In this document: one piece after another, positions 1 to 64,000 of the stretch | Numbering within the stretch: the stretch's first letter is position 1 | Layout of the letters: the number at the start of each line of letters is the position of its first letter | Assembly (NCBI GenBank): GCA_013306675.1 | Contig: JABLUY010000145.1 | Location: 33,876-97,875, forward strand | Length of the DNA: 64,000 nt | Source: Thraustochytrium sp. TN22 | Lineage: Eukaryota > Sar > Bigyra > Thraustochytrida > Thraustochytriidae | Direction of reading: 5' to 3' | Notes under the pieces: generated by a model | Database searches by the model: none | The model's input: only the letters and a program-made list of their open reading frames with translations | Told to the model about the DNA's origin: nothing | Made by a program: the position numbers and the translations under genes

Positions 1-592
1 AAGCGCCGCTTCCTTTTTGCCCGTTTGTTAGCATCCCGTAGTAGCCTAGTAGAGAGACAGAGAGACAGAAAGAGAGACAGAGAGAACAAGAGACGGGGCA
101 AGCCTTTTTTTTGGTTCTCTCGGATGAAGACACTTGAAGCCTGCAAGATGGGGGGCTGCGACCCAGAGCGCAGTACGACTGCTGTCACTGATGAAGCAAG
201 GTCGCGCGCTTGTCGCCATGAACGTGTCAAAACCAACATGCTTTTCACGTCGTATCCTCAAAGTCGGTCAAGAAGATGAGCCGCCGCATGGCATGCAAAT
301 GGCGCTTGCCGTGGCTAGTGGCTCCGTGTGGAACACAGTACGTTACGTCAGGGTCGGCGCCGCCGTATCTACGACGTGACGAAGAGCACCACCTTGAACC
401 TAACCACCGACTCGGACGCGACGCACAGCCTCGCCAGAGCAAATCGCAGAAGCAAGTCAAAAAGCGAAAGCCTCCCTCACTCGCGGCGCGGGCGGCGAGA
501 GCAGCGGCGGCGGCAGCAGTCGCGTCAGCAGCAGCAGCGGCAGCGACAGCGACAGCGACGAGCGGCGGCGCGCCCGCTCGCAGGCATCGAGG
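1..592. other. Upstream non-coding region
   Basis: No supported gene. It starts with a purine-rich GAGACAGA-type microsatellite (about 51-95) and becomes GC-rich with CAG/CGG runs just before the first gene. It is probably the promoter and 5' leader of the gene starting at 593. Confidence 0.5.
51..95. repeat. GA-rich (GAGACAGA)-type microsatellite
   Basis: Purine-only stretch built from imperfect copies of GAGACAGA, about 500 bases upstream of the first gene. Confidence 0.7.
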
Positions 593-1960
593 ATGCCCGA
601 GTGGGAGGTGGAGGAGGCCAAGAGCGCGCGCGCGCTGTGCAAGACGTGCAAGGAGAAGATCGCCAAGGGCGAGCTGCGATGGGTGAAGGTTACGGAGACG
701 GAGCGGTTCGGCACGCAGCGCGCGTACACGCACATCAAGTGCCTGGCGTACCCGAGCCGCGGCGATGGCTTTGAGCTGAGCGACGTCAAGGGGCTGGACG
801 AGCTGTCCGCGGCGGATCGCAAGACCGTCGAGGAGGCGTACGAGCACGCCAAGGCAAACAAGGGCGCGAAGCGCAAGGGTGGCGAGGCCGCGGGGGCCGC
901 GGCCAAGAAGACCAAGAAGGAGGCGGGCAACGTCAAGGTGGAAACCACCAAGACGAAGAAGGCCAAGAAGACCAAGTACGACGCTGACATGGAGGAGGAG
1001 ACGGACGCGGTGGCGGCCAAGTACAAGAAGATGTCCATCTCTGAGCTCAAGGACTACCTGCGCGCCAACAAGCAGCTGCTCAAGGGCGTCAAGGGCGACC
1101 TGGTGCTGCGCTGCGCGGACGGCGAGAAGAACGGCCGGCTCATGCCGTGCAAGGGCTGCGGCAAGGGCAAGCTGGAGCTCACGGAGAACGGCATGGCGCA
1201 GTGCAATGGGTACTATGACGACAGCATCAGCCAGCGTGTGCCGTGCCGGTTTTCGTGCCCGATCGCCGACGCCCCGCGCGGCAAGTGGCTCACGCCAGAG
1301 GAGGCCGAGGCGGAGGAGGCCGAGGCGGGCGCCGGCGCCGAGGGCGAGGCGGCCGCCGAGGCGCTCGGCAAGAAGGAGCTGAAGCGCGTCAAGGCGGCGC
1401 TTGGCGAGCTGCCGGACGACGCCAGCCCGCGCGACAAGGCGCTCAAGCTCATCGACGTTTGCAAGGAGCACAAGCTCGCTCTCCCGGAGGACCCGGCCAA
1501 GGCCCTGCAGCGCGCCGGCCAGGCAGTCATGGCCAGCCAGAACGACGAAGGCAAGTATGACCTCATGGTGGCCTTCAAGGACCTCCTTGGCGAGTTCGGC
1601 ACGGCCGCTGCCGCCAAGGCCGCCGCCAAGGCCGCCGAGGCGGAGCGCCCCGAGGCGCTCTGTAAGGACAACACAAAGATCGCCAACCTCATCGACGAGC
1701 TCGCCGAGCTCGAGGCCAAGGCCAAGGAGGGCGACGATTGGGAGCGCAAGGTTGTCTCGCTCAAGGTTGCCGTCTCCGCGCTGCGTGGCGCCGACTTTCG
1801 CATCCAGTCTGGCAAGGAGGTCTCCAAGGCCAACTCCAAGCGCAAGCTCAAGGGTGTCGGCGCGCGCACCGCCGAGAAGATTGACGAGATTCTCGAGTCC
1901 GGCACGCTCGCGCGCCTCGACGAGCTTCGCGAGCGCAACGAGCGCGGTGACTTTGCTTGA
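593..1960 (+). CDS. PARP-type zinc finger / PADR1 / Pol beta lyase-domain fusion protein
   Basis: A 455-residue probable nuclear DNA-break binding or repair protein. Residues 1-65 form a PARP-type zinc finger with ligands C16, C19, H47 and C50. A Lys-rich linker, probably a nuclear localisation signal, follows. Residues 147-177 look like the SAP-like helices of PADR1, followed by a PADR1 zinc site at C186, C189, C204 and C218. Residues about 360-450 match the 8-kDa N-terminal lyase domain of DNA polymerase beta, including the helix-hairpin-helix stretch GVGARTAEKIDEIL; K429 aligns with the Schiff-base lysine (K72 in human Pol beta). There is no WGR or ADP-ribosyltransferase domain and no polymerase palm. 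The ATG at 593 sits directly before the first zinc finger. Domain calls are by eye; an abasic-site lyase function is inference. Confidence 0.82.
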   Translation: MPEWEVEEAKSARALCKTCKEKIAKGELRWVKVTETERFGTQRAYTHIKCLAYPSRGDGFELSDVKGLDELSAADRKTVEEAYEHAKANKGAKRKGGEAAGAAAKKTKKEAGNVKVETTKTKKAKKTKYDADMEEETDAVAAKYKKMSISELKDYLRANKQLLKGVKGDLVLRCADGEKNGRLMPCKGCGKGKLELTENGMAQCNGYYDDSISQRVPCRFSCPIADAPRGKWLTPEEAEAEEAEAGAGAEGEAAAEALGKKELKRVKAALGELPDDASPRDKALKLIDVCKEHKLALPEDPAKALQRAGQAVMASQNDEGKYDLMVAFKDLLGEFGTAAAAKAAAKAAEAERPEALCKDNTKIANLIDELAELEAKAKEGDDWERKVVSLKVAVSALRGADFRIQSGKEVSKANSKRKLKGVGARTAEKIDEILESGTLARLDELRERNERGDFA

Positions 1961-2462
1961 TCGCAGTAACATGGGTCAGTGCTGACGTGCCTCGACGAGT
2001 TCTGCGAGCGCAGCGCGCGCGGCGGCCTTACCTTGATCGCAACCCTGGCACCGCCGGTATTGACCAACAAACAAAAATGGGCGAGCGAGTCGTGTCCGAG
2101 CCACCACCAAGCAGCAAGTCAAACTTCGTTCAACCCCAAGTTCGAGGTGCCCCGTGCCACGGTGACTGGCAGTGGCAGATTTAACCTGAACGTTAGCCCC
2201 CAAAACAAAAGGAACTTCACAGAAACGACAACTTGGAGTCGAGCACCTCACCGTGACTCACTCACACGTCAGAGTCAGTGATTCATACTCTGATCAGGCT
2301 CCTTCCTGTGGTGCCAGCCTGAGATCGGGACTTTACGTCGCACGAGCAGCAGAACCCTTTTTGCGCCGGGCCGCTTGCGCCGCGGCAGCAGTCAGGCGCC
2401 GCAGAAGGAGGCGCAGGCCCGCGCCGCGCGCGGCCGCAGGGCAGCCGCCGGCAAGCCGCTGC

Positions 2463-2493
<31 letters not shown>

Positions 2494-2528
2494 CAGGCCG
2501 CCTTCGCGGCGAGCGCGCTGCGGCCGCC
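1961..2528. other. Intergenic region
   Basis: No supported gene. It holds the 3' end of the gene before it and the promoter of the DHHC gene. Around 2251-2302 there are several close copies of GTGACTCA/AGTCAGTGA-like sequence. A GCC-rich run lies at about 2455-2500. Confidence 0.5.
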
Positions 2529-3707
2529 ATGGCGCGCGCCGCGTACGAGCTCGTGGAGCAGCACGAGATCGAGGTCAAGCACGAGGTCGAGCACGAGCAC
2601 GAGCACGAGCGTGAGCACGAGCACGGCCGGGGCGCGGAGACGGCGGCCACCGATGGCCCCGACGCGTCGTCGCTAGAGACGCTCGGCCTGGACGCGGCAG
2701 ATGGGCCCGGCACCTCGCAGCGTGCACCGCCGCAGCGATGCTCACCGTGCGGCGCGGCGCGCGTGGCCGGCTCGCTCATGATGATGCTCGTGGTTGGGCT
2801 CATCATGCTGTCGTACGTGCCGATGATGCATTTTTACGCGGACGGGACCGCGCAGGGCGCCGTCATCGTGCTGGTCTTCAACGTGCTCATCGCGCTCTCC
2901 CTGCTCAGCTACTTTCAGACCGCGCTCACTGACCCGGGTACGGTGCCTCTCGGCTGGCACGCGCGCGTGACCAAGATGGCCAACCCGCCTTATCGCAAGT
3001 GCCCGCGCAGCGGCTACTACCGGCCGCCGCGGTCGCACTACGACTCGGTCACGCGCCGCGTCGTGCTCAACATGGACCACTTCTGCCCCTGGGTCAACAA
3101 CTGCGTGGGCTACTTCAACCGCAAGTTCTTTATCCAGTTCATCGGCTACACCTGCCTGGCGGCCGCCTTTGCCGCCTGCAGCCTCGGCTACCTGCTGCAC
3201 ACGGGCCAGGTCAAGGGCGCTTCCGTCTCGCTTGGCGGGCACCACGTCTCCCCGCCTCCATCCGGCTTCGACAAGCAGGCTGGCGCCGTCTCGCCCGGCG
3301 TGCCGCCAGACGCAACGACCTCGCACCGCCACGCCGGCATCTTGGACGCCCTCGGCCACTCCGACTTTACGATCGCCATCATGACGCTCATGGGCGCCAT
3401 CATTGACGGCGTTTTCGTGCTCTCGCTCTCGATCTTCTTCTTCGCTCACCTCTGGATGGCTTCCAACAACCAGACCACGCTCGAGGGCGGCTACCGCGCC
3501 CGGCCCTACCGTCTCTCGCGCCGCGAGAACCTCGAGCAGGTCTTCGGCCGCCGGCCCCTCTACTGGTTCCTCCCCATGTACGGCGACGGTCCCGTCGGCG
3601 ACGGCGTCCACTGGCCCTGCGCCGACGGCACCTGGGACGGCCTTACCGATGAGACCCACTTTCCGGCCATGCCTGCACGACCTCCGCAGGGCGTCCAGAT
3701 CGTTTAG
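2529..3707 (+). CDS. DHHC-family palmitoyltransferase-like protein with degenerate zinc-binding domain
   Basis: A 392-residue four-pass membrane protein of the DHHC S-acyltransferase family. It has a His/Glu-rich N terminus (EHEHEHE-type), two hydrophobic segments, a DPG motif (TDPGTVP), a cytosolic core, two more hydrophobic segments and a TTxE-like motif (NQTTLE). The core reads DHFCPWVNNCVG, with the likely catalytic cysteine at C186, so DHHC has become DHFC. Most zinc ligands are replaced: the second Cys of the first CxxC pair is Ser, the HC pair is YD, and the next two Cys positions are Thr and Val. The frame is open upstream of 2529 but the first ATG, in a GCCGCCATGG context, is here. 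Family membership is clear from topology and flanking motifs; catalytic activity is uncertain. Confidence 0.85.
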   Translation: MARAAYELVEQHEIEVKHEVEHEHEHEREHEHGRGAETAATDGPDASSLETLGLDAADGPGTSQRAPPQRCSPCGAARVAGSLMMMLVVGLIMLSYVPMMHFYADGTAQGAVIVLVFNVLIALSLLSYFQTALTDPGTVPLGWHARVTKMANPPYRKCPRSGYYRPPRSHYDSVTRRVVLNMDHFCPWVNNCVGYFNRKFFIQFIGYTCLAAAFAACSLGYLLHTGQVKGASVSLGGHHVSPPPSGFDKQAGAVSPGVPPDATTSHRHAGILDALGHSDFTIAIMTLMGAIIDGVFVLSLSIFFFAHLWMASNNQTTLEGGYRARPYRLSRRENLEQVFGRRPLYWFLPMYGDGPVGDGVHWPCADGTWDGLTDETHFPAMPARPPQGVQIV

Positions 3708-4490
3708 ATTTAGCCCAGTAGAGATTGGAAGAGGGGGAGAGCCGGAGTCGGTCAGTCGCCCATGGATGGAAGCACAACTAGGCCTAGGCTAGCTACTACC
3801 ACTGGCAGTGGTAGCCTCTCCATGTTTTCATGTATTTTCATGCAATTTTTCGCGCGTTTTGGCCGCGGCCACAGCGAGCGACCCAGCAAGTTTGTCGCAT
3901 GAGCTTCGTCGCCGTGCGTCTATCCTCTCCAGCCGCAGTAGCGCAGTGCGTGCACCACGAACCACGCCAGCTTTCGCGCACAGGCCGCAGCCCCGCACAG
4001 CGCAGAGCTCCTTCCCAAAGGTCAAAGGCATGCGTGCATGCGAGCCGCGCGAGCTTTGGGCGCACCGTCGTTGTGTCCTCGTCGTCGTCGTTGCCATCGT
4101 GGGTCGCGACAGCTTCCAACCCGAGCCGGCACAAGTCTTCGTGTTGTTCCCGGAACCAGGCGCGACCCACTGAAGGCTCTACGAGTGCATGTACGAGCAC
4201 CTCCTCCCTCCAGAGCCGCAAAGCGTCACGGTCCCGCGTCGGAAACCGGAGAGCGACTAGGATCGAGCCAGTAGAGTAGGCTATCTGGTTCCGGTCTCCT
4301 CCTGACACGGCGCCCTCGCCCAGGTCGCCGCCAGCCACCACGGGCACTGGCAAGTTTGTGAATTGCTGAGAGCGGCGAGTGGGCTGGCAGTGTGGCCGGC
4401 CAGCCTGCGCATCTCGGCCCGGAGGACGGCAACTCAGGCTTGAAGAGCGAGGCAAAGCCGATTCGCGAGCAAGTTCCTCGGGGCTCAGCA
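3708..4490. other. Intergenic region
   Basis: No supported gene. A CTAG-rich stretch (3774-3796) runs straight into a perfect short inverted repeat (3796-3814). AGGCTTGAAG lies about 50 bases upstream of the next ATG. An open minus-strand frame here has no ATG at its head and no recognisable motif. Confidence 0.5.
3796..3814. repeat. Perfect 9+1+9 inverted repeat
   Basis: CTACCACTG, one G, then CAGTGGTAG. It lies about 90 bases after the stop of the DHHC gene, so it could be a 3'-UTR stem or a protein-binding site. Confidence 0.7.
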
Positions 4491-5516
4491 ATGAAGCGCG
4501 TAGTGGCGACGCCGCTGCACCCGGCGCTGGCGAGGCGCGCGGACGAGTTCAAGGTGGCAGGCGTGGAGGTGGCGGAGAGCGACGCCGACAGCGCGATCCG
4601 CGTCCGTGTGCGCCAAACGCACGAGAGACACGGCTACGAGGTCGTGCAGACCGCCTGCGCTCAGGGCGCGACCCAGGACGAGCGCGAGGCGCTGCGCCAG
4701 CGCGCCGAGCGCGGGGAGGACCTCGCGCAAGGCCTCGAGACGAGGTCCGGACTCCTCGTGACGCCGCAGCTGCTGCGCACGGATCCCACGCGGACCGCCG
4801 CAAAGCTGAGCGAGGCGGCGCGCGAGCTGTTCGCCGACCATGAGGTGGTCACGCTGGCGGCGCTCGGGGCGCAGGAGCAGGTTGCCGCGACGGACTTTGT
4901 CATTGACCAGTTCATCGAGCGCGAGCCCATGACCGCGAACCTGCACAAGCTTGGGATTCTCAATCGCGACGCCTACTTCGCGACGATGCGCGAGATGCTC
5001 GCCGCGGACGAATTCAAGCAGGTGTCCCTGGCCGTGCTGAATGCTCAGGGCGAGCGCGTGGCGGCCGCCTTCAACGAGACGCTGCAGCACGCGTCAGCGT
5101 CCTCGTCGGACGCGCCGGAGCCCCCGCTCATCAGGGGGCTGAACTACATCATCGCCCTGCTTGAGAAGCAGGACGCCGAGGGTCTCGACTTTTGCGCAAC
5201 CTACCTGGACGGCTTTGAGAGCGCGTGGCAAGGCGGGCGCGTGGGTCACCACTTCATGGTGGCTGGCAGGGCGCCCGTGGACGCCGAGCGCGCGTTCGTC
5301 GCCTCCATGCTGCGCATGCGCGAATGCGGCCACGACTTCGTCGTGATTGAGGCCACCAACCCGTGGACCGCGACGGCCTGCGAAAAGTACGCCAGCACGG
5401 CCGTACACGTAGAGGCCTACGCGGACCATGAGGTTGAGCGTGGCGCTTTGATCGGACCGGCCGACGTGGGCTCCCTGCTCTTCCTTTTGGACCTTCGAAG
5501 CCAAAGCGCGCTTTAG
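4491..5516 (+). CDS. GNAT-superfamily-like protein (degenerate acetyltransferase candidate)
   Basis: A 341-residue soluble protein. Residues about 120-200 follow the pattern of arylalkylamine-type GNAT N-acetyltransferases: a hydrophobic strand, then FIEREPMTANL, a helix ending EMLAADEF, and a strand pair around SLAVLNAQGERVAAAFNETL. A later ANPW-type segment (VVIEATNPWTATACEKY) resembles the end of the GNAT fold. The acetyl-CoA pyrophosphate loop, normally R/QxxGxG/A, is not visible; the corresponding stretch reads AGRAPVDAERAF. It may bind CoA differently or be inactive. The ATG at 4491 starts MKRVVATPLHP; an earlier in-frame ATG at 4392 would add 33 residues of UTR-like sequence. The family call is inference from pattern. 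Confidence 0.5.
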   Translation: MKRVVATPLHPALARRADEFKVAGVEVAESDADSAIRVRVRQTHERHGYEVVQTACAQGATQDEREALRQRAERGEDLAQGLETRSGLLVTPQLLRTDPTRTAAKLSEAARELFADHEVVTLAALGAQEQVAATDFVIDQFIEREPMTANLHKLGILNRDAYFATMREMLAADEFKQVSLAVLNAQGERVAAAFNETLQHASASSSDAPEPPLIRGLNYIIALLEKQDAEGLDFCATYLDGFESAWQGGRVGHHFMVAGRAPVDAERAFVASMLRMRECGHDFVVIEATNPWTATACEKYASTAVHVEAYADHEVERGALIGPADVGSLLFLLDLRSQSAL

Positions 5517-6517
5517 CCTGGTCCTGGAGGGCGACGGCGAGGCCGAGAGGCACACTCTGCGTCGCGCCCCAGGTGCCAGCCCTGGCGATTGATATTCACA
5601 AGAGTACGCTCGCTCTTGTCCCAAGGCAAAAGTATGAGTTTTCTAAAAATGCAGAACAATCGAGGTTCTTTACACTATACAGAGCAGAGAGCTCGCTCGA
5701 GCAACGCAGCATCGGCTTGGTGGGAGAAGGAAAGGTCCTTTCACGCGTTGATTCCGAGCGGGGCTATCGCCACAATCGACGACCAAGGTGAAGGAAGGTC
5801 TGCTCCTCAGGCACGATGCGGAAGTCGATGCTGTCTCAGATGATGGCGAGGCTAAGTAGCTAGCGATGAGGACAACCACGTTGAGCACAGCATCCCGGCG
5901 CCTCTCCTTCACTCTTGTTTTTCATGCGGTGTGTCCTCGCGTGCCTTCACGTGAACGAGCGACCCAGCCAGCTGCCGCCCAGCTCGAGCTTCACTGCCGC
6001 CCAGCTCGAGCTTCGCTGCCGCCGACCTCGCCTCGCCTCGCCTCCCGCCGGCGCAGCGCCCTCCAGCTGCAGCGAGCTCTCGCGGCCCAGCTCGCGGGCA
6101 CCGCCTCGCCTCGCCGTCGCCTCGCCGACCTCGAAGGCCCGCATTTCCCCTCAGCCGCCGCCGCAGCCGCCGCACGACGACGGTCGTAGCTGGCGCCGGC
6201 GCCGCACGACGATAGTCGTAGCTGGCGCCGTCGTCGGCGTCGCCCGCGTCCGCGCCGCGCTCGTAGGCGGCGCCCCTCTCGGGCGCGGTCGCGGTGAGTC
6301 GAGCCGGCCGCCGCGCTCCCAGAGCAGAGCCGCGGCGCCGCGACGGCGCGGGCGGGCGGGCGGGCGGGCGGGCGGCGGCGGCGGCGGCGGCGGCGGCGGG
6401 CGGCGGCGCGGCCTGGCTGGCTAGCTGGCGCGGGAGCGTGCTCCGGCGCGCGCGCGCGCGGGCGCGAGAGGCGGGCGATCGCACATCCATTTAGGCCGCT
6501 TCTGTGTGGCGGCGCCA

Positions 6518-6551
<34 letters not shown>

Positions 6552-6574
6552 GGCGCGGCGCGCGCGCGGGCGGC
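5517..6574. other. Intergenic region with local duplications and GGC/GGGC runs
   Basis: No supported gene. It contains a near-exact duplication of about 24 bases at 5979-6026 (CAGCTCGAGCTTC...), a direct duplication at about 6170-6232 (GTCGTAGCTGGCGCCG core), and a GGGC/GGC run at 6349-6410 leading into the next gene's leader. Confidence 0.5.
6349..6410. repeat. (GGGC)n/(GGC)n run
   Basis: Six or more GGGC units followed by about ten GGC units in the 5' region of the acidic-protein gene. Confidence 0.75.
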
Positions 6575-7234
6575 ATGTACCGGCGGCTGGAGGCGCGGAA
6601 GCCGCGTGCGAGGCCCCTGGGCCGCGTGACGCTGTTCCCCAGCGCGTTCGGAGCAGGCGAGGACGACCGCTATGCGGAGACGAGGCCGTGCGCGGTGGTG
6701 GACGCCGACGGCGTGGCGCTTGTGGACGTCTTCACCGGGACGCGCTTCGGCAGCGTTGGCGACTTCGTGGAGGCCGTCTGCGTGGACTACGTGCGCCAGC
6801 TCAACGGAATTCGCGGATCCGGCCTGCTTGACGCGGCGGCATCTGCCGCGGCGCGTGGCGAGGACGTTGACGAGCTGGCCGAGGACCTAGAGGACGCGCT
6901 GTCGGCCACGGGTGGCCAGGCGGCGTTTGCGGGGGCTGGCGAGGGCGCCGGACCCTTCGATGGCGGCCTGGATAGCGACGACGATGACGACGACGACGAT
7001 GACGACGACGACGACGTGGGCGAGATGAACCATGGGGAGCAGGAACTTGAGGACGCCATTATTGACACCGTCCAGCTGCAGGATCCGCCCACTGCCGGCT
7101 GGGAGCCCGCGGCGGACCCAGGCGAGGAGGAGGTGAGCGTGCGCGATGTCGTCGACCTGATCGAGAAGTGGGACGCCTCGCTCAGTAGCGGTAGCGCCAA
7201 CTCCGAGAGCGATGCCGTGCCCGCGTCCTCATGA
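6575..7234 (+). CDS. Acidic orphan protein
   Basis: A 219-residue protein I do not recognise. The N-terminal part (about 1-95) looks folded: a basic start (MYRRLEARKPRARP), then strands VTLFPSAF, CAVVDADGVALVDVFTG and helix DFVEAVCVDYVRQL. A linker with a run of 13 consecutive Asp residues follows, then an acidic helix ending VRDVVDLIEKWDASL. There is no signal peptide or membrane segment. The frame is open upstream through GCG repeats but the first ATG is at 6575. The ordered N terminus plus normal codon use support a real gene; function is unknown. Confidence 0.6.
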   Translation: MYRRLEARKPRARPLGRVTLFPSAFGAGEDDRYAETRPCAVVDADGVALVDVFTGTRFGSVGDFVEAVCVDYVRQLNGIRGSGLLDAAASAAARGEDVDELAEDLEDALSATGGQAAFAGAGEGAGPFDGGLDSDDDDDDDDDDDDDVGEMNHGEQELEDAIIDTVQLQDPPTAGWEPAADPGEEEVSVRDVVDLIEKWDASLSSGSANSESDAVPASS

Positions 7235-7618
7235 CCGCCTCCTGGCTGGCTTGCGTTCTTGCTTGTACACCAATCCTAACGAAGGAAATGAGATGGGCCT
7301 CCGATCCAGAGTGCGGGGACTCGCGTAGCGCGTGGTCCCGCCGGCTAGTAGCTAGTGTACCAACCAAAATCTTGCTGCCTTTCCGGGCTCCATTGAGCAG
7401 ATGCTTTTCAACTTGGAGGCGGTGTCCTGCATACTCTTGCGCATCATCAAGTTCTCTTCGCCCACATCAAAATCATGCAATGCAGAGTTCATCACAACTT
7501 CAACTCGCTTTTCCTTTCGTCATGGCGCGTGGTAGCGAGCTCTGCGCACAACACCCCTTGCACACCATTGGCTCGCGCTTTTGCATCATGTTGTTGCTTG
7601 TTTCATTCGTTCAACCTT
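7235..7618. other. Convergent 3' spacer
   Basis: No gene seen. It lies between the stops of two convergent genes, is less GC-rich than its surroundings, and carries a CTAGTAGCTAG stretch at about 7347-7360. Confidence 0.5.
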
Positions 7619-10357
7619 CTACAACTCGTCCTTCTCCTCCTTCTCCTCAGCCTGCTGCTCGGCCGACGCGGGGTCCTCATCCGCCTTGTCGTCGGCTTCG
7701 CCATCCTCCTTCTCCTCGTCGGCCTTGGCCTCGTCAGCAGCAGCGGGCTTGGCGTCCGCCTTGACCTTCTTGGGCTTGGGCGGAGCCTGCGGGAGCGGGC
7801 GGCGCAGAGCGAGCTCGAGGACCGTCTGCACGGGTTCGAGGTGGGTCATGACGTCAACGCTGGTGAAGATGGCATCATCCTGCGCGGAAAGCTCGCCCTG
7901 CTTGGCCTCGGCGTCGTCGAGCCAGGCGGCAAAGTCGGCCAGTACGGCAAGCACGCGGTCCTTCTCGCCGGAGGTGATCCAGGGCCGCTCGTCGGCCCAC
8001 TTGGCGACCTGGTCACGGACCGTGTCGGCGAGGGCGCGCGCCGCGCGCACGGCGGCCGGCCGCTGGTCGAGCTCCTGCACCTTCTTGAAGAGCTTGCGGA
8101 GGCGCTTCTCAAAGGTGGAGCGGCGCGACTTGTACTCGTCCAGGGGCGCGCGCGCGCCCTCGTCGTCGAGCCAGTCCTCGAGCGCCTCGAGGTCGTCAAA
8201 GAGCTGCGTCTTGTCCGCCTCGCTCATGACCAGGTCAACCTCCTCCTCGGCCGTACGCACCTGGTCGCGCGCCTCGAAGATGAAGGCCTCCACCTCGTTC
8301 TTGGCCGCCTCGTGCATGCGGCGCTCCTCCTCGCGCTTGTCGTACGAGGCGAGCACCTCGCGCGCCGCCGCCACGGCCTCGCCGTCGATGTTGCGCAGCG
8401 GCCGCCCCGCGTCCGTGCGCTTGATGGTCAGGGGGAATCGGTGCGTGCGCTGCGTGGGCGCCTTCTTCTTGCTCTTCTTCTTGCTCTTGTCCTTTTTGTC
8501 CTTTTTGGCTTCCTTGGCCTCGCCCTCCTCCTTGGCCGCGGCGTCAGCCTCGCCCTCGCCGGCCTCAGCGTCCGCGCCGGCCTCGGCGTCTGCGTCGGCG
8601 CCGGCCTCGGCGTCTGCGTCGGCGCCGGCCTCGGTCTCGGCGCCAGCGTCGGCCTCGCCTGCATCTGCAGCCTCGGCGTCCGCGGCGGCCTCCTCCTTCT
8701 CCTCGGGCGGCGGCGCAAGCTTTTCCACAAAGATGGCCTCGGCCTGCAGGAGGTTGACGGTGTCGTTCTGGTCAAGCTTGATGGAGAGTGAAACCTTGGG
8801 CCCTTCGTACTGGCCGAACTCGGCGATGGCCTGCGGCAGGCCCGAGAGCTCGTAATAGGCGACCGTCGTGCGCTCGCCCGAGTCAGCCGAGACTCGCGAG
8901 AGCTCGCAGGTAAAGTCCTTGGTCACGTTGACGCTGACAACCTTGCGCGCGTTGAGCGCGTCGCGCGCCGCGAAGAGCGTGGCGTGCTTCTCCCAGCGGT
9001 CCGGGCCAGCCTCGACGCCCGACTCGATCAGGTCCAGCTCCACCGCGTCCATGGTGATGTCCTGCAGGCCAATGGGCCGCACGCGAAAGGTCTTGCTCAT
9101 GTTGGCGCCCATGAAGACGGCGCCCAGCGCCTTGGATTCATCGCCGTTCAGGTGGCTGCCAAGCTCCTTGCCACCCAGGTAGTCCGAGAGAATCTCCTTG
9201 ACGCGCGGCACGCGCACGCCACCGCCGATGATCTCCACGGCATGCAGATCGTCCACCGACAGGCCCGCGTCCTGGAGCACCTTGGCGATGGGCGCCGTCA
9301 CGCGCGAGAAGAGATCCTTGCCGGCGTCCTCCAGCTGCTGCCGCGTCACGTGCAGGCGCGCGTCGCGGCCGTCGTGCAGCGCCTCGATCGAGACCGGGAT
9401 CTCCACGTTGGCGCTCAGCACGGTCTTGACCTTGTTGGCCTGCGCGCGCGTGCGCTCCAGCACGCGCCGCGAGGCGCGCACGTCCTCGACACCGTGCTCC
9501 TTCTCGAAGGAGTCCAGGATCATCTCCACCAGCAGCATGTCCAGCGAGTCACCGCCCAGCGTGCGGTCCCACGCCTTGGCCAGCACGTCCACCTGCGTCT
9601 GCAGCTTGCCGCCGCTGCCGCGCGTTGGCTTGCCGTAAAAGTCAAAGAGCGTCACCTTGGTGCTGGCGCTGCCCATGTTGTACAGCAGCACCTTGTGCGA
9701 GGTGTTCGTGAACTCGTTGTACACGCCGTGCTGCACGGCGGCCGCCACGTTCTCGTCCACGAGCGTCAGCACGTTCAGGCCCGCGATCTCCGCCGCCACC
9801 AGCAGCGCCTCGCGCTGCGCTTGCGAGAAGAAGGGCGGCACCGTCAGCACGCAGTCCACCACCTTGGTCTCGATCGAGTCCGACGCCATGCGCCGCACGT
9901 AGGACAGCATCATGGCCACCAGCTCCTCCGGCAGCAGCTTGCGCTCCTCCTCGCTGCCCTTGTCCAGAATCACGCGGAAGCCGCCCGTCGCCTCATTCTC
10001 CTCGAGCTCGTACGGGATGCTCAGCGTCGACCCGAGGTGCTCGAGCTCCGCGCCGCTGCTCGGCACGCCGAGCAGATCGCGCGTGCGGAACAGCACGTGG
10101 TCCGGGTCGCGCGCCGCCATGGCCGCCGCCGTGCCGCCGTACAGCCGGCCGTCCTTGGTGAAGGCGATCACGTTATCCGTCTTGCGCTTGCCCGCCTCGT
10201 TCAGCACGATGTCAAACGCCTTGCCGGGCTGCACGTAGCCCACCTTGATGAAGGTCGTGCCGAAGTCAATCCCGATGATGGCCGCCGCCGCGGCGCTCTG
10301 CAGCGCCGCCGCCACCAGCGCCGCCGCCAACGCCCAGCGCATCTTCATGACGCCCAT
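7619..10357 (-). CDS. HYOU1: ER-lumenal Hsp70-superfamily chaperone, HYOU1/Grp170 (Lhs1) type
   Basis: A 912-residue protein of the large Hsp70 class that assists folding in the ER and acts as nucleotide exchange factor for BiP. A signal peptide (residues about 1-25, MKMRWALAAALVAAALQS) precedes the nucleotide-binding domain, which starts IIGIDFGTTFIKVGY. Further Hsp70 signatures are VLTVPPFFSQAQREALL, LTLVDENVAAAVQHG and the phosphate loop EIIGGGVRVPRVKEIL. The substrate domain holds a long Ala/Asp/Glu-rich insertion followed by a Lys block (KKDKKDKSKKKSKKK), as expected for this class. The C terminus is KDEL, an ER retrieval signal. Length is close to human HYOU1 (about 1000). A second in-frame ATG nine bases downstream could also be the start. 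Confidence 0.93.
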   Translation of the reverse strand: MGVMKMRWALAAALVAAALQSAAAAAIIGIDFGTTFIKVGYVQPGKAFDIVLNEAGKRKTDNVIAFTKDGRLYGGTAAAMAARDPDHVLFRTRDLLGVPSSGAELEHLGSTLSIPYELEENEATGGFRVILDKGSEEERKLLPEELVAMMLSYVRRMASDSIETKVVDCVLTVPPFFSQAQREALLVAAEIAGLNVLTLVDENVAAAVQHGVYNEFTNTSHKVLLYNMGSASTKVTLFDFYGKPTRGSGGKLQTQVDVLAKAWDRTLGGDSLDMLLVEMILDSFEKEHGVEDVRASRRVLERTRAQANKVKTVLSANVEIPVSIEALHDGRDARLHVTRQQLEDAGKDLFSRVTAPIAKVLQDAGLSVDDLHAVEIIGGGVRVPRVKEILSDYLGGKELGSHLNGDESKALGAVFMGANMSKTFRVRPIGLQDITMDAVELDLIESGVEAGPDRWEKHATLFAARDALNARKVVSVNVTKDFTCELSRVSADSGERTTVAYYELSGLPQAIAEFGQYEGPKVSLSIKLDQNDTVNLLQAEAIFVEKLAPPPEEKEEAAADAEAADAGEADAGAETEAGADADAEAGADADAEAGADAEAGEGEADAAAKEEGEAKEAKKDKKDKSKKKSKKKAPTQRTHRFPLTIKRTDAGRPLRNIDGEAVAAAREVLASYDKREEERRMHEAAKNEVEAFIFEARDQVRTAEEEVDLVMSEADKTQLFDDLEALEDWLDDEGARAPLDEYKSRRSTFEKRLRKLFKKVQELDQRPAAVRAARALADTVRDQVAKWADERPWITSGEKDRVLAVLADFAAWLDDAEAKQGELSAQDDAIFTSVDVMTHLEPVQTVLELALRRPLPQAPPKPKKVKADAKPAAADEAKADEEKEDGEADDKADEDPASAEQQAEEKEEKDEL

Positions 10358-10436
10358 GCCGCCTTTTCAAACCTGCCTCTGCCCGTCTGTCCGGGTCGCG
10401 CCCGGGCTGGCCGGCTGGCCGGCTGGCCTCCGCGCG

Positions 10437-10486
<50 letters not shown>

Positions 10487-10991
10487 TCCGCCGCGCAGCG
10501 CCGCCCGCTGCTCTCCGGGCTCTGCCCTGCCTGCGGTTGGGGTTCGCGACTCAGCCTCCACGTTGGAGAGGTTCCTGCTCGAGCCGACTTACTCCAGGCC
10601 CTTCCGTTGAAGGGCTTCAAGAAGTTGGGGCTCGTGGAGCTCTTCAAGTTCGTCAAGCTGCGCGGCATTGCGATGATCGCGAGAGCTCTAAGCGTCCGTG
10701 CAGCGGGCTCGCGTGCGCGGAGAAGCGGCTTTGCGGAGGTGCGGCTGGCGCAGGCGCTCAAGTTTCAGGTTCTGCGGAGGGACGTGAGGAGGAGCAGAAC
10801 GTGCGTGGCGGACAGCGTTGAGCGCCCGCGGGCGAGCAGCTGGGCGTGCCGGCGGTGGAAGAGGGTGGTGGTCTGCGTGACCTGCTACGACGGACAATGG
10901 CGACTCTTGCCGAACACAAGGGCTTGTTGTTTCTTCAGGACCTAACGTTAGGCCTAGCTAGAGCTAGCTAGCCTTCTTCCACGCATTCGAC
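10358..10991. other. Intergenic region
   Basis: No supported gene. It holds the upstream region of the Hsp70 gene, including a (GCC)n run (10439-10492), the motif GTTGAAGGGCTTCAAG (10607-10622), and, next to the following gene's 3' end, the palindrome CCTAACGTTAGG (10941-10952) continuing into CTAGCTAGAGCTAGCTAG. Confidence 0.5.
10439..10492. repeat. (GCC)n trinucleotide repeat
   Basis: About sixteen GCC units, roughly 80-135 bases upstream of the Hsp70 start codon. Confidence 0.85.
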
Positions 10992-13211
10992 TTAGAGACT
11001 CCGAACCTGCGCCTCTGAGAGGAGCGTCAGCGGATGCGCGGCGCCGAAGTTTGCACTACGCGTTGCCAGCGCGGCACGTGCGAGAGCCTTGTCGTGGGTC
11101 GCCGCAGCGAGGTAGTACTGCGACGTGGCGGTGTCCGGATGGCGCAGGCCAAGGCCTGCCTTGCGGATCTCCAGCGACCGCTCCAGCGCGGCGAGCGCCT
11201 CTTTGCGCCGCCCGAGGCCAAGCAGGGCTCTGCCCTGCGCGAGATACGCAAAGCCGAAGCGAGGGTGAGACGCGTCCAGGTGCCCACGGAGTGTGGCGAG
11301 TGCCTCCTTCGCGCACTCCAGAGCCTCCTCATATCGCCCAAGGTCCGAGAGGACCAGCGCGATATAGTAGACTGTCACTGCAGTGTACTCATGGTCCGGC
11401 CCGAGCTGCTCCTTGAAGATCTCGAGCGCCTCTTGGAATTGGCGCAGCGCCGCATCGTTCTCGCCCGTGGCCTGCAGCACCTGCGCGATGCAAGCCATCG
11501 TGGTCGCTACTAAAGGATGACTGGGGCCAAGTCGATCGATTTCCAGGCCCAGCACCTTCCGGAACTGGCGCAGCGCTGCGTCGTACTCTCCCTTGGCCTG
11601 AAGCACTTGCGCAATGCAAGCCATCGTCTTGGTCACGTCGGGGTGGCTCGGCCCGAGCTGCTCCTTTCTGATCTCGAGCACCTCTTGGAATTGCTGCAGT
11701 GCCGCATCGTACTCGCCGCTATCCTGCAGCGTCTGCGCGATGGAAGCCATCGTGGTGGCTACTTCGGGATGTCGTCGCCCGAGCTGCTCCTGGCTGATCG
11801 CCAAGGCTTCCTGGTACAGCTTCAGCGCCTCGTCATATTTGCCTTGCCGCTGGAGAACTGTCGCCATGTTCTGCTTGGTGGCCGCGGCACTTGCGCTGTT
11901 GGGCCCAACGGCAGCATCGGCAAGCTCCAGCGCATGCGTATACATGTCCATAGCGTTGTCGTAGAGACCCAGGCTTGTGAACAGCCAGCCGAGGTTGTGC
12001 ATGAGCCTGGCGAGGTCCAGATCGCTCTCTGATGCTTGGCGTCGCATCTCGACAATGCGGCGTGCAGTCTCGACCAGCCAGCGGCGGAGCTGGGCAAGGA
12101 CCGTGCCGTTGAGATGGTGGAAGCCGCCCGGGAGCGAGCTCACGGAGTCGACAATCATCTGCATCTCCTCCTTCGTGTGACACTCGGCCGCGCCGAGGTC
12201 AAAGTAGGCGAGTGTGTCGATGATGTCGTCGGGCGTCCCGTCCTGCATGAGCTGGATGAAGCGGTCGTCCTGCCCAGGCGCAAAGATGAGGTCGAGATTC
12301 TGCCCGCACTTGACGGCGCCGTAGACCTCCCACACGCACCACATGCGCGTCAGCGGGGTCGGGTGGTCCCACTTGTCGAAGAAGATGAGGCGTTCTGAGA
12401 AGTGCTCAATGGCAGCGTGCAGGCCGTGCGTGAGCAGCTCGTTCCGCTGCCGTCGGACCTCGGGCGAGAGATCTTCACCCCTGCCCAGAAGCTTGGGCTG
12501 GTTGGCACAGAAGATGTCCAGCCATACGTACGTGCGCTGCAGGTCGCGCTCGAGCGACACGTAGTGCGCGACGATGGCGTCGACCAGGTCGCCAAAGCTG
12601 CACTTGCGCGCCTGGCTCACGAAGGCACCGTCGAACGGCGCGCCAACCAGGTTCTCCCCACTCCTGAGCAGGACGTCGATATAGAACTCGCGCTCGCGCC
12701 GAGTCGCAGGGAGGACGAGGTGCTCGCACACGTCCTCGATGCTCCAGTCCGCACGCGCCTTGGCGGCGGCCATCTTCGGGTCAAAGACCACCTCGCCTTG
12801 CCCGTACGCGGCGGTGCCAATCAGCAGGCCGTCGGCGTGAGCCCCGCCCACGTGCACGGCAACCGTAGTGCCGGCATGCACGAGGGTCGCTGCGGCCCCT
12901 CGCTGGGTGGTCTCTACATCCTCCTCAAGCACGTACAGCTGTATGCCGGGGGCGCTGGTCTCCTCCAAGATGTCGGTCCAGATCGTCTGCAGCGCCGCCA
13001 CGCTCAGTCCGCGGTACCATACGATGTCGTTGCTCAGGCTGTCCTCCTGCGCCTGCTCCTGCGTCGCGGTGGCCCGCTGCACGACCTGCGCGGCCGCGGT
13101 TGCCGCGCCCGACGCGCGCCGCGCTGCCGCCGCGCCCATCGCGCCCGCTGCGCCCGCTGCGCGACTTGCGCGCCGCGTCAGCCGGCCCAGGCTCCTGCGC
13201 GCAGCGCCCAT
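10992..13211 (-). CDS. TIR-like domain / kinesin-light-chain-type TPR protein
   Basis: A 739-residue protein. After a basic low-complexity start, residues about 60-330 form a globular region with FVSQARKCSFGDLVDAIV, TYVWLDIFCANQ, RLIFFDKWDHPTPLTRMWCVWEV. This succession (strand-helix, WLDI, strand, then LTRxWCxWE) matches the layout of a TIR domain; E295 in the WCVWE motif falls where TIR NADases carry their catalytic Glu. Residues about 395-720 hold seven or so 42-residue TPRs of kinesin-light-chain/nephrocystin type, with repeats such as GEYDAALQQFQEVLEIRKEQ. The first ATG of the frame is at 13211; 37 residues of open frame upstream begin with TTG. A 24-bp palindrome lies about 75 bases upstream. 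The TPR call is certain; the TIR-like call is inference from motif order. Confidence 0.8.
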   Translation of the reverse strand: MGAARRSLGRLTRRASRAAGAAGAMGAAAARRASGAATAAAQVVQRATATQEQAQEDSLSNDIVWYRGLSVAALQTIWTDILEETSAPGIQLYVLEEDVETTQRGAAATLVHAGTTVAVHVGGAHADGLLIGTAAYGQGEVVFDPKMAAAKARADWSIEDVCEHLVLPATRREREFYIDVLLRSGENLVGAPFDGAFVSQARKCSFGDLVDAIVAHYVSLERDLQRTYVWLDIFCANQPKLLGRGEDLSPEVRRQRNELLTHGLHAAIEHFSERLIFFDKWDHPTPLTRMWCVWEVYGAVKCGQNLDLIFAPGQDDRFIQLMQDGTPDDIIDTLAYFDLGAAECHTKEEMQMIVDSVSSLPGGFHHLNGTVLAQLRRWLVETARRIVEMRRQASESDLDLARLMHNLGWLFTSLGLYDNAMDMYTHALELADAAVGPNSASAAATKQNMATVLQRQGKYDEALKLYQEALAISQEQLGRRHPEVATTMASIAQTLQDSGEYDAALQQFQEVLEIRKEQLGPSHPDVTKTMACIAQVLQAKGEYDAALRQFRKVLGLEIDRLGPSHPLVATTMACIAQVLQATGENDAALRQFQEALEIFKEQLGPDHEYTAVTVYYIALVLSDLGRYEEALECAKEALATLRGHLDASHPRFGFAYLAQGRALLGLGRRKEALAALERSLEIRKAGLGLRHPDTATSQYYLAAATHDKALARAALATRSANFGAAHPLTLLSEAQVRSL

Positions 13212-13285
13212 GTTGCCGGCCTGCGCCTTCGCGCTCTGCCGCCCGCGCGATGCACGAGAGCGGGCGAGGTTTGCAGGTACGAGAG

Positions 13286-13309
13286 CGAGATCGGCACGTG
13301 CCGATCTCG
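13286..13309. promoter_or_regulatory. Perfect 24-bp palindrome with CACGTG core
   Basis: The half-site CGAGATCGGCAC is followed without spacer by its exact reverse complement, so the centre is CACGTG, an E-box/G-box core. It lies 75-98 bases upstream of the ATG at 13211 and so probably in the proximal promoter or 5' leader of that gene. Confidence 0.65.
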
Positions 13310-13568
13310 TTACAGCTCGCAAAGGCTCGTGCTACGGGCTCCACTGGCAGGCCGGGTTGTAAAGTCGTGACGTCGTAAAGCCTGTCACAGGAACACGGCT
13401 GTCGGGACTCGGAGACGCTTGATCGACCAGCGACCAACGACCGTGACAACAGACTACGACGCAATTTCGAGCATTTTCGGCCATTTTCGGAGAACGGGCA
13501 TGTTCTCGTCGAACAAGCCAGAGAGCTACGCTTTGCGGAGGCCAGGGCAGAAGTGTCTCGAAGTTCCA

Positions 13569-13598
13569 ATGACTGCTGCTGCTGCTGCTGCTGCTGAC

Positions 13599-13630
<32 letters not shown>

Positions 13631-13645
13631 TGACGACGACGAGGA
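13569..13645. repeat. Compound (TGC)n-(GAC)n trinucleotide repeat
   Basis: About seven TGC units switch into about fifteen GAC/GAT-type units. It lies about 360 bases upstream of the TIR-like/TPR start codon and keeps several frames open. Confidence 0.85.
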
Positions 13646-14250
13646 GGACGCCCAACGACGCCCAAGGCGGAGCAACGTTCTCAACTTTGCGAGACGTTCG
13701 GAATGCTGGCGCAGGGGGTGCGTCCTGGCGGGTCTCTTGACCCCCTGCGTCTCGTCTGTGGAGTCCAAGAGCTTACTCCGTGTCGCCGTGCTTCACGTGC
13801 TTTTGCCCTCGGTGTGCCCGTAGCGCATCTCGGACAGTGCATCACCGCTGCCCCGGCCCGGCCAGGCCCTTGAAGGTATGCCCCGGTTGCGAGCGATCGC
13901 AAAATGCTTCGTAATGTATCGCACGCCACCGTGCAGCGACCGACACCGACTTCGACCTTCTCCTCTCCCCACAAGGTCCTCTCGCCTTGGTTCTTACTCC
14001 ACATTCATGCGCTGCGCGAGCCTCAGCTTTTTGTCCTCTTCTAGGCCTACCAGTCTCGTCCAGCCAAGCCCTCAGCGGCCTCCATTGCTCTAAAACTCCT
14101 GCACAATAGAGCGAGCTGACATGAAGGCGCCCCTGACGCCGCCATGCCGCTCGCCATGCCCGGGCGGCTCGGCTTCCTCCGTGCCGCGGGCAGGCATGCC
14201 AAGGTACTGGCCTGCAGGAAGGCAGGCAGACAGGCACTTCGGATGAAGGG

Positions 14251-14262
14251 CTTCAATTGAAG
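14251..14262. promoter_or_regulatory. 12-bp palindrome CTTCAATTGAAG upstream of RPB6
   Basis: Perfect palindrome about 100 bases upstream of the RPB6 ATG, preceded by GAAGGG. It is one of several CTTCAA/TTGAAG occurrences found upstream of genes in this window. Regulatory role is a hypothesis. Confidence 0.3.
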
Positions 14263-14364
14263 GCGCGGCGCGGTGGCGGTGGCGAAGCGTCAGAGCGGCA
14301 AGCGGGACGGCGGCGCGGTCGGCGCTGCGCGGCGCGCGGCGGGCGGCGGCGGCGGCGCGGGAGG

Positions 14365-14793
14365 ATGAAGAACACTGAGGATTCGCCGGTGGTCGACGGC
14401 GCGGCCGGCAGCGCGGGCGGCGCGCACTCGACGGCCGGCAGCGCGGGCGGCGCGCACTCGCCGGCCGGCAGCGCGGGCGGCGAGCGCACGACGGAGTTCC
14501 TGACGCCGGAGGAGGCCGTGGGCGGCGAGGCGGCGGCGGCTGGCGACGGCGAGGAGAAGCCGCGGCGCACGACGCGGTACCTGACCAAGTACGAGCGCGC
14601 GCGCATCCTCGGCACGCGGGCGCTGCAGATCTCCATGAACGCGCCCGTCATGGTGGAGATCGAGGGCGAGACGGACCCGCTGCGCATCGCGCAGAAGGAG
14701 CTGCAGGCGCGCAAGATCCCCATCATTATCCGCCGCTACCTGCCGGACGGCAGCCACGAGGACTGGAGCATCAAGGATCTCATTGTTGACTAA
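14365..14793 (+). CDS. POLR2F: DNA-directed RNA polymerase subunit RPB6 (shared by Pol I, II and III)
   Basis: A 142-residue small subunit common to the three nuclear RNA polymerases; it binds the clamp and assembles with the largest subunit. The C-terminal two thirds is the conserved fold: [20 protein letters not shown], then [32 protein letters not shown] and the ending [11 protein letters not shown]. The acidic N terminus usual in this family is replaced by a Gly/Ala/Ser stretch made of three 10-residue repeats ([10 protein letters not shown] type, encoded by a 30-bp tandem repeat at about 14402-14490). The first ATG of the frame is at 14365; 36 residues of open frame before it start with TTG. 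Length fits the family (127-155). Confidence 0.95.
14402..14490 (+). repeat. In-frame 30-bp tandem repeat, three copies
   Basis: Three near-identical 30-base copies within the RPB6 coding sequence, each encoding A-G-S-A-G-G followed by four variable residues. It lies in the disordered N terminus and leaves the fold intact. Confidence 0.85.
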
Positions 14794-15235
14794 CGGTATG
14801 GAGTTCGGGGTCTGTGAGGTGGGGGAGGGGGGAAAAGGAGGGCGAGTCGGCCCCGGTGCTCGCTGTCGGCGGTCTGGGTGCGGCGCCTCGACCCAGGTCT
14901 ATCTCGTGTGCGCGCCGGCTCAGCTGTTAGAGAACACTCGTAGAGAGGCCAGCCAGCTGGTCACGACGTGGGGAAAAAGGGGCTCATGATCTTCTTTCTT
15001 CGGTTTCGGTGTCATGCAAGCCGCCACTGTCTTCATTGCGGCTTTGCTCGTCGCACGCGGTGGGTAGCGGGCTTTGTGCAAGCAACTCGCACCTCAACAT
15101 CCGTCCTGTGCGCGTAGGCGCGCCAACCGCTGCGTCTGCTCCTCGCAGTTGGTTCGTGGCCCGCCAGTGGCTGGCGCACAAAAGGAAAGAAAGATACAAG
15201 GTTCAATCATTCTTCATTTTAACTTGAAGCTGCAG
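14794..15235. other. Convergent 3' spacer
   Basis: No gene seen. It lies between the stop of RPB6 (plus) and the stop of the SET/MYND gene (minus). AACTTGAAGC sits next to the SET/MYND stop codon. Confidence 0.5.
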
Positions 15236-16405
15236 TCATTCGTTTCCGAGCTGCTGCACGCGCTGCGCTAATCGCTGCACAAAGACATTGCCTTCGCCAT
15301 ACGTGGTGAGCAGAATGTGGTGGGCCTGCGCGTACAGCTCACGCTGTGCGCCGCGGTCCGCGGTCGTTAGGTCTGCCAGCGTGTAGAGCTGCAGGCCGAT
15401 GAGCGGGTGATAAGGGTACAGCTCGGCGTAGGCGGCCTTGTAAAGCTCTACGAGGCTCGCGCAGTGCGTATGCGCTGCGGCGAGGTCCTGGTTATCTAGC
15501 GCGAGTCCGAGCGCCCCCGCAGCACCCTGGATCCGCGTCGCGAGCTGCGCACGCTGCGCTTCCTGCGCAGCCGGCAGCTTGCAAAGCGCGCACGTGCATG
15601 AAAAGCAGTAGTCCTGCTCCAAGGTAGCGGCGCGTGCGGCGCGGGGCTCGACGGCGTCACAGTAGGCATGCGTGAGCTCTTCGCCCTCGGCCACGCGCTC
15701 CGCGACGCAGCGGATCTCCTGCACGGTGCGGCCCGCCTCGCGGCGATAAAAGAGCACGCAGTTCGGCACGCACGAGTGGTTGAGCATGGCGCCCTCGGCG
15801 TAGAAGCCGGCGCCCACCACCTCGTACAGGTCGTCCACGACGCCGAAACTGTTGCGTGGGATGCTGCGCAGCACGGCATGCGCGCGCGCACGCAGCGCGG
15901 CGTCCTGCGCGGCATCCGGCTGCGCCTTGGCGCCGCGGCCCAGCTGCAGCGCGAGGCGCACCACGTCGTCGTCACCGTGCCGCGGCTGGCGCGCCTCGAG
16001 CTCCAGCACGCGGTCTGCTTGGCCGCCGAGTAGCACGCGCTGCAGCAGCATGGCGGCGTCCACGAGGTCGTCCTCGCCCTGTTCCGCGGCGGCCTGCGCG
16101 AGCGCGAGCGCCGGCCCGCACTCTCGCTTGTGGCCTCCCTTGGTCCACGCCGCGCGCTGGCAGTCCCTGCTGCAGAAGAGCGCGGTCTTGCACGCGGCGC
16201 ACCTCGCGAGCTTCTCATCTCCTGCCGCCGCGCGCAGGCAGCCCCAGCAGTGCGACCTCCACAGCCGCGACAGCAGCGCCGCGCCGCACACGCCCTCGTC
16301 CTGGAGCACCACCTCGCCGCGCCGCACCTCGCGAGCCGCCACTGCGCACCGCCCTCTTCCCTGGCGTCGTTCCACGCGCACCGCGCCCGCCGCCGCCGCC
16401 TCCAT
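15236..16405 (-). CDS. SET and MYND domain protein (SMYD-type lysine methyltransferase)
   Basis: A 389-residue SMYD-family protein, predicted to transfer a methyl group from S-adenosylmethionine to lysine. The split SET domain begins GRGRCAVAAREVRRGEVVL (about 17-35). A complete MYND zinc finger interrupts it, with ligands C53, C56, C69, C72, C78, C82, H92 and C96. The second SET half carries NSFGVVDDLYEVVGAGFY, the cofactor-site motif MLNHSCVPNC, and EGEELTHAYCD. A cysteine cluster CFSCTCALC forms the post-SET zinc site. A helical C-terminal domain follows, as in SMYD1-3. The ATG at 16405 is the first in frame; upstream open frame begins with GTG. Substrate, histone or otherwise, cannot be told. 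Confidence 0.92.
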   Translation of the reverse strand: MEAAAAGAVRVERRQGRGRCAVAAREVRRGEVVLQDEGVCGAALLSRLWRSHCWGCLRAAAGDEKLARCAACKTALFCSRDCQRAAWTKGGHKRECGPALALAQAAAEQGEDDLVDAAMLLQRVLLGGQADRVLELEARQPRHGDDDVVRLALQLGRGAKAQPDAAQDAALRARAHAVLRSIPRNSFGVVDDLYEVVGAGFYAEGAMLNHSCVPNCVLFYRREAGRTVQEIRCVAERVAEGEELTHAYCDAVEPRAARAATLEQDYCFSCTCALCKLPAAQEAQRAQLATRIQGAAGALGLALDNQDLAAAHTHCASLVELYKAAYAELYPYHPLIGLQLYTLADLTTADRGAQRELYAQAHHILLTTYGEGNVFVQRLAQRVQQLGNE

Positions 16406-16727
16406 CTCGCTCGCCCCGCCGCGCCGCCGTCGTCCGCGTGGCGGTGGCTCTGGTCCTCCAGCTCCTGCAGCTCCTTCAAGTCGGCGCCGGCGGAGGGGCG
16501 CGCGCGGCGGCCGCTCCGGCGGCCACCCTGCGGCGCACACCTCTCCCGCTCGATCGCGGCGGTGAAGGCTCAGGAGCTGGAGCGCGAAAACGCCGGGCTC
16601 GCCGCGCGGCGCCGCCCTCGGGGGCGCCCCGCGAGCGCTCCTCGCGTGCCGCCGCCAGACCGCCGCCGCCGCACCCGCCGCCGCACCCGCCGCCGCCGCG
16701 CGCGCACGAAGGGAGCTGCGCAGCTGT

Positions 16728-16738
16728 TTTAATTAAGC
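16728..16738. promoter_or_regulatory. AT-rich element TTTTAATTAAG
   Basis: An isolated AT run in a very GC-rich divergent intergenic region, about 200 bases upstream of the plus-strand ATG at 16936 and 325 upstream of the minus-strand ATG at 16405. It may be a nucleosome-free or TATA-like element; role not demonstrated. Confidence 0.3.
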
Positions 16739-16880
16739 GAGCGAGCACACGGCACGCGCTGCACGCGCTGTGCACGAGCGAGCTGGAGACGTAGTACTGC
16801 TACGAGGACGACGACGACCTGGACGAGCCGCGCGCGGCGGCGGCGGCGGGCGGCGGCGGGTGGCTGCTCTGGTTCGCACA

Positions 16881-16911
16881 CGCTCGCTCGCTCGCTCGCT
16901 CGCTCGCTCGC
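16881..16911. repeat. (GCTC)n tetranucleotide repeat
   Basis: About seven GCTC units in the presumed 5' leader, ending 25 bases before the ATG at 16936. Confidence 0.85.
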
Positions 16912-16935
16912 ACGGCGCGGCGGCGCGGCGGCGAC

Positions 16936-18480
16936 ATGGCCGAGCGAGGGCGGGATGGGGAGGAAGACGACGCGGCCGCGACGACGAAGCGGGTCGACGT
17001 GGTGCAGTACCTGGAGCGGCGCGTCACGGAGGTGCAAGAGGAGCTGCGGAAGCGAGGGCAGCGCGGCACGCTGGAGCGGCTCGCCGCGGCCCAAAGCAGG
17101 CGCGTGCGCACGTTCGAGCCGCGGTCCAGCCTGGAGAGGGCAACGGAGGAAGAAGACTCCGAGGACGGCGGCGAGCTGCCTGGCTTTGCCTTTGCGGAGT
17201 CCGAAGACCTGAGCGAGGACCTGGACGAGCCTGGCGAGATTGACGAGGTCGACGAGGCCGACGAGGTCGACGAGGTCGACGAGGCCGACGAGGCCGATGC
17301 GGAGGCTGACGCAGAGACCGACGCAGATGCGCGTGTCTCCCTGTTCTCCGGCTCCTTCAGGTCGCGCATGCGCGGCGACTCCGAGACGACGCTGGGCGTG
17401 GAGAGCGCCAGCGGCCTGGGCATGTCGAGGCGTGCCCAGCTCGAGGAGCTCTCGCGCGTCTTGGGCAGCTTCTTCGTTGGTCTCCTCGGCGCCGCCGCCA
17501 GCAGCGGCGATGACAACAAGCGCGCCAGCCGACGCCTCAGCAAGCGCTTTAGCCTGAACCGCCGCAGCAGCAAGCGTGGCAGTGTGCGCGGCGGCGAGCA
17601 AGAAGCACTCGAGGACGAGGCGGTGCCGCGACTCGAGCGTCGGCACACGCAGTTCGCCACGATGCGCCCGGCCCGGAAGATTCAGGGAAGACGACGGCGC
17701 GGGTCCATCTTTAAGGAGCACACCGGCGAGATCGTGCACGAACTGAACGCCTACCTGCAAGGCTCGCGGCCCAACATCTGGCACACATGTATCATCGCTG
17801 TTTTCGCAACGGGCGTGAGTGTGTTTGCGAGCGAGCGCGACGTGGCGCCGCGCCGCGCCATTTTTGACCTCTTCTTTGAGAAGATCGTTCTTCCCACCGG
17901 CAAGCCGGTGGACGTGATGCAGATGGAGCTCTCTCGGACCCGCTTCGCCTACTGTATGCACACGATCAATGACACCTTCATCTTCGCTGCCGTGTCTCCT
18001 GAGGAGCGCCAGGACCACATTGACGTCATCCACGCTGCCTACGATTCCTTCATTGAGGCAGAGATTCGCCGCAAGGCGATGATGGAAATATCATGGCAGA
18101 TTACCTCGGAGGACCCGAAGCGCTTCCTCGCGCCCACTGCGGAGACCGCGGGCACGCCCATTGTGGCTGAGGTCAAGTATGGCCTGCTCGACCGTATGAA
18201 CGAGAAGCTGCGCGAGATCAACCAGAAGCGCATCATGATACGGGCGTTCCTCGGCTGGCGAATGGTTAATACCTACGCCAAGCGCTACCGGCCGCCGCAT
18301 AAGCAGCACAGAGGTCCTTCGCGCGGCCTCGTCATGGAGCTCAACGGCAGATTCAATGCGCACCAGCGCCCCCAGCGCCTCCGTCGTCGCCATGGCCGAG
18401 CCCCGTCGAAGGACGGGGCGCAGCAAGGATCCGGCACTTTAGTCATTCTGGATGGTGCCGGTTCCGGAGAGACCTTGTGA
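16936..18480 (+). CDS. Orphan protein with acidic and Ser/Arg-rich linkers
   Basis: A 514-residue protein not recognised. It has a short predicted coiled coil (VVQYLERRVTEVQEELRKRG), an acidic repeat region (about 68-133) made of E/D-V-D-E-A units, a Ser/Arg-rich basic stretch (about 195-225), then a probable folded domain at about 255-440. That domain contains strands IIAVFATGVSVF and FAYCMHTINDTFIFAAVS followed by helix HIDVIHAAYDSFIEAEI; this strand-strand-helix order recalls longin-type folds, but that is weak. The rest of the C terminus is basic and low-complexity. No signal peptide or membrane segment. The ATG at 16936 is the first in the frame. Confidence 0.75.
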   Translation: MAERGRDGEEDDAAATTKRVDVVQYLERRVTEVQEELRKRGQRGTLERLAAAQSRRVRTFEPRSSLERATEEEDSEDGGELPGFAFAESEDLSEDLDEPGEIDEVDEADEVDEVDEADEADAEADAETDADARVSLFSGSFRSRMRGDSETTLGVESASGLGMSRRAQLEELSRVLGSFFVGLLGAAASSGDDNKRASRRLSKRFSLNRRSSKRGSVRGGEQEALEDEAVPRLERRHTQFATMRPARKIQGRRRRGSIFKEHTGEIVHELNAYLQGSRPNIWHTCIIAVFATGVSVFASERDVAPRRAIFDLFFEKIVLPTGKPVDVMQMELSRTRFAYCMHTINDTFIFAAVSPEERQDHIDVIHAAYDSFIEAEIRRKAMMEISWQITSEDPKRFLAPTAETAGTPIVAEVKYGLLDRMNEKLREINQKRIMIRAFLGWRMVNTYAKRYRPPHKQHRGPSRGLVMELNGRFNAHQRPQRLRRRHGRAPSKDGAQQGSGTLVILDGAGSGETL

Positions 18481-18979
18481 GACTGAGCAGGACGACCACA
18501 GCCCAGCGCAGTTTCGCACATGAACATTACACTGGGTCACCCTCCACCTTCGAATTCCATTTGTTCTTTGACTGTTGGTTTGCTCTTGCCATCCCCCAGA
18601 GGGCGCTTGCGCCACCTGCGTGCGGTGTGGCATCCAGATTTCGTTCACATATCTAATTTGGCTGGTCTACTCCATTGTACAACGGCGGCGCGCACGCTCA
18701 CGCTCCTCGCCTTGGCGGCGCGCACGCTCACGCTCCTCGCCTTGGCGGCACGCAAGCTCACGCTCCTCGCCTTGGCGGCGCGCACGCCCACGCTCCTCGC
18801 CTTGGCGGTACGCAAGCTCACGCTCCTCGCCTTGGCGGCGCGCACGCTCACGCTCCTCGCCTTGGCGGCACGCAAGCTCACGCTCCTCGCCTTGGCGGCA
18901 CGCAAGCTCACGCTCCTCGCCTTGGCGGCGCGCACGCTCACGCTCCTCGCCTTTCCTTTTTCGCCTTGCTCTCCTCGTC
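18481..18979. other. Convergent 3' spacer with minisatellite
   Basis: No supported gene. It lies between the stops of the orphan gene (plus) and the NIPA-like gene (minus). The first 200 bases are comparatively AT-rich; the remainder is a 30-bp minisatellite that keeps reading frames open on both strands. Confidence 0.6.
18691..18960. repeat. 30-bp minisatellite, nine copies
   Basis: Nine head-to-tail 30-base units, the last one partly diverged. Each has the form CGCAMGCTCACGCTCCTCGC followed by CTTGGCGGNN. Variation is confined to a few positions (the fifth base A/C and the last bases of the unit). The unit length is a multiple of three and free of stops, so open frames arise on both strands, but none has independent support as a gene. 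Confidence 0.95.
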
Positions 18980-20227
18980 TCATGAAGAGGTAATGTGGAT
19001 GTGAGGAGGCCGGGGCATGGAGCCATAGCCTGACCTGGCGCCATCACCGCCGCCGAAGTTGCCGTGCAGCACCTTTCCGATGAGCTCGTCGACCTCCTCA
19101 TCGTCCTCTTCCGAGTCCGCGTCCGCGTTGCGATGCTCGTGGTTGTGCTGCAGAACATAGGAGCCTGCGAGAGCCAACACGACGCCCGCGGCAAAGAGAA
19201 CGGCGCGCGACGGCACCGAAAAGGCGTCGAACTCTTCAAAGTACATCATGCCGCCAAGAATGGCGAGCAGCGTGTTACTAATGGTGAGCAGCGGCACGAC
19301 GAGCACGGCCTCGCCCACGGCCAGTGCCATGTTGAGGCTTACAAGGGCGCCGAGCGCCGCGGCCACGAAGACCGCCAGCACGGCGTAGGCCGAGGGCGAG
19401 GTGGCCAGACCGCGCCACGTGGAGCTACCGTGCACGAGCTCCGTCAAGCACTTGCCCAGGAGCACCGAAACCGACCCGCACGTGGCGGAGAGGATGGTCC
19501 ACACGAGCGCGTGCACACGATGACCACGGCCCAGGCTCCGCATCCCGAGCACGGCGCAGATAAAGATGATGGTGCCCTGCAGGCCCGCGTAGAGCTTGAA
19601 GCTCAAGAGCGCAAAGTGTCGGCGCAGCTCGTTCACGTCGAGGCCCACCGGCCCGGACACCGAGCCGTCGTTCCCGTTGGCGATCACCACAAAGGCCGCA
19701 CCCATGACCACCAGGCAGGTGCTCGCCATGTCGGCGCGCGAGAGGTGCTCCCCGAGGACCAGCGAGGCGAAAATGGCGTTGAAGACCAGCGACGACAGGC
19801 TAAGCACCGCCCACACCGTCTCGGGCAGGAACGAGAGCGCCACCAGGTTGAGCACCTGGCCGGTCGAGTACAGCGCTAGGCCGGCGGCCCAACGCACGTT
19901 GCTGGCGCCGCGCGTCATCACGAAGACGCTGGCCGCGCGCGTCATGGCCAGGTCCTCTCGCGCCAGGCTCAGGTCCTCGAAGAAGGACGCGGACGACGTC
20001 GTGCGCCGCGGCGACAAGTGCCGCCCCGCGCCCTCGTCCACGTTGCCGCGCGCGCCCATGGCCATCATCGGCGGGATGATCGCCGCTCCATTCTCCGGGA
20101 ACGGCGACGCCGCCTCCATGAGCTCCTGCTCGTCCACGGTCACCACCGCCTTCATCACGATGAGCCCCAGGTTCGACAGCACGCTCGCCGTCACGCACAC
20201 CACGCCGCCCACCACCGGGCCCGACAT
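18980..20227 (-). CDS. NIPA-like/DMT-fold membrane transporter (possible Mg2+ transporter)
   Basis: A 415-residue multi-pass membrane protein. About nine hydrophobic segments are visible, beginning VVGGVVCVTASVLSNLGLIV and ending AVLFAAGVVLALAGSYVL, in the drug/metabolite transporter arrangement. The NIPA magnesium-transporter family fits best: an N-terminal helix with SNLGLIVMK, a segment ALSFLPETVWAVLSLSSLVF, and a late one with TISNTLLAILGGMMYFEEF. A hydrophilic insertion (about 37-100) separates the first helices, and the C-terminal tail is acidic and His/Gly-rich. I chose ATG 20227 because the first membrane segment starts there; the frame continues to an ATG at 20383 with 52 basic, UTR-like residues. 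Substrate is inference. Confidence 0.75.
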   Translation of the reverse strand: MSGPVVGGVVCVTASVLSNLGLIVMKAVVTVDEQELMEAASPFPENGAAIIPPMMAMGARGNVDEGAGRHLSPRRTTSSASFFEDLSLAREDLAMTRAASVFVMTRGASNVRWAAGLALYSTGQVLNLVALSFLPETVWAVLSLSSLVFNAIFASLVLGEHLSRADMASTCLVVMGAAFVVIANGNDGSVSGPVGLDVNELRRHFALLSFKLYAGLQGTIIFICAVLGMRSLGRGHRVHALVWTILSATCGSVSVLLGKCLTELVHGSSTWRGLATSPSAYAVLAVFVAAALGALVSLNMALAVGEAVLVVPLLTISNTLLAILGGMMYFEEFDAFSVPSRAVLFAAGVVLALAGSYVLQHNHEHRNADADSEEDDEEVDELIGKVLHGNFGGGDGARSGYGSMPRPPHIHITSS

Positions 20228-20936
20228 GCTGCCAGCTGCCAGCTGCCTGCTGCTGCGCGCCGGCGCCCGCGCCTCGCGACGCGACGCGCTGCCCAGTGCC
20301 AACGTAGTAGCCGCTTTGCATCCAAGGCTCGAGCGCCGCGAGCAACCTGGCCACTGTCCGGCTGCCACTGATCGCCTCATCATCTCGTCTCGTCAACCGC
20401 GATGATGATTGACCCCCAACCGCCAACTCGCGGGCTCCAAGCTGGGCACCGCCGCCAACGCCGTTGTGGGGCTCGCGCTCTTTCTGGTCAATGTCAGATC
20501 AGGCTGCGTGCCGTCACGACCTGGGCCAACACGATGGCCTCGAAAAGGAGGGTTGACGCGGCGAGGGGCGAGGGGCTCAGGCCCGGGCAATCGTGCGCGG
20601 GAGGCCGCGGTGAGGCAAGACGGCTGGCGATGGGGTGCTTGATGCGCGATGCTCCCCTAAGTGGCCAGCTTGGAGGACGTGGCGCTCCCAGAGTGTTTTC
20701 AGTCAGATTCCTCTCTCGTTCGGAAGCTTGCACGCCGGCTCGCAGGCACTGGCGCGTGGAATGCTGCGCATCTACGCCGTGCGAAACGTCCTCGCGGCCA
20801 GGTGGCTCCGACCGCACGGAGCTGCCGATCTGATCATCTGTGCAACTTGGAAAGTCACTTGCAAGAGTCATCATCATGTCACCAATATTTAGGCCTAGAC
20901 GCTTGGAGCAGGCAAAGGCCGGCATTCCTGCTGGAC
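20228..20936. other. Intergenic region
   Basis: No supported gene. It holds the upstream region of the transporter and the 3' side of the oligopeptidase gene. Sequence is mixed in composition with no long repeat. Confidence 0.5.
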
Positions 20937-22736
20937 TCATTGGTGGTCGTCGCCGTGGAGAGCGCGCAGGAAAAAAGCGTGCTCCATGGCAAGGTCCACG
21001 GCCTCCTGGTGCGAGTCATGCATGACGTGACCGCGGTCGTCGCGCGCGTTAAGGAGGACGTGGCGCGGGCCAAGAGCAGGCTCGAGAGCACGGAGACGGT
21101 CCACGTAGAGTTGGACGGCCTCGAAACGTACGCGCATGTCGACCACAGAGCAGTTGATGAGCACATCAGGATACTGTGCGGCAGCTTTGCCACGGCCCAC
21201 GTTGGAGAGTGGGTCGTAGGAGGCCAGGTAGTCGCGCACAGCGGGATCCGTGGCCGGATCGCCGCCCCACTCGTCGTACTCGGCGAGCGTAAGAGGTCGA
21301 TCCGGGTGCTCCATGGCGTCAGCAACGTCCAGAAAGGGCACATTGAGCGAAACGGCGCGAAAGAGCGAGGGCTCCTCGTTGACGAGCGCCGCGAGCGTGG
21401 TAGCGCCGGCACTGAGAGACGTGGCGCAGGTACGATGCGGCGATGTCCACGTGGCTTGCAGATGGCGCACGCAGGAGGCCAGGTCCTCTATGGCGCGCCG
21501 CTTGTGTAGGCCGCGGCCCGCCAAGTACCAGGCGCGGCCGCGGTCGCCGCCGCCGCGCACGTGCGCGAAGGCCAGCACGAAGCCGTGCTCAAGCACGAGG
21601 GTGGCGAGGCCCGCGTCAAAGCGCGGCGCTTGCACCTCGCCGTAAGCGCCATAGCTGAGCACCAGCGCGGGATTGCTCTGATCCGGGCGCGCCCCGGCAG
21701 GTCTCGCGATCGTGAGCGGGACGCCGTCCACCAGCTCCCGCTCGACCGCGATGCCGCGGAGCGCTTCTGGCGGGTCCGCGCAGAGTTCGCCGCCGCCGCC
21801 GCCGCCGCCGCCGTCGTTGGGCTCCAGCCAGAAGGTTTCGAGCGGGACGTTGGGCGAAGTCGCGTAGACCGTCACCCCGCGCTCAGGGCTCGCGAAGCTC
21901 CCGCTGGCAATGGGCTCGACGTGCAACCCAGGCGTTGCGACGCTCCAGGAGCCGCTGGGCTCCGCGGACTCCAAGTCCACGGTGCGCAAGCGCTGCGAGC
22001 CGTCGCGCGTGCTGCGCTCGAAGAGCAGCAGACCCCAGTCAAAGACATCGAGCTCCTCGAGGTGCCAGCCGGGCTCGTTGCAGCGCGCCAGCTCCCAGGT
22101 CGACGTCACGCCGCGCGGGCCGGCTTCGAGGGGCCGCCGCCACAGCCTGTAGTTGCCCTCGGCCTCGTCCAGGTTGGACACGAGCCAGAGCCACGGGCCA
22201 GCCTGCTCCGCGAAGTACTGCACGCCACGCTCGCGCGGGCGCACGCACTCGAGCGCGGTTGGCGCGTCGTGCCGTGCAATGTGCGCCTCGGACTCCGACT
22301 TGGTGTTGCTACTCACCAGCAGCACGTCGCCGCTCTTGCTGGTGGACACGTCCACGAAGCTGGCGCCAAGCGCCGTCTCGTCCAGCAGCAAGTCCTGCCC
22401 GGGCCACGCCCTGATGCGGCACGGGCGCGCGGACTTGCGGTCCACCTCGCTGTAGAAGAGGCGCTCCCCGAACCACGCGTAGCTGTGCGCCTCGCGGCTC
22501 ACCTCCTCGCCTTGCACGCGCAGTCGGGCCCACTCCGCGCCGGCGCCGTCCGGCCAGTCCACGTCCACCCCGTCGCCGTCCTCTTGCCCGCCGCTCTCCG
22601 GCTCGGCCGCCTCGGGCTCCGGCATGGCCGCCTCCAGCGCCACCCGCGCCTCCAGCAGCCTGTCCACGGTGCCGGCTGCGCGCTGCGCGAAGCGCGCCAC
22701 GCGCGCTCGCTCCGCCGCCAGCGCGCGCGCAGCCAT
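20937..22736 (-). CDS. Prolyl oligopeptidase family serine peptidase (S9A, oligopeptidase B / PREPL-like)
   Basis: A 599-residue protein of the prolyl oligopeptidase family, which cleaves short peptides; the closest pattern is oligopeptidase B or PREPL. The N-terminal half is the beta-propeller, including EEVSREAHSYAWFGERLFYSE and the VDVSTSKSGDVLLVSSNTKS region. The C-terminal alpha/beta hydrolase domain has NPALVLSYGAYG, FVLAFAHVRGGGDRGRAWY and the nucleophile motif TSLSAGATTL. The likely triad is S442, D533 (in VVDMRVRF) and H570 (in DRGHVMHDS), with spacing like that of prolyl oligopeptidase. The usual GGS context is altered to SLSAGA. The first ATG of the frame is at 22736; upstream the frame stays open only because it runs through a hexamer repeat. 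It is slightly shorter than bacterial oligopeptidase B. Confidence 0.88.
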   Translation of the reverse strand: MAARALAAERARVARFAQRAAGTVDRLLEARVALEAAMPEPEAAEPESGGQEDGDGVDVDWPDGAGAEWARLRVQGEEVSREAHSYAWFGERLFYSEVDRKSARPCRIRAWPGQDLLLDETALGASFVDVSTSKSGDVLLVSSNTKSESEAHIARHDAPTALECVRPRERGVQYFAEQAGPWLWLVSNLDEAEGNYRLWRRPLEAGPRGVTSTWELARCNEPGWHLEELDVFDWGLLLFERSTRDGSQRLRTVDLESAEPSGSWSVATPGLHVEPIASGSFASPERGVTVYATSPNVPLETFWLEPNDGGGGGGGGELCADPPEALRGIAVERELVDGVPLTIARPAGARPDQSNPALVLSYGAYGEVQAPRFDAGLATLVLEHGFVLAFAHVRGGGDRGRAWYLAGRGLHKRRAIEDLASCVRHLQATWTSPHRTCATSLSAGATTLAALVNEEPSLFRAVSLNVPFLDVADAMEHPDRPLTLAEYDEWGGDPATDPAVRDYLASYDPLSNVGRGKAAAQYPDVLINCSVVDMRVRFEAVQLYVDRLRALEPALGPRHVLLNARDDRGHVMHDSHQEAVDLAMEHAFFLRALHGDDHQ

Positions 22737-23372
22737 GCTGTCGCGCGCCCGCGATGCCGGAACTCGAAGAGAGGGAACTGCCCTGGGACGTCGAGCGGCG
22801 CCCTCCAAGTCCAAGTAGTGCTCGTACCCGGGCCAGGACCACTGCGCCAAGGCCAGGGCCAGGGCCAAGGCCAAGGTCAAGGCCAAAGCCAAGGCCAAGG
22901 CCAAGGCCAAGGCCAAAGCCAAGGCCAAGGTCAAGGTCAAGGTCGAGGCCAAGGCCAAGGTCAAGGCCAAGGTCAAGGTCAAGGCCAAGGCCAAGGCCAA
23001 GGTCAAGGCCAAGGTCAAGGCCAAGGCCAAAATTAAGGCCAAGGTCAAGGCCAAGGCCAAGGCCAAAATTAAGGCCAAGTCTTGGCCAACTCCGGGACCA
23101 TCAGAAGAAGGCCGCTGCTGTCACGTGGCTTCAGGAGAGGTTGCTTGACTGCGAGAACAAGATCAAAAGAGGTTGCTTGAGAGCATCAAGAGCCGAGGCA
23201 TCGCGGGCATCATTATCGAAATCATGGAACATTGCATGGGCGTTGCCAGGGGTACCAGCACTGGATATGACTCTCTCACGTGATGCTGGTGCTTTGTGCT
23301 TGTGCTTGCACTGCACTGCATTGCACTGCATTGCCTCTGCATTGCATTAGGTTGCAACGCATTTGATTCAAG
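22737..23372. other. Intergenic region with hexamer satellite
   Basis: No supported gene. It is dominated by a hexamer array (22846-23080); a CTGCATTGCA-type microsatellite lies at about 23306-23350. Confidence 0.6.
22846..23080. repeat. Hexanucleotide array of AAGGCC / AAGGTC units
   Basis: About 39 hexamers alternating irregularly between AAGGCC and AAGGTC, with two AAAATT interruptions near the end. It lies upstream of the oligopeptidase start. In the oligopeptidase frame it would encode an Ala-Leu-rich stretch, but no ATG precedes it. Confidence 0.95.
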
Positions 23373-24517
23373 TCAACGAAGGGAGCTGAGGTCAAACTGC
23401 GGGTTGGGCGTGTAGGAAAAGCCGGACTCGCGCAAAACGTCGTCGGCCTGGGCGCTTGCGCGGCCCGTGCGCTGCAGACGCGCGGAACGCCGCACAGGCG
23501 TCATGGAGACCTCGCTGCCGAGCGCCGAAGCCTGGCGCGGCTTGTTCTTCACGGCTGCGACAGCCATGATGGAGCCAGACCTGCCCTCCTGCGCAGAGAG
23601 GGAGGCAGAGAGCTTGGCGCGCTTGGCGCGAGAGGGCGTGGGCGCTTCGTCCTCGTCGGCGCCCTCAAGGAGCTCCTCCTCCTCATCAATGCGCGGCTTC
23701 ATCATTGGGATGCGCTTGGCGCCCGAGCGAAGCGCGCTGTTTGGCGCCGCCGAGTTCACGGCGCGCAGCGCGCTGCGCACGCTGGGCTTCTGCACTGTGT
23801 TCGGGTTGAAGGACAGATAGGCGTCGAGCGGCGACGCGTCGTCGTCGTCATCAGCAGCGGCCGCAGGTGCCGGCGGCGCAGTGAGCGGTGCGTCCTTGAG
23901 CAGGTCGCTGAGCGCCCACGCCGCGTTCATGGTCGGGAAGAGCTCCTTCTCCAGAAAGGAGGCGCAGGCCTCGATCACCTCGGGCGCCTTGCAGGCGCGA
24001 ATGGCATGCGCCAGAACCGCGCCAGTGCGCACGTGGTTGCCCAGCGCACGCTCCATGCCGACGAGCTTCAACCAAAAGGAGCCCACCTCGACGCACCGCG
24101 GCACCTCCTCGTACAGCTGCCGCAAAAAGGCGCGCGCCTCGGAGAACTTCTTGCACTCGAGCATGCCGTCCACAACATCCACTTGCTCGCGCACCATGCC
24201 CTCCAGGTGGTTGGCCGTGTCGCGATCCACCACGCGCTTGACGGCCGCCTCCTCCTGGGCCACCTTGCGGCTCTTGCGCGCGCTCTCCAGGGCCTCCAGC
24301 TTGCTCTTGCGGTCGTCCAGCGCGCGTTTCCGCTTCGTGGCGCTCGCAGCCAGCTTCGCCCTGATGCTCGCCACCTGCGCGCCGCCGCCCGCGCCCGCGC
24401 CCTCGTCCGTCTTGGTCGACTCCGCGAACCTCAGCCTGGCCGGCGTCAGCACGTCGCCGCCCTTGGGCGGCCCCGCCGCCGTCGTCTTGGGCTGCGCCCG
24501 CTTGGCCGCGCCCGGGA

Positions 24518-24548
<31 letters not shown>

Positions 24549-24743
24549 CGCTCTCGCCGCCCTCGTCGCCGACGTCCTGGACGCCGCCGACGTCTTCGAC
24601 GTAGCCGAGGTGGGCGCCGCCGACGTACTCGACGTCGCCGAGGTGGGCGCTGCGCTCGTCGCGGCCGCAGCCGCCGCGCCGCCGCGCCGCGACGCGCGCC
24701 ATGCCTCCAGCTGCCGCCGCCGCTTGTCCGCCGCGTCCGACAT
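23373..24743 (-). CDS. CKAP2-like (cytoskeleton-associated protein 2 family) candidate
   Basis: A 456-residue, mostly disordered basic protein. It opens MSDAADKRRRQLEAWRASR, like the RQKLQEW-type helix at the start of CKAP2 proteins. A low-complexity Ala/Ser/Thr stretch follows. Residues about 185-265 are helical: REQVDVVDGMLECKKFSEAR, then SFWLKLVGMERALGN and VLAHAIRACKAPEVIEACAS. This fits the CKAP2 C-terminal domain pattern (a short helix-turn-helix unit, a W-L-x-L-x-x-x-E helix, then an A-I-x-x-x-A-P-x-E helix). Near the C terminus lie MTPVRRSARL and GFSYTPNP, both typical of the family, with Arg/Lys-rich nuclear-type signals. Known relatives bind microtubules in mitosis. The first ATG after the upstream open stretch is at 24743. 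The family call is pattern-based; a generic HAT/TPR-like helical protein is the alternative. Confidence 0.55.
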
Positions 24744-25250
24744 CGCGCTGCCGCCGCCGCCGCCGCCGCCGCCGCCGCGCTGCCCTGGCAGAACAGGTTC
24801 TGGCAGTCCCTCGCGCCGAGCAGCTGCGCCTCCTCCTCCTCGTTTTGCTTTAGCTAAAGGGCGCCGCCCGTAACGATCGGCGGTTGCACCGGGACGCTCG
24901 TTCCGGGTCCCGGGACGCCTGCTCGAGGTCCGCGCTCGCCAAGCAGCGCGCGAGCGCTGGCGTGCGCGAGCCTGAGGAGAGGCACGGAGCTGCTCTTGCT
25001 GCGATTCTAGCTCTAGAGTAGCTACTAGTAGCTGGCTAGTAGCTACGCTACGATGTAGAGGAGGTGCAGACTCCGTCTGGGCGAGAGGTAGGAGGGTTTC
25101 GAAGGGTACCAAGGTGGTGGTAGCCCCCACACGGGGCGATGTCGCAAGAGGGCGGGGAGAGCTCAAGTTGAAGGCTCAAGTGGAAGGCAGAGATAAGATT
25201 TCTAAAGATCTGGCAGTGGCCAAGACCCGGATCGAAGCAACGAAGCAAGC
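24744..25250. other. Intergenic region
   Basis: No supported gene. It contains the upstream region of the CKAP2-like gene and the 3' side of the copine gene. Features are a CTAG-rich block (25008-25050) and CTCAAGTTGAAGG (25162-25174). Confidence 0.5.
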
Positions 25251-27239
25251 TCAGAGCTGGTAGGCCTGGCGGAGCAGGTTGCGGCCTGAGCCGGGCGTGA
25301 CGCCCTGGCCCATGCTCTGCATGCCCTGCTGACCAGCGGCGTACGAGGCGCGGTAGGAGCCATCGGGGTCGGCTATGTTGGTGGCAAAAGGAATGTCGTC
25401 GGGGGCCTGCAGGGGAGGGTTGGGGCGGATGCCGCGCTTGGTAAAGTACTGGACGATCTGCTCGGGCACCTCGGCCAGCGTGCGCTTGGCGAGGAGAGCG
25501 CCGTTGTTGCGGCACTCGGAGAAGGGGACGAACTGGACGAGGTCGCGGGAGGACTTCTTGCCCGAGGAGCTGGTGAGCACGAGGTCGTCGGCATCGAGGT
25601 ACTCCATGCGCGAGAAATCCGCTTGGCCGACGCCGACGATGACGATGGAGAGCGGGAGGTCGGCGCCGTGGACGAGCTGGTCGATGGTCTGCTGCATGTC
25701 CATGACAGCGCCGTCGGTGAGCAGGAGCAGGATGTGGTAGGTCTGGGCCTGCTGGCTCTGCTCCGGGTTGTAGGCCTGGCGGTTTACCTCGGCCAACAGG
25801 GGCGCAAAGTACGTCGGGCCGCTGAGGCGCGCGTAGGCGAGCGCGGTCTGGTAGGCTTCCATAACGCCCTGGACGCCGCGCACCTCGGGACGAGACGGGT
25901 CGCCGGTGAGCGGGAAGCAGTGGCTGACCTGGCCGCCGACGTTGGCGCCAAAGCCGTAGACCGGGATGAGGCCGTCCGAGTCGTACGCGGAGAGGATGCG
26001 GGCCGTGGCCTCGATGGCCGTCTGGTAGGCGTTCGGGTAGCCGGGCGCCGCGTAGTGCAGCGAAGTAGGCTGCTGCGGGTCGCCGTTGCTGGCCGTGAAG
26101 TCGATGGCGACCGAGAGCGAGATGTCGAGGCCACCGGCAATGTACTCGAGCATGCGGCGCGTGGGCGGCTCCCAGTGGCGCGCCGCGAGGACCTCGAGCT
26201 CGCCCGAGTTCTTGTAGGAGGACTTTTGGTACTTGCGACGCGTCGGGGGGTGCTTGACGTCGAAGCGCGTGCCCCGGCCGGCCGCGGACATGAGGTCCCT
26301 GACGGTGAGGTGCGCGTCGCCGATGAGGTCGTGCTTGCTGCCCTCGTCGTAGTCCCAGACGCGGATGCGCAGCGGCTCGTCCAAGTTGCCGCGGCAGAGC
26401 TTGCCCAGCGGCATCTTGAGCGGCTTCCAAACCGGGTGGCTGTTGCTTTTGTGCCACTCGCTGCGGTACACGCCGGCCCAGTCGTCCGGGCCGGAGCCCA
26501 GCTTGCGCTCGATGACAAAGTACGGGTCGGACCGCCCCAGGCCGCCCCAGTCCTTGTTGGCGAGCTTGTGCGCGCGCAGTTGCAGTTCTAGTGAGCCACC
26601 GCCGGCACTCTGCGTCCGCTCGCCCGTGATGGTCACGAAACCACGGTCCTTGCGGCCCTCCGGGTCCTTGTTCTTGACGAGGCGCACTTGCAGCTTGTGG
26701 CCTGGCGACCCCATGACGGTGCCGAGCGTGACGACGGCCTCGCCGATGAAGTCGTGCGCCTTCATGCGGTCATGGTCGAAGACGCGCACGCGCAGCTGCT
26801 GCTCCTCTTCAAAGAGGAAGCGCGCCTCGAAGCTCTCGGGCCATCTCCCCGTCGACAGGTTCTGCAGGTGCTCGGTCTGGCCCAGCTTGCGCCACTGCCC
26901 GTCCAGCGGGGACCGCATCTCCACCAGCGCAAATGGGTCCGACTTGCTCATGAGGTCGCGCGACTTGAGCCCCTGAAATGCAAAGTGCAAGCTCACCGTG
27001 CAGCCGCGATCGTCGTCCTCGCTCGTCGCGGTGGCCGTCATGGCCGCCGCGGCCGCGGCCACCTCATGCGGCGCCGTGGCTTGGCGCGCATACGGCGCGT
27101 GCGCGCCCGGCGGCGGTGGTGGTGGCGGCGGCGGCGCGGACGGCGGCGCGGACGGCGGCGGTGCCGCCGTCACTGCGTATGCTGCATACTGCTGCTGCTG
27201 GCCTGGCTGGCCCTGCTGCTGGCCAGGATAGTAGCTCAT
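25251..27239 (-). CDS. Copine
   Basis: A 662-residue copine, a calcium-dependent phospholipid-binding protein that moves to membranes when calcium rises. The N terminus (1-75) is Gln- then Pro-rich and has an Ala run. C2A (about 80-205) shows GLKSRDLMSKSDPFALV and VFDHDRMKAHDFIGE; C2B (about 215-345) shows HKLANKDWGGLGRSDPYFVI and VWDYDEGSKHDLIGD, so the Asp calcium ligands are present in both. The copine von Willebrand A-like domain follows, with the MIDAS-type motif AIDFTASNGDP, IPVYGFGANVGG and ILLLLTDGAVMDM. The C-terminal tail is short and Gly/Gln-rich. The ATG at 27239 is the first in frame. It shares a divergent 738-base promoter region with MAD2. Confidence 0.96.
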   Translation of the reverse strand: MSYYPGQQQGQPGQQQQYAAYAVTAAPPPSAPPSAPPPPPPPPPGAHAPYARQATAPHEVAAAAAAMTATATSEDDDRGCTVSLHFAFQGLKSRDLMSKSDPFALVEMRSPLDGQWRKLGQTEHLQNLSTGRWPESFEARFLFEEEQQLRVRVFDHDRMKAHDFIGEAVVTLGTVMGSPGHKLQVRLVKNKDPEGRKDRGFVTITGERTQSAGGGSLELQLRAHKLANKDWGGLGRSDPYFVIERKLGSGPDDWAGVYRSEWHKSNSHPVWKPLKMPLGKLCRGNLDEPLRIRVWDYDEGSKHDLIGDAHLTVRDLMSAAGRGTRFDVKHPPTRRKYQKSSYKNSGELEVLAARHWEPPTRRMLEYIAGGLDISLSVAIDFTASNGDPQQPTSLHYAAPGYPNAYQTAIEATARILSAYDSDGLIPVYGFGANVGGQVSHCFPLTGDPSRPEVRGVQGVMEAYQTALAYARLSGPTYFAPLLAEVNRQAYNPEQSQQAQTYHILLLLTDGAVMDMQQTIDQLVHGADLPLSIVIVGVGQADFSRMEYLDADDLVLTSSSGKKSSRDLVQFVPFSECRNNGALLAKRTLAEVPEQIVQYFTKRGIRPNPPLQAPDDIPFATNIADPDGSYRASYAAGQQGMQSMGQGVTPGSGRNLLRQAYQL

Positions 27240-27730
27240 GGCCAGACGCAAGCCACGAAGAAAGAAGGCGGCTCGATGCGGTTCTGCCCGCGCGGCGTCC
27301 CGTCCGCGGCCACGCCTGCGCCGTCAACGTCGGCGTCGGCGTCGGCGTCGGGGTCGGGCGACCGAAGCGGAGAGGTGCCAGCGCGCCGGCTCGGCCTCGG
27401 AACCCTCCCGGCCGCCACGGCGAGCGAGCCCGCAGGAGCCGCTCGGCGGCGGCGGTGCTGGCGGCCGGCCGGCCAGCCAGCCAGCCAGCCCGCGCTCCGC
27501 CGCGCCCGCCTGGTGGGGCCGCGCGAGAGCGGCGAGAGCGGCGCGCGCGCGGCCTCGTCCGCCTCGGCGATCTGATCTGTCTGTCCAGCTGAGCCGGGCG
27601 GCGGCCCGCGCAACGCGCGCCGCGGCGTGCGCAACGCAACTCGCGCGGCGCCGAACGGCGAATTTGCGTTGCGCAGAAAACCGCCGCGAGCGAGCACGCC
27701 CCGCGGGGAGCGTCTTGCAACTGGCGCAGC

Positions 27731-27755
27731 GGGGCGGGGCGGGGCGGGGCGGGGC
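27731..27755. repeat. (GGGGC)n pentanucleotide repeat
   Basis: Five tandem GGGGC units in the copine/MAD2 divergent promoter. Sp1-like GC boxes are embedded; G-quadruplex formation is possible on the plus strand. Confidence 0.8.
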
Positions 27756-27926
27756 TGGCGACGCTGGCCGCGAGCATACTTGCATTGCAAACTCGGTCCT
27801 TGATTGGGCCTGCTCTGCTCTGCCGTGCTGTGGTCGGTGCTCTGGCCGGTGCTCTGGGTGGCGGGCGAGCGATCCTCCTATTGTCTGCGTGAGGGTCTGG
27901 TCTGCGACGCGACGCGACGCGACGTG

Positions 27927-27930
<4 letters not shown>

Positions 27931-27968
<38 letters not shown>

Positions 27969-27970
27969 CA
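27931..27970. repeat. (CAGG)n tetranucleotide repeat in the MAD2 leader
   Basis: About ten GGCA units in tandem, ending 7 bases before the MAD2 start codon, so almost certainly within the transcribed leader. Confidence 0.9.
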
Positions 27971-27977
27971 AGCCGAA

Positions 27978-28616
27978 ATGGCGACCGCGCAGGCGACCTC
28001 GAATGAGATCACGCTCAAGGGGTCCACGGAGATCGTGACGGAGTTCTTCGGGTACAGCATCAACAGCATCCTGTACCAGCGGGGCATCTACCCGCCGGAG
28101 ACCTTCAAGAGGGTGAGCAAGTACGGGCTGGCGCTGCTGGTGACGGAGGATGAGTACCTTTCCGGGTACCTGCAGCAGGTGCTCAAGCAGCTGGAGCAGT
28201 GGCTCATGGATGGCACTGTGCAGAAGCTCGTGCTGGTCATCACCGGCGTCGAGACCAAGGAGGTGCTGGAGCGCTGGGTCTTCAACGTTGAGGCCGACAA
28301 GTCCGTGACGGCGGCCGCCGACCCACTCGCTGTCACCAAGCAGAAGTCGCGCAAGGAGATCATGAACGAGATCCAGGCCATCATCCGCCAGATCACCGCC
28401 TCCGTCACCTTTCTCCCGCTCCTCAACGAGCCGTGCACCTTCGACCTGCTCGTGCACACCGACAGCGATGCCGAGGTCCCGCAGACCTGGGAGGAGTCCG
28501 ACGCCAAGCACATTGCCAACGCCACCGACGTCAAGCTGCGCAGCTTCACCACCAAGATCCACAAGGTCGATACCTGCGTCAGCTACCGCAACTGCGACGA
28601 CGACGACGACATTTGA
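27978..28616 (+). CDS. MAD2: Spindle assembly checkpoint protein MAD2
   Basis: A 212-residue HORMA-domain protein, the expected length for MAD2 (about 205). MAD2 binds MAD1 and CDC20 and delays anaphase until kinetochores are attached. Diagnostic segments: ITLKGSTEIVTEFFGYSINS, ILYQRGIYPPETFKRVSKYG, QQVLKQLEQWL, KLVLVITGVETKEVLERWVF and the C-terminal safety-belt sequence RSFTTKIHKVDTCVSYRN. The protein ends in a short Asp run. The ATG at 27978 starts immediately after a CAGG repeat. Nothing in the fold is missing. Confidence 0.97.
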   Translation: MATAQATSNEITLKGSTEIVTEFFGYSINSILYQRGIYPPETFKRVSKYGLALLVTEDEYLSGYLQQVLKQLEQWLMDGTVQKLVLVITGVETKEVLERWVFNVEADKSVTAAADPLAVTKQKSRKEIMNEIQAIIRQITASVTFLPLLNEPCTFDLLVHTDSDAEVPQTWEESDAKHIANATDVKLRSFTTKIHKVDTCVSYRNCDDDDDI

Positions 28617-28867
28617 GTGTGTCTTTGAATCCCCCGCCGTCTGCACGCACCACCACGACTTTTCTTTCCACCACAGCGGGAGAGCTCAAGCGAGCTCCCC
28701 TCTTGAGCGATTATCTGTGTACAATCTGATCAGGCCCCTGTTCCATGCATGGCATGCCTTGTAGTATCATCGCGGCGCTGACCTTGGCCGGCATCCACCC
28801 CGTCCCGTCCCGTCCCATCCACGGTACGGCATGGCACGGCACGGCACGGCACGGATCTTTTTCTTCG

Positions 28868-29869
28868 TCACGTAAAGTCGTCCACATCAAAGGGCTCGTC
28901 GTCAGGGTCGCTCTCCGCGTCCACACCCGCCGGGTGCGATTGAGAAGTAGGAGGATGCGCCGCCGCGGGTGGCGGCTTGGGCGGCTGCTGCAGCGGCGCT
29001 TCCGGCGCGGAGCGCCTCCGGCGTTTGGGGTCCGGCGCCGCGCCATCGGCCACCACCACGACATCCTCCGCATCCGCACCACTGTCTACAGGCGCTGCAG
29101 CAAGCTCAGCGCCGTCTTGACGACACCTGGCGCGCATCCAAGGCACGCCAGCGTCAAAGACGAGGAAGAGCACGATCCACCGCAGGTCGGCGGCCGAGGT
29201 GGCCGAGGCGATGAGGTGCTTGGTATCGAAGAACCGCGTCGCCGTCGAGGTCTGATAGGCCTCCGCCGCCGCGTCGCTCCCACCCAGCATCTGCGAGACC
29301 ACGCGCAGGCAGGAGGAGTCCTTGTTGACGGCCTCCGTCAGCAGGTCGCGCAGCGCCGCGAGCGAGCGCTCCTGCAGGCGCGCCTCGAGCGCGCGAAAGC
29401 GGTCCAGCCAGGCGCGCGGGCCGTCGTCCAGCGCCGCGGCGTCCGCGCCGGCCTCCGCGCCGGCGTCCTCCTCGGGCTTGTAGGCGTCGGCGAGCCAGCT
29501 GGGCCTCTTGAGCGCGCGCGGCCTCACGACCTCCTGCACGGCCGCCGCGTGCTTGCAGTAGCCCGGGCGCGTGTCCGGGCACGAGCACATGCAGAGCGGC
29601 GGCGCGCCCACGCCCTTGGCCCAGCGCAGCACGACGGCGTACGCCGGCGCGCGGCCGTCGCCCGCGGCGCCCGCGGCGCCCGCGGCGCTGGAGACCGCGG
29701 CGTCCACGCCGGCGGCCCAGCGCCCGCGCAGCACGCGCACGGCGCCGCAGCGGGCCAGCGCGGCGCCGCGCTCCTCGGCGGCGGCCGCCGCGCGCGCGCG
29801 CCAGCCGCCCGTCGCCATGCGCGCGCGCGCGGGGGCGGAGTTGCTCTGGGTCTGGCCGGAGCATGACAT
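28868..29869 (-). CDS. SWIM-type zinc finger protein
   Basis: A 333-residue protein with one SWIM zinc finger (CxCx7CxH: CSCPDTRPGYCKH) preceded by the strand pair expected for SWIM domains (AYAVVLRWAKGVGAPPLCMC). After it comes a helical region (about 165-245) with WLDRFRALEARLQERSLAALR and TRFFDTKHLIASATSAADLR, then a basic patch (KRRRRS) likely to be a nuclear signal and an acidic tail ending DDEPFDVDDFT. SWIM fingers bind DNA or protein; one member (SWS1/ZSWIM7) acts with RAD51 paralogues, but nothing here proves that role. I took the ATG at 29869; a second in-frame ATG at 29818 is equally possible. Confidence 0.72.
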   Translation of the reverse strand: MSCSGQTQSNSAPARARMATGGWRARAAAAAEERGAALARCGAVRVLRGRWAAGVDAAVSSAAGAAGAAGDGRAPAYAVVLRWAKGVGAPPLCMCSCPDTRPGYCKHAAAVQEVVRPRALKRPSWLADAYKPEEDAGAEAGADAAALDDGPRAWLDRFRALEARLQERSLAALRDLLTEAVNKDSSCLRVVSQMLGGSDAAAEAYQTSTATRFFDTKHLIASATSAADLRWIVLFLVFDAGVPWMRARCRQDGAELAAAPVDSGADAEDVVVVADGAAPDPKRRRRSAPEAPLQQPPKPPPAAAHPPTSQSHPAGVDAESDPDDEPFDVDDFT

Positions 29870-30143
29870 GACACGACAAGACAAGAGACGCCGACGTGGC
29901 AAAGCGCCTCCGCTCCATCCCGGCGCGCCGACCTCGCTCGGCCTCTCGCGCGGCGGCGGCGGCGGCAGGCGCGGCGGCGGCAGGCGCGGCGGCGGCGCGC
30001 GGCGGGCGCTCGGCGCGAGCGCGGCGGGCCACGTGGCCGGGGCGCGCGGCGAGGGCCGCGGCAGCGCGGGGCAGAGCGCCAAGAAGGCGGCGGCGGCAGC
30101 GAGGGCGGCGGCGCGCGGCGCGCGGCGCGAGGAGGGAGGCAGG

Positions 30144-30821
30144 ATGCGGGACGACGACGAGACGAGCGTGCCGATGGCGCGCGCCGTGGACGGCGAGTCG
30201 GCGCTGGAGAAGGGCGAGATGTCGCCGAGCGCAGAGGCCACGGCGCACGCGCGGCTGTCGCAGCTGATCGCGCTGGGGTCCGGCGCGGCGCGCTACGCCA
30301 AGGCGGTGAACCCGCTGCAGGGGCTCAACAGCGTGGCGGACGCCACGGCCAAGATCCGGAGCGAGGCCAAGGACCTCGTGGACCCGCGCGGCTTCAGCAA
30401 GCCCGTCACGCGCTCCGAGTGGACGGCGCGCCTCAGCGCCAACGCGCAGCACTTCCGCCTGTCCTACTCCATCATCTACGTGCTCACGCTCGCCTATTTC
30501 GTGCTCACCTCTCCATGGCTCATCTTCGAGCTCGGGCTCATCGCGGGGCTCTGGGCCTTCTTCTTCCGCGTGCACAAGGCGGAGGACGTCATCAAGATCG
30601 GCAAGTATCAGCTGGGCCGCAACGAGAAGTTCATGGTGCTCCTCCCGCTCACCGTATTTGTCATCTTCTTCGGCGGCATCATCTCCACCATCATGTCCAT
30701 CATTTTCACCGCCTCCTTCTTTGCGGGCCTGCACGCCTCCTTTCGCCAGCCCGTCGAGCCCGATCCGCTGGACGCGCTCGACGGCCCGGGTCTGAACCCG
30801 CCGCCGCCCCAGTTTGTTTGA
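30144..30821 (+). CDS. PRA1 family protein (prenylated Rab acceptor)
   Basis: A 225-residue membrane protein of the PRA1/Yip3 family, found in Golgi and ER membranes where it helps place prenylated Rab GTPases. A hydrophilic N terminus leads to the PRA1 core: DPRGFSKPVTRSEWTARLSA, then paired hydrophobic segments FRLSYSIIYVLTLAYFVLTS and PWLIFELGLIAGLWAFFF, a short hydrophilic loop, and a second pair FMVLLPLTVFVIFFGGII and IMSIIFTASFFAGLHASF. The C terminus ends in a Pro-rich PPPPQFV. The ATG at 30144 lies 274 bases from the divergent SWIM-finger gene. Its stop codon is only 68 bases from the stop of the convergent armadillo gene. Confidence 0.92.
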   Translation: MRDDDETSVPMARAVDGESALEKGEMSPSAEATAHARLSQLIALGSGAARYAKAVNPLQGLNSVADATAKIRSEAKDLVDPRGFSKPVTRSEWTARLSANAQHFRLSYSIIYVLTLAYFVLTSPWLIFELGLIAGLWAFFFRVHKAEDVIKIGKYQLGRNEKFMVLLPLTVFVIFFGGIISTIMSIIFTASFFAGLHASFRQPVEPDPLDALDGPGLNPPPPQFV

Positions 30822-30889
30822 CCTGACGATGATGATGATGATGCACCAACCATGAAAAGAATATTCGTACACGTATCATGATGCTGTGA
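30822..30889. other. 68-base convergent spacer
   Basis: This is all that separates the PRA1 stop from the stop of the 1410-residue armadillo gene. It contains a (GAT)n run and is locally AT-richer. The 3' UTRs of the two genes must overlap. Confidence 0.7.
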
Positions 30890-33800
30890 TCAACTGGGCG
30901 CTTGATTCGACGTTGTGCGCGCTGCCGCTGGTGCTGGTGCTGGTGCTGCTGCTGCTGGACGCCGCCCCGGCGGCCGCGTCTGGCGCAGGTCCAGTCGCGG
31001 CCTACGAAACGCGCTCGCACTCGGCACTGGTGTCGCCTCCAGCGAACTCGCCGCGCTCAGCCCCAGGCCGAGCAACGCCGAGGACTCCGCAGCCGCCGGC
31101 AGAACGCCGACGCCTTGCTCGGCATCTTGATGAGGAGGCCGCCGCGGCGGCCGCCGCGCGCGCGACGGTGACGCCACCTCCGCCTTGCGCTGCAGGCGTC
31201 GCTGCGGCATCTTGAGGACCAGGCCGAGCTCCGCGCGATCTCCGAACGGATTGGCGATGTGGTCCGTCAGGTCCTCGCGGAGCGCTTCCTCGTCCACCAC
31301 CTCGCGCACGAGTGGCTCGGCCATCGCCGCTTCCGCCGACGGGTCGCCCACCAGCGCTATTTTGCGGGCCACCTCCGGGCCGAAGCGCAAGGCCAGATTG
31401 AGGCCCTCCAACACGACGCGCGCCATCTCACCGACGGTCGGCTGGCCCGTGAGCACGCGCGAGGGCGAAACCTGGCCGCTCGCCTTACGGCCCGCCAACC
31501 GCTGCAAGACCACCGCGATGCCCTCGTCGAGGACGCGGCCCTGGTGCGCGCCCATCATGTAGCCGACCACGGCGTGCAAGATGCGCAGCGCCTGCGCCAG
31601 GAGCGCGTCCGCCTCGGCGTCGTCGCGCGCGTCCAGCTCCTCCAGGACCGCCCCGAGCGTCTGCACGGCCCCGCCGCGCACGAGCTTGGGCACCGCCACG
31701 AGCTCGTCCTCGGCCAGCTGCGCGAGGGCCACCAGCGCGTGCAGGCGCACGCGCCCGGGCAGGTGCGAACCGGCAGCTAGCGCGAAGAGCGGCTTGCTGC
31801 AGTTGTACCTGCCGCGGAGCACCATCTCGTTGCACGAGCCGTGGACCGGGTGGCTCGTGTTGGCCACGCGCGCGATGACGAGCGCAGCCTCGCCGTGCAG
31901 CCGCGGGTCCGCGGCCGGGCTCAGCAGGCACAGCACGTCCAGCGCCTGTCGCAGGGCGTCGCTTGCGAGGAGTGCGACCTTGCCGCTCAGAGCTCGCGCC
32001 AGAGCGGCGCACATGGTGAAGAAGCTGGCGGGCACCGCCGCGAGCCGCGCAGCCTGCTCCGGGACAGGACGCTGGTCTTCCCCAACTTCGCTGCGCCCGG
32101 GCAGGAGCCGCTCCATCACCTGTACGGCACCACGGCGAAGCATGGCACGTGCGCCGGGGTACGTGCTCGCGAGACGGCTGACTGCGTAGCAAATAGCGGC
32201 CTGCACTTCCACGTCGGCAGCGTTCCCGAGGCCGGCCAGGAGCGAGGCGCCGCAGGCCTCCACAATTGCTTCCGCCAGCGCCCTGGCCCCGGGCGACCGC
32301 AGCCGCGACTGCATATCCACCCAGCCCAGCCCGCGCAGGCCCTGCTCCGAGGCCCGCTTTGCGTTCTTGCGCGCCCGGGACACCACGATGCGCGCTTCAG
32401 CCTCGACGTCGTCCTCGCACGCCTCGAGGAGGTCGTCCTCGCATTCCGCCGCGGACCGCGGCTCCGAGACCAGGTCCGTGACGGCCTCCTTCTCAAGGCC
32501 TTGAAATGGGCAGAGCGCTGCTAGGAGTGTCGCGGCGCGGCAGCACAGCTCGCGTTCCAGGGCGTCACGCGCCGCGGCGTGTTGCGCCACCACCGAGCCC
32601 ACCAGCGCCACCAGCCCGTGCTCCTGCAGCACTCGCGCCACCGTCGGGCACGCGCTGCCTCGTGCCACGGCACACAGAGCCTGGCAGCCAGTCGCCGCGC
32701 CGGCCAGCAGCAGGTCGTGGGACGACTCCGGCAGCCAGCTCGCATGCTTCTCCTTTCTCTTGTCATCGTCACCGTCATCCTCACCGTCATCGACTTTGTC
32801 ATCGTCATCGTCATCGTCGACGCCGCCGTTGTCTTTGCTTCGCTCGTTCCGCAATGTCGCCAGGATGCGCACGGGCTCCGCGAGCCGCAGGATCTGACGC
32901 TCTGTCGAAACAGACACGAGCACCCCAGGCCCACAGACTGCGCTGGCACGCCCCAGCGTCAGCGCAGCGACTGACGAGAGCTCCATGCGGTCCAGATTGG
33001 CCTGGGGCTCCGAGTCGAAGAGGAAGCTGAGGAGCGCGTCCAGCGCGTGATACTGGTCTACGAGTGTCTCGAAGGCGCGCTTCGCCGCTGACGTCGGCTG
33101 CAGCGAGACCAGCGCCAGGAGGCTCGCTTCGGCGCAGCGACGCACCTCCGCCTCGCCTGCGAAAACGTCAAGCTCCAGCACACCGAGCAGAGGTCGTTGC
33201 AGACGATCGGGCACCGGGCGTTGGCGTTCCGCGCCGCGAACCCCAGAGGCGCTGGTCATGCTTGGCGGGTGCAACTGCACAGGCCGCTCGCCCTGACACG
33301 CCAGAACCACGAGCGCGAGCAGCCCGTGAGCGCCGCCCACGGCGCGTAAGATACGCCGGGGCAAACCAGCGTCCACAAGGACCTTACGCGTGACACTGCA
33401 GGCGCCGAGCTGGGCCAGCAGCTGCAGAGTCGCCACACGGAGACCTGCGGTGTCTTCATCTTGTAGGTTTGCCACGAGCGCTCGCACAAATTGCTCGCGG
33501 CGAAGGGTGAGGCGCTCTTGGTAGCCGCCACTCAGCTCGTGCAACGTCCGTTTCTCCTGCACGCACGCCACCTGGGGGTTGCACAGGCCGCTGGCCAGCT
33601 TCAGGAGCACCATGGTGGCGCCCAGGCGCACAATGCCATCTGGGGCCTGTAGTTGCATGCGAAGCCACCGCAAAAGGCCGCCGTCGCGCCGCCGGTCCAC
33701 GGCGCGCTGCGCGGCGTCCACCACGCGCCAGCCCAGATCCAACCCGCGCCGAAGCGAGCTCAGCGGCGGCCCCACAATGCTCACCTTGCGCGGCGATCCG

Positions 33801-35122
33801 GGCCTGGGTCCCGCGCGCCGCCATGCGAGCTGCCACGCGTCGACCGACTCGCCGTAGCATACGGCGCCCGCAAGCAGGTCGGCCACCTCGAGTGCCATGA
33901 GGCGGTCCTCCACTAACTTGGACTGCAGCATGATGCCCAAAACCACGTCCACGCCGCTCTGTAAAACGGGTAGCTGCAGGCATGGCTCGCTTGCGAGGTG
34001 CACCAAGACCTGCATGGCAGTCATGCGCGCCTCCTGCGAGCTGCTCAGCGCCAGCTCCTGGATTGCCAGGAGGCCGCCGTTCTCCACGACGAGTCGCCGG
34101 TCTTTGAGCCGAAAATGCGTGTTCGCCTCGCCCGTGAGGCCCACCAGGATGCGCATCACGACGATGCGGTCTGTGAGGGGCAGCACGGCACTCGGGCTCT
34201 GGCGCATGCGTCGCCACTGCTCAAAGGCATCGGAGAAGACCATGAGCAGGAGCGCTCGGCGGCGCAGCCGGAACTCCACCTGCAAGGTCCCTGCCTTGCG
34301 CCGGTTAAACACCTTGAGCCGGTGCCAGCCCTGGATGAGCACCGCCGCAAGGTGGAACTTGCGGCCCAAGATGCGCGACACCTTCTTCGCGCACCCAAAT
34401 CGGGACATTTTCTCTGGGAGCACATCGACAATGTCGGCGATGAGTTGCGAGAGACGTGTTGTCTCTGCCGTACGGCGCGTTGCCGTGAGATCCACGAACA
34501 GTGCCTTCTCGACCAAGGATGGCATCAAGAGGTCGACGTAGTCCCGCGCCATTTGGTGTCGCCGCAAGAGCTTTACCAGCATCGTGGTCGCGACTTGCCG
34601 GCGTTTTGCCTGCGGCGCGGTGCGCACTTCCGCAATGAGAAGGTCCACGGCGCCCTCGAGCTCTGCCTTGGTCCACTCCTCGGTCTCCCAGTCCTCGTCC
34701 TCGCTCGAATCGTCGGCGGTGTCCGCGAGCTGGCCCGTGTCGCTGGGGTCGCTCGCGACGACGAGGTTCTTCTCGCCTGGCCTTCGGCCCCTGTGACGGC
34801 CAGGACCCTCGCCGCGGAGCCGCAGCGACCGACTGCCGATCTGGCGCACGAGGTGGCTGCGCTCGTCCCGCTCGCGCTTGCGCGCAGCACGGTCCTCCGC
34901 ATGAACTTCCGCCGCTGACCTCTTCGCCTGGTAGCCCCTTCGCACCTCCTCCCGCACCTTGAGCAGCTCATTGGCGAAGTAGTTCTTGAAGGCGAGCGCG
35001 TTGCGCCCGGTCAGCACCGCGCGGTCGCCCACGTCGCCGTACCACGCCTCCCAGTCGTACTCGCGCGTCACCAGCGCCCCCGCCGAGCTCGCGTACTTGA
35101 CCACGCGCTCCTCCAGCGGCAT
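30890..35122 (-). CDS. Large armadillo/HEAT-repeat protein with IQ-like motif
   Basis: A 1410-residue cytoplasmic-type protein, not assigned to a named family. The first 250 residues are charged, with a conserved-looking start (TREYDWEAWYGDVGDRAVLT), an acidic stretch (DSSEDEDWETEEWTK) and helices. An IQ-like motif (VLIQGWHRLKVFNRRK, about residue 260-275) suggests calmodulin or light-chain binding. From about 300 to 1250 the chain is a series of paired helices of armadillo/HEAT type, e.g. GLLAIQELALSSSQEARMTA, IRLGATMVLLKLAS-like and VQAAICYAVSRLASTYPGAR, broken by an Asp/Lys-rich loop near 765-790. The last 100 residues are Pro/Arg/Ala-rich. The ATG at 35122 is the first in frame, 363 bases from the divergent CSPP1-like gene. 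Confidence 0.82.
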   Translation of the reverse strand: MPLEERVVKYASSAGALVTREYDWEAWYGDVGDRAVLTGRNALAFKNYFANELLKVREEVRRGYQAKRSAAEVHAEDRAARKRERDERSHLVRQIGSRSLRLRGEGPGRHRGRRPGEKNLVVASDPSDTGQLADTADDSSEDEDWETEEWTKAELEGAVDLLIAEVRTAPQAKRRQVATTMLVKLLRRHQMARDYVDLLMPSLVEKALFVDLTATRRTAETTRLSQLIADIVDVLPEKMSRFGCAKKVSRILGRKFHLAAVLIQGWHRLKVFNRRKAGTLQVEFRLRRRALLLMVFSDAFEQWRRMRQSPSAVLPLTDRIVVMRILVGLTGEANTHFRLKDRRLVVENGGLLAIQELALSSSQEARMTAMQVLVHLASEPCLQLPVLQSGVDVVLGIMLQSKLVEDRLMALEVADLLAGAVCYGESVDAWQLAWRRAGPRPGSPRKVSIVGPPLSSLRRGLDLGWRVVDAAQRAVDRRRDGGLLRWLRMQLQAPDGIVRLGATMVLLKLASGLCNPQVACVQEKRTLHELSGGYQERLTLRREQFVRALVANLQDEDTAGLRVATLQLLAQLGACSVTRKVLVDAGLPRRILRAVGGAHGLLALVVLACQGERPVQLHPPSMTSASGVRGAERQRPVPDRLQRPLLGVLELDVFAGEAEVRRCAEASLLALVSLQPTSAAKRAFETLVDQYHALDALLSFLFDSEPQANLDRMELSSVAALTLGRASAVCGPGVLVSVSTERQILRLAEPVRILATLRNERSKDNGGVDDDDDDDKVDDGEDDGDDDKRKEKHASWLPESSHDLLLAGAATGCQALCAVARGSACPTVARVLQEHGLVALVGSVVAQHAAARDALERELCCRAATLLAALCPFQGLEKEAVTDLVSEPRSAAECEDDLLEACEDDVEAEARIVVSRARKNAKRASEQGLRGLGWVDMQSRLRSPGARALAEAIVEACGASLLAGLGNAADVEVQAAICYAVSRLASTYPGARAMLRRGAVQVMERLLPGRSEVGEDQRPVPEQAARLAAVPASFFTMCAALARALSGKVALLASDALRQALDVLCLLSPAADPRLHGEAALVIARVANTSHPVHGSCNEMVLRGRYNCSKPLFALAAGSHLPGRVRLHALVALAQLAEDELVAVPKLVRGGAVQTLGAVLEELDARDDAEADALLAQALRILHAVVGYMMGAHQGRVLDEGIAVVLQRLAGRKASGQVSPSRVLTGQPTVGEMARVVLEGLNLALRFGPEVARKIALVGDPSAEAAMAEPLVREVVDEEALREDLTDHIANPFGDRAELGLVLKMPQRRLQRKAEVASPSRARRPPRRPPHQDAEQGVGVLPAAAESSALLGLGLSAASSLEATPVPSASAFRRPRLDLRQTRPPGRRPAAAAPAPAPAAARTTSNQAPS

Positions 35123-35484
35123 CCTGCCGCGGCGCGCCCGCGCGCGCGCGCGCGCCGGCCTCTGCCGCCCAGTGCCGTCTCAAGCCCTCGCCCCCCTGCC
35201 GCGACGCTGCCGCATCCACGACTCGGAGTGGCAGCCTGAGCTTGATGTCCGCGACCCGGCTCTCGAAACCGTCAAGCGCGCACTGCGTGGTTCGCTTTCT
35301 GCTCTCCAGCTCCTTTTTTCTCAAGAGGGCTCGCCGCGTGGCGCGCGGCGGCGCGGCGCGGCGCAGCGCGGCGCAGCGCGGCGCAGCGCGGCGAGGCGAG
35401 GCGAGGTGCTGCGAGGCGGGACGCAGCAAAGGCGCGGGCGGCGGCGAAGGCACCGCCTTGGCGGCGAGAACTGCACACGCAGGC
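35123..35484. other. Divergent promoter region
   Basis: No gene. It is 362 bases between the armadillo gene (minus) and the CSPP1-like gene (plus). It contains an imperfect (GGCGCAGC)n-type tandem repeat at about 35348-35408 and ACTCGGAGTGG at about 35221. Confidence 0.5.
35348..35408. repeat. GCGGCGCAGC-type tandem repeat
   Basis: Degenerate tandem copies of GCGGCGCAGC ending in a GGCGA run, about 80 bases upstream of the chosen ATG of the CSPP1-like gene. Confidence 0.7.
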
Positions 35485-38400
35485 ATGGACCCGCTCGGCA
35501 AGGACCAGCTCTTCGCGCCGCGGGCGCCCGCGGCGGCGGCGGGCTTGTGGGCCAAGCTCGGCGGCAACGCGGCCGGCGCGCAGCAGGACGCCGCGGCCAG
35601 GGAGTCGAGCTCACGCGAGGAGCGCCTACGCAGGCGCGCGCAGGAGCGCTCGCGGCGGGGGTCGCATGGCGGCAGCGGAGGCGGTTTGCAACATGTCCAG
35701 CTTGAGGCTCCCGCGCCGGCGCCAGCGGCGGAGCAGCGCGCGCAGGCGCCGGCGCAACAGCAAGGCACAGCACATCTCTTCGCAAGCGAGGCGACGAAGC
35801 TTGCGGATCTCTTCCATGCCGTCGAGCATCATGAGCCTGCCGCAGCGCAGGCGCCCGATGCCGCCGCACAGCGTGCTGCCGAGCGCCGGCGACAGGCCTA
35901 CGAGGCCAAGCGCCAGCGTTTCCAGGACAAGGCACGCGACAATGAACGGGCAAGGCAGCAACAGACCCGCAAAGGGTCTGCTGAAGTCGCAGCAGCCCGT
36001 CAGCGCCCCTTAGACGAGCCCGCACGGCACGAGGCGCCCATGCCCATGTTGTCGCCACACCCGGCGCAGCCGGGTCCGCAGGCACGTGCGGGATTCACAG
36101 AGCAGCCGCTTCGCGTGAGTGGATCGCCGCAGCGGCTCGCACCCGACTTGCGAACGAAAAATGAGGTCTCTGAGGTTCCCGCACGCTCTCCTCAGGTGCC
36201 CGAACCCATGGTGCGGGCACAGCCTTCACCAGCAAGAAATGTGCACATGCAGCCGAGTTACGCTGATCAGCGGGCGGAGGTGGATGCGCGCACCCAGTAC
36301 GCTCACGACCTGGAGCAGCAGATGCGTGAGAAGCGTCTGCGCGAGGAACAGGACCGAGCGCTAGACCAGACCAGCGCGGTGCAATCAGAGCAAACGTTTG
36401 ACGTCGAGCAGCGATTAAATGCAAGAGCGCAGTACGCGCGCGACCTCGAGCAGCAAATGCAGGGAAAGCGCTTGCGCGAGGAGCGAGACAAGAGTGCTTC
36501 ATCGCATGCTGGCTCGATGCAAGCGAGACAACACCCTGCCGCTGAACAGCGCACAGATGACAGAGCGCAGTATGCGCGCGACCTTGAGCAGCAAATGTAC
36601 GAGAAGCGTCTGCGCGAGGAGCAGGATCGAGCCCTAGAGCAGGTCAGCGGGATACACCCTCGACAGCATGCTGACACTGAGCAGCGGCTGGACGCACGGG
36701 TGCAGTACGCGCGCGAACTCGAGCAGCAAATGCACGAAAAACGCCTGAGGGAGGAGCGGGAAAGGCTCCTGGAGAGGAACGGTCCAGCGCAGCACGTCAG
36801 AGCGGGCGACCAGCGCAACGAGCTTGACGCACGAGCTCAGTACGCCCGCGACCTTGAGCAGCAAATGCATGAGAAGCGTTTGCGCGAGGAGCAGGAGAAG
36901 GCGCTGGCCAGGATGGGGCCGAGTGATGCAAACTACGCGGCGGACAGGAACGCCGAGGCGCTGGATGCGCGCGCACAGTACGCACGTGACCTCGAGCAGC
37001 AGATTCACGCGAAAAAGCTGCGTGAGGAGCAGGAGCGGCTCCTGTCGCGCGGCATTGGAGCAGCGACGGACCTCTCGGGCCAAGGCATGCTGCTTGGGAA
37101 CGAGGTAGATGCCAAGACACGGTACGCGCGAGAGCTGGAGCAACAGATCCACGAGAAGCGCGTTCGTGAGCAGCAGGACAAGATTGGCGCGCGGCTGGAG
37201 ACATCTGCGTCACGAAGCTTGGGTCCAGGGTGGGGCTCGAGTGAGGACGAGATGAAAATGGCCAAGAAGGCGGAATACGCGCGATACCTGGAGCAACAGA
37301 TGTTGGAGAAGAAGGCGCGGGAAGCGCAGGAGCGCTCGGCCCGACGCGGCTTGCATGCGCATGCGCAGGCGCAGGCGCAACTAAAGCAGCAGCCTTCGAT
37401 ACCACAGCTGTCGCAACGCCACGGCGGCCCACAACTTGGTTTCGACATGGGCTTGCCGTTCCAGGCGACGTCTGCGACGCAGCAGCTGCAGCAGCATCAA
37501 CATTTTCCTCACATGGGGCAGCCGTCCATGCAGCAGCCGCTCGGGTACTACGCAGACCCGAGCGGGTTCGCTCCGCATATGCAGCCGTCGCTGCACCTGT
37601 ACCCGCAGCAGCAACAAGGTGCCCCCCCATTCCAGCAGTACCCGTCGCCGCCTTTGCAGCAGGCCCATCAGCATCAGTTTCCGCCTCAGCAGCATCCACC
37701 GCCGCCGCTGGGACTGAGCGAGGTGCCTGCCCTCCCGCTCGGCGGGAGACAGGCGGCGCCGCCGTTCGCGCAGCCGGGGCCGCAGCATGGAGCCGCGCCG
37801 CCGCTCGCAAGCGGACGAAGTGCCGGGACAACCTCGCCCTCGCGGGGCAGTATTCCGAGGTTCACGAGCCTCATGATGGACCCGTCGGACCCTGCCGTGC
37901 AGGCCGAGCTGGCAGAGAAGCGCATGAGGCAATTGGCCCAGCGCGACGAGCTGCGGATGCAGATGCAAAAGGACCAGGAGCGCAAGGACCGCGAAAAGGC
38001 TGAGCGCGAGCGGTTGGAGCGCGAGGACGAGGAGCGGCTGGAACGCGAGCGACGCGAGATGCAGGACGCGCTGGACCGCGAAAAGCAGGCGCAGAAGCGA
38101 AACAAGGAGCACCAGGAGACCTTGGAGCAGCAGATCGCGGAGAAAAAGCGGCAGCGCGAGCAGGAGGAGCTGGAGCGCAAGCGCTCTGAGGACGCCGAAG
38201 ACGAGCGCATTGCGCGAGAGCGCAAGGAACTCGAAACCAGGTTCAACGCGCCGCGTCGGCCTTCGCAAGATGCGCCGAGTAGCGCGCGGTCCCCCGCGCA
38301 GCCGGCGCTGGCAGACAAGGCCGGCCTCTTCGACCCTGCATCGCCTGCGGCGCCTGGAGCGCGCGGGCCGCTCCCGGGCACGGCACAGCTCTTCGGGGGC

Positions 38401-39453
38401 GTAGACTCGGAGCCGACGCCCGCGGACGGGCCGCCGAGCCAGCGGCCCTTTTCGAGGCGGAGCTCCGGGTCTGCTGCACCCCGGCCGCCTTCGACGGCGG
38501 CATCCGAGGCACCACTGCCGCCGGCGCGAGGCGGCCGAGGAGGGCGCGGCTCCGAGTCCTCTCGCGCTCGCGACGACGCCTTGCAGACGCTGCTGCAGGA
38601 GACCGCAGCGGCGCGGAGCGAGCAGGCGCGCACGCGGGAGGCGCTGGAGGAGCTGCGCGAGCAGCTCGCAGACCTCAAGCAGCAGGACACGAGCGTGGAC
38701 CGCGCGGACACCGACTTCAACAGCCGCGTCCTGGGCTACAGGCCGGCTTCGCAGAGCGGCCCGCCGCGCGGCGGTCGCGGGAGCCGCGCGCTGCGCGACG
38801 CCGGCCTCCGCATCTCAGCGGCCTCGCGAGGGGGGCTGTGCTCCCCGAGAAGCAGCCTCGCATCCCCAGCGCTGCAGCTCGTGCACTCGCTGTACCCGAC
38901 GCAGGATGTGCTGCAGAGCCCGGGCGCGGACCGCACGCTGCGCAGTGAGTCGCGTTTCATCCTGCCGAGCGGAAAGGCGCTTAGCGCGCGCACGCTCAAC
39001 AGCCGCTTGGACGACGAGGACGAGAACAGGCCGGGGGCGAAGAACCGCAGCGCGCCGTCTCCGTGTCCCTCCAAGGCACGCGTGCTCTCCCATGCGGTTC
39101 CCTCGCCTCCCAAGGCCGCGGCTGCCGGGGCAAGGACCTCGGCGCCGCCGCCACCCGCGCCGCCTCCGTTGCTGCAGCTTCAACACAAGAAGCCCCTGGG
39201 GCGCGAAGACGACGTCTCCGAGCACGCCTTTGACATCCACCGCGTGCACCAGCACAACCGCGAGCGCCTGGCGAAGCTGGAGCGCATCGGCGACTGCTCT
39301 AAGCTGCGCGGCGACCAGCTCGACGCATTCCTGGAGGACTTCCTCAGCGCTGCCGCCCCGTCGAGGCCGCTGGTGCCCGCCCGCTCCGAGGACAAGACGC
39401 TCTCGTGCGAGACGCGCTGGCTGCCTGCGCACGCGGCGGACGCCTCCCTGTAG
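35485..39453 (+). CDS. CSPP1-like repeat coiled-coil protein (centrosome/ciliary candidate)
   Basis: A 1322-residue protein with eight repeats of about 45 residues between residues about 265 and 620, each centred on AQYARDLEQQMHEKRLREEQ. The Y-A-x-x-L-x-x-Q-I/M-x-E-K-x-x-R-E pattern is that of centrosome and spindle pole protein CSPP1 and relatives. A Gln/Pro-rich linker follows, then a long coiled coil (about 815-930) that again contains LEQQIAEKKRQREQEELE, and further on a coil with REALEELREQLADLKQQ. Near the C terminus HQHNRERLAKLERIG resembles the short motif found in this group. The frame is open back to an ATG at 35245, but the upstream part is repeat-derived, so I took MDPLGKDQLF at 35485. 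Coiled coil is certain; the CSPP1 relation is inference. Confidence 0.7.
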   Translation: MDPLGKDQLFAPRAPAAAAGLWAKLGGNAAGAQQDAAARESSSREERLRRRAQERSRRGSHGGSGGGLQHVQLEAPAPAPAAEQRAQAPAQQQGTAHLFASEATKLADLFHAVEHHEPAAAQAPDAAAQRAAERRRQAYEAKRQRFQDKARDNERARQQQTRKGSAEVAAARQRPLDEPARHEAPMPMLSPHPAQPGPQARAGFTEQPLRVSGSPQRLAPDLRTKNEVSEVPARSPQVPEPMVRAQPSPARNVHMQPSYADQRAEVDARTQYAHDLEQQMREKRLREEQDRALDQTSAVQSEQTFDVEQRLNARAQYARDLEQQMQGKRLREERDKSASSHAGSMQARQHPAAEQRTDDRAQYARDLEQQMYEKRLREEQDRALEQVSGIHPRQHADTEQRLDARVQYARELEQQMHEKRLREERERLLERNGPAQHVRAGDQRNELDARAQYARDLEQQMHEKRLREEQEKALARMGPSDANYAADRNAEALDARAQYARDLEQQIHAKKLREEQERLLSRGIGAATDLSGQGMLLGNEVDAKTRYARELEQQIHEKRVREQQDKIGARLETSASRSLGPGWGSSEDEMKMAKKAEYARYLEQQMLEKKAREAQERSARRGLHAHAQAQAQLKQQPSIPQLSQRHGGPQLGFDMGLPFQATSATQQLQQHQHFPHMGQPSMQQPLGYYADPSGFAPHMQPSLHLYPQQQQGAPPFQQYPSPPLQQAHQHQFPPQQHPPPPLGLSEVPALPLGGRQAAPPFAQPGPQHGAAPPLASGRSAGTTSPSRGSIPRFTSLMMDPSDPAVQAELAEKRMRQLAQRDELRMQMQKDQERKDREKAERERLEREDEERLERERREMQDALDREKQAQKRNKEHQETLEQQIAEKKRQREQEELERKRSEDAEDERIARERKELETRFNAPRRPSQDAPSSARSPAQPALADKAGLFDPASPAAPGARGPLPGTAQLFGGVDSEPTPADGPPSQRPFSRRSSGSAAPRPPSTAASEAPLPPARGGRGGRGSESSRARDDALQTLLQETAAARSEQARTREALEELREQLADLKQQDTSVDRADTDFNSRVLGYRPASQSGPPRGGRGSRALRDAGLRISAASRGGLCSPRSSLASPALQLVHSLYPTQDVLQSPGADRTLRSESRFILPSGKALSARTLNSRLDDEDENRPGAKNRSAPSPCPSKARVLSHAVPSPPKAAAAGARTSAPPPPAPPPLLQLQHKKPLGREDDVSEHAFDIHRVHQHNRERLAKLERIGDCSKLRGDQLDAFLEDFLSAAAPSRPLVPARSEDKTLSCETRWLPAHAADASL

Positions 39454-39622
39454 ACTCCCCTCGACACGGGGCTCGCGAGCCTCGGAGTCTGTTTGACTGA
39501 CTTGTTCGCTTTGGAGAAGAGGCCTCTGTTTTTTCCCTCGGAGTCCGAGTGCGAGTTACTGTTGGAGCACGCACGTCCTGTCCGCAACCGTTTCAGACGC
39601 GAGCGCGACGGCCCGGACCGCG

Positions 39623-39629
39623 TATAGTA
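39623..39629 (+). promoter_or_regulatory. TATA-like element upstream of RPB5
   Basis: TATAGTA in an otherwise GC-rich stretch, 73-79 bases upstream of the RPB5 ATG, where a core promoter would lie. The match is weak and isolated. Confidence 0.25.
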
Positions 39630-39701
39630 CAGGCGTGGCGCCGTCGAGCCTGGGCGCCAGTCGCGGTCGCGGGCGCGCGGGCGCGGGCGGCGCGCGGCGC
39701 G

Positions 39702-40334
39702 ATGGGGGACGAGGTGTCGGTGACGGACGTGTTCCGCGTGGTGCGGACGCTGGCGAGCCTGCTGCGGCACCGCGGGTACAATGCGGACGTGTGGAAGGAC
39801 CTGACGCTGGACGCCTTCATCCGGCGGTACTGCGGCCCGGACAACAAGCTGGAGCTGTCGGCGCTGGACCTGGACGCGCACTTCTTGCACAAGGACACGG
39901 GCGAGAAGATCATGGCGCGCTTCCCGCATGAAGAGAAGGTGGGCGTGGCGCCCATCCGCAGCTTTTCGGAGGAGATGGTCAAGCAGGGGTGCTTGCGCGG
40001 CATCCTCGTGCTGCGCGACAGCATCTCGCCCTTTGGTCGTCAGGCCATCCAGGTGTCCAAGCCGGCCTGCACATTGGAGTACTTTAGCTACGCTGAGCTT
40101 AAGTTTGACCTCGTCACGCACGAGATGGTGCCCAAGCACGAGGTGCTCGGCGAGGCCGAGAAGAATCTGCTTCTAAGGCGCTTCAAGATCAAGGCCGAGC
40201 AGCTGCCGCGCATGCGTCACAACGACCCTGTCGCGCGCTACTACGGCCTGTCCAAGGGCACGGTCGTGCGCATCACGCGCAAGAGTGACACCGCTGGCTC
40301 CTACGTCACGTATCGCATCGTGACCGGTGGCTAG
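39702..40334 (+). CDS. POLR2E: DNA-directed RNA polymerase subunit RPB5 (shared by Pol I, II and III)
   Basis: A 210-residue subunit common to the three nuclear RNA polymerases; it forms part of the lower jaw that contacts downstream DNA. The N-terminal jaw domain has VFRVVRTLASLLRHRGYNAD and LDLDAHFLHKDTGEKIMARF-like segments. The C-terminal assembly domain, shared with archaeal RpoH, is strongly conserved: MVPKHEVLGEAEKNLLLRRF, QLPRMRHNDPVARYYGLSKG and TVVRITRKSDTAGSYVTYRI. Length matches the human and yeast proteins (210 and 215). The ATG at 39702 is followed by MGDEVSVTDVF. It lies 248 bases after the CSPP1-like gene on the same strand. RPB6 lies about 25 kb away, unlinked functionally. 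Confidence 0.97.
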   Translation: MGDEVSVTDVFRVVRTLASLLRHRGYNADVWKDLTLDAFIRRYCGPDNKLELSALDLDAHFLHKDTGEKIMARFPHEEKVGVAPIRSFSEEMVKQGCLRGILVLRDSISPFGRQAIQVSKPACTLEYFSYAELKFDLVTHEMVPKHEVLGEAEKNLLLRRFKIKAEQLPRMRHNDPVARYYGLSKGTVVRITRKSDTAGSYVTYRIVTGG

Positions 40335-41048
40335 CTAGCTAGCTAGCGAACTTCTTCGCCAACACCTGGCTGGCCTGGCTGCCTGGCTGAGTTGGCTCGC
40401 TCTCTCTCGCTCGCGCGCTGTCCGCCACCGCCACCGTAGCACACATGTACCCTGTTTGGCGGCGTTTGGCGGCGCCGGCCGACCTGTGCCGCGCCGGCGA
40501 GGCCCTCCTCTTGACTTGACCAAGACTCTTACCAAGTAGAAAGCATCAGCTCTTCAAAAGTTAGTTTGGAAGCTCTCTTTCAACAAAGGAAAATCATGCA
40601 CCCTCGACCGTGAAGCCCTCATGCCGCGCCCCGCCTCTGTGAGGTCCCACGTCCACGCCCTCAGCCTCCCTCGTTAGTACGGCGCCTTGCCTCCCTGCCT
40701 CCGGTGGTGCCCGGGAGCCATGATAACGCCGCCCAGCTCTCCGGAAACTCGCCCAAAGTCTCCCGAACGACTCCGAGGGCCACGTGGCCGGGCGGGAGCC
40801 CGCCGGAGCGGGCGTCGCGGCGCCCGGCGCGGCCCCGCGCGGAGACCCGCGCAGCGGTCCTGGCGCTCAGCTGGCGCGGCGGGCGGCGCCGGTTAGGCCC
40901 CTTGGGCGGCGGGATAGGGCGTTCCGAAAACGTGGCGGCGGAGGGCCTCACGCCGCACTGCAGCGCGGCGGCGGCGGCGCGCGGCGGGCAGACCGGAAGC
41001 GGCGCGGGCGGCGGCGGCGGCGGCGGCGCGGGCGGCGGCGCAGGCAAG
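40335..41048. other. Intergenic region
   Basis: No supported gene. Just after the RPB5 stop it has a run of CTAG units (40331-40348). A CTTCAAAAGTTAGTTTGGAAG stretch lies near 40552. The final 150 bases are GGC-rich leader of the next gene. Confidence 0.5.
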
Positions 41049-42359
41049 ATGGGCAAGGCCAAGGCCAAGGGCGCGGCCGGCGCCGGCAAGGCGGCCGAGA
41101 AGAAGCGGGAGAAGATCGTGGAGGACAAGCTCTTCGGCATGAAGAACGCCAAGGGGCGCAAGGCGCGCGCCATGGCCAAGCAGGTGCAGGCGTCGGTGCA
41201 GGGCGGGCGCGGCGGCGAGGCGGCGGCCGCCAAGCGCGCCGCGGAGAACAAGAAGGCCAAGGAGGCGCAGAAGGCCGCGGAGAAGGAGATGCTCGACCTG
41301 CTGGGCGACGCTTACGCGCTCTCGGGCAAGGGCAAGATCAAGTCCAAGGAGCAGAAGAAGGCGAAGAAGCGCGTGGACGAGGAGAACAAGGCCAAGGCCG
41401 AGGAGGCCGCCGCGAAGCAGGCCGAGGAGGACGAGCGCGACTTTGGCATGCCCATTTGCCCGCTGCGCGAGGTCTTCGGCCTTGGCCAAAAGGCCGTCGT
41501 GGAGCGCATCTGCGTCGAGCTCGTGCACAAGGACAACCTGGCGTCCAAGGCCTTTGACGGCTCGCCGTGCCTCAACATCAAGATCGTGGACGGCACCACG
41601 CTCAACCCGATGACCATGGTGCTCATCGGCGAGAGCCCGCAGTCCTTCAACCTCAAGGCGGGCATGATTTTGGACATCCGCAACGTGACGGCCATGGTGC
41701 GCGGCCAGCGCGTGCTCTTTGAGGTGCCCAAGGGTGCCCAGGGCCTCTCACAGCCGGACCCGGGCGTGGAGACCTCCATCACGGAGGCGAGCGAGCGCCT
41801 CACCAAGTACATCAAGGAGAAGATCGTCGAGGAGGAGGAGATCCGCGAGCGCGGCGGCATTCCCATCGAGGAGCGCATTGAGGAGGCGCGCGCCAACTTG
41901 ACGGGCGAGCTCACGCCCGTCACCAAGGAGCGCTTTTTCGCGTGGAAGGAAAAGAAGCGCAAGGAGCGCGAGGAGGCCGAGCAGAAGGCCGTCGAGGCCA
42001 ACAAGAAGGGCAAGGCTGGTGCCGTGCTCAGCGGCCGCGCCCTCTTCCAGTTCGACCAGTCCGTCTTCCAGGACGATGACGGCGCCATGGATAACGACGG
42101 CTACGCGCTCGACGAGGAGTACGAGGCCAACGGCCCTGAGGCGACCAACCGCTGGAACCAGGGCCAGGATGACGATGGCGATGATGATGACGAGGATGAC
42201 GAAGATGACACCGACGCTGAGGACGACGGCACCACGGGCGCGGGCGCAAAGCCGCCAGCAGCGCCTGGCAAGGACGAGACGCTGTACCTGGAGGGCGACG
42301 ACGATGACCTGGACGACCTCGATGATGATGATGACGACGATGATGATGACGACGAATAG
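41049..42359 (+). CDS. ZC3H15/DFRP1 (Tma46)-like protein with central OB-fold-like domain instead of CCCH fingers
   Basis: A 436-residue protein that looks like the DRG-GTPase partner DFRP1/ZC3H15 at both ends. The N terminus has the family start (AEKKREKIVEDKLFGMKNAK) and a Lys/Ala-rich helix. The C terminus carries the DRG-binding region: EERIEEARANLTGELTPVTK, RFFAWKEKKRKEREEAEQK and GAVLSGRALFQFDQSVFQDD, then a long acidic tail. Between them, at about residues 135-235, the usual two CCCH zinc fingers are absent: the segment has only three cysteines and instead reads as a five-strand barrel (VVERICVELVHKD, CLNIKIVDGT, TMVLIGES, GMILDIRNVTAMVRG, RVLFEV), most like an OB fold. Known relatives act with DRG1 on translating ribosomes. 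The ATG at 41049 follows a GGC-rich leader. Confidence 0.85.
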   Translation: MGKAKAKGAAGAGKAAEKKREKIVEDKLFGMKNAKGRKARAMAKQVQASVQGGRGGEAAAAKRAAENKKAKEAQKAAEKEMLDLLGDAYALSGKGKIKSKEQKKAKKRVDEENKAKAEEAAAKQAEEDERDFGMPICPLREVFGLGQKAVVERICVELVHKDNLASKAFDGSPCLNIKIVDGTTLNPMTMVLIGESPQSFNLKAGMILDIRNVTAMVRGQRVLFEVPKGAQGLSQPDPGVETSITEASERLTKYIKEKIVEEEEIRERGGIPIEERIEEARANLTGELTPVTKERFFAWKEKKRKEREEAEQKAVEANKKGKAGAVLSGRALFQFDQSVFQDDDGAMDNDGYALDEEYEANGPEATNRWNQGQDDDGDDDDEDDEDDTDAEDDGTTGAGAKPPAAPGKDETLYLEGDDDDLDDLDDDDDDDDDDDE

Positions 42360-42865
42360 ACGCGCCACCGTTCGACTCGGGTCCCCCGGCGCGTGACAAG
42401 CGAGCGCCCCTCGCTGCAACTGCATTTTGACAAGCACGTTCGAGAGAGGGTGTCACACGCGATGATGCTGCGCGCCCTGCATCGCATCGCATCGCATCGC
42501 ATCGCATCGCATCGCATCGCATCGCATCGCATCGCATCGCATCGCATCGCATCGATCGCATCGCATCGCATCGCATCGCATCGCATCGCATCGCATCGCA
42601 TCGCATCGTATCGCATCGCATCGCACACAGCCACACAGTTTCACGACACAGACCAAGCACAAGTCCGAACCAGGATTTTTTAAAAAAGACAAAATCACTT
42701 CACACGATATTTTGCTGACTGACCTCTTGCTTGTTTTGCTGGCCTCCTTTTGCTGACTGTTTGGCAAGTGGTCGATCTCTGGCCTGGACTGTTGACACGT
42801 GAGGCAAGTGCCAAACAGCAAAACGATCACGTTGGCTTGACTCCAATCATTGCACGTCACTCCGC
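42360..42865. other. Convergent 3' spacer
   Basis: No gene. A GCATC pentanucleotide array fills 42480-42625; the rest is AT-richer than average, with a T/A-rich patch at about 42670-42700. Confidence 0.6.
42480..42625. repeat. (CATCG)n pentanucleotide array
   Basis: About 29 pentamers (CATCG) with one phase slip near 42553 (CATCGATCG) and one C-to-T change near 42609. Lies between the stops of convergent genes. Confidence 0.95.
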
Positions 42866-43990
42866 TCAAGAGCGATCGGCCTTGTGCTCGGTAAAGTCAA
42901 AGCCCTGGCCAAGAGAACCAAGCGAGCGCGCAGCCACCTGCGGCTTGAGCGGCTTGGGCTGCGAGGCGTGTGGCTTCCAGCCAATCATGTAGACAATGTC
43001 AAAGGTGGCCGGCACGTAGCCCTCGTCGTCACCGAAGAGGTGCTCGTAGATGGCGGCGGCGGCCATGAAGGTGTCGCGCGAGACGTGCGCGCGGCGGTTC
43101 CAGATGCCGTTAGACTCGCCCATGGCGCTAAGGTCCTGCATGCAATGGAACGCCGAGCGGTAGTCGACCGTAAAGGTCTCGACGTCGACGGTGGTGAGCG
43201 TGAAGCCGGCGTTGGTCAGCATGCCGCAGGCGTCCGCATGGCGGATCATGGGGGAGACGTGCGCCGAGATACCGCCCTCGCGCTCCTGCTCGGCGATGGC
43301 GAGCGAGGTGCGCAGCTCGTGCAGCGTGTCGCCGCCAAACATGGCGCCGATGAAGACACCGTCGGGTCGCAGCGCGCGCTGCACGCGCGCCAACGAGTCC
43401 GTCAGGCCGTTGGCCCAGTGCATGGAGAGCGAGCTCATGACGAGGTCAGCCGATTCGGCCTCCACGGCCGCCAGGCAGTCCTCGAGCGGGCCCACCCGCG
43501 TCTCGACGTCCAGGAGGCCCTTGGCCTCGGTCTCGGCCTTGAGGCGCGCCGCCTCGGCCATGGCCGGCGCCGGGTCCATCTGCACGAGCTTGCGAATGCC
43601 GGCCGGCGCCTCGAAGTCCTCGCCCTCGCCCACGCCCTGGCGCAGCAGCTCGGTGAGGCAGTTCCCGGCGTTGCAGCCGAGGTCTACGGCCACGTCCAGG
43701 TCGCGCGAGATATCGCCGATGCGGTCCACCACGCGCGCGGCCGCGTGGTCGCGCAGATACTCGAAGTCGCCGCCGCTGCGCGCGAAGGCGCGCGCCGCGC
43801 GCTCCTTGTGCAGCAGCTTGACGCGCGGCTCGAAGGGGTCGCGCGTCGCGGACGCCGGGCGCCCGCCGCCGCCGGTGCCGCCATCCGCGGCTCCCGACAG
43901 CGCTCGCACGGCGCTGGGTGCCGTCAGGGCGGCGGCGGGCCGCCGCCACGCCGCGCGCAGCGCGCCACGCCCCCCTAGCGTCGGCAGCAT
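42866..43990 (-). CDS. NDUFAF5: Mitochondrial complex I assembly factor NDUFAF5 (methyltransferase fold)
   Basis: A 374-residue class I methyltransferase-fold protein. NDUFAF5 uses SAM-type chemistry to hydroxylate an arginine of complex I subunit NDUFS7 early in assembly. The first ~35 residues are Arg/Ala/Leu-rich without acids (MLPTLGGRGALRAAWRRPAA), a likely mitochondrial targeting peptide. The cofactor motif is VAVDLGCNAGNCL, slightly unlike the standard GxGxG. Family-specific stretches are very clear: SSLSMHWANGLTDSLARVQR, RPDGVFIGAMFGGDTLHELR, EREGGISAHVSPMIRHAD, LSAMGESNGIWNRRAHVSRD and VPATFDIVYMIGWKPHASQP. The first ATG of the frame is 43990. It is the nearest sign in this window of a respiring mitochondrion with complex I. 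Confidence 0.95.
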   Translation of the reverse strand: MLPTLGGRGALRAAWRRPAAALTAPSAVRALSGAADGGTGGGGRPASATRDPFEPRVKLLHKERAARAFARSGGDFEYLRDHAAARVVDRIGDISRDLDVAVDLGCNAGNCLTELLRQGVGEGEDFEAPAGIRKLVQMDPAPAMAEAARLKAETEAKGLLDVETRVGPLEDCLAAVEAESADLVMSSLSMHWANGLTDSLARVQRALRPDGVFIGAMFGGDTLHELRTSLAIAEQEREGGISAHVSPMIRHADACGMLTNAGFTLTTVDVETFTVDYRSAFHCMQDLSAMGESNGIWNRRAHVSRDTFMAAAAIYEHLFGDDEGYVPATFDIVYMIGWKPHASQPKPLKPQVAARSLGSLGQGFDFTEHKADRS

Positions 43991-44508
43991 CTTGCGCTTC
44001 TGGCGAGTGGCGTCTTGCTGCTGAGTGGTGCGGGGCGCCGAGGTCGAAGGCAGGCCAAGGCGCCATGAGCAGGCAGGCGCAGGCAGACGCCGTCCAACTT
44101 GAAGTACTAAAAAAGAACGCACAGTGGAAGGCGCGCAACGTTGGGCAGCGCTGGCGCATCTTCGCGGACAACGTCAAGGGCCCGGCGTTTATCCTGCGCC
44201 AAGAGTTGTCTCCGTGGTAGTACCCGGTGATGATGAGTGGCACGAGTTACACGGTCCGAGGAGATCTTGCAGGGCATTGCAGTGCGTTGCAGTGGCCATG
44301 TGACGGGCATGGCTTCGTGGCACTGTCGGCCAGGGCCGGGCCGAGACGTGGGCGATGCAGGTTGAAACGGTGCAAGTGTTGCGCAAGATGTATGCCTGCC
44401 TATTCATTGCGTGAATATTCCGTGTTGGCGCAAGCGCGCATCAGCAACAATCGTCGTGGATAGGGGTATCGCTCGAAGCTGGGCCAGCTGAGGGGATGGT
44501 GAACAAAG
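43991..44508. other. Intergenic region
   Basis: No supported gene. CCAACTTGAAG lies at 44094-44104, about 100 bases upstream of the NDUFAF5 ATG. Around 44270-44300 there are three GCATTGCAG/GCGTTGCAG copies. Confidence 0.5.
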
Positions 44509-46104
44509 TCATTCGAGGAGGTCGATGGGCCGGTTCTCGAGCCAAAGGCGGCGGGCTTCGACCATGTAGGGCTCGGAGATGGAAACCTTGTAAGGAGAGG
44601 GGTTGAGGGAACGGATGTGGTCCTCGCGAAGAAGACCCATCTGGGTCTTGACGCGCTCCTTGGCCGCCTCGACCGTGGGGAAGTCGATGAGCAGCTTGCC
44701 GTTGTCGAAGGCGGGTAGGAGGATCTCGATGACCTCGGTGGGGCGCACGTCGCACTGCTTGCGGTCGTCATAAGGGTGGCAGCAACGGATGACCTCACCC
44801 GGAATGGGTTCGGGCTCGTCGGCGTGCTGCATGATGTCGGCAAGGGCGTTGCCGTTCTTGCCGAGGAGGCGAAAGACGCGCTTCTTCCCTGGGAGGGTGG
44901 TCTTGTGGAACTCGTTGGAGAGCTTAACGCAGGGCTCGCCGTGGACCTCGACGAGCTTGTAGACCATGCCGAGCGCGGGCTGCGCCTGGCAGGTGACGAG
45001 ATTGGTCCCGATGCCGTAGGAGTCGATCTCGTGGCCCTGCTTGGCGAGCGAGTGCAGAACGTCCTCGTTGATGTCGTTGCTGGCGACGATGCTGGCCTGG
45101 AGGTCGTGCTTTTGGAAAATGGCGCGCGTCTCCTTGCTGAGAAAGGCGAGGTCGCCCGAGTCGAGGCGGATACCGATGGGCTTCTTGCCGAAGACGTCGC
45201 GCAGCACGAGCGCGACGCAGATGAAGTTGGGCACGCCGCTGTGGAGCGTATCGTAGGTGTCGACGAGCGCGAGGAAGCCGTTGGGGAAGGCCTGCGCGTA
45301 GGCGACGAAGGCGACGAGCTCGGACAAGTTGGTATTCGTGTAGCCGAGGGTCTCACGCATGGTGAAAACGGGTTCCCAGAACTCCTCGCCGTCGAGCAAG
45401 GTGTCGTGGAGGTCATCGATCGAGCGAAAAGAGCTGACGAAGGCATGTGCGTGCGTGCCCTTGACGGCGACGTCGAAGAGCTTGCCGGCCAGCACGTTGC
45501 TGGTGCCGTCAAAGCCGCCAACGCAGGCGTAGCGGCTGGCGGTCATGCCGCCGTCGGGCCCCTGTGCGCGGCGCAGGCCGAACTCGAGCAGCTGCTTGTC
45601 CGCGCCGGCGGCCTGGCGCATGCGCTGCGCGTTGGTGGCGATGAGCGAGGGGTAGCCGCACAGGGTGAGCAGCGTGGTCTCGAGCAACTGGCAGATCGCG
45701 AGCGGGCCCTCGACGCGCAGCACGGGCGTGCGCGGGAAGACGACCGAACCCTCCCCCATGGCGTGGAGCGTCACGTCGCGCGCGTCCACGGTGGAGAGCC
45801 ACTCGAAGAACTCGGGGTCGCACCCGGGCATGACAGAGCGCAGGTACTCGATGTCGGACGGGGAGAACCCAAACGAACTGGTGAAGCGCAGCACCTCGTC
45901 CAGCCCGCAGAAGATGGTGTACTCGCCCTCGAACGGGTTCTTGCGGAAGAACATTTCAAACACGCTGTGCTCCTCGTGCCTCTTGGCGCGCCAGTACCCG
46001 TAGCACATGGTGATCTGGTAAAAGTCCGTCAGCAGGCCCGTCACCAGCGAGTTGTACGGCACGAAGTGCTGCTGCCGCGACAGCGGGCTCATGGGCACCT
46101 GCAT
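44509..46104 (-). CDS. NAPRT: Nicotinate phosphoribosyltransferase
   Basis: A 531-residue enzyme of NAD synthesis (Preiss-Handler route): nicotinate plus PRPP, with ATP, gives nicotinate mononucleotide. The start SLVTGLLTDFYQITMCYGYW is diagnostic. Other conserved stretches are FEMFFRKNPFEGEYTIFCGL, LLEFGLRRAQGPDGGMTASR (holding the catalytic-site region), GGFDGTSNVLAGKLF, GTHAHAFV, IGIRLDSGDLAFLS, ASNDINEDVLHSLAKQGHEI, DSYGIGTNLVTCQAQPALGM and YKVSISEPYMVEARRLWLEN. Length is close to human NAPRT (538). The ATG at 46104 is the first in frame; 42 residues of upstream frame, Gly-rich, begin with GTG. No signal peptide, so cytosolic. Confidence 0.97.
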   Translation of the reverse strand: MQVPMSPLSRQQHFVPYNSLVTGLLTDFYQITMCYGYWRAKRHEEHSVFEMFFRKNPFEGEYTIFCGLDEVLRFTSSFGFSPSDIEYLRSVMPGCDPEFFEWLSTVDARDVTLHAMGEGSVVFPRTPVLRVEGPLAICQLLETTLLTLCGYPSLIATNAQRMRQAAGADKQLLEFGLRRAQGPDGGMTASRYACVGGFDGTSNVLAGKLFDVAVKGTHAHAFVSSFRSIDDLHDTLLDGEEFWEPVFTMRETLGYTNTNLSELVAFVAYAQAFPNGFLALVDTYDTLHSGVPNFICVALVLRDVFGKKPIGIRLDSGDLAFLSKETRAIFQKHDLQASIVASNDINEDVLHSLAKQGHEIDSYGIGTNLVTCQAQPALGMVYKLVEVHGEPCVKLSNEFHKTTLPGKKRVFRLLGKNGNALADIMQHADEPEPIPGEVIRCCHPYDDRKQCDVRPTEVIEILLPAFDNGKLLIDFPTVEAAKERVKTQMGLLREDHIRSLNPSPYKVSISEPYMVEARRLWLENRPIDLLE

Positions 46105-46148
46105 CTCGGCGCCGCCCCGCCCCGCCGGGTGCGCCCTGGTCGCCGCGC

Positions 46149-46179
<31 letters not shown>

Positions 46180-47545
46180 GAGTGTCAGCCTGCGCGCGGC
46201 GCCCAGCAGCCGCTGCCGCGCACCCGCCACGCCGCGCCGCCCTTGCTCCGGAATCTTGCCGCGCGCTCGGATACTGCCGCGCCCGCGCCGTGCCGCGTCG
46301 CGCCTCGCCGCGCCGCTCGCCGAAGCAGGCCGCGCCCGAGGTCAGCGGACCAGCAAAGGAGGCAGCCAGGCCGCAGCGAGCGCGCCGCGAGCGAGCGGGA
46401 GCGCGAGCGAGCGAGCGAGGGAGCGAGCGAGCGAGCGCCGCCGCGGCCACGCGCTTCGTCCGCCAGCCGAGTCCAGCCTGTCCGCCAAGGGAGAGCTCAC
46501 GCGCGCCAGGAGGGCCTCGGTCTCGGCTCCGCGCGGTGAACGGGGTCTGCGCGGGCGTGGCCGCCGACTGCGCCGGGCGCCGGCTCAGCTCGCCCGCCGA
46601 GAGCGGCCACGGCGCGCGCGCGGCCGACCCGACCCGACCCGTCCCCCGCGGCCCGTTCTTCAATGGCAGCTTCAAGTTGGAGTTGGACGCCGGCGACAGG
46701 TGCACGCCGGCCGCGGAGGTGCACGCACCAGCGCCGCGGGACAACATTGGCAAAAGGGCAGTGACAAGGGGCCAAGGGCGGCGCCCGCAGTGGCGCGTGC
46801 ACGCTGAGAGCGGCGTGGCCGTGCGTTGCGCCGCGCTGGCCGCCGGCGGGCCGGCTCGAGACTCGAGAGCGGCTCGGCTGGCGGGGGACTTGGTTGCGGC
46901 GCGTTGCGGCCTACTCGGGGTCGTCGAGTCACGCAGGCCTGGGCGCCGCGGAGAGCTGCCAGTGGCCGTGGCCGGCCCGGGCGAGAGTCGCGTCACGTCA
47001 CCACTGACTGGACTTTTCTACTAGCGCCGCGCTTGACGTTGACTCACTGTCAATGACAGTGAGTGTGACTCTGTGTGAGTCGCGGTTCTTCAACTTGAAA
47101 GTTTCCAGCTGCGCAGTAACATTAACTACTGCCTGGACACCCACAGAAAGGACTCGCTCGGAGGCGCGCGCGACGCCGTCCGGCCAGCCAGCTAGCTTTC
47201 CAGAATCCAGGCCTCGCCGCTCCTGACCTGACGAGTCGCGTCTCGGAGGACGGGTCGCCTTGGTTGGAGCACGACTCAAAGAACGAGACAGAGGAAGGCC
47301 CAGCGGCGACCAGCGCGGCTGGCTTTTCTCTCGCCGGTCCTCGGTCGCTCCTTGGACGAGGACTCGGATTCAGCTGAGCGAGCCCAACCCGTGACCGCGA
47401 GCGGCGCCAAGTCCGAGTCGTGTTGAAGAAGCAAGTACGGGAAACGTCGCGGACGCCCGTCTGCCTGCCAGCTGGTGATGGCTGCCATGGCTGACAGTGA
47501 GCAACTTGTGCAAAACTGCATGATCTAAGTAAGTTATGTGGTCAT
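46105..47545. other. Long intergenic region
   Basis: About 1.4 kb with no supported gene. It holds the NAPRT upstream region with a (GAGC)n run (46394-46435) and CTTCAAGTTGGAGTTGG (46670-46686), a perfect inverted repeat at 47042-47064 followed by CTTCAACTTGAAAG (47089-47102), and the 3' side of the hydrolase gene. Open frames here are Arg/Ala-rich shadows without recognisable motifs. Confidence 0.5.
47042..47064. repeat. Perfect 11+1+11 inverted repeat
   Basis: ACTCACTGTCA, one A, then TGACAGTGAGT. Further GTGACTC/GTGAGTC copies lie within the next 20 bases. It lies between two minus-strand genes, far from either start. Confidence 0.75.
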
Positions 47546-48790
47546 TCAAGTTGTGGTGCCACAGTGGTCAGCGGCGCCTGCAGCCGGCTGGAGGCGGTCC
47601 GCGCAAAAGTTGGCAATGTGCTGGAGCCCCGTCTCAGACTGCTGGCCGAAAAGAGGCCAGAGCATGGGGTAAATGTGCGGGGAGTCTTGGCCGGTGTGCT
47701 TCTCGACCGGCTGGCCAGCGGCGAGGAGCTTGTCGTGGAAGCGCTCGATGTCGTCGCGGAAGACCTCGCGAGAGCCGACCGTGAGCAGAATGGGCGGCAG
47801 GTGGTCGGTGTCGGCGTGGATGGGCGAGATGGCAGGGTGCTGCAGCGCCACGTCGTGGTCGCCCGTGTATGCAATGGAGAAGTCCTGGAGGATCTCCACG
47901 CCGGCGATGAAGTCCGTGTCGCCATGCTCCTGGTGCGAGCCGCTGTCGCAGGCGTGATTCATCCATGGCGACACGAGCACAAGGCCGCTGACGTGCTCGC
48001 TCTTGCCGCTGGTCTTGCGGCGGAAGGCGTGGTCCGCGACGGCCAGCGCAACGCCACCGCCGGCCGAATCGCCGCCGATCACCACCGAGGTGGGCGGCAC
48101 CCTCAGACGGTCCACCAAGACGTCGTAGGCGCGCTCGGCGAAGCGCAAGTTGTCCGGGAATCTGGTCTCGGGCGCCAGCGGGTAGTCCACCGACAGCACG
48201 CCGCACTTGATGCCGTGCTCCTCCTCCAGCAGCCTCACCAGCTCCACGTGCGCCGCCAGGTACATGCCGGCGTTGCCCGTGGCGTAGCCGCCGCCGTGGT
48301 AGTACAGAATGACCGGACAGGTGCCCAGGAGCAGCTCCGGGTCGCGTGTGATCCAGAGCGCGTCCTCATCGCCGTGGCCCAGACCCATGTTGATGTTCTT
48401 GACGTGGCCGCCACAAAAGGGCACGACGAGATAGCGCTGAAGCGAGGCGCTGGCGTCCAAAATCTTGCGCGTTGTCGTCACGTGGCCGGACCGCGCCGAG
48501 AAGCCAACGGTCTTGACGACGATCTCGTCCAGCAGCGACCAGTACGGGTGGTTGGTGCGCCCCAGCACCAATCGCCGGAAGGCGATCACCATCGACTTGC
48601 GCACGGAGAAGGCCAGCACCTGCAGCAGGTGCAGCGCGTGCCCGTACCGCTTACGCGTGCTTTCAATCCGGTGGTTGTGCACCGCCATGGCCGCGAGCAC
48701 CACGGCCGCCAACGTCCAGCGCTTGCGTTGCACCCAGCGCAGGATGACCATGGCCCTGGCTGCAGATTGCAGGTCTTCGGCGCTCGCCAT
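47546..48790 (-). CDS. Alpha/beta hydrolase of the hormone-sensitive-lipase group
   Basis: A 414-residue esterase or lipase of the HSL-like (GDxG) group. After an N-terminal hydrophobic segment (TLAAVVLAAMAV, possibly a membrane anchor) the core shows CPVILYYHGGGYATGNAG, the oxyanion-hole motif HGGG, then VLSVDYPLAPETRFPDN, and the nucleophile motif VVIGGDSAGGGVALA with S242. The acidic member probably lies in the VGSREVFRDD segment and the histidine in DSPHIYPML. All catalytic parts are present, so it should be active; natural substrate (acylglycerol, sterol ester or other) cannot be told. The first ATG of the frame is at 48790. The upstream spacer carries CAGG repeats. Confidence 0.88.
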   Translation of the reverse strand: MASAEDLQSAARAMVILRWVQRKRWTLAAVVLAAMAVHNHRIESTRKRYGHALHLLQVLAFSVRKSMVIAFRRLVLGRTNHPYWSLLDEIVVKTVGFSARSGHVTTTRKILDASASLQRYLVVPFCGGHVKNINMGLGHGDEDALWITRDPELLLGTCPVILYYHGGGYATGNAGMYLAAHVELVRLLEEEHGIKCGVLSVDYPLAPETRFPDNLRFAERAYDVLVDRLRVPPTSVVIGGDSAGGGVALAVADHAFRRKTSGKSEHVSGLVLVSPWMNHACDSGSHQEHGDTDFIAGVEILQDFSIAYTGDHDVALQHPAISPIHADTDHLPPILLTVGSREVFRDDIERFHDKLLAAGQPVEKHTGQDSPHIYPMLWPLFGQQSETGLQHIANFCADRLQPAAGAADHCGTTT

Positions 48791-50042
48791 CGTGAGTTGC
48801 AGCGCAATCCGCTGCTTCACGTGGCGTGCCACGGACTGACACAAAGAACACAAGGGCCGCGCCCAGCCCAGCCTCCTCTAGAGCTACAAGCCCAGCCCAG
48901 CGCAGCGCAGCGCAGCCCAGCCCAGCCCAGCTCGCTGGCACGCAGGCCAGGAGCCCAGCCCAGGCCAGGCGGTCCAGCTGTCAGTCTGGCAGGCAGGCAG
49001 GCAGGCAGCCAGCCAGGACTATGCCAAGCCTACGCCAGGCCGACCGGGTTTGCTTTGCCTGGTGCCGCGGCTGCCAGGCCCGCCTCCGCCGCGCGAGTCC
49101 ACGCCCGCTGCAGCGCCGCCACGTCGCAGCTGTCAGCTGAGCTGGCCCAGCGGCGGCGCGTCGCGCCGGATGAGCAGCTGTCGGTTGCAGTACTGTACGC
49201 TGCTTTTGCACGTCACGCTCGCGACCTGCGAGTCCCACTCTTGCGTGCTCGCGCGCAATCGTGGCCGGGGCGGCACGTCGGGACTCTCTGCGCGCGCCGC
49301 GCCGCTCCCTCTGCTTGGCGCCGGGACCGGCCGCGCCGCGCCGCGCCTGGACGCCGGTACTGCCCCCCCTTCGCAGCGATGCGCGAGCTGCAGCTCGTCG
49401 ACGCCGGGACCAAGTTGGCTCGTACCAAGCCTAAAAGTCGGGCCTCCTGCGGCAGCGGCGCGGGCACTGCGAGCTGGCAGGCTGATGGCCAACCACCGCG
49501 TTGTGTGCGAGCGAATTTCGCTGCGAATGCGGGGCGGTGACGTGTGTCGCGAGAATGTGTAGCATGGAAGGGCAGCCAGCGAGCGCGTGCGAGCGCGCAA
49601 TCGACATTAGGCTTCGCCGGACACGCGCTCGCTGCTAACGTTGACTCCGACACGTGCAGGGAGGGGAGGCTTGTGTGAGGGCCAGCCAAGGTGTCGTAAG
49701 CTCGGATTGCGAGGGGCGCAATGGTTACCGCCAGCTGACGGTGCGGTGATCGACTCAAGGCGGTCGCCGGCGGCATGGACAGCAAGCACAGCTCTGCGAC
49801 TACGATTGCTTGGAGGGTCTTGCAGAGACTCGGCCCGCCGGACTGGACGACGTACGTGCTGTTACGGTGCATGGCGAGAGAAAATCTTGGCTTGGCGACT
49901 TTCACTGCACTGACTGTGAGCGGCGAGCGCGCACTGCGAATGGATCCGTTACGCATGCACGTGCTGCCGCCCGGCCCCGGCGGCCCCGGCGGCCCGCTGC
50001 CGAACGACCTTGTGTGCATCGCGACAGTGATGCAGAGTCGCC
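48791..50042. other. Divergent intergenic region
   Basis: About 1.25 kb between the hydrolase (minus) and the TPR gene (plus). No supported gene; a minus-strand ATG frame (49213-50019) has no recognisable motif. It contains CAGCC/CAGCG repeats (about 48890-48930) and a GGCA run (48988-49010). Confidence 0.5.
48988..49010. repeat. (GGCA)n tetranucleotide repeat
   Basis: About five tandem GGCA units in the divergent spacer upstream of the hydrolase gene. Confidence 0.75.
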
Positions 50043-52004
50043 ATGGGGGAGCCCGAGGCGCTGGCGCTTCACGAGGCCAAGGGCGCCGAGCAGGGCCTCG
50101 GCTCGGAAGGCAAGGATGCTGACGCGGACGAGGCCAAGGCAGATGCCGAGGAAAAGGCCGTAGGCGACTCGGACTCCGAGTCGGAGGTCGAAGAAAAAAT
50201 TGGCAAAGGCGAGGCGCTTCTACTTGCGACCATCAACCTGGAGGAGCTCGAGCTCGAGCTGCAGACGGCGCGCGAGGCGGAGCCCGCGGCACCGCTTGTG
50301 AAGGCCGTGTCCACGGAGCTCAAGGCGGAGGTGGAGCAAGCACAGGGCGCAGCGCGGGAGGCTCTGGAAAAGGGGGACGCCACGGGCGCCATCGAGCTGT
50401 ACTCGGAGGCGATCGAGGCGTTAGAGGAGAGACGACACCCGCGCTGGCAGGCGAAGCTGCTGCTGCGGCGCGCGCGCGCGCAGGCGCTGCGCGGCGATCT
50501 GTACGCTTGTGTCGACGATGCGAGTCGAGCGGCGGCGCTGGAGCCCAAGCTGCGCAAGGCGTTCCTGGTGCAAGGCCACGCGCTGCTTGCGACGCAGCAG
50601 CTGGGGCCAGCCGCAGACTGCTTCCGGCGCGGCCTACGCGCGCACCCGCAGGACGCACTCCTGCAGGCTGGCTTCAACGAGGCGGTGGCGCGCATCAAGC
50701 GCGCGCGACACCGCTTCGTGCGCGCGCCGACCTCGCGCGTCGTGCAGGCGCTCGAGGATGGCGAGCTGACGGCGCCCGTGAACCACGAGGACCTGCTTCG
50801 GGACCTGGCGATCGACCTGAGCGACGTTTACCAGGCAGAGGTGGAACGCGTGCGCGCGCGCGGCCTGGACCACGACCCCTTCGACCGCGCCGAGGAGCAC
50901 CGCGAGGTGATGGCCTACTTGCAGCGCGCGCGCGTGGAGCTCTTTGTGCTGTTCTGCTCGCACCTGCACTTCCCACACGATGCACCGGACGCCGAGGCAG
51001 CGCAGGCGCAGCTGCGCGAGCAGGCGGCGCCGGTCACGCGGCCGAACCGGCGCGCGCTGCTCGTGAGCCGCCGCGAAGGCACGCAGGCGCAGCTTCAGAC
51101 GCAGGCGCAGCAGCCGCGGCGCGTCCCGCTCGGCCAGTGGGCGCGCATGGACGAGGCGCAGTTCTACGGCTTCGCGGAGACTCACTTTTTGACGGACAGC
51201 TTCGGCGAAGAGCACGTGGCCGGTGTCTGGGAGCGCATCAGCGGCGGCGGCGCGCCTGGCGCCGTCATTCTCTTCCCCAAGTTCCTCGAGGGCGCCGCTC
51301 GGCTGGCCTGCCTGCGCTACCGCGCGCGTCACGTGGAACGCGGCGACCGCGGCACCCTCTTGCATGCACAGGTACAGGCACAAGCACACGCGCAGGCGCA
51401 TCAGGGCTACCCTCTCCATCCCCATCCTCACCTCCAGCAGCACCAGCAGCACCAGCAGCTGCAGCGGGCGGTGCTGATTTCGCGCAGGCTCTTCTACGCC
51501 TTTGACCGCCACGTGCTGGCCTCGGCCGACGTGCACCGCGAGCTGGCGCCGCAGCTGGCGCGAGCTCGCGCCTATTTGCGGCTCCTGCGCGGCGACCTCC
51601 AGCGCAGCCGCCGCGTCGCCGCGGTGCGCACCGCACTCGAGCCGCGGCTGTCCCGCGCGTTCGACCTCTTTTGCGCGCCGGGCGAGGACAAGATGACCTT
51701 GCCAGAGCTCTTCGCCATGTGCGCGCGCGTCGGCCTCTTGGACCGCCGCGGCCGCACGCTGCAGGACGTCAAGGGCGCCGCCGTGGCCGTGGCCATGTTC
51801 GCCGGCGATCTTGCGTCGCGCTGTGTCTCTTTCGACGACTTCGCGGACATGTGCCTGTTTTGGTGCGACGCGCTCACGCGCGAGTCTGACATGGTGCCCT
51901 TGCACCAGCGCCTCGAGTCCTTCATCACTGAGCGCATCATCCGGCCGGCGCAGCGCGAGGAACGCCGCATCGCGGCCCTCGCCGCCGAGAAGTCCTCAAC
52001 CTAA
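50043..52004 (+). CDS. TPR protein with C-terminal EF-hand-like region
   Basis: A 653-residue protein. An acidic N terminus (to about 60) is followed by a TPR unit of the three-repeat, co-chaperone type (about 95-215): QGAAREALEKGDATGAIELY, AKLLLRRARAQALRGDLYAC and RKAFLVQGHALLATQQLGPA. A long central helical region contains GQWARMDEAQFYGFAETHFL and a His/Gln-rich insert. Residues about 535-615 look like a degenerate EF-hand pair (AFDLFCAPGEDKMTLPELFA and CVSFDDFADMCLFW), with the loop acids mostly lost. The combination of TPR with a degenerate EF-hand module is seen in several ciliary and signalling proteins, but I cannot name a family. The ATG at 50043 has a good context (GCCATGG). Confidence 0.78.
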   Translation: MGEPEALALHEAKGAEQGLGSEGKDADADEAKADAEEKAVGDSDSESEVEEKIGKGEALLLATINLEELELELQTAREAEPAAPLVKAVSTELKAEVEQAQGAAREALEKGDATGAIELYSEAIEALEERRHPRWQAKLLLRRARAQALRGDLYACVDDASRAAALEPKLRKAFLVQGHALLATQQLGPAADCFRRGLRAHPQDALLQAGFNEAVARIKRARHRFVRAPTSRVVQALEDGELTAPVNHEDLLRDLAIDLSDVYQAEVERVRARGLDHDPFDRAEEHREVMAYLQRARVELFVLFCSHLHFPHDAPDAEAAQAQLREQAAPVTRPNRRALLVSRREGTQAQLQTQAQQPRRVPLGQWARMDEAQFYGFAETHFLTDSFGEEHVAGVWERISGGGAPGAVILFPKFLEGAARLACLRYRARHVERGDRGTLLHAQVQAQAHAQAHQGYPLHPHPHLQQHQQHQQLQRAVLISRRLFYAFDRHVLASADVHRELAPQLARARAYLRLLRGDLQRSRRVAAVRTALEPRLSRAFDLFCAPGEDKMTLPELFAMCARVGLLDRRGRTLQDVKGAAVAVAMFAGDLASRCVSFDDFADMCLFWCDALTRESDMVPLHQRLESFITERIIRPAQREERRIAALAAEKSST

Positions 52005-52102
52005 GAGCTCCAGCCTAGAGAGAGGCTTGCCGACAAAGGATGATTGAGGAATCGTCGAGTCCAACAACTTTTGAGACTCTTTTTTTTCTTGGCACACACG
52101 CC

Positions 52103-53146
52103 TTAGCGCTCGGGGATGCCTAGCGCCTGGCGCACGACCTCGTTAATAAAGCTAAAGTCGCCGTCCTTGAGGATGAGCACGTCGAAGAGCCCCTTGTACT
52201 CCGCCATGCGGTCGGCGATGTTACAGTTGAGGAAGCCGACGCGCAGCTCGCGCTCGGCGCGCGCCGCCTCCGGGAGCAGGCCCTCCGACATGTTCACGTC
52301 GCCCGGGCTGTCGCCAACGAGCAGCACCGTGGCGTCGTCCATGGCGCCCCAGTCGGCCAGCAGACGGTCCCGCTCGGCCGGAGCCACGTGCGTGAACCGC
52401 TTGTTCATCACCTGGTACGGCTCGCGGCCGGCCATCTCGGCCTCGAAGCCCTCCAGCGTCCCGTCCTCCCGAAAGACGAAGCGGTTCGACACGATCGTCA
52501 GGTTGTCGTAGAGCTGGCCGCGCTGCCGCAGCACCTCCTCCAGCACGTCCGCGATGCCGGCCGAGAAGATCAGCACGGGAACCTTGGCCTCGGCCAGCAT
52601 GTGCAAAAACTCCGGCACTCCGGCCCGCAGCTCCACGCGCGCGCGCCGCACCGCCTCGGCCACGTACTCGCGGCGGAAGCCGGCCTCCTGCAGCGCCTCG
52701 TGCGCCTTCTCTACCCACTCCACCATGTACACGTACTTTTCCTCGTACGAGATCTCCGACGAGACCTCCAGCGGGAAGTACTTCTTCTGCAGCGCTCGCG
52801 CCTTCTCGTGGTACGCCTCCGGCAGCAGGCCGCACTCCTCGATGGTGCGATGGCACGAGTACCCGCGCTGGTCGCCGACAAAGAACGTCGTCATGGTATA
52901 GTCAAAATCGATCACCACGCGCAGCTTCTCGGCGCCCGCCGCGCGCAGCGCCTCCACCTTGCGCGCCGCCGCCGCCGCGTCCGCGCGCTCCACCTGGCCG
53001 GCGCGGAAGGCCGCGTCGGCGTCCTCCTCGCCCGCGCCGCGCCCCGCGCCGGCCGCTGCCAGCCCGCGCCGCGACAGCCCGCGCCACCGCGCGGCGGCCA
53101 GCAGGCAGGCGCCGGCCGCGGCCGCGCCCACGCGCGTCGCCAGCAT
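52103..53146 (-). CDS. NT5C3: Pyrimidine 5'-nucleotidase of the UMPH-1 / cN-III family
   Basis: A 347-residue HAD-superfamily phosphatase that hydrolyses pyrimidine nucleoside monophosphates (UMP, CMP) or, in NT5C3B, m7GMP. The nucleophile motif is VVIDFDYTMTTF, with D80 and D82 as catalytic pair. It is followed by GYSCHRTIEECGLLPEAYHE and KYFPLEVSSEIS, both typical of UMPH-1. Later motifs are VPVLIFSAGIADVLEEVLRQ and the metal-binding ATVLLVGDSPGDVNMSEGLL. Human NT5C3A is about 297-336 residues. The N-terminal 50 residues are Ala/Arg-rich with a hydrophobic core (AAAAGACLLAAARW), either a targeting peptide or a membrane anchor. First ATG in frame at 53146. It shares a 215-base divergent promoter with a methyltransferase gene. 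Confidence 0.93.
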   Translation of the reverse strand: MLATRVGAAAAGACLLAAARWRGLSRRGLAAAGAGRGAGEEDADAAFRAGQVERADAAAAARKVEALRAAGAEKLRVVIDFDYTMTTFFVGDQRGYSCHRTIEECGLLPEAYHEKARALQKKYFPLEVSSEISYEEKYVYMVEWVEKAHEALQEAGFRREYVAEAVRRARVELRAGVPEFLHMLAEAKVPVLIFSAGIADVLEEVLRQRGQLYDNLTIVSNRFVFREDGTLEGFEAEMAGREPYQVMNKRFTHVAPAERDRLLADWGAMDDATVLLVGDSPGDVNMSEGLLPEAARAERELRVGFLNCNIADRMAEYKGLFDVLILKDGDFSFINEVVRQALGIPER

Positions 53147-53318
53147 CCCGCTCGCTGCCCCGCGCGCGCGCGCGGCGGCGGCCCTTCGGCGTCGGCGCGA
53201 CGCAGGTCTGCCGCCGGGCAGCGAGCTCCATGTCAGCTCCAACTTCAACGTCGCTCCAACGTTGACGCCCGGCCCAGGCGCGGCGCGGCGCCCAGGCCGC
53301 AGAGCCCGAACCGCGCAA

Positions 53319-53340
53319 GGCAGGCAGGCAGGCAGGCAGG
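53319..53340. repeat. (CAGG)n tetranucleotide repeat
   Basis: About five tandem GGCA units, ending some 20 bases before the methyltransferase ATG at 53362. Confidence 0.85.
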
Positions 53341-53361
53341 CCCACGCAGGGCGGGCCGAGC

Positions 53362-54204
53362 ATGCGCGCCTCGCGCCGCCTGCTCTGCTCGCGCGAAGTC
53401 ATGGAGGGCCACTACGCGGCCGTGCGCGCCTCGTACCACCGCGCGTGGTTCTACGCCAAGGACAGCCCGTACGAGGCTTGGCAGCTCGGGCTCGTAGCGC
53501 CCGCCGTGGCCGCCGGAGCTGCCGCGCAAGAGGCCGAGGCCGTCAAGCGCCTGCGCGTGGCGGACGTGGGCGGTGGCACCGGCCGCTTTGCAGGCCTGCT
53601 GCACGCCAAACTCGGGCTGGAGATGCCTGTCCTGTGCGTGGATTTGTCGCCGGAGATGCTCAAAGAGGCAGAGGGCGTGGACGGGGTCGAGACGAGATGT
53701 GCCGACGCCGCCTCCTTCGCCGCCTCGCTGCCGGATGCCAGCTTTGACGCCTTCTTGCTCAAGGAGATCGTGCACCATCTCGAGCCCGCCGCCTGCGCTG
53801 CCATGTACAGCGACATGGCCCGCGGCCTGCGGCCAGGTGGCTCCTGCGTCACCGTCACGCGCCCCAAGACGGAGATTGACTATCCCTTCTTCACGGCCGC
53901 ACGCCGCGTCTGGGAGGCCAACCAGGACGACGTCTCCGTCTATGCCGACATGATGCGCACGGCCGGCTTCGCCTCTGTGCAGCACGCCGTCCACGACTTT
54001 CCCGTGTCCATGCGCCTCGACGATTGGACCCGCATGATTGCCGACCGCATGTGGTCTACCTTCAGCGCCGACCACTTCTCGCAAGACCAGCTTGCTGCGG
54101 GCATTGCCGAGATTGAGGCCTCCTACCCTACTGACGCTGACGGCCTCGTCCACTTTAAGGAGCGCCTCGTGCTGCTTCAGGGTGTCCGAGCTCACGATCC
54201 ATGA
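53362..54204 (+). CDS. Class I SAM-dependent methyltransferase
   Basis: A 280-residue methyltransferase. The fold is complete: motif I RVADVGGGTGRFAGLL (about 66-81), then VLCVDLSPEMLKEAEG with the acidic residue for the SAM ribose, a motif with the acidic pair GVETRCADAASFAASLPDA, and LLKEIVHHLEPAACAAMYSD, as in UbiE/MenG-like enzymes. Substrate is unknown; the later region (DDWTRMIADRMWSTFSADHF) is not one I recognise. The gene begins at 53362 (MRASRRLLCSREVMEGHYAA); a second in-frame ATG at 53401 gives a shorter start. The extra Arg-rich residues could be a mitochondrial signal. Confidence 0.85.
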   Translation: MRASRRLLCSREVMEGHYAAVRASYHRAWFYAKDSPYEAWQLGLVAPAVAAGAAAQEAEAVKRLRVADVGGGTGRFAGLLHAKLGLEMPVLCVDLSPEMLKEAEGVDGVETRCADAASFAASLPDASFDAFLLKEIVHHLEPAACAAMYSDMARGLRPGGSCVTVTRPKTEIDYPFFTAARRVWEANQDDVSVYADMMRTAGFASVQHAVHDFPVSMRLDDWTRMIADRMWSTFSADHFSQDQLAAGIAEIEASYPTDADGLVHFKERLVLLQGVRAHDP

Positions 54205-55039
54205 ATCTTTTCCATCATGATGCACGCACACGGCGCGGCGCGTTGGTATGGTGGGTACGAGCCCTTGTTGTGTTGCACTCTGCCGTGTGCCAAAGGCTCT
54301 GCTTGAGACGACGTTCTCTCCAGCGAGCTCACTGGCAGGTTAGCTCAGTCCTTCTCGCCAGGTCCGTGCTCCTGCAAGCCAGCAAAGACCCGAGTCGAGG
54401 CGTCAGACTTTGAAGAAGAAGTGCTCGCTCCTCATCCAATGCGAGATGGGCCAGCAGCCCAGTGGGCCTCGGCCGCGCTCGCTGCCGTGCTGGCGATCGC
54501 TGTCCGTCACCATCACTGCCACTGGCAGGCTCTCGTCGCGGCGGCGCCGCCTCTCGTGCACTCTCGCGCGCACTCAGGCCGGCGCGGCTTGGCTTTGCTC
54601 TGGCAGTGCTTCTAAAGCTGCACAAGTGGTACTTTTTCCCATTTCAGCACTGGCGCAGGAGCGCCGCAAGTCCAGGATACGCCCGTGTCTCGGACTCTCT
54701 GATCAGGAGGCGGCGACCCAGCAGCGGAAAGCGGCCGCAGATCGCTTGCTCGTGCTCGTGCGCGTCGCGTGCTGCTCCCTCTCGCGCGGCGGCGGCGGCG
54801 GCGGCGGCGGCGGGCGGCGGCGGCGGCAGCAGGCCGCGGCGGTCCCCCCCCTCCCGGGTCGGCGGCGCGCGCGGTCCGGCGAGCGCATCGGCGCGGGCGG
54901 CTTTGGGAGGCGGTGTCCATCGCCCTCTCGCTCCGTCACCTCCCCTGCGCGAGTGTACGTCTCGCCGCGGTCTCTATCTTGTGTATCCTCGCGCAGCTAG
55001 CGTGGTAGTACTCGTGCAAGCGGCAGCGCGGCAGGCACG
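54205..55039. other. Intergenic region
   Basis: No supported gene. It holds the methyltransferase 3' end and V-ATPase D upstream region, with GGC-rich runs at about 54785-54835. CACTGGCAGG occurs at about 54329 and again, as CCACTGGCAGG, near 54516. Confidence 0.5.
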
Positions 55040-55774
55040 ATGAGCGGCTCGTCCGACCGCATCGATGGCGTCTTCGCCACGCGCATGAACCAGCAGACGT
55101 ACAAGGCCAAGGTCAAGGGCGCGCAAAAGGGCTACGAGCTGCTCAAGAAGAAGGCGGACGCGCTCAAGGCGCGGTTCCGCGCGCTGCTCAAGGAGATCAA
55201 GGACGCCAAGTTGGCGCTCGCGCAGGAGATGCCGGCGGCCTTTCTGGAGCTGGCCAGCGCCATGTATCTGAACGAGAAGTTTCGCGACAACGTCGCCTAC
55301 GAGGTCAAGGAGGCGACCGTGCGTGTGTTTGCATCAGAGGACAACGTGGCCGGCGTGAAACTGCCCGTCTTCCAGGAGAACTTCCTGGATAACCAGGATA
55401 GCCGCCTCGGCCTCACGCAGGGCGGCCAGACCATCGGCCAGGCCAAGAAGAAGTTCCAGTCGCTCGTGCTCAAGCTCGTCAAGCTTGCCAGTCTCCAGAC
55501 CTCCTTTGTCACGCTCGACGAGGCGCTCAAGGTCACCAACCGCCGTGTGAACGCGCTCGAGTTCGTTGTCATCCCGCGCATGACCGCCACCGTCAAGTAT
55601 ATCGCCAAGGAGCTCGACGAGATGGAGCGCGAGGAGTTCTTCCGCCTCAAGAAGGTCGTCGCCATGAGCGACGACGCCCCGCCCACCGACGAGGCCGCCG
55701 ACGCCGAGATCACCGCCATGGAAACTGGCAACATGCTCGGCGGCGACGGTGCCGAGGACGATGTCATCTTTTGA
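55040..55774 (+). CDS. ATP6V1D: V-type proton ATPase subunit D
   Basis: A 244-residue subunit of the V1 central rotor, which couples ATP hydrolysis to proton pumping across vacuolar and endosomal membranes. The sequence follows the family end to end: [40 protein letters not shown], and the returning long helix with [40 protein letters not shown]. These long helices form the coiled coil of the shaft. The C-terminal tail is acidic, as in other eukaryotes. Length matches human ATP6V1D (247). The ATG at 55040 is the first in frame. Confidence 0.97.
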
Positions 55775-56287
55775 AGATTCGCTCGTCGTCGCTGCCAGCG
55801 AGACGTCACAAAGCCTCCATGTCCCGACGCGGCTCGGCTCGGCTCGGCTTGGCTCGGCTCGGCTCGGCTCAGGGATCTGACTCTCTGTATCAGCGCTGTG
55901 ATGGGAGGGTTGGAGGCAAGGGGCTGTCACCCGTGTTTGTGCACGCGTGTGCTGAGCGCGCGCGCCTGACGATAACTATCTTACCAACTCATCCAACCCA
56001 TTTCTTTCCATTTTCTTCTGAGTATAGGTAGTAGTGCCCCAGGGTAGAGGGTACCACTCGGCAAGTTCTGCCCCCAGAGACCCGGCCCACTTCATCGGAG
56101 GCGCCTCTAAAGGCCAGCCATGGCAGCCACGCAATGGCACCGCAAGTTGAACGGCATCGTCACGGAAATGAAAAAGCTGATGAACAACAACACCAACACC
56201 AACAACACACACACATTGAAGGGGGGGAAAAGGAAAAAGAGGACACATGCGCGCGCCTGCAGCGCCACGGACAGTAGCACTGCCTGC
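55775..56287. other. Convergent 3' spacer
   Basis: No gene. It lies between the V-ATPase D stop and the EF-hand gene stop. It includes a (GGCTC)n run and, close to the EF-hand stop, an AAC-rich and A-rich stretch (about 56180-56245). Confidence 0.55.
55831..55871. repeat. (GGCTC)n pentanucleotide repeat
   Basis: Eight units with one C-to-T change, about 60 bases after the V-ATPase D stop codon. Confidence 0.9.
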
Positions 56288-57559
56288 CTACTCGGGGACG
56301 GGGGAAACCATGTTGTTGCTGTTGCCGCCGTCGTCCTCCTCGTCCTCCTCATCCTCATCGTCGCCGCCGAGCGAGGAAACCCACTTGACGAAGGTGACCA
56401 GGAACTCCATGTAAGAGATCTCGCCCGAGCCGTCCAGGTCGAGCTCGTTCCAGCGCTCCTTGTTCATGAAGCCGGAAATAAGGTTGTTGTCGGACTCTTT
56501 GCGCGACACAGGCTTGGAGGACTTGTTGCGCTTGGTGGCCTTGCTCGAGCGGCTTGAGGAGGCGTTGACGAGGTCGTCGGGCTCCGGGTGGACGAGCTCC
56601 CCGGATTCCGGGTCGATGTCGCCGCTCATCACGTCCTCCTTGGAGTTCTTCCACGTGTGCACAGCAATGTTGCGGCCAGACGAGGTGGTCCGCGTAAGCT
56701 GCGCGAACATGGTCTTCTTGTCCTTGCTGCCCTGGCGGACGCCACTCAGGAGACCGCTGAATGAGCCGCGACGGCTGCCCTTTTGCGTCGCCAGCAATAG
56801 CGTGCCGGCGTCGAGGGAGTTGCGTCGCGCCGCCGAGTCACGCCGCCGCTGGCTGCTGGCGCGGGTGTCCTTGGTCATCTCCGACTCCCCCGTAGAGGCG
56901 CTCAGCGCCTTCTCCATGTCCTTGTACGAGATGACGCCCGAGCACGAGACGTCGAAGGCGAGGAACATCTCCGTGGCCAGCTCGAACACGCGCCGCACAC
57001 CCTTGGTGTCGGCAAAGATCTTTGACGAGGACTGCGCCCCGGCCTCCACCGAGAGCTCCGGAATGAGGTCGAGAATGTACGCCAACCCGATGCAGCAGAT
57101 CAGTTCCTTGAACTGCACCGATCCGTCCTTGGACACGTCAGCGTCCTGGAAAATGGCCTGAATGGTCTCTTTGGTGATGGCCGGGTTCAGCTTGTGCATG
57201 AGGATCTCCACTTCGTCAAATTCCAGGCTCCCGCTCTTGTCCGTGTCCGTCTCGTCGTACAGTCGGTGTAGCTCCGAGAAAGTCTTCTGCATCTTCGGGA
57301 AGTTCAGGAGCACGCGGTTCACGCACGAGCTGTGCGTTCGTCCCGCCTGCATGCGCTCCTTGTTCTTCTCCTTGAGGGTCTTGATGACGCGCTGCTCCAG
57401 CGCGCTGTGCTCCTCGGCCGAGACGGTACGGCGCTTCGCGTCATACTGCGTCGACCCGACCTCGGGGTGCGAGTTACTGCGGCTTAGCTTCTGAATCGAC
57501 AGCGACCGCGCCGTGCCCTGCTGCTGCTTTTTCGACGACACGCTCGACGCGGCGCCCAT
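56288..57559 (-). CDS. Probably myristoylated EF-hand calcium-binding protein
   Basis: A 423-residue calcium sensor. The start MGAASSVSSKK fits an N-myristoylation signal (Gly2, Ser6, basic residues following), so membrane attachment is likely. EF1 loop (residues 105-116, DTDKSGSLEFDE) and EF2 loop (141-152) are canonical. EF3 (203-214, DVSCSGVISYKD) has Asp at the last ligand position. EF4 near the C terminus reads DLDGSGEISYME and is canonical. Between EF3 and EF4 lies a long Ser/Arg/Lys-rich linker (about 220-370) with many basic-Ser sites, for example RRRDSAARRNSLD and RGSFSGL, likely kinase targets. The tail is acidic. I do not recognise a named family; the arrangement differs from neuronal calcium sensors by this linker. 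The ATG at 57559 is the first in frame. Confidence 0.85.
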   Translation of the reverse strand: MGAASSVSSKKQQQGTARSLSIQKLSRSNSHPEVGSTQYDAKRRTVSAEEHSALEQRVIKTLKEKNKERMQAGRTHSSCVNRVLLNFPKMQKTFSELHRLYDETDTDKSGSLEFDEVEILMHKLNPAITKETIQAIFQDADVSKDGSVQFKELICCIGLAYILDLIPELSVEAGAQSSSKIFADTKGVRRVFELATEMFLAFDVSCSGVISYKDMEKALSASTGESEMTKDTRASSQRRRDSAARRNSLDAGTLLLATQKGSRRGSFSGLLSGVRQGSKDKKTMFAQLTRTTSSGRNIAVHTWKNSKEDVMSGDIDPESGELVHPEPDDLVNASSSRSSKATKRNKSSKPVSRKESDNNLISGFMNKERWNELDLDGSGEISYMEFLVTFVKWVSSLGGDDEDEEDEEDDGGNSNNMVSPVPE

Positions 57560-58828
57560 GGTGAAGCCACGCCAGCCGCGCGAGCGCGGCCCCTGCTAGC
57601 AGCACAAGACCGGGGTTTTGGTGAGGTCGGTCCGCTGCTCTTGCGATGCCGTGCCACACTCGCCCGTTCGCTAGCTGCTCGGCTCGGCTCGGCTCGGGTG
57701 GGTGCCCCGGACGGCTCCGCGGCGCCGCTCGATACGCCAGCGACGCTTGCTTGCCCTTGCCTCTCTCTAGCCGCGCGAACTCCACGCCGCTCCCTCGCGA
57801 GGAGAGGCGGCACGACACGACGCGACGAGGCGCGATGCGGCGTGACGCGGCGCAACGCGGCGCGACGCGGCGCGACGCGACGCGCGCGTCCTCACGCACG
57901 CACCGCCAAGGCCGCCGCTCGACCCGGACCCGGCTCGAGCACTGCCTCGCCACGCCACAGCGCTCGCTCGCCGCGGCGCTGACTGTGAGGAAGAGGCAGT
58001 CGCGGCCAGGACCTGTCCGTAGCGCGAGCACTGCCCACACGACAGCACCGCAGGCAGGATGAGAGGTCTCGGTCCCAGGTCACGTGCTGCGCAATTCTTG
58101 CTCGGACTCGCGCCGCGTAACAGCTCTCGCACCGGCCTCAATTCCTTCCTCGCACGAGGCCGGCTGCCGACTCGGAGCGGAGAGCGCTGCGAGCCGCCGC
58201 CTCGCTCCGCGCCGTTTGGAAGCGACTTGCCCTCCGCGCGCCGCGCAGAACCTGGCTCCTCACACGAGTCCGCGCCGCGGCGTTGTCAAGGCTCGAATTC
58301 AAGGAAAGCTCAACCGACACCTGCGCGCCGACGTCCACGCTGCGCCCCGCCCGTGCCAGCCTCCGCCGCGACGCTAGGCGCTTTTCGCGCGGCCGCGGCG
58401 CCGCGTATCATTATAGACCTTTAATACTCGGATTAAGCCCCCCTTTATCTGCGGGAAAGAAGCGGAGAGACAGGTGCACACGGGGGCTCAGAAGAAGTCC
58501 AGGTTGCTGCGGCTGTCCTGGGATGCCCCCCGTCGTTAGGCGCGGGGCGCCGAGGCGGCAAGCTCGGATTGGACGCTGCTGCGCCCGCCACGCGAGGCCA
58601 CGCCCGCGCGCGCGGCGGCGGCGCGCTGCCAGCGCAGGCAGCGGCGCGCGGCGGCAAGGCTGCCCCGCGCCCCCGGGTCGAGCGGACCGAGGCCCCGGCG
58701 CACGCGGGCAGGGGTTGGGACGGACGCGCGCGTGGGCTCCATCGTCTCTAAAGGACGCCGCACCTAACCGCCTCCGCTGCAGCGACGGCGACGGCGACGG
58801 CGACGGCGGCGAGAGCACCGCGAGCGCG
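57560..58828. other. Divergent intergenic region
   Basis: About 1.27 kb between the EF-hand gene (minus) and a coiled-coil gene (plus). No supported gene. It contains a GGCTC run (57681-57697), a (ACGCGGCGCG)n-type repeat (57811-57892) and an AT-rich island with TATCATTATAGACCTTTAAT (58407-58426) that stands out against the background. Confidence 0.5.
57811..57892. repeat. ACGCGGCGCG-type decamer tandem repeat
   Basis: Imperfect decamers and pentamers (CGACG, GACGCGGCGC) in tandem within the EF-hand/coiled-coil divergent spacer. Confidence 0.75.
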
Positions 58829-61774
58829 ATGAGCGGCGGCAGGAGACGAGGCCACGGAGGCCAGGGCGGAGGGTGGACCTTCGAGCCGGACTGGCTCATC
58901 AGCGGCGGCGACAAGGACCATGCCGTGCTGGAGGAGCTGTCGACGTGCCCGTCGTGGCTGACGCTGGATAACACGATGCGGCACCAGCACGGGCACGGCG
59001 GCGCGAATGCGAGCTCAATGAACCTTACGCAGACGGTCGCGCGCCGGCTTGAGCTGCTCGGCGCGCCCGGAGACGAGGAGGAAACCACCACCAGGGCCAA
59101 CGGCGGCGGCGGCGGCGAAGGGCCTGTGGACCGTTTGCGCGCCGAGCTGTACGAGGCGCGCAACCAGGTGTCGCTGCTGCAGGCGGAGCTGCAGCAGCGC
59201 GAGGCGCTCAACAGGCATGCGCGAGCGCAGAACCTGGTGCTGCGCAGCGAGCTGGCCGGCTTCAAGAAGAACCTGGCGGACCTGAACGGCGAGCTCAAGG
59301 ACCTGCACGACCACGTGCACTTTCTGCGGCATATCACGGCGCCCACGCCCGATGCTGGCGCCCTGGACGCCTCGCTGGCCATGCTACGCGGCCACGAGCT
59401 GGAGCAGGCGCGCAGCCGCGAGAAGGAAACCCGCGTCGCCCTGGGCACCTCGGAGACCGCCCGCGAGCAGCTGCAGATGGACCTCGACAACGAGCGCCAG
59501 GCGCGCAACGCGGCTGAGACCAGCTTCCAGGCCGAGATCGATCGACTTAACCTGGAAATCTCTCGCTTCACGGCGCTGCACGCTGCGCGCGAGTCGCGCA
59601 CCGCGACGGACGAGGCCAGGTACCGCGAGACGCTGGCGCACCAGGAGCAGCAAGCTGAGGCACGTAAGACCGACCTCCTGCGCGATCGCGAGGCCGCCGT
59701 GGCTGCCGAGGCGGAGCGCTGGCGCGCCGAGGTGGGGCGCCACGAGGCGCGCGGCGACGCGTTGGCCGCCGAGGTGGAAGACCTCAAGCGCGCGCTTGAG
59801 GAGGTGAACCGGCGTAATCGCGCCCAGCACGAGGAGCTCGAGCTGGCCTGGGCTGAGGTGCGTGGTCGCGACCTACCCGCTCCGCGGCAGGAGCGCAGTG
59901 GCAACGGTGGCGGCGCATCCACGCGCGTCGATGCAAATGACGTCGACCGCCAGCTCAGCCGCCAGCGCGAGGCGCTGCAGGCCGACTTTGCCCGGGAGCG
60001 CAACGAGCTGCGTCGCGAGATCGCGCAGCTGAGGCAGCTTGGAGCCGCCCCAGCGCCGCCCGCGACGCCGCCCGCAGCCCACGTGCGCGACGCCGCCGTC
60101 AACACGGACCGCGACCCGCTCGTGGACCGTCTCTCCGCCTATCACGCGCAGCTGCAGCTGGCCACCGAGGAGCTCTCGCGATCCAGCGAGGACAACAAGT
60201 ACCTCTTTGGCAAGCTCGTGGCGGCCGCCTGCGCCATGGCCGCGCTGCGGCGCGTGCAGGAGCAACGACCTGGCGGGCGCGCTGACGCGCACGCCGAACC
60301 GGCTGTGGTGGCCAGCCTGCATGCAAACGTCCGCGAGCTGGAGGCCAGCCAGGACCAGCTCGGCGCGCTCGCCGAAATGTGGGAGAACCAGGCCAGCGAG
60401 CTCGAGGTGGCGCTCGCCGAACGTGACCGTGCCGATGTCTTCCGTGGCGCGGCCCTCCTGGCTGCGCGCCGCACCGCCGACCGCCTGCAAGCGCAGGCGA
60501 GTCGTGTGCGCCGCGACCTGGAGGCTGGCTTTCGCGAGGAGCGCGCACGTCTGCAACGCCAGCTCGACCATGCCAGCGACGCGCTCGAGCGCAGCGCGCG
60601 GCGGATCGAGGACCAGGAGCGCCGCCTGCGCACTGCTCAAGGTCGCACCGAGGAACTGGAGCGCACCCAGTCTGTGCTGGAGGCCGACCTGGCCATCGCG
60701 GAGAACGAGGTCATTCGCCTGCGCACCGAGCTGGCGCGCAAGAAGATGGAGCTCACGCGCTCCGAGAGGTCGCGCGCCACTGTGTCCACGCAGACCGTCG
60801 CGCCGGCGGACGAGGGCGCCGTCGCGCTGCCCTCTGGCGCCGCTGCGGACGCTGCGGCGCTTGCAGCTGCCGAGGAGGCGCTGCGGCGCGAACGCAAGCG
60901 TTGGGAGGCCGAGAAGAAGAAGGAGCTCAAGGCGCTGCAGAAGCGCTTCGCGTCGTCCTTCAAGAAGCAGGTCGCCAAGGTGCTGGGCTCGCGTATGGAG
61001 CTCCCGCGCACCGAGGCGCTCGAACTCTCGCTCGTCAGTGTCGACTCGGACTCGGCGGGGGTGGGCGCGCGCGACCCGGCGCATGACCACTTCTTTAACG
61101 TCCAGGACTGCACGCCGCCCGTCACCTCGCTCGGCGACCTGCCTCTGCGCGCTGGCGTCTGGCCGCCTGCCGTGGACCCGCTCCATGACCTGCCCACCAT
61201 TCCGCGCCACCTCGTTTCGCCGGCCGTCGACGGCGGCGAGATTACCAAGGCACTGCATAAGGAGCATCTGGCCGCAAACCGTCGCTGGGACCCGGAGGAG
61301 TCCTACGCGCGATGGAAGAAACAGCAGGAGCGCAAGAAGGCTGCCGGCCTCACGCGCTCGCCCACGGCTGTCGCCGCCGCCGCCGCCGTCGCGGCCGTGC
61401 ACCGTGCCGCGCCGCGCACGAGCATCAGTGCTGCCGTCGCCGCTGCCGCGACCTCGACGACCTCGACGCCCGTGACGCGGCGAGCGCGCACCACCAAGAC
61501 AATAGCGACGACGACGACGACGACGACCACGACAACGCCCGTCTCGAGGGCTGGCAAGGGCACCGCGGGGGCGGTGCACTCGCCGCCGTCGCCGCCGCCG
61601 CTCGCTTTCCGCAAGAAGGCCGCCGCGCGCAAGGCCGCGGCTGCCGCCGAGGCGACCGCCGTCTCCAGCAGCGGCGGCAGCGCCTCGCGGTCCAGACCAA
61701 TCAACGCGGCAACCTCCACCACGCCGAGCACTACGACGCCGCCATCGGGCCGTCGTCGGCCGGCCTTTCGGTGA
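58829..61774 (+). CDS. Long coiled-coil protein
   Basis: A 981-residue protein of unknown family. After a Gly-rich start (MSGGRRRGHGGQGGGWTFEP) and the segment LISGGDKDHAVLEELSTCPS, residues about 95-720 are nearly continuous heptad-type coiled coil, rich in Arg, Glu, Ala and Leu, with breaks near 370 and 420 (Gly/Pro). Residues about 760-830 hold a short ordered, Pro- and His-containing segment (AHDHFFNVQDCTPPVTSLGD, LPTIPRHLVSP). The tail (about 840-981) is Ala/Thr/Ser/Arg-rich and includes a run of ten Thr. Such proteins commonly act in the cytoskeleton or basal bodies; no direct evidence here. The frame extends far upstream through GC-rich sequence, but the first convincing ATG is 58829. 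Confidence 0.75.
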   Translation: MSGGRRRGHGGQGGGWTFEPDWLISGGDKDHAVLEELSTCPSWLTLDNTMRHQHGHGGANASSMNLTQTVARRLELLGAPGDEEETTTRANGGGGGEGPVDRLRAELYEARNQVSLLQAELQQREALNRHARAQNLVLRSELAGFKKNLADLNGELKDLHDHVHFLRHITAPTPDAGALDASLAMLRGHELEQARSREKETRVALGTSETAREQLQMDLDNERQARNAAETSFQAEIDRLNLEISRFTALHAARESRTATDEARYRETLAHQEQQAEARKTDLLRDREAAVAAEAERWRAEVGRHEARGDALAAEVEDLKRALEEVNRRNRAQHEELELAWAEVRGRDLPAPRQERSGNGGGASTRVDANDVDRQLSRQREALQADFARERNELRREIAQLRQLGAAPAPPATPPAAHVRDAAVNTDRDPLVDRLSAYHAQLQLATEELSRSSEDNKYLFGKLVAAACAMAALRRVQEQRPGGRADAHAEPAVVASLHANVRELEASQDQLGALAEMWENQASELEVALAERDRADVFRGAALLAARRTADRLQAQASRVRRDLEAGFREERARLQRQLDHASDALERSARRIEDQERRLRTAQGRTEELERTQSVLEADLAIAENEVIRLRTELARKKMELTRSERSRATVSTQTVAPADEGAVALPSGAAADAAALAAAEEALRRERKRWEAEKKKELKALQKRFASSFKKQVAKVLGSRMELPRTEALELSLVSVDSDSAGVGARDPAHDHFFNVQDCTPPVTSLGDLPLRAGVWPPAVDPLHDLPTIPRHLVSPAVDGGEITKALHKEHLAANRRWDPEESYARWKKQQERKKAAGLTRSPTAVAAAAAVAAVHRAAPRTSISAAVAAAATSTTSTPVTRRARTTKTIATTTTTTTTTTPVSRAGKGTAGAVHSPPSPPPLAFRKKAAARKAAAAAEATAVSSSGGSASRSRPINAATSTTPSTTTPPSGRRRPAFR

Positions 61775-61942
61775 TGAATCGCACACAAGTCCGAGGGTGA
61801 TGGATTGCGTGGAGTGCGTGGACACCAACCGCGAGCGGGCGTGTGAGTGCGTGAGTGCGTGAGTGAGTGAGAGTGTCCTTCGCTCTCTTCAATCGATGGA
61901 CCCAATGTATTTTAGCGAAAACCATGACTCTTTCTTTTGTTT

Positions 61943-62605
61943 TCACCGGTTGTAGAAGCGATCGAAACTACCGTATGTGAGCTTCTCGCTGGCCTTGCTC
62001 AGCACGGGTCGCTTGTCGAAGGTGGGTACGAGGAAGCTCCAAGTGGTCTCTGGCTGCACGGTCGCTAGCGCATTTCCCAGGAGTTGTCTGAAGCGGGTGG
62101 GCCTCTCGTTGAAGACGTAGGGTGCGTACGGGTAGGCATAGGATTGCAAGTTGACGAGGTTCCGCATGAATGGAGTCTCTACTCCGAGCTTCGCACTCAC
62201 GTAGCATGTCTTGGTGAAGTATGCCCTCTGAGCCGAGTTGAACGGCCCAATCGTGCCCCATAGGACCGTGATGATAATTGCGGCGTTCACCAAGATTGTG
62301 GCCATGTCATAAAAGGGGCCGCTCTCGAAGAAGACCACTGGGACCGTGAGGAGCGAAAGCAGGGCACTGAGCGTGACGACCCAAGAGAAGCTCCTGGACA
62401 CTTGAAAGTAGGAGAAGTACTCACCGTGCAACATGAAGAGTTCGATCACCTCGGCTTTGTAAATGTACTGGATGGAGCCATCTTCCCGTGAGATTGGCTC
62501 CAGGAGCTTTGCGATGATGCCCTCCTCGTCGAAGAGGTCCACCGAGGTCACAGACGCAGCATCCTCCTCGAAAGCAAGCTCCGTCTGATCAGCCTTGCCA
62601 TTCAT
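61943..62605 (-). CDS. Small two-pass membrane protein, unrecognised
   Basis: A 220-residue protein. It has an acidic N terminus (to about 45), two hydrophobic segments (about 73-97, FSWVVTLSALLSLLTVPVVFF; about 103-124, MATILVNAAIIITVLWGTIG), and a hydrophilic, aromatic-rich C-terminal half (NLQSYAYPYAPYVFNERPTR, YGSFDRFYNR). No signal peptide. Its base composition is visibly lower in GC (near 50% by eye) than its neighbours and its codon use is more even. I recognise no family. The ATG at 62605 and uninterrupted frame with ordinary amino-acid composition support a real gene. Confidence 0.75.
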   Translation of the reverse strand: MNGKADQTELAFEEDAASVTSVDLFDEEGIIAKLLEPISREDGSIQYIYKAEVIELFMLHGEYFSYFQVSRSFSWVVTLSALLSLLTVPVVFFESGPFYDMATILVNAAIIITVLWGTIGPFNSAQRAYFTKTCYVSAKLGVETPFMRNLVNLQSYAYPYAPYVFNERPTRFRQLLGNALATVQPETTWSFLVPTFDKRPVLSKASEKLTYGSFDRFYNR

Positions 62606-63201
62606 GATGGGGTGCGTCGAAGTTTGAAGTCTGATGATGTCTGCGGTGTTCCTCCGCGAAGTCCGCGCAGCCTCCAGTGTGTTTCAAGGTCTCAGTCACC
62701 GGTGCCTGATGCGAGAGTCCGGCCGGCGGCGGCCGCCGGCCGGGCCAGTGCCAATGAGGTGCAACGCAGACCATGGGCACGCCTGACTGAGATCCATCAC
62801 CGCGCGCACTCCGCGCTGTCCGCGCGTCCACTGCATCACGATGGACTCTGGCGAGGCGTGGCGTGGCGAGGCGCCGCGAGGCGTGGCGAGGCGCCGCGAG
62901 GCGTGGCGAGGCGCCGCGAGGCGTGGCGAGGCGCCGCAAGGCGTGGCGAGGCGCGCGAGGTGCCGAGGTGCACACGCTGTTGGGTTCGCAAACTTGGTGC
63001 AATAAGCGGAAGGTTGCAGTGAAAACATGCATCTCGTCTCAAACAAGTGGCGAGCAGAGCAGCAAGGGCGCGAGCTTGAAGTGAAATAAATAGATACTTG
63101 AGTGATTAGCCAGGCAGGTCAGCCAGGCGTCTTGTTTGGTACGTACAATGCGTTTTTTGCAGCTGTTTCATGCGAGCGAGCGAGCTTGGAGCTCCCAGGC
63201 A
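62606..63201. other. Intergenic region
   Basis: No supported gene. It contains a 20-bp tandem repeat (62850-62958) and a lower-GC stretch (62960-63200). Confidence 0.55.
62850..62958. repeat. 20-bp minisatellite
   Basis: Four complete head-to-tail copies (62861-62940) of GCGTGGCGAGGCGCCGCGAG, with one G-to-A change, and partial copies at both ends. It lies about 245 bases upstream of the membrane protein ATG. Confidence 0.92.
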
Positions 63202-63582
63202 TCAGTAGTAGAGAGGGTGAAGGCGCTCAAGCAGGTCTGCGCAGCACCAGGAAATGAGCCCTTGCTCGTCCGCGTCCTGATGGTCGCCGCCTTCGAGCGC
63301 GCCGTCCTCCACGGATGACGCCCGCAGCAGCGGCTCGCTGGCGTCGCCTGCCCCGGCGCGGGCCGTGGCCGCCTCGCCAGCCTCACCCGCGTCCTTGGTT
63401 GCAGCTTCCGCGTCGGGCAACGGCGCTGGCTCAACGACGACTGCGCCGGCGGCCGCCTTGAGCGCGGCCAGCAGGTCCCGCGCCTGCGGCACGCCGAGGC
63501 GCGCCAGCGCCTGCAGCGGCTCCAGCATGGACTCCTCGCCCAGGTCCAGGCCCTCCATGTCGTCGTGAAACTCCACCGCCAT
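63202..63582 (-). CDS. Small acidic orphan protein
   Basis: A 126-residue protein. The start MAVEFHDDMEGLDLGEESML leads to helix LEPLQALARLGVPQARDLLA, then a disordered Ala/Glu/Asp-rich middle, and a hydrophobic/aromatic end (LISWCCADLLERLHPLYY). No homologue recognised. Support comes from the clean ATG, lack of the Arg/Pro bias that marks shadow frames here, and ordered ends. A longer antisense-looking frame overlapping it (63168-63773) has the shadow bias and was not chosen. Confidence 0.5.
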   Translation of the reverse strand: MAVEFHDDMEGLDLGEESMLEPLQALARLGVPQARDLLAALKAAAGAVVVEPAPLPDAEAATKDAGEAGEAATARAGAGDASEPLLRASSVEDGALEGGDHQDADEQGLISWCCADLLERLHPLYY

Positions 63583-64000
63583 GCCGCCGTGTCCTCCCCG
63601 CGCCCCGCGCAGCGCAGCTCGTCCCTGGGCGCCGCGCGCGCCGCGCTCTGCGCCTCGCCTGACGCGGCCGAAAGGCAGCGGGCGGGCGACTCGCAGTAGA
63701 ATCGCAGCGAGCGCGCGACCTCAGACCTCAGCCGCCGCTGCGCTGCCGCTGCCGCTGCCACCCTGCGCGCCAAGCGGCGCTCCGCGCGGCGCCCGCGCGC
63801 CCGGCCCCGCCCGCCGCGCCGCGCGCAGGCGCGGCGTCGCGGCGTCGAACGGGTTCTGCGCGGCGCTGCGCAGCGCCGCAGCCGCCTTGAAGTCTGCCTG
63901 CCTGCCTGCCTGCCTCGCCGCGCCTCGCCGCGCCTTCGAGTCCGCGTCGTGCGCGGCGCGCGGCCGGCCTGGGCCTGAGCCTGCAGGCGACGCGGCGTTG
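63583..64000. other. Upstream region of the last gene
   Basis: No supported gene in the last 418 bases. It contains CGCCTTGAAG near 63884 and a (CTGC)n run (63895-63914). The far end may belong to a gene outside the window. Confidence 0.4.
63895..63914. repeat. (CCTG)n tetranucleotide repeat
   Basis: About five CTGC units; read on the minus strand, in the direction of the gene at 63582, it is a CAGG run. Confidence 0.8.

Follow-up and report, generated by a model that had tools for sequence, protein, structure and literature searches.

A putative DRG1 partner of Thraustochytrium sp. TN22 with a predicted OB barrel at the place of the DFRP1 zinc fingers

The open frame at 41049..42359 of the window (the whole stretch of 64,000 nucleotides that was analysed) raises the question of what occupies the centre of a DFRP1-type protein when the two CCCH zinc fingers of this family are absent. 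According to PMC8629797, DFRP1 stabilises DRG1 and stimulates the DRG1 GTPase, Dfrp1 carries two zinc fingers, the recruitment of Rbg1 to ribosomes is thought to be performed by Tma46, the CCCH fingers of Tma46 touch the 40S RNA, and a Tma46 mutant of the second finger does not rescue a triple deletion. In the same source, DRG1 and its partner are described as present in yeast and human, the RNAs contacted by the partner being still unclear (PMC8629797).

The frame is intact between its ATG start and TAG stop, and the positions of its predicted parts are collected in Table 1. The same frame is open further upstream, yielding 551 aa when counted from GTG at 40704; the ATG was identified by alignment as the start position shared with most of the complete homologs. 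Upon search of the gene against its own genome at E 0.001, the sole match was the gene itself. The neighbouring frames of the window with Pfam matches (39549-40334, 42866-44122, 44509-46230, 18980-20383, 10992-13322, 7619-10357, and 56288-57559) are ordinary, these being RPB5, a methyltransferase, a nicotinate phosphoribosyltransferase, a NIPA-type transporter, a TPR protein, HSP70, and an EF-hand protein. Rfam and tRNA scans of the 64-kb window gave no matches. An array of about 30 copies of the pentamer GCATC is located at 42479-42625 of the window, some 120 bases beyond the 3' end of the gene.

Table 1. Predicted features of the OB-type DFRP1 gene, in positions of the window
Feature	Position	Strand	Basis
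OB-type DFRP1 gene, 436 aa plus stop	41049..42359	+	Single open frame
N-terminal DFRP1 motif, aa 15-48	41091..41192	+	Family profile match to Tma46 5-71
Predicted OB-fold domain, aa 131-229, in place of the two CCCH fingers	41439..41735	+	
Helix after the barrel and before the DRG-binding region, aa 249-267	41793..41849	+	AlphaFold2 secondary structure, fragment residues 125-143
DFRP_C (DRG-binding), aa 271-355	41859..42113	+	Pfam PF16543; family profile match to 4a9a_C
Acidic low-complexity tail, aa 346-436	42084..42356	+	Sequence and alignment

The two ends of the protein were examined for their relation to known DFRP proteins. DFRP_C was the sole Pfam domain identified, with a score of 69.3 bits against the cut-off of 27.5 (E 4.2e-19). 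The N-terminal DFRP1 motif of the DKTFG / NKNKSKKVQ type is kept in a divergent form, DKLFGMKNAKGRK, and scored 51.8 bits with a local HMM that includes the window protein among its own rows. As a single sequence, the window protein gave no match in PDB at E 1. A family profile (A1) consisting of 21 rows, 19 of the OB type and 2 finger-less, matched two distinct PDB chains, both being Tma46 (7RR5 chain T and 4A9A chain C); along 7RR5 chain T, residues 5-71 and 206-272 were matched and no stretch between them. This unmatched stretch is the part of Tma46 that carries the fingers. These matches show that the protein belongs to the DFRP family and has kept the DFRP1 motif at its N-terminus as well as the DRG-binding region at its C-terminus.

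Residues of the DRG-binding region were then compared with those of Tma46, of which, as described in PMC3510508, F246, W249, and H253 stack on Y264 and W278 of Rbg1, and changes at I241, F246, W249, and K250 decrease the GTPase activity with Rbg1 binding retained. F296 and W299 of the window protein align with Tma46 F246 and W249. By a residue pattern that demands both of these letters, the equivalents were identified in 26 of the 27 OB proteins; the remaining record is 212 aa long and stops within the OB domain. At the position of I241, 23 of these 26 matching proteins have V, 2 have L, and 1 has I; at that of K250, 15 have K and 11 have L; and at that of H253, all 26 have K, R, N, or Q. K or R is likewise found at the H253 position in the CCCH proteins that match the pattern (8/10). 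On the side of the GTPase, the DRG1 of the host (L007, 987-1142) keeps the equivalent of Rbg1 W278 and has Ser as the equivalent of Y264. The kept contact residues are no proof of binding because the interface mutants of Tma46 still bound Rbg1. Contact between the window protein and DRG1 through the DFRP_C end is likely from the residues kept, with details not identical to those in yeast. The earlier note on this DNA had taken both ends as matching DFRP1/Tma46 and the GTPase-binding end as kept, and both statements hold.

Between the two ends, no zinc finger was detected. A Pfam search with the maximum E set at 10 identified no CCCH domain in the window protein, neither the finger HMM nor the CCCH pattern gave a match, and the only cysteines are those at 137, 155, and 174. 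At the level of the protein sequence, these scans show the absence of the CCCH fingers. A zinc site is unlikely as a family trait because the number of cysteines varies from 0 to 5 per protein across the 27 OB members, with none in P0011; a metal-binding remnant in the OB members was ruled out on this range of cysteines, none of the proteins fitting the CCCH pattern tried. Pfam also identified no RWD domain, the mark of DFRP2, in the window protein.

The structure of this central part was predicted by AlphaFold2. The model of aa 125-272 (pLDDT 90) is an OB barrel with five strands, at fragment residues 25-37, 49-56, 64-69, 83-94, and 97-102, and its nearest neighbours among the matches listed by structure comparison were POT1, Teb1, RPA70, and SSB, with Z up to 12.1. 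A second model of lower confidence, constructed from the most divergent relatives, was also OB, with Z up to 13.0. Most of the 50 matches listed per structure comparison were nucleic-acid-binding OBs, together with a few uncharacterised OB domains, and the identity to the structural neighbours among the matches listed was 8-19%. By these two models, the finger region is predicted with confidence to form an OB barrel of the RPA/POT1/SSB structural class. The three cysteines and the five-strand pattern of the earlier note were thus reproduced, and of the checks that it had proposed, structure prediction of the centre gave a barrel of the OB type, a search for the same architecture elsewhere gave 26 other collected proteins with the OB domain, and a search for a second, canonical ZC3H15 in the genome gave none. 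Neither of the two outcomes named in the note as refuting its interpretation was thus obtained in the searches and models made.

The OB domain is conserved in sequence within its own group. In the alignment A2, of which the 20 rows are 33-68% identical to the window fragment, a total of 14 positions within aa 131-229 are invariant, including R153, D181, G182, T184, P187, K203, D209, R218, and E225. Among the basic positions of the barrel, R153, K203, and R218 are present in 20/20 rows, and the positions of K148, K161, and R211 hold either Lys or Arg in all 20. The OB centre is not a product of chance because 26 other proteins have it and these 14 positions are invariant. The net charge of the OB domains of A2 ranges from -4 to +2, and the number of aromatics from 4 to 9 per domain when His is counted. 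Given the conserved basic positions together with the neutral charge, nucleic-acid binding by the barrel is plausible. Sequence searches led to no named OB family: OB-only Pfam scans gave three single weak matches, the OB-only profile against PDB two chance-level matches (E 0.52 and 0.7), and PF21473 (Ssb-like OB) against the genome at E 1 no match. A Pfam scan of the 20 rows of A2 gave marginal DUF5666 matches in 4/20 (best E 0.019) and Stk19 in one row (E 2.7e-5).

Relatives were collected by two whole-protein searches, in which scoring was limited to the 7985 and 7986 candidates with the most words in common, and by one central-domain search, which required shared 5-residue words and gave 5 proteins among 29 candidates; the 93 relatives, or 94 proteins with the window protein, are a collection and no census. 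Sorting of these 94 by two HMMs, built from 20 (OB, the window fragment being one row) and 6 (fingers) of the same proteins, gave 27 with OB, 10 with fingers, 57 with neither, and none with both. The scores were 119-152 bits for the OB type, the window protein included, and 136-216 bits for the CCCH type. Among the 57 proteins with neither, P0094 is of RWD type and the other 56, with lengths of 214-315 aa, are DFRP_C proteins; some of these come from short contigs and are perhaps incomplete. P0023, P0026, P0027, and P0042 are examples of the finger-less DFRP1 type, and the legible organism names among the finger-less proteins are diatoms and Tribonema minus. The aligned rows of OB type are 34-61% identical overall to the window protein, and because of this span the OB architecture is probably old. 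Three OB records, P0005, P0008, and P0080, come from MMETSP transcriptomes, indicating that the architecture is transcribed and is no assembly fusion. An annotation or assembly artefact was ruled out because the architecture recurs in metagenomes, assemblies, and MMETSP transcriptomes, with 26 other proteins in all.

The set of DRG and DFRP genes was examined in the 37.9-Mb assembly of 453 contigs, which was searched exon by exon and without intron models. The DRG1 gene (L007, C18) scored 333 bits with Rbg1 versus 273 with Rbg2, and the DRG2 gene (C385) 272 bits with Rbg2 versus 252 with Rbg1. DFRP_C was found, at E up to 10, in three places: the window gene, a separate gene (L003) for a protein with RWD and DFRP_C, hence DFRP2, and a match below the cut-off in a frame labelled PH-like by eye. 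With the DFRP_C and P0055 queries, no canonical ZC3H15 was found in the contigs searched. The canonical ZC3H15 query (P0055) matched the N-terminus of the window gene (E 5.4e-6); its seven other matches were weak, with E between 0.008 and 8.4, and of these, six were in the finger region of P0055 and one in its acidic part. CCCH fingers in general are common in the genome, with 39 matches at E 1. A long and very regular tandem repeat is located beside the DRG2 gene (L005, about 400-1040), in which the frames read as repeats such as GRKPWQ. The chlorophyll-binding family gave no match in the genome at E 0.001, which suggests that the host is non-photosynthetic.

Taken as a whole, the locus is best explained, and in our judgement probably, as encoding the DFRP1-type partner of DRG1, in which the OB barrel performs the RNA-contact job of the fingers. 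The C-terminus would wrap DRG1, stabilise it, and stimulate its GTPase, as Tma46 does for Rbg1; the barrel would take over the contact either with mRNA or with the RNA of the ribosome, that of the 40S in the case of yeast; and in this way DRG1 would be kept at the GTPase centre of ribosomes that are translating or stalled. The partner role is supported by the presence in the genome of DRG1, DRG2, and an RWD-type DFRP2, with no canonical ZC3H15 found. Against the explanation were counted the near-neutral charge of the OB domain, its few aromatics, and the missing match to a named OB family, and, at the interface, the Ser of the host DRG1 at Rbg1 Y264, the Leu at K250 in 11/26 proteins, and the replacement of His253 in 26/26. 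We infer that the barrel may contact rRNA or mRNA. The architecture could be right, and the barrel a protein-interaction or structural module that binds no nucleic acid, its docking site being, for example, a ribosomal protein or a different factor. OB folds are protein-protein modules as well, a common fold in itself says nothing on function, and in classical ssDNA-binding OBs the bases are usually stacked on aromatics; the charge and aromatic content of the domain, and its lack of sequence kinship with any named nucleic-acid-binding OB family, agree with such a module. We nevertheless consider it rather unlikely, as the structural neighbours listed are mostly nucleic-acid-binding OBs, the basic positions stay invariant in 20 rows of 33-68% identity, and the barrel is located between the conserved ends, where Tma46 and ZC3H15 have their fingers.

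The OB domain may have come in by a direct swap or by a loss of the fingers followed by gain of the OB domain, since the diatom and Tribonema proteins have neither. The second route, in which a finger-less DFRP1 as in diatoms and Tribonema preceded the later insertion of the OB domain, is possible and we give it somewhat less than even weight. It draws on the short DFRP_C proteins without fingers or OB, 56 of the 94 collected, some perhaps incomplete, and on the DFRP_C tree, in which the 22 OB and 16 finger-less rows fall, with weak support, on the same side of the root as drawn, together with 5/10 CCCH rows. The tree, however, was made on 86 columns from 48 of the 94 proteins (22/27 OB, 10/10 CCCH, and 16/57 with neither, hand-picked) and has few firm forks, an unsettled bootstrap, and long-branched CCCH rows, so that gain and loss are not separable on it; the OB label needs 2 changes and is not recovered as one clade, a single clade being not rejected (p-AU 0.317). 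That the window protein is instead an unrelated protein sharing a DFRP_C-like stretch, with the true ZC3H15 at another locus or hidden in a gap of the assembly, is very improbable. The 453 contigs and the exon-by-exon search leave some room for it, but DFRP_C was found only in the three places given above, the canonical query returned the N-terminus of the window gene and seven weak matches, and the window protein has both the N-terminal motif and DFRP_C.

Among known systems, the window protein resembles Tma46, the yeast DFRP1, in the DKTFG/KNKN motif, the DRG-binding region, and the F and W that contact Rbg1, but differs in that it has no fingers and a predicted OB barrel, whereas Tma46 has CCCH fingers in contact with the 40S RNA (PMC8629797). 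ZC3H15 / Lerepo4, to which P0055 and P0089 are annotated as homologs, has the same ends in the same order and a similar length (365-430 aa in the 10 collected), whereas all 10 CCCH proteins are without an OB HMM match and all 27 OB-type proteins without a finger HMM match; on this sequence comparison, the window protein is a DFRP1-type variant without the two fingers by which ZC3H15 is recognised. The short DFRP1 of diatoms and Tribonema (such as P0042 and P0027) shares the N-terminal motif, DFRP_C, and the absence of CCCH fingers, but is only 214-315 aa in length and without the OB domain. RWDD1 / Gir2 (DFRP2) has the DFRP_C domain in common, but carries an N-terminal RWD, and such a gene is separate in this genome (L003). 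The OB domains of Pot1, Teb1, RPA70, and SSB are unlike that of the window protein in sequence, with 8-19% identity among the matches listed and no sequence-profile match.

Within the open-licence PMC literature, where absence is a weak indication, no description of an OB-type DFRP1 was found; DFRP1/ZC3H15 together with OB-fold gave one paper, in which OB-fold stands only in a cited title on TPP1, and DRG family regulatory protein together with stramenopile gave none. A tentative proposal, for us close to an even call, is that a whole lineage of eukaryotic microbes has replaced the two zinc fingers by an RPA/POT1-type OB barrel for the contact of the DRG1 partner with ribosome or mRNA. If true, unrelated folds would be able to serve in positioning DRG1 on the ribosome, and translation would have recruited a module for single-strand binding of the type used in genome maintenance. 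A natural replacement of the fingers by OB would set the presumed role in RNA contact apart from the binding of the GTPase, and would offer a ready-made chimera, with OB substituted for the Tma46 fingers in yeast, for asking whether the same place on the 40S is reached. The occurrence of three central states (fingers, OB, and neither) points to a middle part of DFRP1 that changes far more readily than the two ends.

The OB domain was also compared with a viral structure library (BFVD). At E 0.001, two matches were obtained, of which the top was Q4A2A1, an uncharacterised protein of Emiliania huxleyi virus 86, with E 9.9e-5 and 10% identity.
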